Shown here piece after piece: positions 1 to 54,645 of a DNA stretch of 54,645 nucleotides. The stretch comes from a virus. Position numbers and translations under genes: made by a program. The stretch is taken from positions 1 through 54,645 of the IMG/VR virus record IMGVR_UViG_3300042562_001062; one strand, written 5' to 3'. The notes under the pieces are model-generated. The model had not been told where the DNA came from. It was given only the letters and a program-made list of their open reading frames with translations, and did no database searches. Every line of letters begins with the position of its first letter. Within the stretch, counting starts at the first letter, position 1.

Positions 1-896
1 ACTACTGGACGCAGACGTTCCCCGATTTGGGGTTGACGCAGCCGACGTATGTGGTGACCGTCAAGGATCGCTCGCAGATCGCAGGCCCCACCGGAACGGT
101 GATTGATTCAGCGGTGCGTCAGGTCGTTGATGTAGCCGGTTCGTTCTTCGAGGAAATCCTTCCGTTCATCAACGATGTTCCCGGCCGGGATGGCGTGTAC
201 ATCTCCCCTCAGCTGGGGGTTAATTACGTTCCGCCGTGGGCGGTGCTGATCGCGCCCGAACCTGGCGAGAAAGGCAACGTCCTTACCTGCCGGATCAGTT
301 TCCACACCCCGAAGGGGTGGCAGCACATCATCGGTGGGCGGTCGCCGAAGTGGCTCAACGACCTGATGAACGCAACTTTCGCTTGGCTCATCGACTCCAT
401 TGCGATCCTGATCGGATTCACCGGCATTCCGTCAAATCTGCTCGAAGGGTTCCTTAACAACACCCTTCTGGCGTTCCAGATAATGCAGAATTACACCCGC
501 CGGGACGAAGTCGGCCCCTACCATCCCGGCATTGAAGTGTTCCACGCAACCGCGTCGTCGCCGTACAACGTCGAAACGCTGTTCGGTTTCATCAATGCCA
601 TGTGGGAGTCCCGGGGGTGGGTGTCGGTCATCGCCACCTTCCGCAACGGAGAGGTATACACGCTGGGCAAGGACGTGTTCCGCGGCGGTCTTGTTTCGGT
701 TCTTTACATGGGTCGGACCAGAATCTTCACCGACTACATCGAAGAGGTCGTGTTTCAAATCGACCGCTCCAAGCGCGATATTCTTCTACAGGTAGGCGAC
801 GGGAAAGCCGAGGAGTCCCCACTGGCTAAGCATCAGCGGTTCATCACCGGCGTCCTAGAAAGCATCAATGTTCTGACGCTCGCACCCCAGGGCTGA
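1..896 (+). CDS. Minor tail protein, 3' part (gene enters from outside the window)
   Basis: The reading frame is already open at the window edge (first full codon at base 3, reading YWTQTFPDLGLTQPTYVVTV), so the true start lies upstream and the TTG at 27 is internal. About 298 residues are visible. The YWTQTFPDLG..QPT.VV.VKDRS style resembles the siphovirus Gp37-like minor tail proteins of actinophages, which sit at the tail tip. It is followed by two further tail proteins in the same direction. Role at the tail tip is inferred from family and position. Confidence 0.75.
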   Translation, partial: YWTQTFPDLGLTQPTYVVTVKDRSQIAGPTGTVIDSAVRQVVDVAGSFFEEILPFINDVPGRDGVYISPQLGVNYVPPWAVLIAPEPGEKGNVLTCRISFHTPKGWQHIIGGRSPKWLNDLMNATFAWLIDSIAILIGFTGIPSNLLEGFLNNTLLAFQIMQNYTRRDEVGPYHPGIEVFHATASSPYNVETLFGFINAMWESRGWVSVIATFRNGEVYTLGKDVFRGGLVSVLYMGRTRIFTDYIEEVVFQIDRSKRDILLQVGDGKAEESPLAKHQRFITGVLESINVLTLAPQG

Positions 897-906
897 TGAT
901 GATGGG

Positions 907-925
907 GTGTTGCAAAACGCAACAC
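907..925. repeat. 19-bp palindrome copy 1 (spacer aaaac)
   Basis: Perfect GTGTTGC/GCAACAC arms. It lies between two tail genes, 25 bp before the ATG at 950, and is one of the few copies in the rightward late region. Confidence 0.9.
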
Positions 926-949
926 CCTGAGTAGAAGGAGGCGGACACC

Positions 950-1798
950 ATGCCGTTAACCAACTGGACAACCACGGTCATTGACGGCAAGGAATACCTT
1001 GTCATCGACGTGGCGAAGTTCCGCATCCCGATGGACTGGGATCCGAACTCAAACATGTTCATTGCGGTGGCAGCACCAGATGGCGGGCTAGGTTCATTTC
1101 CTGGGCTTGTCCAGGGCGACACCGGCCCCGCTCCCACCATCGACCCGGCGATCAACTTCACCGCGCTCCCCGCTGGTGATCCCACCCCGGACTCGGCGTC
1201 ATGGTCGGAGATTTCGACCGACGTATACAAGCTGAACCTTGCGCTGCACAAAGGGGAGAAAGGCGATGCTGCTGCCTTCGACCTAGCTGACGCCGACGAT
1301 CTGGTCGGAACCCCAGCGGCCGGGAGGATCCTCGTCGTTAACACCGCGGCCAACGGATTCGAGTACGCCGCCCAGAAAGTCGGGGACGAGTATTGGCCTG
1401 CGACCATCAACAACACCCCGTCGGGTAACTCGGCATACACGCTGTGCCAGGTGTCCATTCCGGGGCAGTCGTTCGCGTGGCGACCGGAAGTATCGGGCTG
1501 GTGTGTCATCACCGGGACTGGCGCCGACGTTCAGGTGGACCTGGTTGCCCGACTGAACGATCAGGCCGCAGGCAAAATCTTGGGCCGGGGTCGGGGTCAG
1601 ATCGGGCAGAATGCTGAAGGGTCTGCAACTGTGCTTGTGTCTGGACCCCCGTCCGGGTCGGTCGCCGACTTCAACAAAGTGGCAGCGGGCAGTGCGACAA
1701 CGATCTTCTTTCGGGCTGAGAGACAGTCCGGTTCGCAGACATTCACCACTGTCGGTACTGCGTCCGCGTTCAGTGTCAGGGTGCGGCCTGTCCCATGA
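950..1798 (+). CDS. Minor tail protein
   Basis: A 282-residue protein preceded by a strong ribosome site (AGAAGGAGG) and starting MPLTNWTTTVIDGKEYLV. The first 100 residues resemble the N-terminal domain of mycobacteriophage minor tail proteins, followed by a short collagen-like piece (HKGEKGDAA, near residues 99-107) and a C-terminal beta-rich domain. Its stop overlaps the next start (ATGA at 1795-1798), so the two tail proteins are translationally coupled. Probably a tail-tip or receptor-binding component. Confidence 0.75.
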   Translation: MPLTNWTTTVIDGKEYLVIDVAKFRIPMDWDPNSNMFIAVAAPDGGLGSFPGLVQGDTGPAPTIDPAINFTALPAGDPTPDSASWSEISTDVYKLNLALHKGEKGDAAAFDLADADDLVGTPAAGRILVVNTAANGFEYAAQKVGDEYWPATINNTPSGNSAYTLCQVSIPGQSFAWRPEVSGWCVITGTGADVQVDLVARLNDQAAGKILGRGRGQIGQNAEGSATVLVSGPPSGSVADFNKVAAGSATTIFFRAERQSGSQTFTTVGTASAFSVRVRPVP

Positions 1799-4700
1799 CC
1801 GACATGAATATCCCAGAATGGATCAATCCTGTTCCTGAGGGAACTGTCGGCCACGGGCCACTCCCTGGCAATACCCAACAGCGGGATGTGCTCTCCGAAG
1901 AGCAGATGCGCCAGATGCGCGATCAGCTATTGGAGAGCTTTGTCTCGGTTGTGGTGCAGGCTGTGCGGGGTTTGTTTGTGCCCGGCCCTTTCGGCGCGGC
2001 AATCGAGCAGCTTGAGGAATGGTCCGGCGGCATTGCCGGCGAGGCTGTGCTGTTCATAGAGACTCTGACTGGCCTCAACATTAACGAAGGATCAGAGGCT
2101 TTCAACACGTCGTTGGTGCAGGTTTTTGAGACTCTGACCGGCCTGGACATCAACGGAGGGCCGGAGGCTTTTCTTGCGTCGATAACTGAGGTTTTCGAGA
2201 CTCTGACTGGCCTCAACATCGACGAAGGGCAAGAGGCTTTCCTTGATTCGGTGACCCAGGCTCTGTTGACGAAGGACCCTGAAGAGTTCGTTGGCTCTTT
2301 GGAAACCGTTCTGGTTGATGGGACTAGCACGTTCGGGACTTTCCTCAACGAGTTGTGGAAAAAGTTGACGGGGCAGGAACTTCTTCCCGGTCAGAAGAAA
2401 GATGTCGCGGCCGTTGCCACCGCGGCCGGCATTCTTTATGACGATGCGACTTCGGCGCTGACGCTGGGGCGGGACATCGTGTCCTCTGGTGCGAACATCA
2501 TCAAGAATCCCGGCTTTGAGAATGTGCTGTTCCAGCAGCTTGGTTCGATGTACACCACAGCCGCGAAGAGAAGCGGCAACTTCTCGTTGCAGTTGGTGGG
2601 CACGGGGGCTTTGACTGCCTCGTACTCGCTGCTTTCGGATGATGATGCTAACCCGGCGAACGTCGCGGTCACCGCCGGCGACGTCTACCTTGCGGAAGTG
2701 TTCGTCAAGGCGAAGTCAACGAACACGCAGACCTCCGGCGGTGTGGGTGCGATCCGAATGCACTTCCAGCCGTATAGCCAGAGCAATGTGGCGCTGGAAG
2801 ATTCGTCCATAGCTTTGACTCCGTCTAACGCTCTGAAAAACGGCCCTGAGCCGGGTGGCTGGACAAAGATGTTCGGCTACATCACGATGCCCCCCGGCGC
2901 GAAGTGGCTTGTGATCAAGCTGCAGTTGCTGCCTGGTGTAAACCTGGGTGAGACTTACTATTTCGATGACGTGCAGGTACGCGAGGTCACGCTGGCCAAG
3001 GCCGGTGTGGATGCCGCTTCAGTTGCTGCGGGGGCCGCGCAGACCGCTGAGGGGAAAGCCGATACGGCGCAGGGAAGTGCCGATAAGGCCAACCTGGGGA
3101 TCAAGGACTCTGCGGCTAAGGGCGCGAGCATCCTGTTCGACGGCGGCTTTGAGAACACATTCGCCTGGGAGCCAATGCCACCCGGTGCCGGTAATGGCTC
3201 TCGCAGCGCGGAGCAGAAGCGCAGCGGAAGCTACTCATGGAAAACAGCGACTGGGGCAATCACCCGGTCTGTCAGCTTGCATGTCACCAGCGACAGGTCT
3301 TTGCCGCAGATGCCTACTTCTGAGGGGAAGAAGTATTACTACGAGGCGTGGGTTTACCCGCACGCCAACAACTCTCACGCTACAGGTAGTGTCTCGCTGC
3401 ATTCTCGCGTCCAGCTAGAGAACGGTACTGCCACCTTCCCGACTGCCGCTTCGGTTGCCCCCAGCACTTTGACGAAGGGTAAGTGGCAAAAGCTTTCCGG
3501 CTATATCACCATGCCGGATGATGCGGTGTCGTGGTATCCGTACCTGCGTGTTGATTCTGCTGTCCCGGCTAATGATGTTTTCTACTGGGACGATGCATAT
3601 GTCACTGAGGTGACCATTGCCAAGGACGCGACTGATCTTGCGCTTGAGGTCATTTCTTCTGGCGCGAACCTAATCAAGAACCCCAGTTTTGAGAACATTT
3701 GGTTTCAGCAGTTGGGTTCTCTGTTCACTGGGTTGCAGAAGCGAACTGGTTCTTTCTCGTTGATGCTGACCGGCAACCAGTCCTCGACGGTTTCGTATTC
3801 CTTGCTGTCGGATGACACCACACAAAGGTTTTTGAATGTGCAGGGCGACGATGTTCTGTACGCAGAGGTATGGGTGCGGGGCACAACTACGAACTCGCAG
3901 ACCTCTGGCGGCACCAACGGCATCAGGATGCTGTTTGAGCCGTTCAATAGCTCCAACCAGGCTATTGCGCTGACGGACAACTTCATTGGTTTGACTGCCA
4001 GCACCGCACTGAACAATGTTGCCGCTAATGGCGGCTGGACAAAGATGTTTGGCTACATCACGATGCCGGTTGGCACGGTGAAGTGCAAGGTCAGTTTGCA
4101 GTTGACCTCTGCTGTCAAGGCTTTGGACTCTTACTTTTTCGATGACGTGGTGGTGCGCGAGGTCACGCTGGGTAAGAAGGGTGTTGACGAGGCCGCGCTG
4201 GCGCAGGGGGCCGCTTCCACCGCTGATGGCAAGGCTGTCATTGCCCAGGATGATGTCAACCTTCGGGCGAAAGACTTCAGCAATCTTGTTGCAGGCTCCG
4301 ACTTTGAGGGCACCAAGCAGCCGTGGACTTTGGCTACCGGGTGGTCAGTAGCGACAGATCAGAAAAATTCGGGCGCGAAGAGCTTGAAGAGAACCGCGAA
4401 TGCGACTGGTTCGTATTGCACACTTCCCATTGTGACGAGCGCACTTCCCGGCGAGCAGTTCTACATTGAGTTCTACGCTCGACGGGACTCGACTGCCAAC
4501 GGCACTGCGGGTGGGACAAAGTTGCGGGTGGGCTACAACACCAGCATCTTGCTAGCCGGAATTTCTTTTGATCCGACTAGCATTCCGGTGAACGCTTGGA
4601 CTAAGTGTTTCTACACTGTCACCGCCCCGGCCGGCACAACTAATCTCGACTTCTCGCTAGGTGCCGACAACACTGCCGGGAATGTTTGGGTTGATGACAT

Positions 4701-7700
4701 TGTGATTCGCCGGGTGACAAAGCCCGACGAGGTGGCCGCACTTCCGCAGGATAAAATCACTGGCCTGCCAACCGATTTGGGTACTGCGATTGAGTTCGCA
4801 AAGTCTGGCGCAAATCTGATTACTGACCCTAGTTTTGAGAACGCTACCCTCGACGCTTCACGGGCCGCGCTTTTCGTCGGCGGGACGTGGACGCATGACA
4901 CTGTGAGGAAGCGCAGCGGCAGCCGCGCCCTGAAGTGTGTCTGGGGTTCGGGCCAGCCATACATTCTTCAGGTGCCGTCGCTGCGTTCTACCGACAAGAT
5001 CGCTACCCGTTCTGGCGCGAAATACTTTGTTTCGCAATGGGTGTTTGCCGACAGCACAAACAGCGGCACAAACACAATCGGCATGTTTCTGGAATGCACC
5101 GACTCGCAGGGTGTGCTTCCGCTTGTCTATGAGGGTTACACCCAGGCCGTCGCTGAGAACGCCTGGGTCAAGATGGAAACTGTCTTGACGGTGCCGGCGG
5201 GTTATGACCGGGTGCGTTTCTACATGTGCGGTGTCCGCACGGGGGCTGTGGCCGGTGATGATTTCTGGTTCGATGACCTGGAAGCCTACGAAGTCACTGA
5301 AGCTGTCAAGGCCCAGGAGGAAGCCGAAGCCGCGAGGGACTTGAGCCTTGAGGTCATTTCTTCTGGCGCGAACCTGATAAAGAATCCCAGCTTTGAAAGC
5401 ATTTGGTTTCAGCAGTTGGGTTCGCTGTTCACTCCTTTGCAGAAGCGCACCGGATCGTTCTCGTTGATGCTGACCGGCAACCAGTCCTCGACGGTTTCCT
5501 ACGCACTTCTGTCGGATAATTCGGCCACGCGGTTTTTGAATGTGCAGGGCGACGATGTGCTGTACGCGGAAGTCTGGGTGCGGGGCACAACAACTAACTC
5601 GCAGACCTCTGGCGGCACCGACGGCATCAGGATGCTGTTTGAGCCGTTCAATAGCTCCAACCAGGCTATTGCGCTGACGGACAACTTCATTGGTTTGACT
5701 GCCAGCACCGCGCTGAACAATGTGGCTACGAATAGTGGCTGGACGAAGATGTTTGGTTACATCACGATGCCGGTTGGCACGGTGAAGTGCAAGGTCAGTT
5801 TGCAGTTGACCTCTGCGGTCAAGGCTTTGGACTCTTACTTCTTCGATGACGTGGTGGTGCGCGAGGTCACGCTGGGTAAGAAAGGTGTTGACGAGGCCGC
5901 GCTGGCGCAGGGTGCCGCTGCCACCGCTGGCGGCAGAGCCATTGCGATCAATCAGAACCTTTACGGTCAGGACACCCCAGGCACGGTAATTCCTGAGGGG
6001 AAGGTGGAGAACCTTCCTACTGTTAGGACAACAGCGAACACCGCACAGAGCATTGCAAATGCAAACATCCAGTCCGGTTCAAATCTGTGTGCCAATCCAG
6101 GTTTTGAAAACCTAAGCTTCTACAACAGTTCGCTTTACAGCACTGAGCAAAAGCGTTCCGGTACGCGGTCATTGAGGCTGGCGGGAACTGGCAGCACCAA
6201 CGTGGATGCGTGGGCCACCATTGACAACGCGGGGATTGTGTTTGTCCCAGCGTCACAGGGCGACGTGTTTTACATGGAGTTCTGGATCATGGGGCGGCCT
6301 GCTGCTGTCGGGCCACCGGCTGTTGCGGCCAATGTTGGCGGCGGCACAATCCAGATGTTCATGTCTGTGTATAACAAGGACAATGTGGGGCTGACGTTCC
6401 CCGCCATAAACGTGACTGGCACCACGGCACTTAACGGTGTGTGGACGAAGTACAGCACCTACACCCCTGCGCTCCCCGCAGACACGGCTTCGATGCATGT
6501 TCGGTTCCGTTTAGGGACAACGGTTCCCGCGACGGACGTGTATTACTTCGATGATGTTGTGGTGCGCGAGGTCACTGAAGGCAGTGTCGCCAAGGCGAAC
6601 GCGGGGGCGGCTGACACTAAGGCGCAGGCCACGGTTGACAAAGTTGTCGAGTCGGTTTCCGGTGTTGTTTCTTCTGGCAATACGCCAGCGAGCGTCAAGA
6701 CGAGCTTGCAGGATGCGTGGTCAAAATTCTGGGAGGGTTTGACCGGCAACACTGGAAGCAACAAGTTGCCGTCCGACGTGAAGGCCGGGGCAACTCTTGT
6801 CAAGACGAAATCTGACGACGCTTTCAGGGATGCTGGCTTGGCTGACGGTAAGGCTGTCAAGGCTAAGAACGCCGCAGGTATTTCCATTGCATCGGGCAGC
6901 AATCTGGTGGCTAATGCCAGTTTTGAGAATTTCGAGATCCCGGTGGTGGGTCAGTGGGCGTACTCCACTGAGCAGGCCCGCACGGGCACCCGGTCAGCGA
7001 AACTCACTTCCAATGGCAGCAGCAATCAGGCCATCATCTTGGGCACTGACGGCGACGGCGCGGAACTGGATGTTCTGTGTTCTCCTGGCGACATCTTCTA
7101 CGTCGAGGCGTGGATTCGGGGGGCCGGGACTAACACTGCGACAACGGGCAGTTTCTACATTTCCAGCCGGTTCCGTAAGAAGCATCCGACTACTGGTGTG
7201 GTCACGCTTGAGTATTTGACGGGCGAGGCGCTGTACCCCACCACCAGCCTCAATAATCTCAAGACTGGCTGGGCGAAGATTTCCGGTTATGTCACCGCTC
7301 CCGCCGACTCATACGGCTTTAACCCTTTGGTGATCGTCGGCAGCAATATCGCGGCGAGTAATCATTGGTATGTCGATGATGTGACGGTGCGCGAGGTGAC
7401 CACGGCGCAGGCCACACTGGACAACATTGTGCAGTCTGTCACTGGCGTAACCGCGACGGGCAACTCCCCTGTCAACGCCCAGAATAAACTCGTTGATGCC
7501 TGGACTGAGTTTTGGCGGGGACTCAACAAGGATCAGACGGGCACCAACAAGCGTCCAACCGATGTGAACACGGCTGCTGCTGGTCTTCGGGACAGGGCGA
7601 ATGATGCGTTCAACAAGGGCAGTGACGCTGAAGGAAAGGCGATTGTAGGGCAGGGGATTACCAAGTCCTACATTGAATCCGGCAGCAATGTTCTCCCCAA

Positions 7701-10700
7701 TGCCGGCTTTGAGAACACCGCATTTTTCGGCAACGAGTTGTACAGCCTTGAGCAGAAGCGCACTGGGTTGCGGTCATTGAAGATGACTGCTACTGGGGCG
7801 ATCCAAGATGTGACCATTAGCACCGACAGTGACAGCATCGTCAGCATTAGGGGTGAGGGCGGTGAAATCTATTACTACGAGTATTGGATGCGCGGCGGCA
7901 GCACCGTTTCTGCCGGTCAGGCTGGGCTGCATTTAAGGTGTGTTAGTGACACTGGCGCAGTCAGTTTCGTCACCGGGTATGCGACGATCACCACAGCCAA
8001 CCGCAACACATGGGGGACGAAGTATAGCGGCTACTTGACGCTGCCGCCTAGCACAGCGACCTTCACTGTGGTGATGTCGGTTCGGGCGAATGTGCCGTCT
8101 GGTCATGTGCTGTATTTCGATGACGTTGTTGTTCGGGAAGTGACTAGCGCCGCCGCTATCAACCAGAACCTATACGGTCAGAACACCCCTGGCGCAACGA
8201 TCCCCGAAGGGAAGGTAGAGTACCTTCCGACTGTCAGGACAACTGCGAACACGGCCCAAAGTGTGGCTTCTGCGCTGGTTGCTTCTGGCGGCAACCTCCT
8301 GGCTAACAGCAGCTTTGAGAGCACTTCATTCTCTTTGGCTGCGGTACAGGGCAGTTACTCGACAGAGCAGGCTCGCACTGGAACCCGATCACTCAAGATA
8401 ATCAGCAACGCCAGTAGTGCCTACGGCTATGTCACGTCAGACCTTACTGGGACACTCCGAATTCCCGCTAGTGCCGGTGACATCTTTTATGTCGAGTTCT
8501 ATGTGCGTGGCGCGGATTTGAATGCCCAAACCACTGGCGGCACTAATGGTATTCGTTTGGTTATTAACTTCCGCAACGCCGCTAACGGCAGCGCCGGTAG
8601 CGCGGTGGTTAACCAGTTGGCTTCAAGCGCACTTGACAACGTGTGGACAAAGGTCAGCGGGTACACAACAGCGTCACCGGCACCGGCTGGCACTGTGGGT
8701 TTCTACGCCTACCTTGAACTGACTGGCGCGGTTACCAGTGGTGAAACCTATTACTTCGATGACGTGGTGATCCAGCGGGTGACTGAAGGTGTTGCCGCTG
8801 ACACTAAGGCTCAGGCTACCGCCGATAACATTGTGCAGTCGGTGGCCGGTGGCTCCTCGACGGGCAACTCCCCGGCCACGGTGCAGACCCAACTTGTCAA
8901 CGCCTGGACAGCGTTTTGGCAAGGACTGAAGAAGAACACTCCAGAAAGTACGGAAACCAATAAGCGGCCTGCTGACGTAAAGACGGCTGCGGAGGTTCTG
9001 AAAACGCTTTCCGACGATGCCTTCAGGGACGCTGGCGAGGCTGACGGTAAAGCTGTTCTGGCGCAGAACAATTTGAACTTGAAATCTCAGGACTTCACCA
9101 ACCTGCTGCCGGGTTCGGACTTTGAAAGCACAACCCAGTTGTGGCCGGTGTCCTTAGCGCCGGCCACGTTCTCCATCATCACTGGTGTCGCTGGGGTAGA
9201 AACCAACACTGGAACAAAGTCTTTGAGGATCGTTGGCGGCGACACCGCGCAGCGATCCATCACGTTTGACAGCGTATCCCCCAACTTTGAGGTCAAACAG
9301 GGCGACCAGCTTTACATGGAGTTGTGGGTTCGGGAGTCAGCGGACTACGCGAACACCGATACCAACGATCCGCGTTTCAGGTGTATTCGCGGTACAGGTT
9401 CGGTATCACCGGGGACAACCATTGGTGACATCAAGCTGCTCCCGGCGAACATTCCTACTGCGAATACCTGGACGAAACTGTCTGCGACGGTGACGATTCC
9501 GGCTGGGGTGCCTGCCGTCCAGTTTGTCTTCACCGGCCCGAAGACCAGCCCCGCCATGACCGGGACGCTGTGGGTCGATGACATCGTGGTGCGGCGCGTC
9601 ACCAAAGCCGACGAGGTGGTCAGGCTCCCTGCGACGAAGGTTGCTGGCCTGCCCACTATTGGCTCCAATATATGCCCCAACAACAGCTTTGAGGAAAGCA
9701 CGTTCTGGGCTGGCGCGACTATGTTCTCCACTGAGCAGGCTCGCACAGGTACGCGGTCGCTGAAAATGGTTGCGAATGGCGCGAATCAGGACTACTGGGT
9801 TATCAATGATGGTGTTTCGCAGATCTCACGAATCACTGCTTCGCCAGGGGATTCGTTCTACATTGAGTTCTGGGTTTATGGGGCGAGCCACAATACGGGC
9901 ACTGGCACGATCAGCATGTTCATCACCCCGTACACCAACGCGAACGTGACATTGACTTCGCCTGGGTTTAACTACACGTTGTCAACGGCCAATAAGGGCG
10001 TGTGGACAAAGGTTTCGGGGACGGTGACGATTCCGACTTCGTTGACTACGGCGGCGAGCATCAGTGCGCGTGTCCGTCTGGCCTCTAACGTTCCGGTGAA
10101 TACCTCACCGACGTTGCCGGATACCTACTACTTCGATGACTTCATCATCCGCGAAGTGACTGTTGCCCAGGCCACTGCCGACAACATTGTGCAGTCTGTC
10201 ACTGGGGGCACCTCGACGGGTAACTCAGCAGCCAGTGTGCAGACCCAGTTGGTGAATGCGTGGACTGAGTTCTGGCGTGGTCTAGCCAAAGACCAGACCG
10301 GCACTAACAAGCGTCCTGCTGACGTAAACGTAGCTGCCGCTGGGGTTTTGGAAATCGCTGAAGATGGTGTTCGGGACGCGGACGCTGCCAAGGGCCGCGC
10401 CATAGCGATCAACCAAACCTTGTTCGGCCAGGACCTCCCCGGTACGTCGATTGCGGAAACCCGCATACCGACGCTCAGTTTGCAGAAGATTCCGACGCTG
10501 ACTGAGGACAAGCTACCCACTATCAGCCAAGGCAAAGTGAACGGGCTGACCACCGACCTGACCGGAAACTCCACCAAGATTCAAAGCACGGTCGATAAGA
10601 TTGCCGGTGCCCTCACAGGCAGCGATACTGTCGATGCGCTAGTCGATGATGCGGCTGCGGCCCTCCGCAAAACCTATCTGACGTTGTCGGATCACAGCCG

Positions 10701-12132
10701 GCAGATTCAGACATTCATCACCGATAAAACGTCGAGTTCGGTTAAGGGCGCGGCGTTCAACGTCGACTTCGACAGCTATGCCAATGCTGAGTTCTCAACA
10801 ACTGCAAGCCCCGGCAGCAGCAGCTTCTATGTCGTGTATAGCGGCGCAGGCTCATCCAAGATCGGTGTGCAAAGCGGTGTAGCGCAATGGTATTCCACCA
10901 CCAATGCCAACCGTGATGCCAAGATAATTTGGCAGAAGTCCACCAACACCGACTTCCAGTTCCTTCGCGGCACGATGACCACGCCACCGGAGCAGGGCAG
11001 CACCGGGGGCACTCCGAAGTTCCATGCCATTGGCCGGGTGTCCGACGACGGCAACAGCTTCGTCTGGGCCAGGGCTTACTGCGACGGATTCCTCTCATTC
11101 AAGGGTGAGATGGGCTACACGCTCAACGGCACAGAGTATGTGTGGGTAACAGACATTCCGTTGACGTGGGCGTTGGACATGTCCTTTGTGTGCGGTGTCG
11201 GTACGGAGCGCCGCCAGTATCAGGTGTATTCGGGCACCACGCTTGTCAAGCAGTGGGACGAGCGATACGCCAACGGGGTAAGCGGAACTTTAAACGAGAC
11301 TCAAAGTCTCTGCGGCGGCGACTGGCTACTCAGCAAGGGGGCGGCTACCGCAGGGGCATTCACCTTGACCTATGACGGTGTAACAACAGGCACGATTGCG
11401 GTCACTGCGACGGCGACAACCGTCAAGAACGCATTGGTGGCACTTGGTAAGGGCGGTACGTCCGAATGGTTTGTGCGTGCCCACCCATCCGGCACCGGGT
11501 GGTACATCAGCCCACCTATAGCTGGGAGGTACGTCAAACCGATCACGTTTACGGTGACTACCGCGCTGACGGGTGGCACACTGTCAATCGCTGAACAAGC
11601 ACCCCGCAAGTGGGGAGCTATCGCCCAGATCAGAAGCGGAACCAGCGGCCCGAAGCACTCTGGCAAGGTGGGCGGCACGTCGGTTACCGACAACGAGACA
11701 CCTGCGCGGAACGGCTCTATTGCCAGAATGTCGCGCACCACCGCAAGCAGCACCTTGGGATTCGTCGGCACGAACGATACAAGCCTCGCAACTTTCTGGG
11801 ACAAAATAGATTACGAAACCTCAGACATTGATGCGAACACCGCTACCGGAACATTCACGGTCAAAGAATCCAAGCCCTACATCATTACCGCACGGGTGAA
11901 GATAGCTTCCACGCTATTAACGAACATCAACTTGAAGCTCCAGGTTAATAGCGTGACTGAGCAAGTTGGCCCAGCGCACTACAACACCAAGGGGTGTGGT
12001 GCGACGTGGGTGCAATACCTGGAAGCGGGGCAATCGGTTCGTTTGGCAATTTCACACGACGGCGGGAACGCCGGAAATGCGTTGGCTGGTGGTGGAACCG
12101 AATCCTATTTCAGCATCAGCGGAGCCGGATAA
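1795..12132 (+). CDS. Giant minor tail protein with about 12 carbohydrate-binding-like repeats
   Basis: This gene encodes 3445 residues. Residues about 85-160 hold three 23-residue repeats (ETLTGLNINEG.EAF type). From about residue 229 to 2790 there are 12 modules that each begin with a (S)G(A/S)N(L)...SFEN pattern, continue with a KR(S/T)G..SL strand and end in FDDVVVREVT, the look of a jelly-roll carbohydrate-binding module. Approximate module starts are residues 229, 442, 621, 826, 1002, 1188, 1426, 1699, 1961, 2163, 2432 and 2622. Linkers also repeat, for example INQNLYGQDTPG and DNIVQSVTG...EFWRGL. The C-terminus (about 2985-3445) is a separate beta-rich domain. It probably forms a long decorated tail fibre that binds cell-envelope glycans. 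The length is far above normal for this gene class. Binding activity is inferred from the fold signature only. Confidence 0.8.
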   Translation: MTDMNIPEWINPVPEGTVGHGPLPGNTQQRDVLSEEQMRQMRDQLLESFVSVVVQAVRGLFVPGPFGAAIEQLEEWSGGIAGEAVLFIETLTGLNINEGSEAFNTSLVQVFETLTGLDINGGPEAFLASITEVFETLTGLNIDEGQEAFLDSVTQALLTKDPEEFVGSLETVLVDGTSTFGTFLNELWKKLTGQELLPGQKKDVAAVATAAGILYDDATSALTLGRDIVSSGANIIKNPGFENVLFQQLGSMYTTAAKRSGNFSLQLVGTGALTASYSLLSDDDANPANVAVTAGDVYLAEVFVKAKSTNTQTSGGVGAIRMHFQPYSQSNVALEDSSIALTPSNALKNGPEPGGWTKMFGYITMPPGAKWLVIKLQLLPGVNLGETYYFDDVQVREVTLAKAGVDAASVAAGAAQTAEGKADTAQGSADKANLGIKDSAAKGASILFDGGFENTFAWEPMPPGAGNGSRSAEQKRSGSYSWKTATGAITRSVSLHVTSDRSLPQMPTSEGKKYYYEAWVYPHANNSHATGSVSLHSRVQLENGTATFPTAASVAPSTLTKGKWQKLSGYITMPDDAVSWYPYLRVDSAVPANDVFYWDDAYVTEVTIAKDATDLALEVISSGANLIKNPSFENIWFQQLGSLFTGLQKRTGSFSLMLTGNQSSTVSYSLLSDDTTQRFLNVQGDDVLYAEVWVRGTTTNSQTSGGTNGIRMLFEPFNSSNQAIALTDNFIGLTASTALNNVAANGGWTKMFGYITMPVGTVKCKVSLQLTSAVKALDSYFFDDVVVREVTLGKKGVDEAALAQGAASTADGKAVIAQDDVNLRAKDFSNLVAGSDFEGTKQPWTLATGWSVATDQKNSGAKSLKRTANATGSYCTLPIVTSALPGEQFYIEFYARRDSTANGTAGGTKLRVGYNTSILLAGISFDPTSIPVNAWTKCFYTVTAPAGTTNLDFSLGADNTAGNVWVDDIVIRRVTKPDEVAALPQDKITGLPTDLGTAIEFAKSGANLITDPSFENATLDASRAALFVGGTWTHDTVRKRSGSRALKCVWGSGQPYILQVPSLRSTDKIATRSGAKYFVSQWVFADSTNSGTNTIGMFLECTDSQGVLPLVYEGYTQAVAENAWVKMETVLTVPAGYDRVRFYMCGVRTGAVAGDDFWFDDLEAYEVTEAVKAQEEAEAARDLSLEVISSGANLIKNPSFESIWFQQLGSLFTPLQKRTGSFSLMLTGNQSSTVSYALLSDNSATRFLNVQGDDVLYAEVWVRGTTTNSQTSGGTDGIRMLFEPFNSSNQAIALTDNFIGLTASTALNNVATNSGWTKMFGYITMPVGTVKCKVSLQLTSAVKALDSYFFDDVVVREVTLGKKGVDEAALAQGAAATAGGRAIAINQNLYGQDTPGTVIPEGKVENLPTVRTTANTAQSIANANIQSGSNLCANPGFENLSFYNSSLYSTEQKRSGTRSLRLAGTGSTNVDAWATIDNAGIVFVPASQGDVFYMEFWIMGRPAAVGPPAVAANVGGGTIQMFMSVYNKDNVGLTFPAINVTGTTALNGVWTKYSTYTPALPADTASMHVRFRLGTTVPATDVYYFDDVVVREVTEGSVAKANAGAADTKAQATVDKVVESVSGVVSSGNTPASVKTSLQDAWSKFWEGLTGNTGSNKLPSDVKAGATLVKTKSDDAFRDAGLADGKAVKAKNAAGISIASGSNLVANASFENFEIPVVGQWAYSTEQARTGTRSAKLTSNGSSNQAIILGTDGDGAELDVLCSPGDIFYVEAWIRGAGTNTATTGSFYISSRFRKKHPTTGVVTLEYLTGEALYPTTSLNNLKTGWAKISGYVTAPADSYGFNPLVIVGSNIAASNHWYVDDVTVREVTTAQATLDNIVQSVTGVTATGNSPVNAQNKLVDAWTEFWRGLNKDQTGTNKRPTDVNTAAAGLRDRANDAFNKGSDAEGKAIVGQGITKSYIESGSNVLPNAGFENTAFFGNELYSLEQKRTGLRSLKMTATGAIQDVTISTDSDSIVSIRGEGGEIYYYEYWMRGGSTVSAGQAGLHLRCVSDTGAVSFVTGYATITTANRNTWGTKYSGYLTLPPSTATFTVVMSVRANVPSGHVLYFDDVVVREVTSAAAINQNLYGQNTPGATIPEGKVEYLPTVRTTANTAQSVASALVASGGNLLANSSFESTSFSLAAVQGSYSTEQARTGTRSLKIISNASSAYGYVTSDLTGTLRIPASAGDIFYVEFYVRGADLNAQTTGGTNGIRLVINFRNAANGSAGSAVVNQLASSALDNVWTKVSGYTTASPAPAGTVGFYAYLELTGAVTSGETYYFDDVVIQRVTEGVAADTKAQATADNIVQSVAGGSSTGNSPATVQTQLVNAWTAFWQGLKKNTPESTETNKRPADVKTAAEVLKTLSDDAFRDAGEADGKAVLAQNNLNLKSQDFTNLLPGSDFESTTQLWPVSLAPATFSIITGVAGVETNTGTKSLRIVGGDTAQRSITFDSVSPNFEVKQGDQLYMELWVRESADYANTDTNDPRFRCIRGTGSVSPGTTIGDIKLLPANIPTANTWTKLSATVTIPAGVPAVQFVFTGPKTSPAMTGTLWVDDIVVRRVTKADEVVRLPATKVAGLPTIGSNICPNNSFEESTFWAGATMFSTEQARTGTRSLKMVANGANQDYWVINDGVSQISRITASPGDSFYIEFWVYGASHNTGTGTISMFITPYTNANVTLTSPGFNYTLSTANKGVWTKVSGTVTIPTSLTTAASISARVRLASNVPVNTSPTLPDTYYFDDFIIREVTVAQATADNIVQSVTGGTSTGNSAASVQTQLVNAWTEFWRGLAKDQTGTNKRPADVNVAAAGVLEIAEDGVRDADAAKGRAIAINQTLFGQDLPGTSIAETRIPTLSLQKIPTLTEDKLPTISQGKVNGLTTDLTGNSTKIQSTVDKIAGALTGSDTVDALVDDAAAALRKTYLTLSDHSRQIQTFITDKTSSSVKGAAFNVDFDSYANAEFSTTASPGSSSFYVVYSGAGSSKIGVQSGVAQWYSTTNANRDAKIIWQKSTNTDFQFLRGTMTTPPEQGSTGGTPKFHAIGRVSDDGNSFVWARAYCDGFLSFKGEMGYTLNGTEYVWVTDIPLTWALDMSFVCGVGTERRQYQVYSGTTLVKQWDERYANGVSGTLNETQSLCGGDWLLSKGAATAGAFTLTYDGVTTGTIAVTATATTVKNALVALGKGGTSEWFVRAHPSGTGWYISPPIAGRYVKPITFTVTTALTGGTLSIAEQAPRKWGAIAQIRSGTSGPKHSGKVGGTSVTDNETPARNGSIARMSRTTASSTLGFVGTNDTSLATFWDKIDYETSDIDANTATGTFTVKESKPYIITARVKIASTLLTNINLKLQVNSVTEQVGPAHYNTKGCGATWVQYLEAGQSVRLAISHDGGNAGNALAGGGTESYFSISGAG
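2059..2265 (+). repeat. Three tandem 69-bp (23-residue) repeats in the giant tail gene
   Basis: Units begin GAGACTCTGAC at 2059, 2128 and 2197. The encoded unit is ETLTGL(N/D)I(N/D)(E/G)G..AF plus a variable tail. In-frame tandem repeats could expand or contract without breaking the gene. Confidence 0.8.
3647..5930 (+). repeat. Near-identical direct duplication of one carbohydrate-binding-like module
   Basis: The module at about 3647-4230 and the one at about 5350-5930 are nearly identical in DNA as well as protein (shared INLIKNPSFE-like start, QQLGSLFT, LMLTGNQSSTVSY, DSYFFDDVVVREVTLGKKG), while the two modules between them are strongly diverged. This points to a recent copy or gene conversion inside the gene. 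Confidence 0.8.
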
Positions 12133-12157
12133 ATCGGCTCTAACCACTATCTGGACG

Positions 12158-12163
12158 TATAAT
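12158..12163 (+). promoter_or_regulatory. Candidate -10 element (TATAAT) for the lysis genes
   Basis: A perfect TATAAT lies in the 79-bp gap between the giant tail gene and the gene at 12212, about 50 bp before that start. The -35 region 17 bp upstream (CGGCTC) is poor, so this is a weak or regulated promoter at best. Confidence 0.35.
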
Positions 12164-12211
12164 CGAATTGCAGCCTCTTGCTGCTCATCTTTGAAAGGAG
12201 CCACACTTAAG

Positions 12212-12535
<324 letters not shown>

Positions 12536-12537
12536 GG

Positions 12538-12556
12538 GTGTTGCATTTCGCAACAC
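12538..12556. repeat. 19-bp palindrome copy 2 (spacer atttc)
   Basis: Perfect arms. It begins 2 bp after the stop of the Pro/Glu protein and ends about 30 bp before the endolysin start. Confidence 0.9.
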
Positions 12557-12587
12557 CCCCTATGATCGTGGTTGAGTCGGAAAGTAG

Positions 12588-13883
12588 GTGGCGACGTTGA
12601 GTTACGGGCTGCCGGCTGGCACGAACATCACCTACGGATCAGCGGGGTTCCCGCAGTGGGTGTACGACCTCGGCCGCGCATTCAACCTGAAGGCTTCCAC
12701 CTATCCGGGTCATCAGGAAGGGTCACGGGCTGAAACGGGTTTCGCCCCTAATCCTTCTCGGCTGAATCGTGGGATCGACTGGGTTGGCTCCGTCGCAGAC
12801 ATGCAGCGGTTCGCCGACTACCTGCTGTCGGTTCGCACGAACCTTGAGCAGGTCATCTGGGAGAACCCGCAGACCGGCCAGCGGGCCGGTGTGGCTGGCG
12901 GGGATGACGTGACCCGCACCCCCTACTACCAAGGCGACTACGCTGGTCACCGCGACCACGTTCACACAAGGCAGTCCAAGCCGATACCGCTACCGGGAGG
13001 CGTCCCCGTGGGAGCTGTCACCGTGGGAGCCACTACGGGGTGGACCGGAGACCCGACCTGGCTGGAAGATGTTCTACGCAAGGCCCTCGGTGACCGGCTG
13101 GTCGTACACAAAGGGTGGCAGGAGCGCGGCACCGGCGGCGGACCGAACGGGCAGATGGGCAACATCTGGGGTGTGATGATCCATCACACCGGCAGTGACA
13201 GGGAAACGCCCGAACGCATCAGAGATGGTGTCCAGCAGACACCCACCTACTTCCTGCCCGGGCCTCTGTCCCAGTGCCTTATCACCCCTGACGGGAAATG
13301 CCACCTTGTCGCCATCGGACCCTGCAACCACGCCGGGACTGGCTCGTACGCTGGGGTCGGTTCCAACAACGGAAACGAACGCCTGATCGGATTCGAATGC
13401 GCGTGGCCGACTATCCGTCCTGACGGCACATTCGACAAGGCGCAACGGTGGCCCGACGCGCAGATCATCACGATGCGCGATGCGACGGCCGCTGTGCTGG
13501 CTAAGCTTGGCTATAACTCCGGTCATGTGATCGGACACAAGGAGTGGGCGGGTGCTTCGCAAGGCAAGTGGGATCCAGGGAATCTGGACATGGGCTGGTT
13601 CCGCGGCGAGGTCGCTAAGAGTATCCGCGGTGACTTCCAGGTGGTGAAACCGATGAACCCGAAACCGCCCACCGACGACGCCGTTGCGGTGATTGCTCGG
13701 TCTGAGTGGGAGAAGGTGCGGCTCAGCCACATCGAATGGCTGGCGTTCACCTACGGTGACCAGGCAGCGGTCGCCGATCTGGTGACCACAGCCCGAAACG
13801 GCAACACCCAGGCGGTCCGTGCCTTGAACCGATTGGAGCAGGTCAACCCGGCTGCGCTTCAAGTATTCCTATCGAAAGGTTGA
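12588..13883 (+). CDS. lysA: Endolysin (lysin A): LAS-type peptidase plus amidase
   Basis: A 431-residue peptidoglycan hydrolase. Residues about 1-140 carry a peptidase-like domain with a conserved H..GS, the NRGIDW motif and HRDHVH, resembling LAS/M15-type zinc peptidases. After a Gly/Pro linker, residues about 170-345 form an Amidase_2 domain: WGVMIHHTGS (zinc His), the CNHAG motif and HKEWA...K.DPG at the end. The last 85 residues may bind the wall. GTG at 12588 follows GGAAAG closely; TTG at 12597 has better spacing from AAGTAGG and may be the real start. Followed 4 bp later by the holin. It degrades the cell wall at the end of infection. Confidence 0.9.
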   Translation: MATLSYGLPAGTNITYGSAGFPQWVYDLGRAFNLKASTYPGHQEGSRAETGFAPNPSRLNRGIDWVGSVADMQRFADYLLSVRTNLEQVIWENPQTGQRAGVAGGDDVTRTPYYQGDYAGHRDHVHTRQSKPIPLPGGVPVGAVTVGATTGWTGDPTWLEDVLRKALGDRLVVHKGWQERGTGGGPNGQMGNIWGVMIHHTGSDRETPERIRDGVQQTPTYFLPGPLSQCLITPDGKCHLVAIGPCNHAGTGSYAGVGSNNGNERLIGFECAWPTIRPDGTFDKAQRWPDAQIITMRDATAAVLAKLGYNSGHVIGHKEWAGASQGKWDPGNLDMGWFRGEVAKSIRGDFQVVKPMNPKPPTDDAVAVIARSEWEKVRLSHIEWLAFTYGDQAAVADLVTTARNGNTQAVRALNRLEQVNPAALQVFLSKG

Positions 13884-13887
13884 CACC

Positions 13888-14265
13888 ATGCCCCCGAAGG
13901 TTCGACAGATTCTTTACTCGCTCGGCGTGCTTGCATTCGCACTTCTGGCGCTGCTGTCCACACTGCGGATCATCGACGAAACCGTTGCGGCGTCGGTATC
14001 TGCCGCGTTGACCGCTGTCCTCGGGCTGTTCGGTGTGACCGTTTCCGGTGTGGCGTACGGCGCGGTGACCAAGCAGCAGAAGGAGGGCACGTTTAATCAT
14101 CCTTCGCCGGCCGATCAGGTGGTGACCGGACTCAACGCTGTGATTGAGCAGGCCAACAACGCCCAAGCCGAAGTTGACCGGGTGAAGGAAGCGGTGTCGA
14201 CCGCTGTCAGGGATGTGCCGGTTCTGGGGCCGTTGGCGCAGCAGGCTATCGACCGGCTGCCCTGA
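13888..14265 (+). CDS. Holin
   Basis: A 125-residue protein preceded by GAAAGG. It has two predicted membrane segments (about residues 10-28, SLGVLAFALLALLSTL, and 33-60, VSAALTAVLGLFGVTVSGVAY) and a soluble amphipathic C-terminus with a coiled character. Size, topology and the place between lysin A and lysin B fit a holin that permits endolysin access to the wall. Confidence 0.75.
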   Translation: MPPKVRQILYSLGVLAFALLALLSTLRIIDETVAASVSAALTAVLGLFGVTVSGVAYGAVTKQQKEGTFNHPSPADQVVTGLNAVIEQANNAQAEVDRVKEAVSTAVRDVPVLGPLAQQAIDRLP

Positions 14266-14267
14266 TC

Positions 14268-14852
14268 GTGCCGACAGTTCTCACTGTCGGTGCCTTGGAT
14301 TTGGGCGCGGACAAGCTGGTCAACTACATGAAGAAGGTGTGCCGCGGCTACGCGGTGACCGGGGGTCGAACCCAGGTGCAGGTGCGCTATCCGGCGATGC
14401 TCGACCCTTCGGCTGGTGACAAGCCGAGCGGCTCGATTCGGGTCGGTGCCCAACGGCTGGACGCCCTGATCCGCGCCACCCCCGGCCCGAAGGTGGTGCT
14501 GGGCTATTCCCAGGGCGCGCAGGTGGCTGGGACGTGGCTGCGGATGTTCGCCGCTCGCGGTGACGCCCCCGATCCGGCCATGCTTTCGTTTATTTTGATT
14601 GGCAACCCTGAGCGGAAGTACGGCCAGCAGCCCTGGACGTTAAAGACCACCCCCAATCACACCCAGTATTGGGTGCGTGATGTGACCCGGCGGGGCGATA
14701 ACTGGTCGGATTATGACCCTAGGATGCACGGCAAGAACAAGGTGTTGGCGATGTTCGGGTCGGTGCACACGAACTACTGGAACGTGGACTTGGAAGCGCC
14801 TGCCACGGTTATCAAATCGGTGGGTAACACAACCTATGAGGTTGTGCCGTAG
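14268..14852 (+). CDS. lysB: Lysin B, mycolylarabinogalactan esterase
   Basis: A 194-residue serine esterase of the cutinase-like alpha/beta hydrolase fold. The nucleophile elbow GYSQGAQV is at about residues 79-86; later Asp (DYDPRMHG region) and His (SVHTNYW) can complete the triad. Lysin B cleaves the ester joining mycolates to arabinogalactan, freeing the outer membrane of mycolate bacteria at lysis. It starts with GTG 2 bp after the holin stop, so it is part of the lysis operon. Its 3' end overlaps the first leftward gene by 19 bp. Shorter than many lysin B proteins, with no N-terminal wall-binding region. Confidence 0.88.
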   Translation: MPTVLTVGALDLGADKLVNYMKKVCRGYAVTGGRTQVQVRYPAMLDPSAGDKPSGSIRVGAQRLDALIRATPGPKVVLGYSQGAQVAGTWLRMFAARGDAPDPAMLSFILIGNPERKYGQQPWTLKTTPNHTQYWVRDVTRRGDNWSDYDPRMHGKNKVLAMFGSVHTNYWNVDLEAPATVIKSVGNTTYEVVP

Positions 14853-15076
14853 CTGCGGCCGACTTTTCCGTGCCAGTCCTCGACGGTTTCTTGGCGTAGT
14901 CCGAGTTTCATCACCGCGTCGGCCACATGCGCGGCCCATTCCTGAACGGCGGCTTCCCAGCCGTTGTCGGACAATCCGAAATCTTCACCGCACGCGCAGG
15001 TCAGCGCACCGGCGTAATCCCAGTGGTGGTGTTGGGCTTGCACGGCGGCGATGCGGTCACGGAGGCGGTCATTCAT
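14834..15076 (-). CDS. Small conserved actinophage protein, LRDRIA family
   Basis: An 80-residue protein starting MNDRLRDRIAAVQAQ and ending near ADAVMKLGLRQETV. This LRDRIA...ADAVI..LGLRQE pattern is common in mycobacteriophage small proteins, and a second relative is encoded at 41016-41267. It includes a C.C pair (LTCACGEDFGL). It overlaps the upstream endonuclease gene by 8 bp and converges on lysin B. Function unknown. Confidence 0.75.
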   Translation of the reverse strand: MNDRLRDRIAAVQAQHHHWDYAGALTCACGEDFGLSDNGWEAAVQEWAAHVADAVMKLGLRQETVEDWHGKVGRSYGTTS

Positions 15077-15488
15077 TGGGGACGTACACCGGGCCGAGAG
15101 TTCTGCGGGCCGGCGGGTCTTTCAGGTAGTTGATGACGCGAACGTAGGCGTCGACTTCGCGGCCCAGCCGCCCCAGCATGATGTTGCAGGGGCCGCAGCA
15201 CAGCCCGAACACTTCGCCGGTGTCGTGGTCGTGTTCGACGGCCAGTCGCCGGACTTTCCCGGTGGCGACCTGGCAGATCGCGCACCGCCCGCCTTGGGTC
15301 TGGTACAGAAGTTCGTATTGTTCGCCGGTCAGGGAGTAGACACGCTCGACCATTCGGCTGTGCGATTGCGCTTTCGCTTTCTTGCGGTGGGCGCGGTGAT
15401 GAGTGGAGCATCGAGGTTTCCGAACACCTGACACGATTTGCCGTTTGGTGATGATGCCTTCGGCTAGGCAGTCGATACAGGCCGTCAT
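15069..15488 (-). CDS. Endonuclease VII-like HNH nuclease
   Basis: A 139-residue protein with the recombination endonuclease VII pattern: a central CAICQ, then LAVEHDHDTGEVFGLCC..CN..LGRLG. The two C-x2-C pairs bind structural zinc and the HDH carries catalysis. Such enzymes cut branched DNA (Holliday junctions) before packaging. Starts on ATGA overlapping the upstream HTH gene, so the pair is coupled. Confidence 0.85.
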   Translation of the reverse strand: MTACIDCLAEGIITKRQIVSGVRKPRCSTHHRAHRKKAKAQSHSRMVERVYSLTGEQYELLYQTQGGRCAICQVATGKVRRLAVEHDHDTGEVFGLCCGPCNIMLGRLGREVDAYVRVINYLKDPPARRTLGPVYVPNE

Positions 15489-15847
15489 GTGTACATCACG
15501 GTGACTTGGGTTTCACTGGCTCGTAGGTCGTTCAGCGCACGGAACGTCGCATGACGATGCCAGACAGCTGGCAGGGTGTTGCGTTCTGCAACACCTTCGT
15601 CCGTTCGGCGTGTGTGAATTACCCCGGCGATACGGGCGGTCTGCGTGATCTTCTCGATTTCCCTGTCAGTGATCTCGGAGACTGTCTCGATCACGGCGAC
15701 GGCTTTGGCGGGGATGGTTTCTTGATCCATCCACCGCAGAATCGTTCGCTGTGTGACGTGAAGCTGGTCGGCCAGCCATCCCGGTGTCAGCCCCAGGCCG
15801 GTGAGCATGACTTTCAGTTCGGCGCCTGACATTGTCGTGTCTGTCAT
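15485..15847 (-). CDS. HTH DNA-binding regulator, probably leaderless
   Basis: A 120-residue protein. Residues about 6-45 (ELKVMLTGLGLTPGWLADQL, then HVTQRTILRW) form an XRE-like helix-turn-helix of the type seen in small phage and plasmid regulators. The C-terminal half contains VAERNT, encoded by palindrome copy 3, so the repeat lies within the gene. The ATG at 15847 has no ribosome site but sits 6 bp after TATGAT, the layout of leaderless mycobacterial transcripts. A 13-bp palindrome covers the start, suggesting autoregulation. It is a candidate reader of one of the phage operators. Confidence 0.75.
   Translation of the reverse strand: MTDTTMSGAELKVMLTGLGLTPGWLADQLHVTQRTILRWMDQETIPAKAVAVIETVSEITDREIEKITQTARIAGVIHTRRTDEGVAERNTLPAVWHRHATFRALNDLRASETQVTVMYT
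15576..15594. repeat. 19-bp palindrome copy 3 (spacer gttct)
   Basis: Perfect arms, inside the HTH gene, where it encodes VAERNT on the minus strand. Confidence 0.9.
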
Positions 15848-15859
15848 GATGACATCATA
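15842..15859 (-). promoter_or_regulatory. Leaderless -10 (TATGAT) and 13-bp operator at the HTH gene start
   Basis: TATGAT at 15859-15854 is followed by 6 bp and the ATG. The perfect palindrome TGTCATGATGACA (15842-15854) covers the start codon, and another TGTCAT half-site lies just upstream on the minus strand. No good -35 was found at 17 bp. Confidence 0.5.
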
Positions 15860-15916
15860 TCATGGGTTATGACAAACAGCTTCGCGTGCATTGCAAACAA
15901 CTGTTAGGTGTTGAAT

Positions 15917-16005
15917 GATTGTTGTGCGAGCCGCCCGCTACGGGCGCAGGGTAACGCTGGCACCATAGGGGAACCACCGGTGCCGGGGCGGCTCGCACAA
16001 CAATC
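15917..16005. repeat. 89-bp element bounded by perfect 20-bp inverted repeats
   Basis: Arms at 15917-15936 and 15986-16005 (GATTGTTGTGCGAGCCGCCC and its complement) enclose 49 bp with smaller nested hairpins. It starts directly after the stop of the 73-residue gene on the minus strand. The RNA would fold into a very stable stem. It has no T-run and no target-site duplication, so it could be a structured RNA, a processing site or a small mobile remnant. The 160 bp between 15848 and 16006 hold nothing else recognisable. Confidence 0.7.
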
Positions 16006-16006
16006 G

Positions 16007-16228
16007 TTAACCATACTGCCGTGTGAGTCCGACAAGTTTCGGATCAGCAGCTTCCAAAATGGTGATTTCGTAGATCGCGTCCAGGCTTTCACCTGTGCCA
16101 TCGCCGGTGTAACACCACAGCTCGTCCCACATATCGTCCAAGTCCGCGGGAACGGTGTCGTCATCAACCTCATGGATCATCGCGGATTGACGCCCGTTGG
16201 AGTAGGTGTTCTCGCAGGAGATCTTCAT
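16007..16228 (-). CDS. Small acidic protein, unknown
   Basis: A 73-residue acidic protein (MKISCENTYSNGRQSAMIHE...WDELWCYTGDGTGESLDAIYEI). Its start overlaps the stop of the upstream zinc protein (ATGA), typical of this compact leftward operon. The W.ELW.YTGDGTGE segment looks conserved in small phage proteins, but no function is known to me. Confidence 0.7.
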   Translation of the reverse strand: MKISCENTYSNGRQSAMIHEVDDDTVPADLDDMWDELWCYTGDGTGESLDAIYEITILEAADPKLVGLTRQYG

Positions 16229-16341
16229 ACGCGAGTCACCTCGTTACACGCCTTGCACAGATCATCCTCCAACAAGCTGGGCGCTTCACCGCACAACGCG
16301 CACGGATGGTCGTCCCACCACCGCTCTTTCGTCCGGCTCAC
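16225..16341 (-). CDS. 38-residue zinc-ribbon protein
   Basis: The frame runs from GTG at 16341 (overlapping the previous stop as GTGA) to TGA at 16225. It encodes a mini protein with CALCG and CKAC pairs separated by 12 residues, a treble-clef or zinc-ribbon spacing, plus a WWDDHPC motif often seen in phage zinc-finger peptides. Overlapping start and stop signals at both ends support it as a real gene. Confidence 0.65.
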   Translation of the reverse strand: MSRTKERWWDDHPCALCGEAPSLLEDDLCKACNEVTRV

Positions 16342-16565
16342 TGGACGGCGCTCTGTCTGAAGTTCCAAGCCAGACCGCCCTCGTCACGCCACTCAGGGTC
16401 GACGTACCTGCCGATCGCCCTGAGTTCGCTGTCGACGCTCAACAACCTGGCACCGATGAGCATGGCGGCTTTCGCCCGATCCTCAGGGTTGCCGTCAAGG
16501 TCATCGAACTCTTTGAGCAGCGCGACGAGCCGCTTGGCTTGCTCCACGATGTTAGTTCCGGTCAT
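16338..16565 (-). CDS. Small helical protein, unknown
   Basis: A 75-residue, mostly helical protein (MTGTNIVEQAKRLVALLKEF...). The ATG at 16565 is preferred because GAGG lies upstream at good spacing. It overlaps the upstream gene by 14 bp and the downstream zinc-ribbon gene by 4 bp. No family recognised. Confidence 0.65.
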   Translation of the reverse strand: MTGTNIVEQAKRLVALLKEFDDLDGNPEDRAKAAMLIGARLLSVDSELRAIGRYVDPEWRDEGGLAWNFRQSAVQ

Positions 16566-16791
16566 CAGCATCCTCGCTCTCGTCGTCATCCAGGTACGCG
16601 CACACCTCGATCACCAGTTCCCCGTCGTCATTGACTCCCACGACGGTGTAGCTCACATCAGAAGTTGGCGTCGTACCGAAAGCCCGCCCTGACAGCAGAT
16701 CAACAAATCCCGTTGCATCCAAGCCGATGAAATCGCTCAGTTCGACAGTGATGCGCCGCTTGGCCCAGCAGGTCAGCTCAGGCGTTGCCAT
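16552..16791 (-). CDS. Small acidic-tailed protein, unknown
   Basis: A 79-residue protein (MATPELTCWAKRRITVELSD...) with a strongly acidic C-terminus (YLDDDESEDADD). The start at 16791 has a strong AAGGAGG 11 bp upstream. No family recognised. Confidence 0.7.
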   Translation of the reverse strand: MATPELTCWAKRRITVELSDFIGLDATGFVDLLSGRAFGTTPTSDVSYTVVGVNDDGELVIEVCAYLDDDESEDADDRN

Positions 16792-17174
16792 TTTGCTTTC
16801 CCTCCTTTCTCGGTAGGTGCTGCGGTGTGCGTGGCGCACTCAGCAGCGGTGTAGGTTTCCAGATGCTTCGGGTCACGGTTGATGCAACCACTGCCATGCT
16901 CAGCGTCGGTGTTGCGATCCGCAACACCCACGAACCGGACGTACACCACACCGCTGCGAGAAACAGCCTCAAATCCAGCGCCGAACGAGACCTGCCTGCC
17001 GCGGGCGATACGGGAAGTCAGCGCCCTAGCCGCCACATACGACGATCCGTTCGTCGGATACACCGCCCAGCAGCCCGGTCGGCCCCTGAGTTCGTCGGCG
17101 AACGCCCGCTGCTCCAAGCGGGTCAGCTTCCCGCCCAGCGGTGCCGGCGGATCAGCCCACTCGATTCCGGTCAC
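16773..17174 (-). CDS. Unknown protein, 133 residues
   Basis: Begins MTGIEWADPPAPLGGKLTRL and contains LEQRAFADELRGRPGCWAVY, which looks like an N-terminal helix followed by a beta-rich domain. Near the C-terminus palindrome copy 4 encodes VADRNT, and two Cys follow. It overlaps both neighbours by 4-19 bp. Function unknown. Confidence 0.7.
   Translation of the reverse strand: MTGIEWADPPAPLGGKLTRLEQRAFADELRGRPGCWAVYPTNGSSYVAARALTSRIARGRQVSFGAGFEAVSRSGVVYVRFVGVADRNTDAEHGSGCINRDPKHLETYTAAECATHTAAPTEKGGKAKWQRLS
16909..16927. repeat. 19-bp palindrome copy 4 (spacer gatcc)
   Basis: Perfect arms, inside the 133-residue gene, encoding VADRNT. Confidence 0.9.
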
Positions 17175-17536
17175 TGAGGCACCACCTTCACAGCGATACG
17201 CTTCACCTGGCCCCGAGCGGCGCGGACGTACCTGTCGCCGTCACCGCCGAGGACAGCGGCATTCAGCCTGACCCCGCCATCGTCCTTGATCACGACGTAG
17301 ATCCCGGGGAACCGAGGTCCAAGGGTCACCGTTTCCCCGAGTGCGAACACCTGGACAGGGGCAATGACCGGGCCTTTCCCGTCGTCGGGGCGGAGCATCG
17401 CGTGAGGGCAGCGTAACCCGCGGCCCCCGCCCTCCGGCTTCAGGGCGGCGTTCTTCGGGCCGTTCGACTTCACGACCCACACGCCGGGGTGCTTCGCGCT
17501 GTCCACCCGAACCTTCGTGCCTACCGGATACTGCAT
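17171..17536 (-). CDS. Unknown protein with KOW/SH3-like N-terminus
   Basis: A 121-residue protein starting MQYPVGTKVRVDSAKHPGVW with AGAAGGAGA upstream. Two segments (VGTKVRV...GVWVV and LGETVTLGPRFPGIYVVIKD) have the look of small beta barrels that bind nucleic acid or protein. It overlaps the next gene by ATGA. Inference only. Confidence 0.65.
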   Translation of the reverse strand: MQYPVGTKVRVDSAKHPGVWVVKSNGPKNAALKPEGGGRGLRCPHAMLRPDDGKGPVIAPVQVFALGETVTLGPRFPGIYVVIKDDGGVRLNAAVLGGDGDRYVRAARGQVKRIAVKVVPQ

Positions 17537-17769
17537 TGTTGTTCTCCTTCTTTTCGTGGGGTGTTGCGGAATGCAACAGTTCTTGTGCTGAGGCGCTGCG
17601 CCCAAGCGATGTGTTCGTCAGCAAGGTGACGGCCGCGAATTGCTGCCAAACGGTGCGCCCGCTGCCACCGGGGTACATGCACCCACGGAAAGTTCAGCAG
17701 GTCATAGAGCCGACCCCAGTTCACGGCCTCGTCTCCGGTGGTGGCGGGAAGTTCCCGTACATTCCCCAC
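17521..17769 (-). CDS. Unknown basic protein, 82 residues
   Basis: GTG start at 17769. It contains WGRLYDLLNFPWVHVPRWQR, rich in aromatic and basic residues. The C-terminus is encoded across palindrome copy 5 (VAFRNT). It overlaps the downstream gene by 16 bp and the upstream membrane-protein gene by 49 bp in another frame. Real gene likely but function unknown. Confidence 0.55.
   Translation of the reverse strand: MGNVRELPATTGDEAVNWGRLYDLLNFPWVHVPRWQRAHRLAAIRGRHLADEHIAWAQRLSTRTVAFRNTPRKEGEQQCSIR
17561..17579. repeat. 19-bp palindrome copy 5 (spacer ggaat)
   Basis: Left arm perfect; right arm ends G instead of C. Lies about 25 bp upstream of the start at 17536 and inside the preceding gene. 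Confidence 0.85.
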
Positions 17770-18101
17770 GGATCACCCTGCAGATACGCGGAGTTCTGAC
17801 GTTCAGCGAGCGCCGCCAACGCTGCTTTCTGGGCACGCGCCTTGACCTTGGCGCGCTGCTTCTCTCGTCGTTCAAGCCAAGTTCCGAAAACCAGCGCTGT
17901 CACACCCACAGCGATCAGGGTGATGTACCAGAACTTGATGGCCAGCGCGACGAAAATCAGAACCACGAAGAAGATGCCGAACAAACCGATGGGCGGCGGC
18001 GAAAGCTGCCTTTCATCGCCGTAGTAGACGTCGCCGTGGATAACATTGACGGCATTGTTATCGCCGACGATGTTGTTGTCGCCGGTGATGTTGATGCCCA
18101 T
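17721..18101 (-). CDS. Two-span membrane protein with Asn-rich tag
   Basis: A 126-residue protein. Residues 1-28 (MGINITGDNNIVGDNNAVNV...) form an Asn/Gly-rich tag, reminiscent of N-terminal tags on some bacterial conflict proteins. Residues about 37-80 make two membrane spans (IGLFGIFFVVLIFVALAIKF and a second with VGVTALVFGTWL). The C-terminus is basic and helical, ending in a PPPPETRP tail. Start overlaps the previous stop (TAATG). Function unknown; the conflict link is only a resemblance. Confidence 0.7.
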   Translation of the reverse strand: MGINITGDNNIVGDNNAVNVIHGDVYYGDERQLSPPPIGLFGIFFVVLIFVALAIKFWYITLIAVGVTALVFGTWLERREKQRAKVKARAQKAALAALAERQNSAYLQGDPWGMYGNFPPPPETRP

Positions 18102-18547
18102 TACTCGGCCCTCGTTTTGGGTGATACCGTCCAGGTGACATGCGCGTTTTCGTCGCACAACTGACCGTCCACCACGCGGTACCCGAACAGTTCGCTGTCC
18201 TCGCCTATGAGCCGGACAAAGGAACCTTCGTCGGCGAACCGGCCCAGCAGATACAGCATTTCTTCGCTGCCCAGCCACTTGTCCAGGTGATAACCCAGGC
18301 GGAACCCGTCGGTGTCATCTTCCTCGCAGTCATGGAACCCGGTCAGTTCTTCCACCGCCTCGGTCAGCGAGTCGAACGGCTTGATCCGCTGGCAGTCGTG
18401 CTCCGTGCTGCCGCCGAGCGCGTTGTGCGCCCGGTTCCAGCACGGCCGGTGCAATGCCGGGTCGGCGTTGATCTCGTCCAGCGCCGCCTTCACCTTGTCG
18501 GCGGGGATGTGGAAATCCGTCTCCCAGTTGTCAACTTGATACCCCAT
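18101..18547 (-). CDS. Unknown acidic protein, 148 residues
   Basis: Starts MGYQVDNWETDFHIPADKVK and carries a conserved-looking WLGSEEMLYLLGRFADEGSF segment. The composition is acidic and soluble. It overlaps the membrane-protein gene by one base. I do not recognise the family. Confidence 0.7.
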   Translation of the reverse strand: MGYQVDNWETDFHIPADKVKAALDEINADPALHRPCWNRAHNALGGSTEHDCQRIKPFDSLTEAVEELTGFHDCEEDDTDGFRLGYHLDKWLGSEEMLYLLGRFADEGSFVRLIGEDSELFGYRVVDGQLCDENAHVTWTVSPKTRAE

Positions 18548-18551
18548 AGCC

Positions 18552-18803
18552 TTAATCGTCCTTCCCTGTTGCGTACCAAATCGGCCAGTCGGCCAGTTCG
18601 CGGACTAGATCGGAAACATGACCGATCGGAATCTCAAACGGTTCACCCACATCTTTGGTGACTCCGTAGTTCAGGGTTTTTCCTGTTTCGGAAACCCGCT
18701 TCACCCGCTCTGTGCGCTGCACCCTCAAGGCGACCAGCTTGCTTTCGTCGCCCTCAACGGGTCGGACGTAGAAGTTGATGACTGTTCGATCGACTGCCAT
18801 CAT
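18552..18803 (-). CDS. Unknown protein, 83 residues
   Basis: Starts MMAVDRTVINFYVRPVEGDE after GAAGGGAGATGA; either of the two adjacent ATGs may be used. Predicted small beta-rich protein. The start overlaps the stop of the upstream 49-residue gene. No family recognised. Confidence 0.7.
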   Translation of the reverse strand: MMAVDRTVINFYVRPVEGDESKLVALRVQRTERVKRVSETGKTLNYGVTKDVGEPFEIPIGHVSDLVRELADWPIWYATGKDD

Positions 18804-18949
18804 TCATCTCCCTTCTTGTCGGTGTTGCGTTTCGCAACATCTTCTTCCAGCGCATCTTCGGGGTCACCGATGATTTCGATGCCGCCAGCGAACCGGCGCA
18901 TTGGCGAATCGTCACACGCCTTGCGCCACTCGTCGCGCTCCCATCCCAT
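18800..18949 (-). CDS. 49-residue protein ending in palindrome-encoded VAKRNT
   Basis: A short frame from ATG at 18949 to TGA at 18800. It begins MGWERDEWRKACDDSPMRRF and is helical and charged. Palindrome copy 6 encodes VAKRNT ten residues before the end, and the remaining codons contain the ribosome site of the next gene. Start and stop overlaps with neighbours support expression. Confidence 0.6.
   Translation of the reverse strand: MGWERDEWRKACDDSPMRRFAGGIEIIGDPEDALEEDVAKRNTDKKGDE
18822..18840. repeat. 19-bp palindrome copy 6 (spacer gtttc)
   Basis: Right arm ends T instead of C. It is 19 bp upstream of the start at 18803 and inside the 49-residue gene. Confidence 0.88.
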
Positions 18950-18950
18950 G

Positions 18951-19685
18951 TCAGACCTCCTCAATCTCAAGCTGGGTCACATGCTCAGGCAGGGTCACAA
19001 TTTCCTGCTCGTCGCGGCCAGTGATGTAGGCGATGACATGCTCGCGGGCGACATACCCGCTAGCGATCTTCGGCGAAGGATGATCGTCCTGCCGTAGACG
19101 CTCGGCGAACCACCGGGCACGGGCCTTGTCGAGGGTCCAGCTAAACCCCTGTAGCGCATCACCGAAGCGGTAGCCCCGGTAGATGCGGGTCATCGGCAGC
19201 AGCCCCCCCTTCTCCGGCGGGAGGTCGAATACGCATCGCACGTCCTCGTCCGACATCATCTCCCTTCCCTCGGCGTCAGCGGTGAAAGCTTCCCGCCAGG
19301 CCTCCCTGTTCTGCCAGGAGTTCTCGGTGTCGGACCACACCGACCCGAGCAGATCCCAATACCGGGGTCCGTCCAGATGCCAGCTGACGTCGAGGAACGC
19401 GTTGAGCCGGTACGGGCGCTCATACAGCCACACGCAGGTATCCCAGTCTCCTTTGCTTTTGGCTTTCTTCAACGCTTTCTTCTTGGCTTTTAGCTGGGCG
19501 TTGACGAAAGCGTTCATGACCGGGCTGTGAATCATGCTGAACACAAGCGGGTGCTTGATGGACGGCCCGAACGGACCGTCGTGATCCAGGTACATTGCGA
19601 GCGCGGGGTCCAGATCCTCCCGGGTTTGCATCAGCTTGTCGATTTGTTGCGTCAAATCTTCGGTGTTGCGTTTCGCAACAGTCAC
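18951..19685 (-). CDS. ADP-ribosyltransferase-like protein (putative)
   Basis: A 244-residue protein. The GTG at 19685 is chosen because it overlaps the previous stop as GTGA; the open frame extends further but runs into the neighbour. Palindrome copy 7 encodes residues 3-8 (VAKRNT). The C-terminal half has the order of motifs of Arg-Ser-Glu ADP-ribosyltransferases: IYRGYR (Arg), GFSWTLDKARARWFAERL (Ser-Trp-Thr) and GRDEQEIVTLP (E-x-E). Phage enzymes of this fold modify host proteins such as RNA polymerase. The rest (VFSMIHSPVMNAFVNA..) is not recognised. Enzymatic role is inferred. Confidence 0.55.
   Translation of the reverse strand: MTVAKRNTEDLTQQIDKLMQTREDLDPALAMYLDHDGPFGPSIKHPLVFSMIHSPVMNAFVNAQLKAKKKALKKAKSKGDWDTCVWLYERPYRLNAFLDVSWHLDGPRYWDLLGSVWSDTENSWQNREAWREAFTADAEGREMMSDEDVRCVFDLPPEKGGLLPMTRIYRGYRFGDALQGFSWTLDKARARWFAERLRQDDHPSPKIASGYVAREHVIAYITGRDEQEIVTLPEHVTQLEIEEV
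19663..19681. repeat. 19-bp palindrome copy 7 (spacer gtttc)
   Basis: Right arm ends G. It lies within codons 2-8 of the ADP-ribosyltransferase-like gene, so it overlaps the 5' end of translation. Confidence 0.88.
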
Positions 19686-20308
19686 TTTTCCCACATCCTT
19701 TTCTCCATCGTCTCGATCGTCATTGCGGTGCGTCGGGCCTCGTTGATGATGTGAGCTGTGCTGGTGACGATTTCCTGTATGAGTCCCGCCTCGGTTTGCT
19801 CGCGCAGGTAAGCGCGAATCTCGGGCGGTATCTTGGCGCTCAACTTGATGCCCATGTGCAGGGCTTCGGCGAAGCGGCCGGTCATGGCCGTAGGGGGAAT
19901 CTGCTCCCACAGCCCGATCCCCACCTTGCCGTTCTCCCGCACCACCGACGCGATGCGGACATCCCTAACGCCTGCGGCGTTAGCGGCGCTGACGATCGCC
20001 ACCTCTTTGCGGTTTGAGCGTTCCGACGGCGGCGCGTCACTGTCGTCATCGACGGGGGTTTCCGCGGACCACGCCGCGCTGCCGAACGCCACCTCGACCG
20101 CGCCGTGAACGACGCACAGTGCCATGATCAGGTCGGCGATCTGATCCTTGGCTTCAGGGTCGGTTGGCATTTCCGCGAACCCGACGAAGAACTCCCGGTC
20201 CCTGTCGTCGGTGACGATGATGAACGGAACGAAATCATCTTTGCCTTCCAGCGACAACGACGAGAACTCGATGAACTCCTTCGCCGTCTTCAGTGTTTTC
20301 ATACTCAC
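19682..20308 (-). CDS. Unknown protein, 208 residues
   Basis: Starts MSMKTLKTAKEFIEFSSLSL with AGGAGG upstream; GTG at 20308 or ATG at 20302 are both possible. Residues about 25-50 are acidic, the middle is Ser/Asp-rich linker, and the C-terminal half is helical (LREQTEAGLIQEIVTSTAHI). First gene after the 20371 hairpin, coupled to the ADP-ribosyltransferase-like gene. No family recognised. Confidence 0.7.
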   Translation of the reverse strand: MSMKTLKTAKEFIEFSSLSLEGKDDFVPFIIVTDDRDREFFVGFAEMPTDPEAKDQIADLIMALCVVHGAVEVAFGSAAWSAETPVDDDSDAPPSERSNRKEVAIVSAANAAGVRDVRIASVVRENGKVGIGLWEQIPPTAMTGRFAEALHMGIKLSAKIPPEIRAYLREQTEAGLIQEIVTSTAHIINEARRTAMTIETMEKRMWEK

Positions 20309-20370
20309 TTAACCTCCTGTAGGTTGAAGGTGCCCCTTTGGGCATCCTGCTTTCGTGGGGAAAGTTGGAC

Positions 20371-20406
20371 GGGTGGCCCCGGACTGGCAGTAGTCCGGGG
20401 CCACCC
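20371..20406 (-). terminator. 15-bp perfect hairpin after dnaN
   Basis: Arms 20371-20385 and 20392-20406 with a 6-base loop. It lies 7 bp after the stop of the sliding-clamp gene on the minus strand. There is no long T-run, so it may be a partial terminator or a processing stem that lowers expression of downstream genes. A TTTCGTGGGG element, seen before other leftward genes, lies beside it. Confidence 0.55.
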
Positions 20407-20412
20407 GACTTT

Positions 20413-21459
20413 CTAGCTAGCCTTCTTGATCGGCATGACCAGGTGAAGCGCGTCGGTGAGGTCGGAGATCACCACCGGCGATGTTGGATCAGTGATGCCG
20501 AGTACCGCCAGCTTCGATCCGAGTCCGCGAAGGGAATCGGCCAGCAACTTCGATGAAATGCTGACTGACACCGGTTCGATGAACTCGTTCTGCACGGTCT
20601 GGTACAGATCGACTTTCTGCTCGGTCCGTATGTCGCTGTCACCGTTCTCGCCGACAACGATGATCGAATTGCTGTCGATGGTGAGGCTGGTTTCAGTCCC
20701 GGTGATCGCCTTGAGCATCTGTTCACGGTCGAACACCACCTTGAGAGGCTGATCTTCCGGTATGAGTTTCCGCCAGTTAGGGAAGCTCACATCAGCCATC
20801 GGGCTGGTGCAGCTGCGGCCGGTTGACCGTAGCTGCACCCAAGGCCGATCGTTTACCGTGCCCGCCTCGACGAACACCGCCGTGTTGGTTTTGGCGAACG
20901 CCCGCAGTGACGCTGATTCGACCTGGCCGGTGAAACCGGACTGGCCGTAGGTCACGCGGGTCAGCCGGTGACGGTCGGTGCTGACCATCGTCCCGTTGTC
21001 GAACGCGACAGTTTTCAGCGCGGGAAGGTTGTCGTCGTTCCCGACGGAGGTCAGCACCTGGGTCAGGTTGTCCGGCATCAGCACCCCGAAGCCTTGCCCC
21101 GTGAACTGCGGCCACTCGGGGAAGTTGACCGCACTACTGGCTGACCGGATCGTCACCTTCCGCTCGGAGGACTCCAAGGTCAAGTCCTCGTCGTTGATGG
21201 TGATGGTGAGCGGCCCTTCCAGTGACTTCAGTGCGTCGAGCAGCTTGCTCGCCGCCACTGTGATGCTGACCTGATCCCCGCCGCCAGCGGCGACTATCGA
21301 CTCCCGGTACTGGTCGTCGCTGACACGCCGCACGATCACCGCTCCGATCACTGCGGTGATTTGAACGATGGCCGACACCGGTTCGACGGTGGGCATCTTG
21401 TTCAGCCAGGAGACTTCCTTGGCGAGCTTTTCGGCGACAACCTTCAATTCCTTGGTCAC
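20413..21459 (-). CDS. dnaN: DNA polymerase III sliding clamp (beta subunit)
   Basis: A 348-residue protein with beta-clamp features: three similar domains, FPEWPQF and FPNWRKLIP motifs at equivalent domain positions, and MVSTDRHRLTRV (the clamp T-D-x-H-R-L motif). The C-terminus (ALHLVMPIKK) matches the clamp MP.R ending loosely. GTG at 21459 follows AAGGGAAA; an ATG at 21537 would add 26 residues that span palindrome copy 8. Clamps tether replicative polymerases; a phage copy suggests takeover of host Pol III or of a phage enzyme. Confidence 0.82.
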   Translation of the reverse strand: MTKELKVVAEKLAKEVSWLNKMPTVEPVSAIVQITAVIGAVIVRRVSDDQYRESIVAAGGGDQVSITVAASKLLDALKSLEGPLTITINDEDLTLESSERKVTIRSASSAVNFPEWPQFTGQGFGVLMPDNLTQVLTSVGNDDNLPALKTVAFDNGTMVSTDRHRLTRVTYGQSGFTGQVESASLRAFAKTNTAVFVEAGTVNDRPWVQLRSTGRSCTSPMADVSFPNWRKLIPEDQPLKVVFDREQMLKAITGTETSLTIDSNSIIVVGENGDSDIRTEQKVDLYQTVQNEFIEPVSVSISSKLLADSLRGLGSKLAVLGITDPTSPVVISDLTDALHLVMPIKKAS

Positions 21460-21482
21460 TTTCTGTTTTCCCTTCGGTTGGG

Positions 21483-21501
21483 GTGTTGCGTTTTGCAACA
21501 G
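21483..21501. repeat. 19-bp palindrome copy 8 (spacer gtttt)
   Basis: Right arm ends G. Located 24 bp upstream of the dnaN GTG start. Confidence 0.88.
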
Positions 21502-21589
21502 GGCTGATGCCTTGTTGCGGCTGACCTGGACGGCCATGACCCGCCACCAGCGGCAAAGGCTGGTTGCGGGGGTAAAGCGGTCCAGATTG

Positions 21590-22474
21590 TTAGGCGATCT
21601 TCTTGGCTGCCCGCTTGACGGGTGCCTTCTTCGCGGGTGCGGGTGCCGGCGCCTCAGCGGGGGACTTGGCTTCGATCGACGCCGTGAGTTTCGCAAGCAG
21701 GTCCGACACGTCGGTGATGGCGTTGTCGTCACCGCCGTGCGCGATGCTGGCGATCTCCCCACCGGCGGCCTTCACGCTGATCGCCTCGTTGAGGTTGTCG
21801 GTGTAGGTGTCGGTGTAGTCGGACGGCTTCCAGGTTTTGGTCATCGTCTCGGCCAGCGACCGCATCACCGGCATCAGCCGGGGATCGACATCGGCGTCAC
21901 TGTCCGGAACCCCGCTGGCTTCGCGCAACTCGTCGGGCCACATCATGTTACGGATGATGAGGGAGCCGGTGGTCTGCTCGATGTCCAGCAACGCCAGGTG
22001 GTTACGTCCCCACCGGACGTAGGTGACGATGCCGACGATGCCGTCCTCGGCCAGCACCTTGCGGATCATCTTGTAGGTGACCTCGGCCTGCTTGCGCTTG
22101 GGGTCGGGGATCAGCCGGTAGACGTTCTGGTCGGCGAACAGCATCGGGTCGATCTGATCGGCTTTGACGAACTCGGGAACCTCCAGCGAGGTGCCGGTGT
22201 TGGCGGCGACTGTTTCCAGTTCGCTGGCGGTGAGGACGATCGTCTCGCCGTTCTCGTCGAAGCCTTTGCAGATTTCGTGCGAGCTGAGGGTTTCGCCGCA
22301 GCCCTCGCAGGACTTCGGCATCTTGACTTTGCCGTAGCTGCCGTCGTCGTGCTGGTGGTACATCGAACCTTTGCGGTCGTGGTTCTCGATGATGCCCACC
22401 ATCTTGACGGGGCAGCTGACCAGCCCGACGGTCAGATCGAGGTTGGCGATGGAGCGGGTGGAGGGTGCAGCCAT
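21590..22474 (-). CDS. ku: Ku DNA end-binding protein
   Basis: A 294-residue bacterial/phage Ku. Characteristic segments: the start with IANLDLTVGLVSCPVKMV, the CEGCGETL zinc-like pair at about residues 56-59, KGFDENGETIVLTASELE, and YRLIPDPKRKQAEVTYKMIR followed by VGIVTYVRWGRNHLALL. The tail is Ala/Pro/Lys-rich, as in bacterial Ku. Ku encircles DNA ends and recruits a ligase; phage Ku in Corndog and Omega is thought to help genome end-joining. Start has AAGCAGG upstream. Confidence 0.92.
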   Translation of the reverse strand: MAAPSTRSIANLDLTVGLVSCPVKMVGIIENHDRKGSMYHQHDDGSYGKVKMPKSCEGCGETLSSHEICKGFDENGETIVLTASELETVAANTGTSLEVPEFVKADQIDPMLFADQNVYRLIPDPKRKQAEVTYKMIRKVLAEDGIVGIVTYVRWGRNHLALLDIEQTTGSLIIRNMMWPDELREASGVPDSDADVDPRLMPVMRSLAETMTKTWKPSDYTDTYTDNLNEAISVKAAGGEIASIAHGGDDNAITDVSDLLAKLTASIEAKSPAEAPAPAPAKKAPVKRAAKKIA

Positions 22475-22513
22475 GATGATTTACCTGCTTTCTTTCGTGG
22501 GGAAAGGTGAAAG

Positions 22514-22532
22514 GTGTTGCGGTTTGCAACAC
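22514..22532. repeat. 19-bp palindrome copy 9 (spacer ggttt)
   Basis: Perfect arms, 40 bp upstream of the ku start and just after the stop of the upstream zinc-finger gene. Confidence 0.9.
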
Positions 22533-22536
22533 CCAG

Positions 22537-22812
22537 TCAGTGCGTCGCGGCAGCTTTTTGTGCTGCGCGTCTAGCCCGCTGGTAGTCGCGCCACCATGTG
22601 CGGCACTTGATGCAGTGGCACTCGTAGTGGGTGGCACCTGTCTGTGTGCCGTGCATGTTGTCGGGACATCCGCGTTCGATGGCGCGGTTCTTCGTTTCTT
22701 TTCGCTGCTGAGCTTTGCGTTTGTTGAGGCATTCCGGCGAGCATGTCTCCGGTGGCCGTCCGCGGTGGGATGGAATATCGAAGGCCCCGCCGCAAACCAG
22801 GCATTGCCGCAT
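22537..22812 (-). CDS. Zinc-finger protein
   Basis: A 91-residue basic protein starting MRQCLVCGGAFDIPSHRGRP with AGAAAGGAAA upstream. CLVCG with CSPEC forms one zinc site and CHCIKC a second. The C-terminus is Arg/Ala-rich. First gene of the transcription unit read from the promoter at 22941-22913. DNA- or RNA-binding role is inferred. Confidence 0.75.
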   Translation of the reverse strand: MRQCLVCGGAFDIPSHRGRPPETCSPECLNKRKAQQRKETKNRAIERGCPDNMHGTQTGATHYECHCIKCRTWWRDYQRARRAAQKAAATH

Positions 22813-22833
22813 GTGCGTTTCCTTTCTGCTGGG

Positions 22834-22852
22834 GTGTTGCGGTTTGCAACAC
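22834..22852. repeat. 19-bp palindrome copy 10 (spacer ggttt)
   Basis: Perfect arms, in the 5' leader of the zinc-finger gene, 22 bp upstream of its ATG. Confidence 0.9.
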
Positions 22853-22862
22853 GGTGAGGGGT

Positions 22863-22890
22863 GCCCGCCGGGAGTCAACTCCCGGCGGGC
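22863..22890 (-). promoter_or_regulatory. Leader hairpin, 12-bp stem
   Basis: Arms 22863-22874 and 22879-22890 (GCCCGCCGGGAG and complement) with a TCAA loop. It falls between the predicted transcription start (about 22906) and palindrome copy 10, so it would fold in the 5' leader RNA. Function could be stability or attenuation. Confidence 0.6.
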
Positions 22891-22912
22891 AGACTTCAAC
22901 CCTTCACCTATT

Positions 22913-22941
22913 ATTCTACCCTAGACAAGGGTTTTTGTCAA
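22913..22941 (-). promoter_or_regulatory. SigA-like leftward promoter P1
   Basis: TTGACA at 22941-22936, 17-bp spacer, TAGAAT at 22918-22913. ACCC lies 2 bp upstream of the -35, as in the other five promoters of this group. It drives the unit zinc finger, ku, dnaN and onward to 14834. Confidence 0.85.
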
Positions 22942-22948
22942 GGGGGTA

Positions 22949-24451
22949 CTAGTGGTTCAGTTCCTCGTAGCACTCAGCCAACGACTTCTCGCCGACGATC
23001 ACCTGCTCAACCGCCGACAGCCCGTAGCCGTTCGCTGCCAGGAACCGCAGATACGCCGCCGGAGAATCACCGGGGCGACGCCACTCATCCCGGCCCGTCA
23101 GGAACTCCAACGAACCCAACGTCACCCCCAGCAGGACAACCTCGGCGCGAGCATCGCTGACATGATCCAGCAACTCCCCTGACCGAATATCGGCACCCAG
23201 CAACTCGCCAGCAACATCGCCGCCCCGCTGCAACAGATACGGATCGGCGATCAGACGCTCCGCGATGAACGGAGCCGTCCCCTTCGGAGGGGTTTTCCGC
23301 TGCAACAACTCGGTGACGAACTTACGGCGCACCGTCATCGCAGCATCGCCGGCCTTGTTCAGCACGACCACCCGACGGCGCTCCGCCTTCTCCGCGGCCT
23401 TCTGTTCCAGATCCACAGAAGTCAGATCGGGTGGAGGTGAGACACCAACGCTGTGCCACTCGCTGACCGTCAGACCTTCGGCCTCCGGGTTGATGCAGTA
23501 GTAGACGTCGGGAACCCACTCGGTTTTCTCGTCAACCGAATCACAGTGCAGCATCCCCTCAGCGGCCTGCGCCTCAGGATCGTTCTCCGTCGCCCAGTCG
23601 ATCAGAGACTCATCGACAGGATTGCCTTCCATGTCGACGAAAACCGCCTCGTCGCTCAACGTGATCGCCCAGTTCGCCGGATTCTTCACCGCTGACTCGT
23701 CGGCTGCTTCACCGTCAGCCGTCAGCAACGCGTGCAACGGCACCGCTGGCATGTCAGCAACTTCACGGCGCTTAACCACTGCGAAACCCTTCTTACGCCA
23801 AGGCTCCGACGCCTTCTCCCGCTCGATTTCGGCGGCACGATCCCTCCGTAGACGCTCCATTTCGTGCTCGAAATAGGGACGGCCCACCGCAGCCATTAGG
23901 CGATTCTTGGCACGCTCATCGCCCTCGAACTCGGCAAGTCCTGCTGCCTCGTCCAACGTGACCGTCCCGGCCTCCAGCGCGGACATCGCCGTCTCCGACT
24001 CGCCCACCGACTTGGACTTCTTCACCCGCTCCGGTGACACCGACAGCCGCTTAGCGACCTTTGTCACCGACAGCCCGGTGTCCAACAGCTGCTGGATGCC
24101 CTTCACGCGGTCCACGGAGGTCAGCGCCAGACGCTGATCGTTCTCCACGATCTGCTGCGACAGCCGGGTGGCGGTATCCAGCGCGGCGTCAGAGATGTAC
24201 ACCGGAATGGAAGTCAGCCCCGCTTCCCGGGCAGCCAGAGTGCGGCGCTGACCGGCACGAACCTTCACCTTGCCGCCCTCCCGCACCGCGACGATCGGCA
24301 CCAGCACGCCGTTTTCCTTGACGCTGGCGACGAACTGCTTCGTGAGGGACGCCTCCGTCCTCACATTCGTCTCGACCTCGATCTCGTTCGGGTCGAGATG
24401 TTCCAGCACTCCGGTTGTCATTGGTGTTTCCACCTTGTTGGGTGTTGTCAT
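22949..24451 (-). CDS. ParB-like protein (partition/CTP-switch nuclease fold plus HTH)
   Basis: A 500-residue protein. Residues about 15-110 form the ParB/Spo0J N-terminal domain (VETNVRTEASLTKQFVASVK, VRAGQRRTLAAREAGL). Residues about 115-190 hold the ParB-type HTH region (TGLSVTKVAKRLSVSPERVKK). The long C-terminal part (200-500) is unlike plasmid ParB and includes a Lys/Arg/Glu coil and no clear dimer domain. No ParA is encoded here. Such proteins bind palindromic sites and spread; it is a natural candidate reader of the 41 palindromes, which is inference. Start overlaps the previous stop (ATGA). Confidence 0.8.
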   Translation of the reverse strand: MTTPNKVETPMTTGVLEHLDPNEIEVETNVRTEASLTKQFVASVKENGVLVPIVAVREGGKVKVRAGQRRTLAAREAGLTSIPVYISDAALDTATRLSQQIVENDQRLALTSVDRVKGIQQLLDTGLSVTKVAKRLSVSPERVKKSKSVGESETAMSALEAGTVTLDEAAGLAEFEGDERAKNRLMAAVGRPYFEHEMERLRRDRAAEIEREKASEPWRKKGFAVVKRREVADMPAVPLHALLTADGEAADESAVKNPANWAITLSDEAVFVDMEGNPVDESLIDWATENDPEAQAAEGMLHCDSVDEKTEWVPDVYYCINPEAEGLTVSEWHSVGVSPPPDLTSVDLEQKAAEKAERRRVVVLNKAGDAAMTVRRKFVTELLQRKTPPKGTAPFIAERLIADPYLLQRGGDVAGELLGADIRSGELLDHVSDARAEVVLLGVTLGSLEFLTGRDEWRRPGDSPAAYLRFLAANGYGLSAVEQVIVGEKSLAECYEELNH

Positions 24452-31783: not shown

Positions 31784-31992
31784 TCGTCCCACCCGATCCG
31801 GCGAACCGCACGGCCCATGTCGTAGGCCTCGTCCCGCACATCGCCGAACGTCAAACCCACGTCACCGCCGCCCTCGACGAAACCGAGGGCGGCGGTGCGG
31901 GGATGCCGGATGACGGCCCGCACGACTTCGGGGTTGCGAAACGCAACAGCCAGCAGATATGCGGCGTTCCACCGCACATCGGAGGCGCTCAC
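31780..31992 (-). CDS. Unknown protein, 70 residues
   Basis: GTG start at 31992 overlapping the previous stop (GTGA). MSASDVRWNAAYLLAVAFRN includes residues encoded by palindrome copy 22 (VAFRNP). The rest is VIRHPRTAALGFVEGGGDVG. No family recognised. Confidence 0.62.
   Translation of the reverse strand: MSASDVRWNAAYLLAVAFRNPEVVRAVIRHPRTAALGFVEGGGDVGLTFGDVRDEAYDMGRAVRRIGWDE
31931..31949. repeat. 19-bp palindrome copy 22 (spacer gaaac)
   Basis: Left arm GGGTTGC, right arm GCAACAG: the weakest intragenic copy with two outer mismatches. Confidence 0.78.
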
Positions 31993-32357
31993 GAGCCGCC
32001 GCCGAGGACGATGCCGTCGAGGAAGTTGTCGCGGCGCAACGCGGCGACCTCCGCGCCGTCCATGTCCGACACGTCGTCGTCATAGTTGGACATGTTGTCG
32101 CGCCAGTTGCGGTTCAGCCGCTGGCCGTACATCGAATAGCACGCCCCGCACTTGTCGCAGTCGGTGTCCCGGCCGCTCGCGTGGACGGTCGTGCCGCAGT
32201 CACCGCACGGCCACTCGCGGTGCGTGTGAATCTTGGCGTACTTGCCGGCGGCATGGGCCTCGCCGCGAACTTTGTGCGCCTGGTCGTAGTCGGCGGTGGA
32301 AATGAGGCGGTCGCCTTCGCCGGTCCAAACCTCGTAGATTTTCTTGACTTCTTTCAT
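31989..32357 (-). CDS. Zinc-ribbon protein, conserved in mycobacteriophages
   Basis: A 122-residue protein starting MKEVKKIYEVWTGEGDRLIS with GAGAAAGGA upstream. CGDCG and CDKCGACYSMYGQRL form a zinc ribbon, and NWRDNMSNYDDDVSDMDGAE follows. This CG.C.......CDKCGA.YNAFGQRLR.....NPS...D...D..DG pattern is common in actinophage genomes. Function unknown. Confidence 0.75.
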   Translation of the reverse strand: MKEVKKIYEVWTGEGDRLISTADYDQAHKVRGEAHAAGKYAKIHTHREWPCGDCGTTVHASGRDTDCDKCGACYSMYGQRLNRNWRDNMSNYDDDVSDMDGAEVAALRRDNFLDGIVLGGGS

Positions 32358-32551
32358 CTGTTTTCCTTTCTCGACGGTGTTGCGATCTGCAACACCAGGG
32401 CATGAGGGTTGAAGTACGACGGATGTGCCTGGTCGGGATCAGACGTCCATCCCCACGGCGCGTCGGTATCGGCAGGCCGGTACCACGTCACACCGTTGCC
32501 GTCCGTGCGCGCCGGGTACTCCAGATCGACGCGCCGGACAGGAACGATCAC
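32354..32551 (-). CDS. Unknown protein, 65 residues
   Basis: GTG start at 32551 (GTGA overlap). Contains YPARTDGNGVTWYRPADTDA and PWGWTSDPDQAHPSY. The C-terminus LQIATPSRKENR is partly encoded by palindrome copy 23 and the ribosome site of the next gene. No family recognised. Confidence 0.65.
   Translation of the reverse strand: MIVPVRRVDLEYPARTDGNGVTWYRPADTDAPWGWTSDPDQAHPSYFNPHALVLQIATPSRKENR
32377..32395. repeat. 19-bp palindrome copy 23 (spacer gatct)
   Basis: Perfect arms, 20 bp upstream of the zinc-ribbon gene start at 32357; also encodes LQIAT of the preceding gene. Confidence 0.9.
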
Positions 32552-32835
32552 AGTGCGGGCAATCCGCGGGCAACGCGGTCGGCGTTGAGCGCGTCGACGC
32601 GGGCGTCGTTGGCGTCGATGCGGGCGCGCAGTGCGCCCTGAATCTGGCGGATCGCACGGTCGAGGTATTCGTCGGTGATGTGAGTGTCACCGGCGCGTAG
32701 CGCCGCCAAGCCGTCGATCAGCAGGTGGCCGACGACCTGATCGGCGACGCGGACGATCTTGACCGTCGCGGCATCGAAAGCATCTTCGGCCTTGAGTAGC
32801 GCGACTGAAGTCGCGGTGATGGAGTTATCGCACAT
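32548..32835 (-). CDS. Unknown helical protein, 95 residues
   Basis: ATG at 32835 has AGAGAGG upstream. MCDNSITATSVALLKAEDAF is followed by largely helical sequence ending RIDANDARVDALNADR. First gene of the unit read from P3. No family recognised. Confidence 0.68.
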   Translation of the reverse strand: MCDNSITATSVALLKAEDAFDAATVKIVRVADQVVGHLLIDGLAALRAGDTHITDEYLDRAIRQIQGALRARIDANDARVDALNADRVARGLPAL

Positions 32836-32864
32836 CGCTGTGCCTCTCTGTTTTCGTGGGGAAG

Positions 32865-32883
32865 GTGTTGCGATCCGCAACAC
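32865..32883. repeat. 19-bp palindrome copy 24 (spacer gatcc)
   Basis: Perfect arms, in the leader 30 bp before the start at 32835. Confidence 0.9.
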
Positions 32884-32917
32884 CGGATTGAAGGCCCAAC
32901 TCTGACCTTCTAACTAC

Positions 32918-32946
32918 ATTCTACCAGGTCAGGGGCCTTTTGTCAA
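32918..32946 (-). promoter_or_regulatory. SigA-like leftward promoter P3
   Basis: TTGACA at 32946-32941, 17-bp spacer with CCTGACCTGG (same spacer core as P2), TAGAAT at 32923-32918. ACCC lies 2 bp upstream of the -35. Confidence 0.88.
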
Positions 32947-32991
32947 TGGGGTAGTAATACACAAGTCTTTGCCGGCGCGAACACCCGAGCG

Positions 32992-33033
32992 AAAAAAGGG
33001 GCGGGGCATTGCGAATCGCAACACCCCGCCCCT
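32992..33033 (-). terminator. Intrinsic terminator built around palindrome copy 25
   Basis: On the minus strand a 10-bp GC stem (AGGGGCGGGG and complement) is continued by the palindrome core and followed directly by six T. It ends the unit that finishes with the gene at 33039 and is immediately followed by promoter P3 for the next unit. Confidence 0.8.
33006..33024. repeat. 19-bp palindrome copy 25 (spacer gaatc)
   Basis: Left arm GCATTGC (two mismatches), right arm perfect. Embedded in the terminator at 32992-33033. Confidence 0.8.
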
Positions 33034-33038
33034 CCCTG

Positions 33039-33287
33039 TCATCGCGCCTGAGCGCGCTCATACGCGGCGCGGGTCTCCGCAGCGATCCGCAACTGCCGCC
33101 GCAACACCGCGGCCTCCGCATCCAGCCTCTCCGCCCTCGCAAACAGGCGCTCAGACGCCGCGATCCACGACTTGATGTTGGCCTTGCGGCCCTTCGCATC
33201 GCAATCAGCCGCGAACCGCATGGCGCGGTCAATGTCAGCCTCCAAATCCGCGAGCTGGATCTGGATCGCGGCCTCGGTGGACGTCAC
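33039..33287 (-). CDS. Coiled-coil protein, 82 residues
   Basis: GTG at 33287 (GTGA overlap). Almost wholly helical: MTSTEAAIQIQLADLEADID then ASERLFARAERLDAEAAVLR, with heptad character. It is similar in style to the 34697 gene. Probably a small oligomeric protein. Last gene before the terminator. Confidence 0.68.
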   Translation of the reverse strand: MTSTEAAIQIQLADLEADIDRAMRFAADCDAKGRKANIKSWIAASERLFARAERLDAEAAVLRRQLRIAAETRAAYERAQAR

Positions 33288-33481
33288 AGCAGCACCACGT
33301 TTTCCGGCGCGACCTTGATCGTCTGACCGGAGCGGTCCATCCTGACGTGGACGTAGACCCGGCCCAGCTTCGCCACCGTGCCGAACTGATCCCCACGCAT
33401 CCAACGATCCGTGGCCGGATGCAACTCCACCCGGTTACCGACCTCGAACTGTTCAAGCAGCAAATCCGCTTGATCGGACAT
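33284..33481 (-). CDS. SH3-like small protein, 65 residues
   Basis: Starts MSDQADLLLEQFEVGNRVEL and continues as a beta barrel pattern (DQFGTVAKLGRVYVHVRMDR, IKVAPENVVLL). Similar small domains are common in phage early operons; function unknown. Start overlaps the previous stop (TGATG). Confidence 0.68.
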   Translation of the reverse strand: MSDQADLLLEQFEVGNRVELHPATDRWMRGDQFGTVAKLGRVYVHVRMDRSGQTIKVAPENVVLL

Positions 33482-33711
33482 CACGCCGCCTCGCCCTCTT
33501 CGTCGGGGCGCGGCTCGGTGGCGTTCATGTCGATAGCATCCCACCCCATCTGAACCATTGCGTCCTCGATGTGATCGGGGCAAGCACCGCGCAACTCGCT
33601 AGGAGTGAACGCGGCCACAGCGAAACCCTTATCGCGCAGCAACTCCAACGCCTGCTGCACTTCGGTGGTCAGATCGCTGCTGACCTGTTCCAGAAACTCG
33701 TCATTCGTCAT
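33481..33711 (-). CDS. Unknown protein, 76 residues
   Basis: Starts MTNDEFLEQVSSDLTTEVQQ; helical N-terminus, then FTPSELRGACPDHIEDAMVQ MGWD. Acidic. Preceded by the two-hairpin module C1. No family recognised. Confidence 0.65.
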   Translation of the reverse strand: MTNDEFLEQVSSDLTTEVQQALELLRDKGFAVAAFTPSELRGACPDHIEDAMVQMGWDAIDMNATEPRPDEEGEAA

Positions 33712-33730
33712 GACTTTCTTCTTTCTCTCT

Positions 33731-33806
33731 TCCTTACCCCACGGCGGGATTGCCGTGGAGAGGCGGAAAGGGCCGGTGTTGCAATTCGCAACACCGGCCC
33801 TCACTG
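33731..33806 (-). repeat. Two-hairpin module C1 with palindrome copy 26
   Basis: On the minus strand: GACAG, an extended palindrome stem (GGGCCGGTGTTGC and complement), TTTCC, then a second hairpin CCACGGC/GCCGTGG (33739-33745, 33752-33758), then a purine-rich ribosome site. Nearly the same module recurs at 34101, 34622 and 35202. The first stem resembles a weak terminator. Confidence 0.8.
33776..33794. repeat. 19-bp palindrome copy 26 (spacer aattc), extended stem
   Basis: Perfect arms inside module C1, extended by GGGCC/GGCCC. Confidence 0.9.
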
Positions 33807-33817
33807 TCAGCGGAAGA

Positions 33818-33895
33818 TCACTTCGGCGCGAACAACGCGAACACCCACAGGATGATCGCCCAGAACAGCATCGACAAGGCCACGAACTCCCACAT
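33818..33895 (-). CDS. 25-residue single-span membrane peptide
   Basis: ATG at 33895 overlaps the previous stop (TGATG). MWEFVALSMLFWAIILWVFA then LFAPK: one membrane span with a basic end. Too short for routine gene finders; the start overlap and a similar neighbour at 34177 support it. Confidence 0.55.
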   Translation of the reverse strand: MWEFVALSMLFWAIILWVFALFAPK

Positions 33896-34080
33896 CAGCG
33901 CACCGTCTCAGTACGAGACTTGCTCTTGCAGGTCTCGAAGCATTCCTGCCACAAGCACGGCAGACCGCACCGGTCGCAAAGAACGCTCATCGGCTCACCG
34001 GGGGCATACCCGCCCAGGGCGCGAAGCTGCTTGATGTGACGCCGCCGCGCACTGCGGCGGTGGCTAGTCCTATCGGACAT
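33895..34080 (-). CDS. Small zinc-finger protein, 61 residues
   Basis: Starts MSDRTSHRRSARRRHIKQLR with GAGAGAGGAAA upstream. CDRCGLPC and CFETC give a zinc site; the N-terminus is strongly basic, suggesting DNA or RNA binding. Preceded by module C2. Confidence 0.65.
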   Translation of the reverse strand: MSDRTSHRRSARRRHIKQLRALGGYAPGEPMSVLCDRCGLPCLWQECFETCKSKSRTETVR

Positions 34081-34100
34081 GGCCGTTTCCTCTCTCTTAT

Positions 34101-34172
34101 CCCTTACCCCACGGCGGAATTGCCGTGGGGCGGCGGAAAGGCCGGGTGTTGCGAATTGCAACGCCCGGCCAA
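34101..34172 (-). repeat. Two-hairpin module C2 with palindrome copy 27
   Basis: Second copy of the module described at 33731, with stem GGCCGGGTGTTGC and the CCACGGCGGAATTGCCGTGG-type second hairpin. Confidence 0.8.
34146..34164. repeat. 19-bp palindrome copy 27 (spacer gaatt)
   Basis: Right arm GCAACGC (one mismatch, compensated in the longer stem). Inside module C2. Confidence 0.85.
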
Positions 34173-34176
34173 ACCG

Positions 34177-34254
34177 TCAGCGGAACATTGACTCCTTAAG
34201 GAAAATCCAGATGACGCCCATCCCCCCTCCGACAAGGAAAGGAGTCCAGCTCAT
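34177..34254 (-). CDS. 25-residue membrane peptide
   Basis: ATG at 34254 overlaps the previous stop (ATGA). MSWTPFLVGGGMGVIWIFLK then ESMFR: one short span. It has the same size and position before a module as the peptide at 33818. Confidence 0.5.
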   Translation of the reverse strand: MSWTPFLVGGGMGVIWIFLKESMFR

Positions 34255-34445
34255 CGCCCCTGCTTCCGGGCGTTGAACTCGGCCGTGCCGGCGGGGTGGC
34301 GCAGCATATCCCGCAGCTTGGCGGCCCGCTTCTCGCTCATGCCGTCGGCGACAGCACCGGCGAGCATACTTTCGGGATTCATCCCGTGCGCGATCCCGTG
34401 GCGCAGTCGATACACCAATTCGCCGTCAGGAACGTCGTCGCTCAT
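34251..34445 (-). CDS. Unknown protein, 64 residues
   Basis: Starts MSDDVPDGELVYRLRHGIAH. Helical: MNPESMLAGAVADGMSEKRA and LRDMLRHPAGTAEFNARK. Overlaps both neighbours by ATGA. No family recognised. Confidence 0.65.
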   Translation of the reverse strand: MSDDVPDGELVYRLRHGIAHGMNPESMLAGAVADGMSEKRAAKLRDMLRHPAGTAEFNARKQGR

Positions 34446-34606
34446 CGAACGCCCTCCTTGACGTGAAGCTTCGCCATACGCGACGCCACCACAGACGTGG
34501 TGTGCGCGCCCACCCACTCGCAGTTGCGGCACACGGCCGCATACCGCTCAGTCGGCGGCTTCCCACGGATGAGCCTGATGCCCATATCGCCGTAGCTGCA
34601 CTTCAT
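34442..34606 (-). CDS. Small Cys-containing protein, 54 residues
   Basis: Starts MKCSYGDMGIRLIRGKPPTE with AGAGAGGCAATGAG upstream. CRNCEWVGAHTTSVV suggests a partial zinc site together with the N-terminal Cys. Preceded by module C3. No family recognised. Confidence 0.62.
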   Translation of the reverse strand: MKCSYGDMGIRLIRGKPPTERYAAVCRNCEWVGAHTTSVVASRMAKLHVKEGVR

Positions 34607-34621
34607 CTCATTGCCTCTCTT

Positions 34622-34690
34622 TCCCTGACCCCGCGGCGGGATTGCCGTGGGGAGGCGGAAAGGCCGGTGTTGCGAAATGCAACACCGGCC
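34622..34690 (-). repeat. Two-hairpin module C3 with palindrome copy 28
   Basis: Third copy of the module, with CCGCGGCGGGATTGCCGTGG-type second hairpin (imperfect) and stem GGCCGGTGTTGC. Confidence 0.8.
34667..34685. repeat. 19-bp palindrome copy 28 (spacer gaaat)
   Basis: Perfect arms inside module C3. Confidence 0.9.
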
Positions 34691-34696
34691 CAACCG

Positions 34697-34918
34697 TCAA
34701 AGGGTGAAAGACTCCTGCCGCTGCAAGATTTCGGCGGTTTTCTGCTCTAGCATCCGGCCGTACGCGCCGGGTGCCGTCTCGTGCAACTCGGCGGTCAACT
34801 CGGCGAGCAGAGCCTCCGCACGCGCCAAGATCGCACGTTGCGTGGCGATCTGGCTGAGCAGCGAACGCTGACGGCGCTCCACCGACGTTTGCACGGCGGC
34901 GATGCTGCCGCGCTTCAT
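34697..34918 (-). CDS. Coiled-coil protein, 73 residues
   Basis: Starts MKRGSIAAVQTSVERRQRSL; continuous helix (LLSQIATQRAILARAEALLA) with Leu/Ala heptads. Overlaps the HTH gene stop by ATGA, so the two are co-translated. Possibly a partner of the regulator; inference from position. Confidence 0.65.
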   Translation of the reverse strand: MKRGSIAAVQTSVERRQRSLLSQIATQRAILARAEALLAELTAELHETAPGAYGRMLEQKTAEILQRQESFTL

Positions 34919-35184
34919 TTCCCGGCCTCTGTTGCGATCTGCAACACCGGGAAGTCGTCGCCGATCTGCTTACCGCGGGAAAGCAGATCCAGCGACGTGG
35001 TACGCAGCGCGGCGGCGAGAACGTCCAAGGTTTGGAAGCTCGGCCACTTTTTACCGTTCTCGATCTCCGCGAGGAACGGGTAGCTGATACCCGCGGCCGC
35101 AACGAGGTCTTTACGTTTCATGCCGCGCTCAATGCGGGTGCAGGCGATAGCCCGACCCAGGTAAATCGCGTTGACGTTTTTCAT
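34915..35184 (-). CDS. XRE-family HTH regulator
   Basis: An 89-residue Cro/C1-type protein. Residues about 9-65: GRAIACTRIERGMKRKDLVA, AAGISYPFLAEIENGKKWPS and TLDVLAAALR, a textbook XRE helix-turn-helix. No dimerisation or cleavage domain follows. The C-terminus LQIATEAGK is encoded by palindrome copy 29. Ribosome site GAGAGA upstream. Candidate repressor or anti-repressor; also a candidate binder of the palindrome. Confidence 0.82.
   Translation of the reverse strand: MKNVNAIYLGRAIACTRIERGMKRKDLVAAAGISYPFLAEIENGKKWPSFQTLDVLAAALRTTSLDLLSRGKQIGDDFPVLQIATEAGK
34929..34947. repeat. 19-bp palindrome copy 29 (spacer gatct)
   Basis: Left arm begins C. At the 3' end of the XRE gene, 11 bp upstream of the coiled-coil gene start. 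Confidence 0.87.
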
Positions 35185-35201
35185 GGCGTCTCTCTCGTTT
35201 T

Positions 35202-35272
35202 TCCCTTACCCGGCGGCAGGATTGCCGTAGGGCGGCAACGAGGGCCGGTGTTGCGAATTGCAACACCGGCCC
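35202..35272 (-). repeat. Two-hairpin module C4 with palindrome copy 30
   Basis: Fourth, most diverged copy of the module, before the XRE gene, with stem GAGGGCCGGTGTTGC and its complement. Confidence 0.78.
35248..35266. repeat. 19-bp palindrome copy 30 (spacer gaatt)
   Basis: Perfect arms inside module C4. Confidence 0.9.
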
Positions 35273-35287
35273 TCGCTGTCAGCGGGA

Positions 35288-35431
35288 TCAGCCGGGGTGA
35301 ACGGCGGAGTTTTTGCACGGCTCCGGCGATTCCAGAACCGTGCAATTGAGCACGTCGCCGTTGGCGGCGCGCTCGTAGGTGATGTACGCGCTGCAACCGC
35401 AGCGGTAATACTGAAACTCCGCGTCGGTCAC
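35288..35431 (-). CDS. Small Cys-rich protein, 47 residues
   Basis: GTG at 35431 overlaps the previous stop (GTGA). MTDAEFQYYRCGCSAYITYE and LNCTVLESPEPCKNS: four Cys that may bind metal. No family recognised. Confidence 0.6.
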   Translation of the reverse strand: MTDAEFQYYRCGCSAYITYERAANGDVLNCTVLESPEPCKNSAVHPG

Positions 35432-35688
35432 TTGCCTACGCCCTTCAGTGCCGCCTTCAGCTCGGCCTTGATCCGGCGGGCGTCGTCCCCGCGCCACGTC
35501 GTCGCGTTGGACAGGAAGTACAGCACGACGCTTTCGCCGTCCTCGTAGCCGTAGGTGTCGGTGATCGCGGACAGGCCGCGCATCGCGTTGATGAACGGGA
35601 CTGCGCCGAAGTACGGCCTCTCCCAGAGCCGGGAGATTTCCGCGGCGATGACGTTGAGCGGTCGGACTGCTGTTTTTTGATCGGACAT
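35428..35688 (-). CDS. Unknown protein, 86 residues
   Basis: Starts MSDQKTAVRPLNVIAAEISR with a purine-rich ribosome site. Contains RPYFGAVPFINAMRGLSAIT and SVVLYFLSNATTWRGDDARR, resembling a conserved small actinophage protein (YFGAVPYL.AM..L....D.YG.D). First gene of the unit read from P4. Confidence 0.7.
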   Translation of the reverse strand: MSDQKTAVRPLNVIAAEISRLWERPYFGAVPFINAMRGLSAITDTYGYEDGESVVLYFLSNATTWRGDDARRIKAELKAALKGVGK

Positions 35689-35711
35689 TGCTGTCTCTCT
35701 CTTTTTTCTGG

Positions 35712-35730
35712 GTGTTGCGTTTTGCAACAC
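35712..35730. repeat. 19-bp palindrome copy 31 (spacer gtttt)
   Basis: Perfect arms, in the leader 24 bp before the start at 35688. Confidence 0.9.
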
Positions 35731-35831
35731 TGTTTTTTCCGGCGCGAATTTTTTCGGCACGGATTTTTTCCGGGCCGGATTTTTTCGGCGCGGAAGTTTT
35801 TTTTCGGCCCAACTCTGACCTACTAACTAAT

Positions 35832-35860
35832 ACTCTACCATAGACAGCCCTAAATGTCAA
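35832..35860 (-). promoter_or_regulatory. SigA-like leftward promoter P4
   Basis: TTGACA at 35860-35855, 17-bp spacer, TAGAGT at 35837-35832. ACCC lies 2 bp upstream of the -35. The 100-base leader carries four GGCGCGGA/TTTTTTC-like repeats. Confidence 0.82.
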
Positions 35861-35905
35861 TAGGGTCGCAATTGCGTAAGGGCAGGTCAGGCAGGCCCGA
35901 AACGC

Positions 35906-35947
35906 AAAAAAGGGCCGGGGCGTTGCGAATTGCAACACCCCGGCCCC
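35906..35947 (-). terminator. Intrinsic terminator built around palindrome copy 32
   Basis: Nine-bp GC stem (GGGCCGGGG and complement) continued by the palindrome and followed on the minus strand by six T. It ends the short unit 36321-35961, immediately before promoter P4, the same terminator-then-promoter order as at 32992. Confidence 0.82.
35920..35938. repeat. 19-bp palindrome copy 32 (spacer gaatt)
   Basis: Left arm GCGTTGC. Embedded in the terminator at 35906-35947. Confidence 0.85.
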
Positions 35948-35960
35948 AAATGCCGGCAAA

Positions 35961-36140
35961 TCAGAGCGCCGACCGGCACCACTTACAGAGCGGCCGAACC
36001 ACGCTATCGACACGGTTGTCGGCGTGGGTGTACTTCGCCCCGTAACGGGCGTCCTCGCCGCAGAGCGTGACGATGCGGTCGCGGGTGACGTGCTCAAGGC
36101 GCCCACCCGGGGCGCGGAACATGTAGAGCCGTTCAGTCAT
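35961..36140 (-). CDS. Small Cys-pair protein, 59 residues
   Basis: Starts MTERLYMFRAPGGRLEHVTR with CGGAGGATC upstream. Contains RIVTLCGEDARYGAKY and a terminal PLCKWC, a metal-site-like pair. The pattern resembles short mycobacteriophage proteins of unknown function. Confidence 0.66.
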   Translation of the reverse strand: MTERLYMFRAPGGRLEHVTRDRIVTLCGEDARYGAKYTHADNRVDSVVRPLCKWCRSAL

Positions 36141-36181
36141 GGGATGATCCTCCGATATGTGTGGGAAGTTGATGGGCCGGG

Positions 36182-36200
36182 GCGTTGCAAATTGCAACAC
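36182..36200. repeat. 19-bp palindrome copy 33 (spacer aaatt), extended stem
   Basis: Left arm GCGTTGC; flanks extend the stem by GGGCCGG/CCGGCCC. No T-run follows. Between the genes at 36220 and 35961. Confidence 0.86.
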
Positions 36201-36219
36201 CCCGGCCCATGCCCATCAG

Positions 36220-36321
36220 TCAGGGCCGGTTGATGCGGACGGGGCGCGCCGGGAAGTAAAAGGCCTTGCCGAAGCCGCTGGCGACGATCGCGCCGATGCT
36301 GAAAGCAATCCACTGGGACAT
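36220..36321 (-). CDS. 33-residue membrane peptide, first leftward early gene
   Basis: ATG at 36321 preceded by AGAGAGG. MSQWIAFSIGAIVASGFGKA then FYFPARPVRINRP: one span with a basic tail. It is the first gene read from P5, so it is expected to be expressed early. Confidence 0.6.
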   Translation of the reverse strand: MSQWIAFSIGAIVASGFGKAFYFPARPVRINRP

Positions 36322-36369
36322 GTTCGTGCCTCTCTGTTGCTGTGATGTGGTGTGTTGCTGATGGGTACT

Positions 36370-36398
36370 ACGTTACGCCGACCTTCCAGGATCGTCAA
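36370..36398 (-). promoter_or_regulatory. SigA-like leftward promoter P5
   Basis: TTGACG at 36398-36393, 17-bp spacer, TAACGT at 36375-36370, with ACCC 2 bp before the -35. First promoter of the leftward early region; palindrome copy 34 lies 13 bp upstream of the -35. Confidence 0.78.
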
Positions 36399-36410
36399 GT
36401 GGGTAACTAA

Positions 36411-36429
36411 GTGTTGCAAAACGCAACAC
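36411..36429. repeat. 19-bp palindrome copy 34 (spacer aaaac)
   Basis: Perfect arms directly upstream of promoter P5. Confidence 0.9.
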
Positions 36430-36443
36430 GCTTGCCGCTGCAT

Positions 36444-36621
36444 TCCGATGACGTGGGCGGGCTGCGCCATTCCGATTCCGTGTGCAGCGGCTCGATCCCC
36501 CGGCTCCGATCCGTGCGCGGCGCGACTCCGATTCCGATTCGTGCGCGTGCGCGTGCTGCTTCGCGCCGCCTTCCGATGTCCGTGCGCGGGCCTTCCGATG
36601 TCGGGGCGCGCGCCTTCCGAT
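36444..36621. repeat. Eight TCCGAT repeats in the divergent control region
   Basis: TCCGAT begins at 36444, 36471, 36505, 36527, 36533, 36572, 36594 and 36616, with GTGCGCG motifs between them. The last three share CCTTCCGATGT at 22-bp spacing. No gene is supported in the 590-bp gap 36322-36915; long open frames here reflect GC bias. Confidence 0.7.
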
Positions 36622-36685
36622 GTACGTGTGGTGGGTGTTCGGTGGTGGGGCTGCCGCCCCCGGCCTACGCTGCGGCTTTGCCGGC

Positions 36686-36701
36686 TCGAACAGCCGTTCG
36701 A
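36686..36701. promoter_or_regulatory. LexA (SOS) box 1
   Basis: TCGAACAGCCGTTCGA matches the mycobacterial/actinobacterial LexA consensus TCGAAC-N4-GTTCGA exactly. Confidence 0.8.
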
Positions 36702-36712
36702 ACCAGGCCCGG

Positions 36713-36728
36713 TCGAACGGCTGTTCGA
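36713..36728. promoter_or_regulatory. LexA (SOS) box 2
   Basis: TCGAACGGCTGTTCGA, a second exact match 27 bp from the first. Together the two boxes form a larger inverted repeat (36686-36728), with one base missing in the right arm, favouring cooperative binding. Confidence 0.8.
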
Positions 36729-36776
36729 ACGGCTCCGGCGGCTCCGGCGGCGCTCCGGCTCCGGCGGCTCCGGCGG

Positions 36777-36795
36777 GTGTTGCGTTTCGCAACAC
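36777..36795. repeat. 19-bp palindrome copy 35 (spacer gtttc)
   Basis: Perfect arms, 35 bp upstream of the -35 of promoter P6. Confidence 0.9.
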
Positions 36796-36829
36796 GTCAA
36801 GCGTGGCGAAGACACGGCTTGAAACCCTC

Positions 36830-36858
36830 TAGACACTCTCCGGCATATGCCGTAACGT
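36830..36858 (+). promoter_or_regulatory. SigA-like rightward promoter P6
   Basis: TAGACA, 17-bp spacer, TAACGT (same -10 as P5). ACCC precedes the -35 by 2 bp, as in the leftward group. It reads into the gene at 36916. Confidence 0.75.
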
Positions 36859-36900
36859 TCTCGTTGTTCGGCCCGGTCGGGTCGGACACCCAACGAGAAC
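36857..36900 (+). promoter_or_regulatory. 10-bp inverted repeat overlapping the P6 start site
   Basis: GTTCTCGTTG at 36857-36866 and CAACGAGAAC at 36891-36900. The left arm covers the end of the -10 and the expected start site, so a bound protein would block P6. A further AACGAGAA lies before the ATG. Likely an autoregulatory operator or leader hairpin. Confidence 0.6.
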
Positions 36901-36915
36901 GAAACGAGAAAACAC

Positions 36916-37878
<963 letters not shown>

Positions 37879-37886
37879 CGCCAACG

Positions 37887-37924
37887 AAACGCCCCACCGC
37901 TCCGGCGGTGGGGCGTTTTTTTTT
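37887..37924 (+). terminator. Strong intrinsic terminator
   Basis: A 14-bp stem (37887-37900 with 37905-37918, loop TCCG) followed by nine T. It isolates the 36916 gene from everything downstream. Confidence 0.92.
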
Positions 37925-38132
37925 GGCGGCGGGCCGGCCCCGACGTATGTCTGGGATTGATCTATCCATTATGAATTCGACAAGTTGCAAGAATGACGTG
38001 CGCGGCATCACCGCCGAAGGTTGATGCGCCAAGAATGCAGAATCGGCTGGTCAGCCCCGCAGTCGATTAGAAGAGGCGTGCGACTGTGGTGGTTGCGGGG
38101 CGATGGGATCGCCACACGCCCCGCAACCCGGC
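37925..38132. other. Intergenic stretch with one hairpin
   Basis: No gene supported. A 12-bp stem (38091-38102 with 38117-38128, GGTTGCGGGGCG) lies just after the stop of the leftward membrane peptide at 38133 and may end its transcript; it has no T-run. Nothing else recognised. Confidence 0.5.
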
Positions 38133-38264
38133 TCAGCGGCGGATGACTCGAACGAAGGCCCTCAGTGCGTGATCGACGATGACGGTCGGCGTCACTGTTA
38201 CCAAAAGAACCACGGTGAGGACGGCAACGGCGGACGTCACACCGAGAACTGTGGAGGCTTTCAT
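38133..38264 (-). CDS. 43-residue single-span membrane protein
   Basis: ATG at 38264, stop at 38133. MKASTVLGVTSAVAVLTVVL then LVTVTPTVIV is one long span with a basic C-terminus. TATGCT lies 7 bp upstream of the ATG, so it may be leaderless. Lies opposite the long upstream extension of the secreted-protein frame, which is rejected for that reason. Confidence 0.5.
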   Translation of the reverse strand: MKASTVLGVTSAVAVLTVVLLVTVTPTVIVDHALRAFVRVIRR

Positions 38265-38333
38265 ACAGTGAAGCATAAGCCGCGATTGCTGATGATCGTG
38301 GCCCACGACGCGCTAGTTCGTTACCCTTTCGTG

Positions 38334-38696
38334 ATGAACAGACAACGGTTTCTACGCGCCGGTGCGCTCGCTGCTCTAGGTACGGCACTGCTGCCCGCTA
38401 TGCCGGCCCGCGCTGTCCCTCTCGTCGGCGGGTCTGGCCTGGTGCCCAACGCGGCGAATCTCGCCAGCTACATCCGTGCGAATTACCCAGGCGTGCTGTC
38501 CATCGGCGGGGTCCGGGCCGACCCGTACCCAGATCACCCGAGCGGGCGGGCTATCGACATCATGGTTGGCGGAAACGCCAGCCTGGGGAACGCCATCCAC
38601 GCCGACATCCTGAGCCAGTCGGGGAACTTCGGGGTGAGCTACACGCTGTGGCAAGTCGCGGCCCATTACGACCACATTCATGTCACAGTGAACTGA
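38334..38696 (+). CDS. Secreted LAS/M15-like peptidase-domain protein
   Basis: A 120-residue protein with an N-terminal signal (MNRQRFLRAGALAALGTALL..PARA). The mature domain has DPYPDHPSGRAIDIMV and HYDHIHVTV, the H-x6-D and H-x-H zinc motif of LAS-type peptidases; this domain type is frequent in secreted proteins of actinobacteria and their phages. The same motif occurs in the endolysin N-terminus. The longer upstream frame lacks sense before residue 78, so ATG at 38334 is chosen. It may trim peptidoglycan outside the cell. Confidence 0.7.
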   Translation: MNRQRFLRAGALAALGTALLPAMPARAVPLVGGSGLVPNAANLASYIRANYPGVLSIGGVRADPYPDHPSGRAIDIMVGGNASLGNAIHADILSQSGNFGVSYTLWQVAAHYDHIHVTVN

Positions 38697-38824
38697 TGTG
38701 GATTACGCGAGAGGCTACGATCACCTACGCGGCACTCGCGTTCCTAGCCGGACTTATCGTGGGGTTGGCGTCTTGCGCGCCTGAGTGCGCCTACCCTGCG
38801 GTGAAATCCGTGCAGACGGAGTGA
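38696..38824 (+). CDS. 42-residue lipoprotein-like peptide
   Basis: ATG overlaps the previous stop (TGATG). A hydrophobic segment YAALAFLAGLIVGLASC ends in a lipobox-like LASC, leaving a 15-residue mature peptide (CAPECAYPAVKSVQTE). Small phage lipoproteins often act in superinfection exclusion; this is inference. Confidence 0.6.
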   Translation: MWITREATITYAALAFLAGLIVGLASCAPECAYPAVKSVQTE

Positions 38825-38828
38825 AATC

Positions 38829-39104
38829 TCACCACTTGGTTTTGTCGGCCCAATATGCCGCCGACATCTTGCCCTTCGCAATGTTATCGGCATGCCGTGC
38901 TTTGAAGGACTCCCGGCGGGACTTGGCCGCTGCAGATTCCCCCTGGCGGGGCGGCGAACCCGAAACGCCCTGCTGACCAAACCGAATCAGCTTAACCTTG
39001 TCGCCATCCTTGGCTAGCACGGCGTGAGACTTGTTCGGATGGTTAGGGGTGCGCTTCGGCTTGTTGTAGCCGCCGAATTTCTCACCGCGATAATCAATGC
39101 TCAT
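38829..39104 (-). CDS. Conserved phage protein (GKMSAAYWADK family)
   Basis: A 91-residue basic protein: GYNKPKRTPNHPNKSHAVLA, KLIRFGQQGVSGSP and GKMSAAYWADKTKW. I recognise this strongly conserved sequence from many unrelated tailed phages, but its role is not established. Basic composition suggests nucleic-acid or virion association. Confidence 0.82.
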   Translation of the reverse strand: MSIDYRGEKFGGYNKPKRTPNHPNKSHAVLAKDGDKVKLIRFGQQGVSGSPPRQGESAAAKSRRESFKARHADNIAKGKMSAAYWADKTKW

Positions 39105-39116
39105 TCGCGCTGCCGT

Positions 39117-39263
39117 TCACCGAGGGCCTAGCAGCGATTCCGCCGCAGTCCAGGTGACCCACACCCCGGCGAACAGTGCGCCCCAAGACAGCACCAGCAG
39201 ACCTCCAATTGCTGCCAACATCTTGATCGTTGTCAACTGCCGCTCCCGTTCCCATAGATCCAC
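39117..39263 (-). CDS. 48-residue membrane protein
   Basis: GTG at 39263, stop at 39117. MDLWERERQLTTIKMLAAIG then GLLVLSWGALFAGVWVTWTA: a charged N-terminus and one span. Another open frame covers the same stretch but looks less protein-like. No clear ribosome site. Confidence 0.5.
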   Translation of the reverse strand: MDLWERERQLTTIKMLAAIGGLLVLSWGALFAGVWVTWTAAESLLGPR

Positions 39264-39296
39264 AAAGAACCAGCCAATTAGGTCGACGAGTGTGCG

Positions 39297-39315
39297 GTGT
39301 TGCGAAATGCAACAC
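39297..39315. repeat. 19-bp palindrome copy 36 (spacer gaaat)
   Basis: Perfect arms, just after the stop of the gene at 39321 and 34 bp before the GTG at 39263. Confidence 0.9.
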
Positions 39316-39320
39316 CCGGT

Positions 39321-39809
39321 TTACTCGCTGGGGGAAACCGGAACTTCTTCCGGAACTTCAGCGGGAGCCTCTGCCTCCACCGGGACTTCCACGGGGGCTT
39401 CTACCGGGACTTCCGCAACGTCGGAGACCACTTCTGCCGGGGCTTCCGCAACCACTTCTGCTGGGGCTTCCGCTGGGGCTTCCGCAACCACTTCTGCTTC
39501 CGCGACGTCGGCGACTACGTCGGCGACTACATCGTCCAGGCCTTGTGCCACAGCTTTGAGTTCAGCCACCGCGTTGGTGACCTCGACAGAAGGAGTTCCA
39601 GAAGCAACGACTGCGGCCTCGAGATCACCGACCTTGACCACGATTTCCGACTTGGCCTTTTCCAGCTGATCCTTTACGGACTTCAGCTCATCTACGAGTT
39701 CCATGTGATCCTCCTGCATTCGTCCACGCATGATGTCTAGTTTCCAGTTCAGCAAACCAAACATGAGGCTACCGATAAGAGCTAAGGCCCAGAAGTAATC
39801 TTGCCCCAC
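39321..39809 (-). CDS. Membrane-anchored coiled-coil protein with Ala/Glu/Pro/Val repeats
   Basis: A 162-residue protein: one span near the N-terminus (YFWALALIGSLMFGLLNW), a coiled coil (residues about 30-90, VDELKSVKDQLEKAKSEIVV) and a low-complexity tail of EAPAEV/EVPVEA repeats, encoded by repeated GGNACTTC/GGCTTC units in the DNA. Possibly a surface or membrane spacer protein. Function unknown. Confidence 0.68.
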   Translation of the reverse strand: MGQDYFWALALIGSLMFGLLNWKLDIMRGRMQEDHMELVDELKSVKDQLEKAKSEIVVKVGDLEAAVVASGTPSVEVTNAVAELKAVAQGLDDVVADVVADVAEAEVVAEAPAEAPAEVVAEAPAEVVSDVAEVPVEAPVEVPVEAEAPAEVPEEVPVSPSE

Positions 39810-39845
39810 GCCGTCAGAGTACAGGGCTTCAGCGCCGAATCGGTG

Positions 39846-40358
39846 TCACGCAACGATGATGCCCAGGCCGTCGATTGCGAGTGCCGCCTGCCTGGGAACG
39901 ACACCATTTCCCAGCAGCTTGAGTTGGTTGGGTCGGGAGAGTCCGGCAAGCCAGTCTTCGGGCCAGCCCATCATCCAGATCACGAAAGCAACGGTGATTC
40001 TGAGGTTGCCGTTGCGGTTGACCTCCACTGCGGCCGGCGCACTTCTTGACGTGACTATTTCCCAGTGCCGGATTGCCGGTTGGTAGATGTCCCAGGTTTC
40101 GTCAAGTTCAGCGCGGATGACGGCGTGGGCGAGTGTGGCACCTGTTCGGTTATTCCAGTGCGGGCCGCGGTAGGCGTCAGAGGAAACTGGTGTGGGCAAC
40201 AATGAAAACGCGTTGTCGGCGGTGGGGAGCACCGGCTCTGCTCGCCGATACAGTTTCCCATTGAGCGTCATACCCGAGGTCGGCCAAGTCCCCCAGGACT
40301 GCCCCGATAGCGGTGTCCAAGATTTCAACACCTGATTCCACGAAGCTATGGGGTGCAT
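39846..40358 (-). CDS. C-terminal part of a DNA cytosine methyltransferase (separate frame)
   Basis: A 170-residue frame. WPTSGMTLNGKLY, SLLPTPVSSDAYRGPHW, the MMGWPEDWL motif and RPNQLKLLGNGVVPRQAALA match the target-recognition and C-terminal (motif IX-X) parts of phage C5-methyltransferases. It is in a different frame from the N-terminal part (40177-41019) and overlaps it for 182 bp. Its ATG at 40358 overlaps the stop of the AP2 ORF. Either a split enzyme, a +1 frameshift product or a broken gene. Confidence 0.65.
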   Translation of the reverse strand: MHPIASWNQVLKSWTPLSGQSWGTWPTSGMTLNGKLYRRAEPVLPTADNAFSLLPTPVSSDAYRGPHWNNRTGATLAHAVIRAELDETWDIYQPAIRHWEIVTSRSAPAAVEVNRNGNLRITVAFVIWMMGWPEDWLAGLSRPNQLKLLGNGVVPRQAALAIDGLGIIVA

Positions 40359-41019
40359 GGGCAGGACCTTTCACGCCACTGGATGGCGCAACGGCCGGGA
40401 AGATGTTCGGCATGGCCGCAACACCAGCAGGAGGGAAGCAACCGTTTGTCGCGGCGTAGCTGGTGGGCGTGGGCGCGGAGGCTGTCGGCGGCGTCGATGG
40501 CGTCGACAAGGTGTGTGTACAGCCCGCCGTACAGGACTCGCTTGTTAGCGACGACTCGCACCATCCACTTGCCGGTTTGGGCGTGCCATTGGATGTTTCG
40601 GAGGTTGGGCGGCATGTGCTGATGATAGGAGTTCTGTTGGCGGGCGTTGTGAGTAAAGCGCGGACGTTCTCGATGAACACCTGAGGTGGGCGCAGAGTCT
40701 CGATGGCGCGCACCATTTCGGACCACAGGCCCGATTGGGTGCCGGGTCGCAACCCCGCTCTGCTTCCTGCGTCTGAAATGTCGGTGCAGGGGAATCCTCC
40801 GCACAGCAGGTCGATAGGCCCCATCCCCCAGCGGACCCGCGACCAGTTGATGCGACGGACGTCGCCAAGGTTAGGTGTGTCGGGCCAGTGTGTGGCAAGG
40901 ACGGCTTTCGCGGCTGGGTCGGTTTCGCAGTGCCATACGACGGTGCCGGCGGTGGCGCGCTCTACGGCGCGGTCGAGGATGCCGCTGCCGGAGAACATGC
41001 TTCCGATCCGGAGGGTCAC
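40177..41019 (-). CDS. DNA (cytosine-5) methyltransferase, N-terminal/catalytic part
   Basis: A 280-residue frame starting with GTG at 41019 (overlapping the previous stop). MFSGSGILDRAVE is motif I, LLCGGFPCTDISDAGSRAGL is motif IV with the catalytic Cys, and QVFIENVRALLT is motif VI. The next 80 residues make no sense in this frame and coincide with the AP2 ORF. Sense returns at VLGDLADLGYDAQWETVSAS and RAGAPHRRQRVFIVA (motif VIII), then the frame stops. The enzyme would methylate cytosine, probably to protect phage DNA from host restriction. Confidence 0.75.
   Translation of the reverse strand: MTLRIGSMFSGSGILDRAVERATAGTVVWHCETDPAAKAVLATHWPDTPNLGDVRRINWSRVRWGMGPIDLLCGGFPCTDISDAGSRAGLRPGTQSGLWSEMVRAIETLRPPQVFIENVRALLTTPANRTPIISTCRPTSETSNGTPKPASGWCESSLTSESCTAGCTHTLSTPSTPPTASAPTPTSYAATNGCFPPAGVAAMPNIFPAVAPSSGVKGPAHAPHSFVESGVEILDTAIGAVLGDLADLGYDAQWETVSASRAGAPHRRQRVFIVAHTSFL
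40346..40615 (-). CDS. AP2-domain DNA-binding ORF nested in the methyltransferase
   Basis: Frame from ATG at 40615 to stop at 40346. NIQWHAQTGKWMVRVVANKR then VLYGGLYTHLVDAIDAADSL is an AP2-type DNA-binding domain (normally found in HNH-AP2 homing endonucleases); the remaining C-terminus has WCCGHAEHL but no full HNH. It sits exactly where the methyltransferase frame loses similarity. It looks like a remnant of a homing element inserted without breaking the surrounding frame. Confidence 0.6.
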   Translation of the reverse strand: MPPNLRNIQWHAQTGKWMVRVVANKRVLYGGLYTHLVDAIDAADSLRAHAHQLRRDKRLLPSCWCCGHAEHLPGRCAIQWRERSCPCTP

Positions 41020-41267
41020 TCTTTGTCTGCTTCGGCGAATATGTCCCACAGGCCGCGGGGCGCTGGCGGGGTGGGGTCGGTCCAGTCGGTGACCCAGCGG
41101 TGGATCAGGCCACGGTGGATCAGGCCAACGGTTTCCTGGCGAAGCCCGATTGCTTCGATCACAGCGTCGGCCATCTCATAATCCAATGACGCTGGCTCCA
41201 TACCTGGCGGGTCGCCGTCGGCCTGTGCTATTGCGTAGGCGATGCGGTCACGCAGGTTGTCGGCCAT
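41016..41267 (-). CDS. Small conserved actinophage protein, LRDRIA family
   Basis: An 83-residue protein starting MADNLRDRIAYAIAQADGDP with AGGAGA upstream; ADAVIEAIGLRQETVGLI follows. It shares the LRDRIA...ADAV...GLRQETV pattern with the 14834 gene. LIHRGLIHR is encoded by a short direct repeat. First gene of the methyltransferase operon. Confidence 0.72.
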   Translation of the reverse strand: MADNLRDRIAYAIAQADGDPPGMEPASLDYEMADAVIEAIGLRQETVGLIHRGLIHRWVTDWTDPTPPAPRGLWDIFAEADKE

Positions 41268-41320
41268 CGGCTGTCTCCTATGTCTGGCAACGGTGACTTG
41301 TCGGACATTCCCAGTGGGGT

Positions 41321-41339
41321 GTGTTGCGTTATGCAACAT
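41321..41339. repeat. 19-bp palindrome copy 37 (spacer gttat)
   Basis: Right arm ends T. 54 bp upstream of the start at 41267. Confidence 0.88.
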
Positions 41340-41483
41340 AGCTGCGCCGCCGCCCGCACAGGTCGTACCTCGCCCTAGAGAGTGGGGGTCATGGGTGCGC
41401 CTTTACCGGGGAAAACAGGTCGAAAAGACCCGGTTTATCAATGCGGGCGGCGTGCAGCAAGTTCATGTGAGAGCACACCAATC

Positions 41484-41512
41484 ATCTTGCCACAACCGTC
41501 AGCCTTTGTCAA
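41484..41512 (-). promoter_or_regulatory. Candidate leftward promoter for the methyltransferase operon
   Basis: TTGACA at 41512-41507, 17-bp spacer, CAAGAT at 41489-41484. The -10 is imperfect and the ACCC box of the other promoters is absent. Confidence 0.45.
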
Positions 41513-41540
41513 TGACTACGACATCCGGCGTGTTCTGGAT

Positions 41541-41780
41541 GTAGGACGGACATAGGACAAAGGACAAGCGTCCTAGGCAGTAGGACGGACAAAGGACAAA
41601 GGACAAGCGTCCTAGGTGTAGGACGGACAGGACGGACAGGACGGAGGGGCTGCCTCTCTCCGCGCCTCTCCTTGTATAGGTTATTAAAAAAATGAATAAA
41701 TAATAATAAAATACTTAGAAGAGAGGGAAGAGCAGGGAGGGGGGGGAGGGGGGGGGGGTGTCCTACATGTCCTGTCCTAC
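41541..41780. other. Origin-of-replication-like region
   Basis: This part of the 600-bp gap between divergent operons holds nine AGGAC and six GTCCT pentamers, many as GTAGGACGGACA and AGGACAAGCGTCCT units in tandem. They flank a 36-bp tract (41681-41716) with only two G/C bases, in an otherwise GC-rich genome, and a G-run of 24 bases (41737-41759) broken by two other bases. Repeats plus an AT-rich unwinding-type tract beside the replication operon suggest an origin; not proven. No gene is supported. Confidence 0.55.
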
Positions 41781-41854
41781 TGCGCTGTCCTACTCAGCGC
41801 CCAAGGCAAGCGGAAGAGTGACACATACGGCGACACACCGTAATGTCGCAAGCC

Positions 41855-41884
41855 TTGACATCTGTCGGACCCGCGGATTAAGCT
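41855..41884 (+). promoter_or_regulatory. Candidate rightward promoter P7 for the replication operon
   Basis: TTGACA at 41855-41860, 18-bp spacer, TAAGCT at 41879-41884. It lies 50 bp before the ATG at 41935. Confidence 0.6.
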
Positions 41885-41896
41885 CTCCCAAGCTTA

Positions 41897-41922
41897 AAGA
41901 ACTAGTACAAAAGAACTAGTAC
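41897..41922 (+). promoter_or_regulatory. Direct repeat AAAGAACTAGTAC (2 copies)
   Basis: Two adjacent 13-bp copies (41897 and 41910), each containing the palindrome ACTAGT, just downstream of the P7 -10. A likely operator for the replication operon. Confidence 0.55.
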
Positions 41923-41934
41923 AGATGGGATTCG

Positions 41935-42219
41935 ATGGCAGTCGATCTTGAGAGAATCCGCTGGGCGGTCGAAGCGCTCCAGATGGTCAAGGACCGCAAA
42001 GCAGAGTTGAAGGCCACAGAAGAGATGGCGCGGGACGCGCTTGAGCAAGCCCTGGGTGACAGCGACGAAGGCGAGCTTGACGGCCACGTTGTAGTTACCT
42101 GGAAGTTCATCAAGAGAAACGCCCTGGACCAGAAGTTCCTGCGGGACACCTACCCCGACCTCTACGAGTCCTGCAAGCGGGTGACTGAGGTTCGCCGTTT
42201 TGAGGTCGTCGATGAGTGA
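41935..42219 (+). CDS. Small protein beside the Cas4-like nuclease
   Basis: A 94-residue protein starting MAVDLERIRWAVEALQMVKD; the N-terminal half is a charged coiled coil and the C-terminal half has VVVTWKFIKRNALDQKFLRD and TEVRRFEV. Small proteins of this type commonly precede a phage RecB/Cas4-like nuclease. Overlaps the next gene by 8 bp. Function unknown. Confidence 0.7.
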   Translation: MAVDLERIRWAVEALQMVKDRKAELKATEEMARDALEQALGDSDEGELDGHVVVTWKFIKRNALDQKFLRDTYPDLYESCKRVTEVRRFEVVDE

Positions 42220-42967
42220 CACGGCTGACTTCTTCGACAGCGAGCAGCCCGTCAGCGATCCGCTGCGAGATGAACTGATTCGCATGATCCGCTCGCGGGA
42301 CGCTGCCACTCCCCGACATCTACAGGTGGAACTGGGTCCGAGCGATGTGTCCCACCCGTGTATGCGCCGGATGGCCTACGGCATCATGGCCGCACCAGGC
42401 GGCAACCCGTCCTTCGATCCGCTGCCGTCGATCATCGGCACGGCGGTGCATCACTGGCTCGACAGCGCCGCCCAGCACGCCAACGAGGTGCTGGGGCGCG
42501 AACGCTGGCTGACCGAAACGCGGGTGGAGGTCACACCGGGCCTGTCAGGTTCGTGCGACTTGTTCGACTGCGACACCGGGACGGTGATCGACTGGAAGGT
42601 GGTCGGGACACCCCGGCTGCGGAGCTACCGGAAAGATCCCGGCCCGGTCTACAAGTCACAGGTGCATCTGTATGCGCGTGGGTTTGAAAATGCCGGCCAC
42701 CAGGTGAAACGGGTTGCGATTGCGTTCGTCCCCCGCGGTGCGACGTTGCATAGCTTGCATGTGTGGAGCCAGGACTACGATCCAGCGGTTACCGATGCTG
42801 TGCTGGCGCGGCGCGAGCAGGTTATTTGCCTACTCAACGACTTTCAGGTTGACATAAATCCGGACAGGTATTCGTGGTTCCCGGTCGAGACTGTCGACTG
42901 CACGTTCTGCTCCTGGTACTCGCCTGATCCTTCTGGGCCGCTGCAATGCAAAGGGGATGGCTCATGA
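42212..42967 (+). CDS. Cas4/RecB-like PD-(D/E)XK exonuclease
   Basis: A 251-residue protein. Residues about 46-60 include the first Cys (DVSHPCMRRMAYGIM); the nuclease core is GSCDLFDCDTGTVIDWKVVG (Asp...Asp-x-Lys) with YKSQVHLYARGFENAG as the QxxxY motif. The C-terminal CTFCSWY...LQC completes a four-Cys Fe-S type cluster as in Cas4. Such phage nucleases process DNA ends in recombination-dependent replication. Translated with its neighbours by overlaps. Confidence 0.85.
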   Translation: MSDTADFFDSEQPVSDPLRDELIRMIRSRDAATPRHLQVELGPSDVSHPCMRRMAYGIMAAPGGNPSFDPLPSIIGTAVHHWLDSAAQHANEVLGRERWLTETRVEVTPGLSGSCDLFDCDTGTVIDWKVVGTPRLRSYRKDPGPVYKSQVHLYARGFENAGHQVKRVAIAFVPRGATLHSLHVWSQDYDPAVTDAVLARREQVICLLNDFQVDINPDRYSWFPVETVDCTFCSWYSPDPSGPLQCKGDGS

Positions 42968-43140
42968 GCCTGAACTGCGCCGTGTGCGGATCGCAGGACG
43001 TCACCAAGACAGTGGACACCGAGGGTGGCCTGGCCGCGCTCTGCGACTTCCACTACGGGTTCGTCCTCGATGAGGCGGCGAAGGTCGAAGCGAGTGACAG
43101 CGCCGCTCGGCGCATGAAAGCTAAGGAGGCTGGGCTATGA
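42964..43140 (+). CDS. Zinc-ribbon protein, 58 residues
   Basis: ATGA overlap with the nuclease gene. MSLNCAVCGSQDVTKTVDTE then LAALCDFHYGFVLDE: C-x2-C and C-x2-H form a zinc site, followed by a helical tail. Role in replication operon unknown. Confidence 0.7.
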   Translation: MSLNCAVCGSQDVTKTVDTEGGLAALCDFHYGFVLDEAAKVEASDSAARRMKAKEAGL

Positions 43141-43316
43141 GCCGTTCGTTCCAGTGCGCTGTCTGCGGTCTGGGGTATCGCACCGACACTTCTGAGGCTG
43201 AGATGAATCGGGAATTCCTTCAATCCGGCATCACCAGCGGCGCGTCGCTGCTGAGTGCGTGCGACGAGTGCTACTCGCTCGCAATGAGAACTTCCCCTGG
43301 TCGCGGCCAGGGGTAG
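43137..43316 (+). CDS. Small four-Cys protein, 59 residues
   Basis: ATGA overlap with the previous gene. MSRSFQCAVCGLGYRTDTSE and LLSACDECYSLAMRTS give two C-x2-C pairs, a zinc-ribbon layout. The stop is at 43314-43316, directly before palindrome copy 38. Confidence 0.7.
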   Translation: MSRSFQCAVCGLGYRTDTSEAEMNREFLQSGITSGASLLSACDECYSLAMRTSPGRGQG

Positions 43317-43335
43317 GTGTTGCAAAACGCAACAC
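43317..43335. repeat. 19-bp palindrome copy 38 (spacer aaaac)
   Basis: Perfect arms, starting 1 bp after a stop codon and 45 bp before the SSB-like gene. Confidence 0.9.
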
Positions 43336-43379
43336 AGCCACCACAAAAAATCACAACACACAGAGATTGGAAATTGACA

Positions 43380-43928
43380 ATGACATTAGGTGGATTCTTC
43401 GGGGGCGGCAAAGGCATCACTTGGCCTGACCAGCCTCCGAAAACGATCACCGGAACCATCACCGCTGTTCACGCACCCGAGCCGGTGAACGACCCGAAGA
43501 CGGGTCAGCCCACCGACCGGATGCAGGTCAGGATCGAACTCGAAACCACTGAGCGCGACCCTGAGCAGCAGTTCGACGACGGTGCCCGCACGCTGTACGT
43601 CAAGAGCTACATGCGTGGCGCTGTTGGTGACGCCCTGCGCCGAGCCGGGGCCAAGGAACCGGCGATCGGCGGCACGCTGACTGTGACGTTCGTCAGGACC
43701 GAACCGGCTGACCGGCCGGGGCTGTCTCCGTCGAAGCACTTCGAAGCTGTGTACGCACCGCCGTCTAAGGGTGTTGCGGAACACTTCGGCACGGCATCGC
43801 CTCCGGCACCGGCTGCACCGGCCGTGGCGAAACCGGCCGCAATTTCGGATGTCGCCTGGGCGGCGATGGACGACGCAACCAGGGCAACTGTTTCCGCCAC
43901 GATGGCGGCAACGGCGCCGCCCTTCTGA
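43380..43928 (+). CDS. SSB-like DNA-binding protein (putative)
   Basis: A 182-residue protein: MTLGGFFGGGKGITWPDQPP, then an OB-fold-like beta region (TITGTITAVHAPEPVNDPKT, RTLYVKSYMRGAVGDALRRA, GGTLTVTFVRTEPA) and an Ala/Pro-rich tail ending APPF, a short hydrophobic tip like the SSB tail. It lies between the nuclease and primase genes. Single-strand binding is inferred. Confidence 0.6.
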   Translation: MTLGGFFGGGKGITWPDQPPKTITGTITAVHAPEPVNDPKTGQPTDRMQVRIELETTERDPEQQFDDGARTLYVKSYMRGAVGDALRRAGAKEPAIGGTLTVTFVRTEPADRPGLSPSKHFEAVYAPPSKGVAEHFGTASPPAPAAPAVAKPAAISDVAWAAMDDATRATVSATMAATAPPF

Positions 43929-43932
43929 GAAC

Positions 43933-43978
43933 GTGCCCAACCGGAGTGTGCCCCCCCCCCGCCACTCCGGTTGGGCAC
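43933..43978 (+). terminator. 16-bp hairpin with C10 in the loop
   Basis: Arms 43933-43948 and 43963-43978 (GTGCCCAACCGGAGTG and complement) flank a loop containing ten C. It follows the SSB-like stop by 5 bp. No T-run; it may be a weak terminator or an mRNA end-stabiliser. The homopolymer is slippage-prone. Confidence 0.55.
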
Positions 43979-43987
43979 CTCACGGTG

Positions 43988-44335
43988 ATGGACGAAATCA
44001 AAACGAAGAAGGTCACCTTCAGTACGGGGCTGCCCCGAGGGGCGTGCGCCACCTTCACCCACAACGGGCAGCGGTGGTTCGCCTACCCGCAGGACAAAGT
44101 TCAGGGACTGGGCGTTGTCATGGACCGTACGATCGGCACTGTCAGCCGACTCCGCGACGGATTAATTGATTGGATCAACCGGCATCCCGAGGATGCCGTC
44201 AGGGTGACTCGGCTTCTCAGCAGTGTTGCCACCGCACAACAGCTGGCCTCCGACAAAGCGGAGGCTTGGACGAATGGAGCGATCAATGAAGATTCCACTC
44301 CGAAAGCGGAGGAAGCCAGCGAAGCGGACACCTGA
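43988..44335 (+). CDS. Unknown protein, 115 residues
   Basis: Starts MDEIKTKKVTFSTGLPRGAC and contains FTHNGQRWFAYPQDKVQGLG then a helical VTRLLSSVATAQQLASDKAE tail with acidic end. Belongs to the replication operon; ribosome site weak. No family recognised. Confidence 0.65.
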   Translation: MDEIKTKKVTFSTGLPRGACATFTHNGQRWFAYPQDKVQGLGVVMDRTIGTVSRLRDGLIDWINRHPEDAVRVTRLLSSVATAQQLASDKAEAWTNGAINEDSTPKAEEASEADT

Positions 44336-44513
44336 AAGTGTCATTCTTACCGGATTGCAGCAGGCCCACGGAATGTACCCGGCACGGATGATGCCCAGCG
44401 CCATCATCAGTTTGCTTAACGCCGCCGGGTTTGTGATCGTGTCCGAGATTGACTTGGATGCCGAGATCGCCCTCGCCTTCCAGGCCGGCGAAGAGAGTGG
44501 GCGCAACCAGTGA
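44286..44513 (+). CDS. Unknown basic protein, 75 residues
   Basis: ATG at 44286 with GGAG upstream, inside the 3' end of the previous gene (50-bp overlap in another frame). MKIPLRKRRKPAKRTPESVI then MYPARMMPSAIISLLNAAGF. A basic N-terminus suggests DNA binding. Ends in GTGA overlap with the primase gene. Confidence 0.62.
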   Translation: MKIPLRKRRKPAKRTPESVILTGLQQAHGMYPARMMPSAIISLLNAAGFVIVSEIDLDAEIALAFQAGEESGRNQ

Positions 44514-46822
44514 CGCTGCCCGACACCGCGAACATCGGTTACGCCGCCGCCGCTGAAATCTATTGGAATGCTGGCTGGCAGGGCGTCCTGCCATTGAAGC
44601 GCGGCTCCAAGTGGCCGCCACCGAAAGGCTTCACCGGGTACGACGGAGCCGACCCTTCCTACGCGGATATTCTTCAGTGGGGCGAGCTGTATGCTGATGG
44701 CAACCTGTGCCTCCGGTTGCCGGATGGCGTTATCGGTATCGACGTGGATGCTTACGGTGCCAAGACCGGCGCGGCGGCGTTCACGGAGGCGGTGAAACGC
44801 TGGGGTGCGCTGCCGGAGGGGCCGCAGTCATCAAGCCGCGACGGTGACCTGGTTTCGGGTTTGCGACTGTTCCGTGTGCCGCCGAACACTCTGCTGGAAA
44901 CAGTCATCGTGTTTCCTGAGATGTCTATCGGTGACATTGAGATCATTCAGAGGCATCACCGTTATGTGGTGTGCTGGCCGTCGCTTCATCCTGAGGGCCG
45001 CGACTATTGGTGGCGTAACTCGCAGGGGCAGCTTTTGGGTGTTCCCGGGTTGGACGACATCCCTTGGTTGCCGCAGCCGTGGATTGATGGGCTGAAGCTG
45101 ACGCCGAAGTCGCTGGACGTTTCCGTGGAGTTCGATACCCGTCAGGCGCTCACTGCCGGTGATCCGTCGCCGCTGGTGCAGGCGCGGCTCGCTGACGCGA
45201 TCAAGGAGATGAACCTGCCGGGGATGTCCCGGCATGACACTTGCCTCCGTCATGTCATGGCGATCCTGCGTCTGGGCGCGGAGGGGCAGTCGGGTGTGGA
45301 GTCGGCGCTGTCGCTGCTGCGTGAAGTGTTCATTGCTGTTCTCGCTGACCCGTCGCGGGGCGATACCCGTCCACGCGACATTGCGTTTTCCGAGTTCAAC
45401 CGCATGGTCAGCAACGGGAACGTGGCGCGGGAGCTTTCCCAGCCTGGGATTCTCGACTGGTTCCGTCTGATGTTGGAGAGTGGCGGTGACCCCGCCGCCC
45501 AATTTGCCAAGGCTGCACCGGCTGATAACGTCGAGGTCACCGCTGGTTCTGATGATACCGAACGGCCGAAGCCGATTGGCGAGCTTGAGGCGATTGAGCA
45601 GGACTTCTGGTCGGCGCGGGAGTCGCATCAGGTCATCTACCAGGCTGCCTTGGCGAGGATGGGTGCGCCGTGGGCGGTTTTCGCCGCCTGTGTCGCTCGC
45701 GTTGTTGCGCTGGTGCCGCCCACCATGACTTTGCCGCCGATCATCGGTGGCCGGGGATCGCTGAACTGGTACGGCGTGGTGGTCGCGGAGTCCGGCGGCG
45801 GCAAGGGGACCGCGATGTCGGTTGCTTCCGCGCTGGTCACCGGGGATGTCGATGTCAGGCCGATCGGTTCCGGTGAGGGGATGATCGAGTGCTACAACCG
45901 TCGCAGTGACGATCCGCAAACGTATGTCACGTCGGTGATGTTCGACGTTCCTGAGATCGACACGATCGGTGTGATGGGCGACAGGTCCGGTCAGACCACG
46001 TCGGTTGTTCTCCGTAACGGTTTCTCCGGCGAGCGGCTGGGGTTCACGTATCGCGGCAGGACTACCGCGCCGGTCGAGGCTCACACCTACCGGATGACGA
46101 TGCTTGTCGGGGCGCAGCCGTCGCGTGCAGGTGCCTTGTTGGAGGACGGCGGCGGCGGCACTCTGCAGCGGCTGATGTGGTTTCCCGGTATGGATCGTCG
46201 GGTGGTTGCCGATCCGACGCCGTACCCGGTGGACGGTATCGGGTTGGAACGAACGCTGAACGGCTTGTTTCCCCGCAGGGTGGAACTGCTCAATGCTGTC
46301 GGGCCGATTCCGGTGCCGCCGGAGGTGGAGACCGAGATACGCGAAGCGCGGGCTGCGTTTATGCGTAAGGAAGTCGACGGGGTGCGGGGCCACGCGTTGT
46401 TCGCGCAGGAGAAGGTGGCGTTCGCGCTGGCGTACATGGATGGGCGAATCGAGATCAACATGGAGGATTGGAGGCTCGCCAAGATTGTCAGTGCTGTGTC
46501 CGACTGGACGTTGGGCCGGGTTGGTGAGGCTTACCAGGAGTCACGTCTGAACGAGTTCAGGGATCGTGGTGTGCTGAAAGGCGCAGAGCACGCCGCCGCA
46601 GAGCGCAGCAAGGCTGCCGAGCAGATGACCGCCGCGGATCGGGTGCTGCGAAACATTCTGAGGAAGGTTGACAGGTCAGGCCCAAATGGGGTTCCCAACG
46701 GGGAGCTTGTCAATTCGATCCATTCTCGGGACCGCTCGCTGGTGAAGGGCGCGCTGGATTACGCAATCAGCCAGGGTGTTCTTGTCCTGGATGAGAACAC
46801 GAAAGTCTGGACTAGGCCTTGA
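44510..46822 (+). CDS. Primase-polymerase with C-terminal ATPase (replication protein)
   Basis: A 770-residue protein. N-terminal bifunctional primase/polymerase domain (about 15-200): GWQGVLPLKRGSKWPPPKGF, VIGIDVDAYGAKTG (acidic metal site) and IGDIEIIQRHHRYVVCWPSL. The middle (200-360) is helical. The C-terminal part (about 385-640) resembles DUF3987-type helicase-like ATPases with a P-loop (AESGGGKGT) and MFDVPEIDTIGVMGDR. The extreme C-terminus looks like a winged helix. It probably primes and unwinds phage DNA at the origin. GTG start overlaps the previous stop. Confidence 0.85.
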   Translation: MTLPDTANIGYAAAAEIYWNAGWQGVLPLKRGSKWPPPKGFTGYDGADPSYADILQWGELYADGNLCLRLPDGVIGIDVDAYGAKTGAAAFTEAVKRWGALPEGPQSSSRDGDLVSGLRLFRVPPNTLLETVIVFPEMSIGDIEIIQRHHRYVVCWPSLHPEGRDYWWRNSQGQLLGVPGLDDIPWLPQPWIDGLKLTPKSLDVSVEFDTRQALTAGDPSPLVQARLADAIKEMNLPGMSRHDTCLRHVMAILRLGAEGQSGVESALSLLREVFIAVLADPSRGDTRPRDIAFSEFNRMVSNGNVARELSQPGILDWFRLMLESGGDPAAQFAKAAPADNVEVTAGSDDTERPKPIGELEAIEQDFWSARESHQVIYQAALARMGAPWAVFAACVARVVALVPPTMTLPPIIGGRGSLNWYGVVVAESGGGKGTAMSVASALVTGDVDVRPIGSGEGMIECYNRRSDDPQTYVTSVMFDVPEIDTIGVMGDRSGQTTSVVLRNGFSGERLGFTYRGRTTAPVEAHTYRMTMLVGAQPSRAGALLEDGGGGTLQRLMWFPGMDRRVVADPTPYPVDGIGLERTLNGLFPRRVELLNAVGPIPVPPEVETEIREARAAFMRKEVDGVRGHALFAQEKVAFALAYMDGRIEINMEDWRLAKIVSAVSDWTLGRVGEAYQESRLNEFRDRGVLKGAEHAAAERSKAAEQMTAADRVLRNILRKVDRSGPNGVPNGELVNSIHSRDRSLVKGALDYAISQGVLVLDENTKVWTRP

Positions 46823-47081
46823 CCTTTGCCTTGAGTCGGCCCCGGGCGATGCGTCTGGGTTGGGTTCTCCGTTGCAAATTCCAGGGGAGCCACACGCCGG
46901 CGTAGAAACCGCCTGCCGCCTTGTCGGTGAGGGCGTATTGGGCGCATGGCATCAGGAGCGGGCATTCGGCGCAGATGGAAGACATCTCGCTGATTGCCCG
47001 CTCCGTTGGCTCGTAGTCATCTGTCCACGGCAAGTGTTGCGCACTGCAACACTTGGCACCTTCCCATCTATTTCTTGCCAT
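46812..47081 (-). CDS. whiB: WhiB-family transcription factor, probably leaderless
   Basis: An 89-residue protein from ATG 47081. AKCCS, ICAECPLLMPC (C-x2-C-x5-C) and AGGFYAGVWLPW give the four-Cys Fe-S site and the G-(V/I)-W turn of WhiB proteins, ending in a basic RGRLKAKVKA tail. TATGAT lies 6 bp before the ATG with no ribosome site, so the transcript should be leaderless; a longer frame from 47126 is possible. Phage WhiB proteins bind host SigA and alter transcription. Convergent with the primase gene, overlapping it by 11 bp. Confidence 0.85.
   Translation of the reverse strand: MARNRWEGAKCCSAQHLPWTDDYEPTERAISEMSSICAECPLLMPCAQYALTDKAAGGFYAGVWLPWNLQRRTQPRRIARGRLKAKVKA
47034..47052. repeat. 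19-bp palindrome copy 39 (spacer gcact)
   Basis: Perfect arms, inside the whiB gene, where they encode KCCSAQH including the first cluster Cys. Confidence 0.9.
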
Positions 47082-47087
47082 AACGTC

Positions 47088-47093
47088 ATCATA
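47088..47093 (-). promoter_or_regulatory. Leaderless -10 (TATGAT) of whiB
   Basis: TATGAT on the minus strand, 6 bp before the ATG at 47081. The matching -35 position reads TAAAGT, so the promoter is -10 driven. Same TATGAT-N6-ATG layout as the HTH gene at 15847. Confidence 0.5.
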
Positions 47094-47107
47094 AACAGCG
47101 GCGTTTA

Positions 47108-47137
47108 TTGACTTTATGATCGACATGCCGTTAATTT
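47108..47137 (+). promoter_or_regulatory. Candidate rightward late promoter, leaderless for the 47145 gene
   Basis: TTGACT at 47108-47113, 17- or 18-bp spacer, TTAATT/TAATTT at 47131-47137. Transcription would begin at or next to the GTG at 47145. There is no ribosome site before that GTG. Confidence 0.5.
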
Positions 47138-47144
47138 TGATGCC

Positions 47145-47573
47145 GTGGACAGCAAAGGAATTGCTGATCTGATCGCCAAGGGTTTGCGCGAAGGCCTGGC
47201 GCGACCCGGTCAGTCGAACGCCATTCTCTTGCCGCAGTTCCGGACTGCCGGAATGCCCAAGGAGATGGTCGAGCTTGCTGCGGAAACGGCTACCCTTTTG
47301 GGTGAGGCCATAGCGAGCCTTATTGAAACCGAAGGCGGGGTTGAGATGATCGCCAAGGAAGAGGTCGCGGAGTTACGCGAGCGAGCGCGTGTCGTTGAAC
47401 ACGATTCGGCCAAGAGGGTTGTTCCGGTTCACTGCCGGTGCGACAAGAGCCGCTCTCGTCCGCTGGCCGTCCTCACTGTCACTGATTCCCCAGCGGTTGT
47501 TATTGACGGAAAGCAGTTGATCGGAAGCCTTTCCAAACTTTCTCCCGAATGCCCACACGGAATCCTGTCATGA
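47145..47573 (+). CDS. Unknown protein, first gene of the packaging/head operon
   Basis: A 142-residue protein starting with GTG. MDSKGIADLIAKGLREGLAR, then a helical part, and a C-terminal section with HCRCDKSRSRPLAVLTVTDS and SPECPHGIL, where three Cys and two His could bind zinc. It precedes the HNH and terminase genes. No family recognised. Confidence 0.68.
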   Translation: MDSKGIADLIAKGLREGLARPGQSNAILLPQFRTAGMPKEMVELAAETATLLGEAIASLIETEGGVEMIAKEEVAELRERARVVEHDSAKRVVPVHCRCDKSRSRPLAVLTVTDSPAVVIDGKQLIGSLSKLSPECPHGILS

Positions 47574-47821
47574 TTCCTCGCGTTTGCCTTACCGTCGATG
47601 GAAGCGTTGTCTTCGACGACACTCTTGACGAGTGGAAGCACACCCCGCCCGACTACTTCAAAGATGCGCTCAGGCAGGACGTCAGTCCGGAGCCGTGGCT
47701 TAAGGCGATCATGATCGTCATGGCTGATTCGGCGATGACGGGGAGCAGTGTCAGCATTGAGGCGATCACAGGAAAGTCCGAGTGGTCGATACGCGTGGTC
47801 AATCACGGAAAGGATCTGTGA
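47570..47821 (+). CDS. Unknown acidic protein, 83 residues
   Basis: ATGA overlap with the previous gene. MIPRVCLTVDGSVVFDDTLD EW.., a mixed alpha/beta protein ending SIRVVNHGKDL. Overlaps the HNH start (TGATG). No family recognised. Confidence 0.66.
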   Translation: MIPRVCLTVDGSVVFDDTLDEWKHTPPDYFKDALRQDVSPEPWLKAIMIVMADSAMTGSSVSIEAITGKSEWSIRVVNHGKDL

Positions 47822-48132
47822 TGGCCCGAGGGAGACTCACCAGTTACCGCTGGCAGAAGTTGCGCTTGCAAGTGATCCGCGAAGAGCCGGTGTGCCGGTT
47901 GCGGCTGTCGTGCTGCACTTGGCGGTCGACTACCGCCGACCACATCATCCCGGTCAGCCACCGGCCCGACTTGAAGTACATGCGGCAGAATCTTCGTGGC
48001 AGCTGCCAGCCTTGCAACATGCGCCGGAAGGCCCGGCCGTTGTCGGAGGTTCGTGCCGAGGACAAGCTGTTGCGGAGGTCTGCGTCGAAACCGGCGGCGG
48101 CCTTGGAGTTTTTCAAGGAGGAATCGCGTTGA
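47821..48132 (+). CDS. HNH endonuclease
   Basis: A 103-residue protein: RGRLTSYRWQKLRLQVIREE, C..RL.CC, then ADHIIPVSHRPDLKYMRQNL and GSCQPCNMRRK, the HNH core with two zinc-binding Cys pairs. HNH proteins next to terminase cooperate with it in cutting DNA at packaging in HK97-type phages. Shares bases with both neighbours. Confidence 0.88.
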   Translation: MARGRLTSYRWQKLRLQVIREEPVCRLRLSCCTWRSTTADHIIPVSHRPDLKYMRQNLRGSCQPCNMRRKARPLSEVRAEDKLLRRSASKPAAALEFFKEESR

Positions 48133-48377
48133 GTGTTTCAGCGGCCGCGGCCAGCGGTGACGAACTCAAACTTCTGTACGCCATTCGGGATCGGCTGGCC
48201 GAGGCCATCGAAGATTGTCCGATGCGTGATTTGTCTCCGCTGACCAGGCGCTTGCAGGACACGGTGAAAGAGATACGCGACCTGGAAGAGCGGCAGAAGA
48301 AGGAAAGCGGTGAGTCTGATGGCATCGGGAAAGGGAAAGCCGCCCGCGGAAATTGGGACGTCGCCAGCGACCTCTGA
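48129..48377 (+). CDS. Probable terminase small subunit-like protein
   Basis: TTG start at 48129 overlapping the HNH stop. An 82-residue helical protein (LKLLYAIRDRLAEAIEDCPM, LTRRLQDTVKEIRDLEERQK) located between HNH and the large terminase, the usual place of the small subunit, whose family members share this LL..LRDRLA..I......RDL.PL..RL pattern. No HTH is evident. Overlaps the large subunit by 68 bp. Confidence 0.6.
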   Translation: MSVSAAAASGDELKLLYAIRDRLAEAIEDCPMRDLSPLTRRLQDTVKEIRDLEERQKKESGESDGIGKGKAARGNWDVASDL

Positions 48378-49791
48378 GGATCGGCTCGACCGCAAGCTGT
48401 CCGAGGTTTCCAGGAAGCTAGTTGTTCCTTCTGGGATCACCGGGTCGTACTGGCCGGTTGTCCGTAAAACGTGCAACGAGCGCATGGGTATATCTCTGGA
48501 TCGTTGGCAGGAAGGTATCGCTGGGTTGCTGTTGGCGCACCGCGAGGATGGTGTGGTCGCCCACACCGTCGGGGGGTTCGGCATCAGCTTGCCCCGTCAG
48601 GTTGGGAAAACCTACACGTTGATGGCTGTGGCGTTCGGGATGGCTGTGGAGTATCCCGGCTTGCTGGGAATCTGGACGTCCCATCATGTGAAAACGAACA
48701 GCGAATCGTTTCAGGCTGTGCAGGCGTTCTGTAAACGCGAGAAGATCAAGCCGTTCGTCAAGAAGGTGATTCTCGGTTCCGGTGATGAGGCTGTCGAGTT
48801 TGTCAACGGTTCCCGCATCTTGTTTGGTGCGCGTGAGCGCGGGTTTGGCCGCGGCATTCCCGGTGTGGACATGCTGGTATCGGATGAGGCGCAGATCCTG
48901 TCTCAGCGCGCCATGCAGGACATGCTCGCCACGCTGAATACGTCGCGGCTCGGTTTGCACATCTATGTGGGCACCCCGCCGAAGCCGTCCGACAACTCGG
49001 AGATGTTCTCCGTGATGCGCCGCGAGGCGTGGTCCGGTGATGCCACCGATCTGGCGTGGGTTGAGTGCAGCGCCGACGACGACGCAGACATTGACGATGT
49101 GGATCAGTGGTTGAAGGCTAATGCGTCGTGCCCGCACAGGACGCCGGTGGTGTCCATTCAGCGACTTCGCCGCCGGCTCGACGACAGCGGGTTCCGGCGT
49201 GAGGCGTTGGGTATCTGGGATTCTGACGAGGCGAGCGCATTTGACCTTGCGGCGTGGAGCGATCTCGCTGACCGGGGGGCCGACACGCCGTCGAGTGCCG
49301 CCATTGTTGTCGATATGAGTCCGGATCGTCGGCATTGCTGGATTGGTGTCGCCGGTGAGATTGACACCGACGATGGGTCGCGGGTGTTGCTGATGGCTAC
49401 CGAGGTCAAGGCTCGCGATGCTGTCGCTCAGGTGCAGAAGTTAATTGACAACCGAATCATCGTGGAGGTTTCGATCACCAGCGGGGCAGCTCGTTCTCTT
49501 GAGCCTGCGCTGGTGGAAGCGGCTATCGAGTACAAGCGTCTTTCTCAGACCGATATGGCCGCTGCTTACTCCACGATGCAGGAGGCGATCAAGGATGAAA
49601 AGATTCGCCATCTTGACCAGGAAGAGCTGAACACTGCAATGGCGATGACTAGAACGCGGTTCATCGTATCGGGGGAATCCGAGGTGTTCGACCGCCGGAA
49701 ATACAGCGTTGATGTGTCACCGGCGGTGGCGTGCGCGTGCGCGCTGTACCGCTACGGCATGTCTGCCGCGCCGATGCCGATGCTGTTATGA
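48310..49791 (+). CDS. terL: Terminase large subunit
   Basis: A 493-residue DNA-packaging motor. The Walker A-like LPRQVGKTYTL is at about residues 94-104, Walker B MLVSDEAQIL at about 186-195, and the motif GTPP follows. The C-terminal nuclease has acidic residues in SSAAIVVDMSPDRR and the later DVSPAVACA. GTG at 48310 or ATG at 48319 may start it. It cuts and pumps DNA into proheads. Confidence 0.92.
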   Translation: MSLMASGKGKPPAEIGTSPATSEDRLDRKLSEVSRKLVVPSGITGSYWPVVRKTCNERMGISLDRWQEGIAGLLLAHREDGVVAHTVGGFGISLPRQVGKTYTLMAVAFGMAVEYPGLLGIWTSHHVKTNSESFQAVQAFCKREKIKPFVKKVILGSGDEAVEFVNGSRILFGARERGFGRGIPGVDMLVSDEAQILSQRAMQDMLATLNTSRLGLHIYVGTPPKPSDNSEMFSVMRREAWSGDATDLAWVECSADDDADIDDVDQWLKANASCPHRTPVVSIQRLRRRLDDSGFRREALGIWDSDEASAFDLAAWSDLADRGADTPSSAAIVVDMSPDRRHCWIGVAGEIDTDDGSRVLLMATEVKARDAVAQVQKLIDNRIIVEVSITSGAARSLEPALVEAAIEYKRLSQTDMAAAYSTMQEAIKDEKIRHLDQEELNTAMAMTRTRFIVSGESEVFDRRKYSVDVSPAVACACALYRYGMSAAPMPMLL

Positions 49792-49793
49792 GG

Positions 49794-49812
49794 GTGTTGC
49801 GGTATGCAACAC
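49794..49812. repeat. 19-bp palindrome copy 40 (spacer ggtat)
   Basis: Perfect arms in the 50-bp gap before the portal gene. Its right arm occupies the -35 position relative to a TAATAT at 49831-49836. Confidence 0.9.
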
Positions 49813-49830
49813 CCTAGAATGAATGAACCG

Positions 49831-49836
49831 TAATAT
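49831..49836 (+). promoter_or_regulatory. Candidate -10 (TAATAT) before the portal gene
   Basis: TAATAT lies 5 bp before the GTG at 49842. GGGAGG touches the GTG, too close for a normal ribosome site, so initiation may be leaderless. No -35 consensus; palindrome copy 40 lies there instead. Confidence 0.3.
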
Positions 49837-49841
49837 GGGAG

Positions 49842-51074
49842 GTGAGTCCGATCTCATTTTGGTCTTGGCTAAAGGGTGAAACTGCCAGTGGGGTGACGCC
49901 CAATGGAAATCCGGGTTCGCCGCATAATCCTGGCGATCCGGACATGATGGATATTAGTGCCCTCACCGACTTCCCTGAGTCGCGTGCGCTCCCGTGGCCT
50001 CAGCCTTCCCCGTGGTCGGGGTATCCCGAAAACTGGTCAACCCCAAACTGGGAGTCGGGGCATCAGATCAAGAGCTTGGTTGACGTTGCCTGGGCGTGTA
50101 TCGACCTCAATTCGTCGGTGCTGAGTTCGATGCCGATTTACCGGCTTCGCAATGGGTATGTCATCAAGGCTTTGCCGTGGATGAGTAATCCTGATCCGAG
50201 TGTTTACAGTTCTTGGCAGGAGTTCGCCAAGCAGCTGTTCTGGGATTACCACCTTGGCGAGGCGTTTGTGTTGCCGATGGCGCATGACGCTGAGGGGTAT
50301 CCCATCCGGTTCCGTGTTATTCCTCCGTGGCTGGTTCAGGTCGAACTGAACGGCGGGATGCGCGAGTACAGGCTCGGCTCCCTGGATGTCACTAAGGAAA
50401 TCCTGCATATCCGCTATCAGACAACGATGGATGATCCCCGCGGGCACGGCCCGTTGGAGTCTGCTACTGAGCGGGCGGTCACTATCGGCTTGCTGCAGAG
50501 GTACACCCAGAACTTGGCCGAAACGGGTGGCGTTCCACTGTACTGGTTGGGCATTGACCGCAAGATCAGCCAGTCTGAGGCGACGGATTTGATGGATCGG
50601 TGGATCGAATCTCGCAGCCGATACTCGGGCCATCCCGCGCTGGTGTCCAACGGTGCAACTCTTCATCAGGCCAAAACGATGAACGCCAGCGAAATGAGCT
50701 TGATGGAGATGACGCAGTTCGCTGAGGCGCGGCTGGCGATCCTGCTCGGTGTTCCCCCGTTTCTCGTTGGGCTTCCTGGGGCAACCGGCTCGCTTACTTA
50801 CTCCAACATTGAGCAGCTGTTCGGGTTCCATGACCGTTCCAGTCTGCGGCCGAAAGCCAACGCTGTCATGGCGGCGTTGAGCGGGTGGGCGCTTCCAGGT
50901 CCGCAGACCGTAGAGCTGAACCGTGATGATTACACCCGGCCCAGCCTTGTTGACCGCGCCAATTCTTACAAGACTTTGATCGAAGCGGGTGTGATGACAC
51001 CGGATGAAGCGCGTGCGATGGAGCGCCTGAATGGGGAGCCGGCCGCGTCAAGGCTTTCCGGGGGGATGGATTAG
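49842..51074 (+). CDS. Portal protein
   Basis: A 410-residue HK97-family portal. Segments include VDVAWACIDLNSSVLSSMPI, DYHLGEAFVLPMAHD, FAEARLAILLGVPPFLVGLP and SLTYSNIEQLFGFHDRSSLR, all typical of this family. It forms the dodecameric ring through which DNA enters. The real start may be the GTG at 49842; in-frame GTG at 49895 is an alternative. Confidence 0.9.
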   Translation: MSPISFWSWLKGETASGVTPNGNPGSPHNPGDPDMMDISALTDFPESRALPWPQPSPWSGYPENWSTPNWESGHQIKSLVDVAWACIDLNSSVLSSMPIYRLRNGYVIKALPWMSNPDPSVYSSWQEFAKQLFWDYHLGEAFVLPMAHDAEGYPIRFRVIPPWLVQVELNGGMREYRLGSLDVTKEILHIRYQTTMDDPRGHGPLESATERAVTIGLLQRYTQNLAETGGVPLYWLGIDRKISQSEATDLMDRWIESRSRYSGHPALVSNGATLHQAKTMNASEMSLMEMTQFAEARLAILLGVPPFLVGLPGATGSLTYSNIEQLFGFHDRSSLRPKANAVMAALSGWALPGPQTVELNRDDYTRPSLVDRANSYKTLIEAGVMTPDEARAMERLNGEPAASRLSGGMD

Positions 51075-51076
51075 AT

Positions 51077-51532
51077 ATGCCGGATACTGCAGCAAGCCAT
51101 CCGTCAACTTGGATCGGGTTAGCGGGCGTATTGCTCGTTGTGGCAGGACCGATTATAACAACTCTCATATCATCTCGCCGTATTCAGAGATCACAAACGT
51201 TGCACGACAAGAAGATTGGCGCTGAAGTAGATTTGGTCAAAGATCAAATCGTGAACAATCACGGCAACTCTGCGACCAACTTACGCGAGGATCTTGACCG
51301 GGTAATCCACACCGGAGAACAAAGTCACGAACTGCTTCTCAACACTCATAAGATGTTGACAGACCACAACTCTCACATACTGCGTCTTGGAGAAAAGGTC
51401 AATGACCATAGCAACAGCATCAAAGAAATAAGCAAAAACGTCAACGATCTGCACGGCAGGCTGAACAGAGTGCTGCCGGATCAAAGAAATAATAAAAACA
51501 AAAACATTGAAGCAGAAGATCATGATGGCTAG
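51077..51532 (+). CDS. DUF2746-like membrane coiled-coil protein
   Basis: A 151-residue protein with one span (GLAGVLLVVAGPIITTLISS) and a long coiled coil (DLVKDQIVNNHGNSATNLRE, LRLGEKVNDHSNSIKEISKN). The TTLISSRR junction resembles DUF2746 proteins of mycobacteriophages. It is more AT-rich than its neighbours and sits between portal and protease, so it may be an insertion. Confidence 0.68.
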   Translation: MPDTAASHPSTWIGLAGVLLVVAGPIITTLISSRRIQRSQTLHDKKIGAEVDLVKDQIVNNHGNSATNLREDLDRVIHTGEQSHELLLNTHKMLTDHNSHILRLGEKVNDHSNSIKEISKNVNDLHGRLNRVLPDQRNNKNKNIEAEDHDG

Positions 51533-51540
51533 GAGGCGTT

Positions 51541-51699
51541 GTGATCACTACCATCGAAGTCACCTTATCCCGGGTCATCACTGATGATGGCCACATGATC
51601 GTGCAAGTGGTAACCCCGGAGCAGTACAACGTCGTGGAAATTCTCGGCCTCCTCGAGGCCGCGAAGTTCCACATCTACCGGCAAATGGAAGATCAGTGA
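51541..51699 (+). CDS. Conserved 52-residue phage protein
   Basis: GTG at 51541 with AGGAGG upstream. MITTIEVTLSRVITDDGHMI then YNVVEILGLLEAAKFHIYRQ: the (F/Y)N.VE.LGLLE.A..H... end is recognisable in many actinophage small proteins. Function unknown. Confidence 0.72.
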   Translation: MITTIEVTLSRVITDDGHMIVQVVTPEQYNVVEILGLLEAAKFHIYRQMEDQ

Positions 51700-51798
51700 C
51701 CGCATCGTTGCGGTAGTTCTGCACGACATGCACATCAAACATGCAGCGTTGAGGTAGCCTGACCGTGAGAATGGACGACGTTGGAGGTAGTCGGGAAC

Positions 51799-52452
51799 AT
51801 GTCGGATGAAGAAGCTCGTGAGGATCGCAGTGCGATGACACAAGTGGAAACCCGTTCAGAAAACGTGCTGATCGACAATGTCGATTTTGCCCAGCGGATC
51901 ATCACCGTACTGGCCGTTCCGTATGAGCATCCCACCCAGGTTCCTTTCCGTCAGGAAATGTGGACCGAAGTGTTCTCGCGCAGCGCCTTCAACGGCATCG
52001 AAAGCCAAACCCGCAAGATTCCCGCGACCACCTCTCTGAGCATCCCGGCACCGGAGCATGTCGGTGCGCGGCTGGTCGGTCGGGTGCTTTCGTCAGACCC
52101 CTACCGGGACGCCGGCCTGATCAGCGAAGTGAAGATCAGCCGCACCGCTGTTGGTGACGAAACCCTGGAACTTGCCAGCGATGAGGCGCTGTTTCCCAGC
52201 ATCGGGTTCATGATTAAGAATCCGAAGTTCGATCAGGAATTGGATCAGTACACCAAGACTCGCCGGGTCAATCGGGCTTTTCTGGATCATTTGGCATTCG
52301 TCGGGCAGCCCGCTTATGAGGGGGCGAAAGTTCTGGCGATGCGTAGCGAGAGTCCTTCGCAGGAGCAGCCGCCGGGTTCGAAGACTCCGCGACTGGACGA
52401 GTTCCTCAATGATCCGGTTTTGCGCTGGGCTTCCGAGCGCGTTCGTCGCTGA
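51799..52452 (+). CDS. Capsid maturation protease (prohead protease)
   Basis: A 217-residue HK97-type serine protease. ITVLAVPYEHPTQVPFRQEM and VFSRSAFNGI open the fold; HVGARLVGRVL carries the catalytic His region and FPSIGFMIKNPKF the Ser region; RRVNRAFLDHLAFVGQPAYE completes it. ATG at 51799 has GGAGG upstream. It processes scaffold and capsid protein during head maturation. Confidence 0.87.
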   Translation: MSDEEAREDRSAMTQVETRSENVLIDNVDFAQRIITVLAVPYEHPTQVPFRQEMWTEVFSRSAFNGIESQTRKIPATTSLSIPAPEHVGARLVGRVLSSDPYRDAGLISEVKISRTAVGDETLELASDEALFPSIGFMIKNPKFDQELDQYTKTRRVNRAFLDHLAFVGQPAYEGAKVLAMRSESPSQEQPPGSKTPRLDEFLNDPVLRWASERVRR

Positions 52453-52466
52453 GATTTCTCGGCACG

Positions 52467-52485
52467 GTGTTGCGAATTGCAACAC
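52467..52485. repeat. 19-bp palindrome copy 41 (spacer gaatt)
   Basis: Perfect arms in the gap before the major capsid gene, 14 bp after the protease stop. Confidence 0.9.
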
Positions 52486-52613
52486 CCCTCTTTGATGTTA
52501 GTCTGCTGTCATCACATAGGTGAGCGCTAGCCGGGAGGGCTGTCCGTTTCGGACTCGTTGGTCAAGAGGACCGTTGCCAATCAAACAAAAAATTTCTCTC
52601 GAAGGAGATCAAG

Positions 52614-53843
52614 GTGGGAAGTAATATCACCGCTGGCGACGAGTACATCCAGCGGCTCGACCGGGAACTGGAACAAAAAGAATCTCTCGTCAGGGGCATC
52701 TACCAGCGGGCCAACGCGTCCAGCCGGGACCTCAATGACGAAGAGGGCGAGATGGTCGTCGAGGCCCGAGGCCGGATGGAGAAGATTCAGAGCGAACTGG
52801 ATCAGGCTCAAGAGGTCAACCGGATTGCCTACGAGACCCGCAGCAAAGGCCGCGCTGTCGATCAGGCCATCGCCATCATGAAGGGCAAGCCCGAAGCCGG
52901 TCAGGTCGAGTACCGCTCGGTCGGCGCGTACATGCTCGACATGTGGAACAGCTCCCAGGGCAGCCGCGATGCGACTGACCGCCTGGAGGTTTACGGCCGA
53001 GCCGCTGCCCACCAGAAGACCGGCGATCTGCTCGGCGTGATCCCCGATCCGATCGTCGGGCCGGTCATCGACTTCATCGACGCGGCTCGCCCGCTGGTGT
53101 CTTCGATCGGAACGATGCCGCTGAACAACGCCACGTTCTACCGTCCGATCGTCACCGCACGTCCGGCCGTCGCCCTGCAGGGCGCGGCGGGTGCCCCGGC
53201 GGACGAGAAGACCGAACTGGTCAGCCAGAAGATGACCATTGAGCGCAGGGTTGTCAACGCCAAGACCCTTGGCGGTTACGTCAACGTGTCGCGGCAGGCG
53301 ATCGACTTCTCGTCTCCGTCGGCGCTCGACCTGGTGGTCAACGGTCTCGGTCAGCAGTATTCGATCGAAACTGAGTCACTGGTCGCCGGCGCGCTGGGTA
53401 GCGTCGAAACGACTCCGGTGGTCTACTTGCCGACCGCCAACGGGGTGGCTTCCGCTGTGTGGTCAGCGGCTGGTGCTGCATACAACGCCGTCAAGGGCAT
53501 GGGTCAGCTGATGATCGCTATCGCCCCCGACGTGTTGGGAACCTTCGGTCCGCTGTTCGCCCCGGTGAACCCGCAGAACGCGCAGTCCTCCGGCTTCGAA
53601 GCGGGGCGCTTCTCGCAGGGAATGATGGGCACGATCTCCGGCATCCCGGTGGTCATGTCCGCTGGCCTGCTCCCCGGCGAGGCCTTCCTGTTCTCAAGCG
53701 CGGCAATCGAGTGCTTCGAGCAGCGGGTGGGAACTCTGCAGGTGGTCGAGCCGTCGGTGTTCGGTCTGCAGGTCGCTTACGCGGGCTACTTCTCGACGCT
53801 CATTACGGAGGCTGACGCAATCGTTCCGCTGGTGGCCGACTAA
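52614..53843 (+). CDS. Major capsid protein
   Basis: A 409-residue HK97-fold protein with GTG start and GAAGGAG upstream. Residues 1-95 are a coiled-coil delta domain (YIQRLDRELEQKESLVRGIY, REL-rich) expected to be removed by the protease. The folded part has VIPDPIVGPVIDFIDAARPL, VNVSRQAIDFSSPSALDLVV and SGIPVVMSAGLLPGEAFLFS, the E-loop, spine and P-domain order of the family. The 128-bp leader contains palindrome copy 41 and a small GTCCG/CGGAC hairpin. Confidence 0.92.
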   Translation: MGSNITAGDEYIQRLDRELEQKESLVRGIYQRANASSRDLNDEEGEMVVEARGRMEKIQSELDQAQEVNRIAYETRSKGRAVDQAIAIMKGKPEAGQVEYRSVGAYMLDMWNSSQGSRDATDRLEVYGRAAAHQKTGDLLGVIPDPIVGPVIDFIDAARPLVSSIGTMPLNNATFYRPIVTARPAVALQGAAGAPADEKTELVSQKMTIERRVVNAKTLGGYVNVSRQAIDFSSPSALDLVVNGLGQQYSIETESLVAGALGSVETTPVVYLPTANGVASAVWSAAGAAYNAVKGMGQLMIAIAPDVLGTFGPLFAPVNPQNAQSSGFEAGRFSQGMMGTISGIPVVMSAGLLPGEAFLFSSAAIECFEQRVGTLQVVEPSVFGLQVAYAGYFSTLITEADAIVPLVAD

Positions 53844-54094
53844 TGCGGATCAGGGTAAACGCAGACGGAAGCTGCTCGGTATCTGGATCGGTTAACCACG
53901 CCGAGGTCGAAGCAGCTCGGAAGTCGGCGGGTAAGGCCCAGAAGAAGTCGGAGACAAAGCCGGAACCGGAGACAAATCCGGAACCGGCAGCGGAGCCGAA
54001 GCTGGAACCGGAGCCGGAACCGAAACCGGAGCCGGTTGCCGACAAGCCAAAGGGTGTGGTGAAGCCGCACCCCACGGCTTCCAAACTCCCGTAG
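53843..54094 (+). CDS. Small Pro/Glu/Lys-rich protein after the capsid gene
   Basis: An 83-residue protein sharing a base with the capsid stop (TAATG). MRIRVNADGSCSVSGSVNHA then a low-complexity EPEPEPKPEP tail. A similar short acidic protein often follows the capsid gene in actinophages. Role unknown; perhaps head decoration. Confidence 0.7.
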   Translation: MRIRVNADGSCSVSGSVNHAEVEAARKSAGKAQKKSETKPEPETNPEPAAEPKLEPEPEPKPEPVADKPKGVVKPHPTASKLP

Positions 54095-54101
54095 GAGTTA
54101 C

Positions 54102-54645
54102 ATGGCCGAGTTGAGTGTTGTTGATGTTGAGGACTTCACCAGCGGTCGGCTAAGCAGAACCGATCCGGAAGTGGCGCGGATGCTAGAAGTCGCGCTCGTC
54201 ACGGCCCGCCAGTATTGCGGGTGGGCCGTGACTCCGGTTATCGCTGACGATGCGGTCACGTTGGATGGTCCAGACAGCAGAATCTTGATGCTCCCCACCC
54301 GCAAGCTGGTCACACTGACCAGCATCAGCGAAAATGGCACGCCACTGAGCCTGGCTTCGGTGTCGGTAACTCCGGGCGGACCCCCGGGTGTCAGCTCAAG
54401 GCCGGCAGCCGTGCGTAAAGAGGCGAGCGGCCGGAGTGGCTGGTGGGGGAGTCGCTATCAGTCCATCGACGTTGTTATGACACATGGCTACACCGAGGCT
54501 GAGGCTGCTGATTGGCGCTACGCCGTGCTGTCGATGGTCGATGAGATGAGTCAGATCCAAATGCCAGGTGAACTTGACCTTATTTCCAAAAAGGTTGATG
54601 ACGTTACTTACCGCTGGGCTGATCGTTACTCCAGCGCCGTGCAGA
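54102..54645 (+). CDS. Head-to-tail adaptor (gp6-like), 5' part; runs off the window
   Basis: ATG at 54102 with TAGGAG upstream. About 181 residues are visible without a stop. MAELSVVDVEDFTSGRLSRT, ARQYCGWAVTPVIADDAVTL then LPTRKLVTLTSISENGTPL and VVMTHGYTEAEAADWRYAVL match the connector family that closes the head-to-tail joint. The remaining connector and tail genes lie beyond the window. Confidence 0.82.
   Translation, partial: MAELSVVDVEDFTSGRLSRTDPEVARMLEVALVTARQYCGWAVTPVIADDAVTLDGPDSRILMLPTRKLVTLTSISENGTPLSLASVSVTPGGPPGVSSRPAAVRKEASGRSGWWGSRYQSIDVVMTHGYTEAEAADWRYAVLSMVDEMSQIQMPGELDLISKKVDDVTYRWADRYSSAVQ

Follow-up and report, generated by a model that had tools for sequence, protein, structure and literature searches.

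A conserved pair of LexA-type boxes beside iteron-like repeats in a relative of the Corndog-like mycobacteriophages

Why would a phage in which no integrase can be recognised carry two perfect sites for the SOS repressor LexA in a divergent control region, and what might these sites control? The question arises from an uncultivated virus contig (IMGVR_UViG_3300042562_001062), whose whole 54,645-bp stretch was analysed and is called the window below. Both sites matched the 16-bp actinobacterial and mycobacterial SOS box, TCGAAC-N4-GTTCGA, exactly:

36686-36701, no strand assigned: LexA (SOS) box 1, TCGAAC-AGCC-GTTCGA (TCGAACAGCCGTTCGA), exact match
36713-36728, no strand assigned: LexA (SOS) box 2, TCGAAC-GGCT-GTTCGA (TCGAACGGCTGTTCGA), exact match; the same 16-mer occurs in the relative G001 (see below)

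As the original prediction had stated, these were perfect sites. They were also the sole exact ones in the window, and no further site with zero or one mismatch was found elsewhere along it. Under a first-order Markov model of the window, 0.007 exact boxes were expected (two were observed), and the expectation for box pairs within 60 bp was 6e-8 if boxes are independent. Moreover, among the 27 half-sites that give perfect 6-4-6 palindromes in the window, TCGAAC was the only one to occur twice. The two 16-mers, 11 nt apart, are exact reverse complements of each other, and to that extent the larger inverted repeat claimed for them is real; but because each box is itself palindromic, the repeat concerns just the reverse-complementary N4 spacers (AGCC/GGCT), plus a few flanking bases, and it was absent from relatives.

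In IMG/VR, box pairs spaced by 4-20 nt were present in 36 stretches, whereas two scrambled palindromes matched in composition gave 2 and 1. Pfam searches of the ORFs beside the other paired-box loci returned mostly unknowns, the exceptions being an SNF2 helicase, a glycosyltransferase and a weak HTH. Several LexA-type boxes (three to six) were clustered in contigs L004 (for example at 7105-7333), L017, L018, L025 (472-740, upstream of an SNF2-type helicase) and L038.

Judged by its proteins and gene order, the window virus is a relative of the Cluster O mycobacteriophages (Corndog, Firecracker, Catdawg, Dylan and YungJamal; PMC4351075), and not a member of Cluster O, because its DNA identity to them is too low for blastn alignment: no Cluster O genome was among the matches listed for blastn of 34-40 kb or megablast of the tape-measure gene. 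Its primase/polymerase was 59% identical to the Cluster O counterparts, its AAA ATPase and ParB-like protein were 70% and 56% identical to those of Firecracker, and it encodes, as Cluster O phages do, a beta clamp and a Ku-like end-joining protein (21590-22474, minus strand). The order and directions of the primase, AAA ATPase, ParB-like, beta clamp and Ku genes agreed between window and Firecracker. A long leftward arm (~14-36.3 kb) adjoins the divergent region (36.33-36.92 kb), to the right of which lies one rightward gene, the counterpart of gp128, which is the only gene that runs rightward at the right end of Cluster O genomes. Synteny would place the joined genome ends around 37.9-38.8 kb; beyond them come the leftward genes that correspond to the left end of Cluster O genomes, then the primase (44.5 kb) and the terminase, portal and capsid genes.

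The likeness extends to the genome plan, the divergent right-end region and its repeats, a PL6-like promoter, 17-bp palindromes and, from the present analysis, two LexA-like boxes; LexA goes unmentioned in the published analysis of Cluster O (PMC4351075). A 17-bp dyad repeat in more than 30 copies is characteristic of Cluster O; in the window the palindromic core GTTGC-N5-GCAAC occurs exactly 41 times (909-52483, densest at 15578-36793), mostly within GTGTTGC-N5-GCAACAC and often between leftward genes. The sequence itself differs, the Cluster O repeat being TGTTCGG-N3-CCGAACA.

Tyrosine (PF00589) and serine (PF00239) recombinase families had no match in the window, in agreement with the prediction that it holds no recognisable integrase. 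Cluster O phages likewise encode no integrase and are not known to form lysogens (PMC4351075), which leaves the lysis/persistence decision that had been proposed for the boxes without support.

The surroundings of the boxes were compared with those in Firecracker and in a divergent environmental relative (IMGVR_UViG_3300042540_000947, here G001), whose AAA ATPase and gp128-like protein are 90% and 38% identical to those of the window. The features in the window are:

34915-35184, minus strand: small HTH protein of XRE/Cro type, encoded within the leftward arm and a candidate for reading the 17-bp palindrome
36220-36321, minus strand: 33-aa small protein, the first leftward gene; G001 homologue with 50% identity over 32 aa
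36370-36398, minus strand: leftward SigA-like promoter TTGACG-17-TAACGT, counterpart of TTGACA-17-TAACGT in G001 and of PL6 in Firecracker
36411-36429, no strand assigned: copy of the genome-wide palindrome GTGTTGC-N5-GCAACAC, left of the iteron-like repeats
36444-36621, plus strand: eight direct TCCGAT iteron-like repeats; at the same place, eight in Firecracker and six in G001
36730-36776, plus strand: GC-rich GGCTCCGGCGG repeats that separate box 2 from the next palindrome
36777-36795, no strand assigned: further copy of the genome-wide palindrome, right of the boxes and left of the rightward promoter
36830-36858, plus strand: rightward SigA-like promoter TAGACA-17-TAACGT, with counterparts at the same place in G001 and Firecracker
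36916-37878, plus strand: Ala-rich protein of 320 aa that carries a putative HTH and is remotely homologous to Cluster O gp128; the boxes precede its gene

One order was common to the window, G001 and Firecracker: leftward SigA-like promoter, 17-bp palindrome, TCCGAT repeats, the two boxes, palindrome, rightward SigA-like promoter and gp128-like gene. The predicted position of the boxes between a leftward and a rightward promoter was thereby borne out; a stricter generic scan of the region picked up neither promoter. The leftward promoter of Firecracker matches the published PL6 of Cluster O (PMC4351075). The TCCGAT repeats are candidate replication-origin iterons, and complex repeats to the right of the PL6-associated AT-rich element have been considered a plausible replication origin in Cluster O (PMC4351075). 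The AlphaFold2 model of the 320-aa gp128-like protein was poor (pLDDT 57), too poor for a fold search.

A direct effect of the boxes on a promoter found no support. No recognisable promoter is overlapped by the boxes, which in the window lie in 74% GC DNA devoid of any -10-like sequence and ~100 bp upstream of the nearest -35 (box to rightward -35: 103 bp in the window, 162 bp in G001 and 92 bp in Firecracker). Textbook LexA operators, unlike these boxes, overlap promoters. Relative to the start codon, the boxes stand at -230 and -203 in the window, and about 380-410 bp upstream in G001. The window positions are slightly outside the range tabulated for regulated SOS boxes of Streptomyces venezuelae, which reach up to about -199 from the start codon (recA, -162; PMC9380542).

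Conservation in relatives had been set beforehand as the refutation test, and both boxes were found in every relative whose region could be read. Their presence in a nearly identical contig (G003/L003) says little. In G001, on the other hand, two perfect boxes occupied the same syntenic place, and in the alignment 24/24 half-site bases were identical to those of the window, while the spacer of box 1 had changed at 3/4 bases (AGCC versus GTGC), with all 12 of its half-site bases kept. All of the Cluster O phages inspected (12/12) carried two CGAAC-ATRC-GTTCG boxes, 49-50 bp apart, in the right-end intergenic region; the full box is ACGAAC-ATRC-GTTCGA, its outermost T being replaced by A on one side, and the sole variation within either box across the 12 phages was A/G in the N4 spacer. 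By blastn, the Firecracker region was matched by 31 phage records. A 42-kb relative (G002) had one perfect box near its contig end, seemingly cos-proximal, and its divergent region seems to lie off the contig; an IMG/VR search for more relatives by AAA ATPase plus gp128 returned just the known contigs and Ryadel.

Whole-genome scans of Firecracker, Ryadel and Catdawg found no other core, save one in a terminator-like hairpin after gp128 (Firecracker and Catdawg). At the Firecracker right end (L052:21268-21308), this hairpin is followed by a T-run and its stem holds the LexA-like core ACGAACGTGCGTTCGA. The core is also present in the post-gp128 hairpin of Catdawg, Dylan, YungJamal and Ashwin, reads TCGAACGTGCGTTCGG in Suarez and is degenerate in others.

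At the same place in the relatives the half-sites were thus more constrained than the spacer; the sites, their positional conservation, this constraint and the shared architecture are what the analysis shows. Because the half-sites were kept in place while the spacers varied, the box pair appears to be an old, selected protein-binding element and not a hairpin accident. Fixed half-sites around a free spacer are the pattern to be expected of a protein-binding site whose reader stays fixed.

That reader is likely host LexA, because the window encodes no LexA-like protein: the LexA DNA-binding domain (PF01726) had no match in the window, and a phage-encoded LexA was rejected as the reader on that ground. 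The boxes equal the M. tuberculosis SOS box, TCGAAC(N)4GTTCGA (PMC4181829), and the S. venezuelae LexA motif is tCGAAC-N4-GNNCGa (PMC9380542). A protein search of genome contigs with the AAA ATPase gave only matches of ~30-38% identity in MAGs of archaea, proteobacteria and others, which pointed to no host. A divergent, GC-rich control region with LexA-type boxes is also found in the Gordonia Emilbogenvirinae phages IDyn and GTE8:

L073:3260-3320: three LexA-type boxes of IDyn
L074:3240-3296: three LexA-type boxes of GTE8

In contrast to the window, this region of IDyn and GTE8 has neither TCCGAT iterons nor the 17-bp palindrome, and it apparently represents an independent case.

We favour, with a probability of roughly 0.6, the reading that these are genuine SOS boxes bound by host LexA, forming a conserved right-end element that restrains the gp128-like gene, and possibly the iteron/origin-like array, until the SOS response. 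LexA binding, the direction of its effect, its target and the consequence are inferred. In an undamaged cell, LexA on both boxes would hold the element down, most simply by restraining transcription of the gp128-like gene and possibly also the adjacent iteron/origin-like array; RecA would then trigger LexA self-cleavage and release the element, the trigger being either outside damage or the phage's own replication. This would likelier be a step in the lytic programme than a lysogeny switch. LexA would at most tune or time that programme, and not block it fully, because Cluster O phages grow on undamaged M. smegmatis and yield no known lysogens. Counting against host LexA in this role are the off-promoter position of the boxes, their distance from the start codon in G001 and the outermost T to A change on one side in Cluster O.

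The main rival keeps host LexA and moves its target: bound beside the TCCGAT iterons and away from any promoter, LexA might restrain origin firing, or transcription through the origin, until SOS relieves it, so that in these non-integrating, apparently lytic phages it would gate the replication origin or an origin-binding protein. This is a tentative possibility, well behind restraint of the gp128-like gene, which we prefer. It would account for several features: i) the boxes always adjoin the iteron array; ii) repeats near PL6 were called a plausible origin (PMC4351075); iii) the boxes do not sit on a promoter; iv) the product of the adjacent gene is a putative DNA-binding protein. On the other hand, another repeat and AT-rich region (Corndog genes 12/13) is an equally good origin candidate. 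We know of no established case in which LexA controls a phage origin without a promoter, and this counts against such gating. If it were true, DNA damage, whether of the host or inflicted by the phage, would set the timing of phage replication.

An unlikely reading is that the boxes are operators of a different dimeric regulator, phage-encoded or of the host, that shares the half-site of LexA. Phage DNA-binding proteins are indeed at hand (the XRE-type HTH protein at 34915-35184, the ParB-like and the gp128-like proteins), but the 12-base LexA consensus is exact in two divergent lineages and near-exact in Cluster O. Moreover, the 17-bp palindrome has changed in sequence between lineages and the box has not, as expected if the box has a conserved host reader; most simply, a phage protein would read the palindrome and co-evolve with it, while a conserved protein of the host would read the box. 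The palindrome class has been kept while its recognition sequence switched genome-wide, offering a natural case of a DNA-binding protein that co-evolves with dozens of sites.

Somewhat more doubtful still is that the boxes act as decoys, with replicated phage DNA titrating LexA and so raising host SOS and repair functions useful to the phage. Two strong, off-promoter boxes per genome, in a phage that carries Ku, beta clamp, ParB-like and AAA genes, would fit such a role, but two sites are few, and titration needs no strict position between iterons and rightward promoter. The reading of the boxes as an RNA or DNA hairpin (terminator or attenuator), with the LexA match a by-product of the inverted repeat, is very improbable and was rejected: although the window arms pair perfectly (z -7.0) and the terminator-like hairpin of Firecracker at 71288 has a LexA-like core, neither strand has a T-run after the window hairpin, the region sits between divergent promoters, the spacer pairing is lost without compensation in G001, and in Cluster O the two boxes are direct copies with 50 bp between them.

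Most phages known to sense host LexA are temperate. The present comparison suggests that Corndog-like, apparently non-integrating phages read the SOS state of their host, in which case lytic phages, too, would couple their development to DNA damage in the host. They might then react to DNA-damaging antibiotics, for example quinolones or mitomycin, a point of relevance wherever phages and antibiotics are combined. The question is directly testable, because Cluster O phages grow on M. smegmatis mc2155 in laboratory use.

A mainly open-access literature search found no paper that describes LexA boxes in phages of Cluster O or of Gordonia. One close likeness is Bacillus phage GIL01 (Betatectivirus; PMC4551915), which has adjacent LexA sites (dinBox1/1b) in a control region, host LexA as their reader and no integration. 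GIL01 is an unrelated phage, and its boxes lie in promoter P1 and, with the phage protein gp7, maintain a lysogenic linear plasmid, whereas the window boxes are off-promoter, with no lysogeny known and no gp7 counterpart identified. In coliphage 186, the CTX prophage and SPC32H, which PMC9437464 cites as a group, phage-borne host SOS boxes let DNA damage alter phage expression, as proposed here; these phages are temperate, LexA represses an antirepressor or a co-repressed promoter, and they are prophage systems with boxes in promoter regions, in contrast to a window that has no integrase and a target gene of no assigned function. Virulent phages regulated by CtrA or Spo0A (lytic deferment, phi29; PMC9437464) offer another likeness, a non-lysogenic phage sensing host state via a host transcription factor; the regulator, hosts and phages are other ones, and binding was tested there. 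Thus the use of host LexA by phages (GIL01, PMC4551915; others, PMC9437464) and the reading of other host regulators by virulent phages are already known, while a conserved pair of LexA boxes, distant from promoters and next to iterons, appears to be undescribed so far for the Corndog-like phages, which are apparently non-lysogenic.
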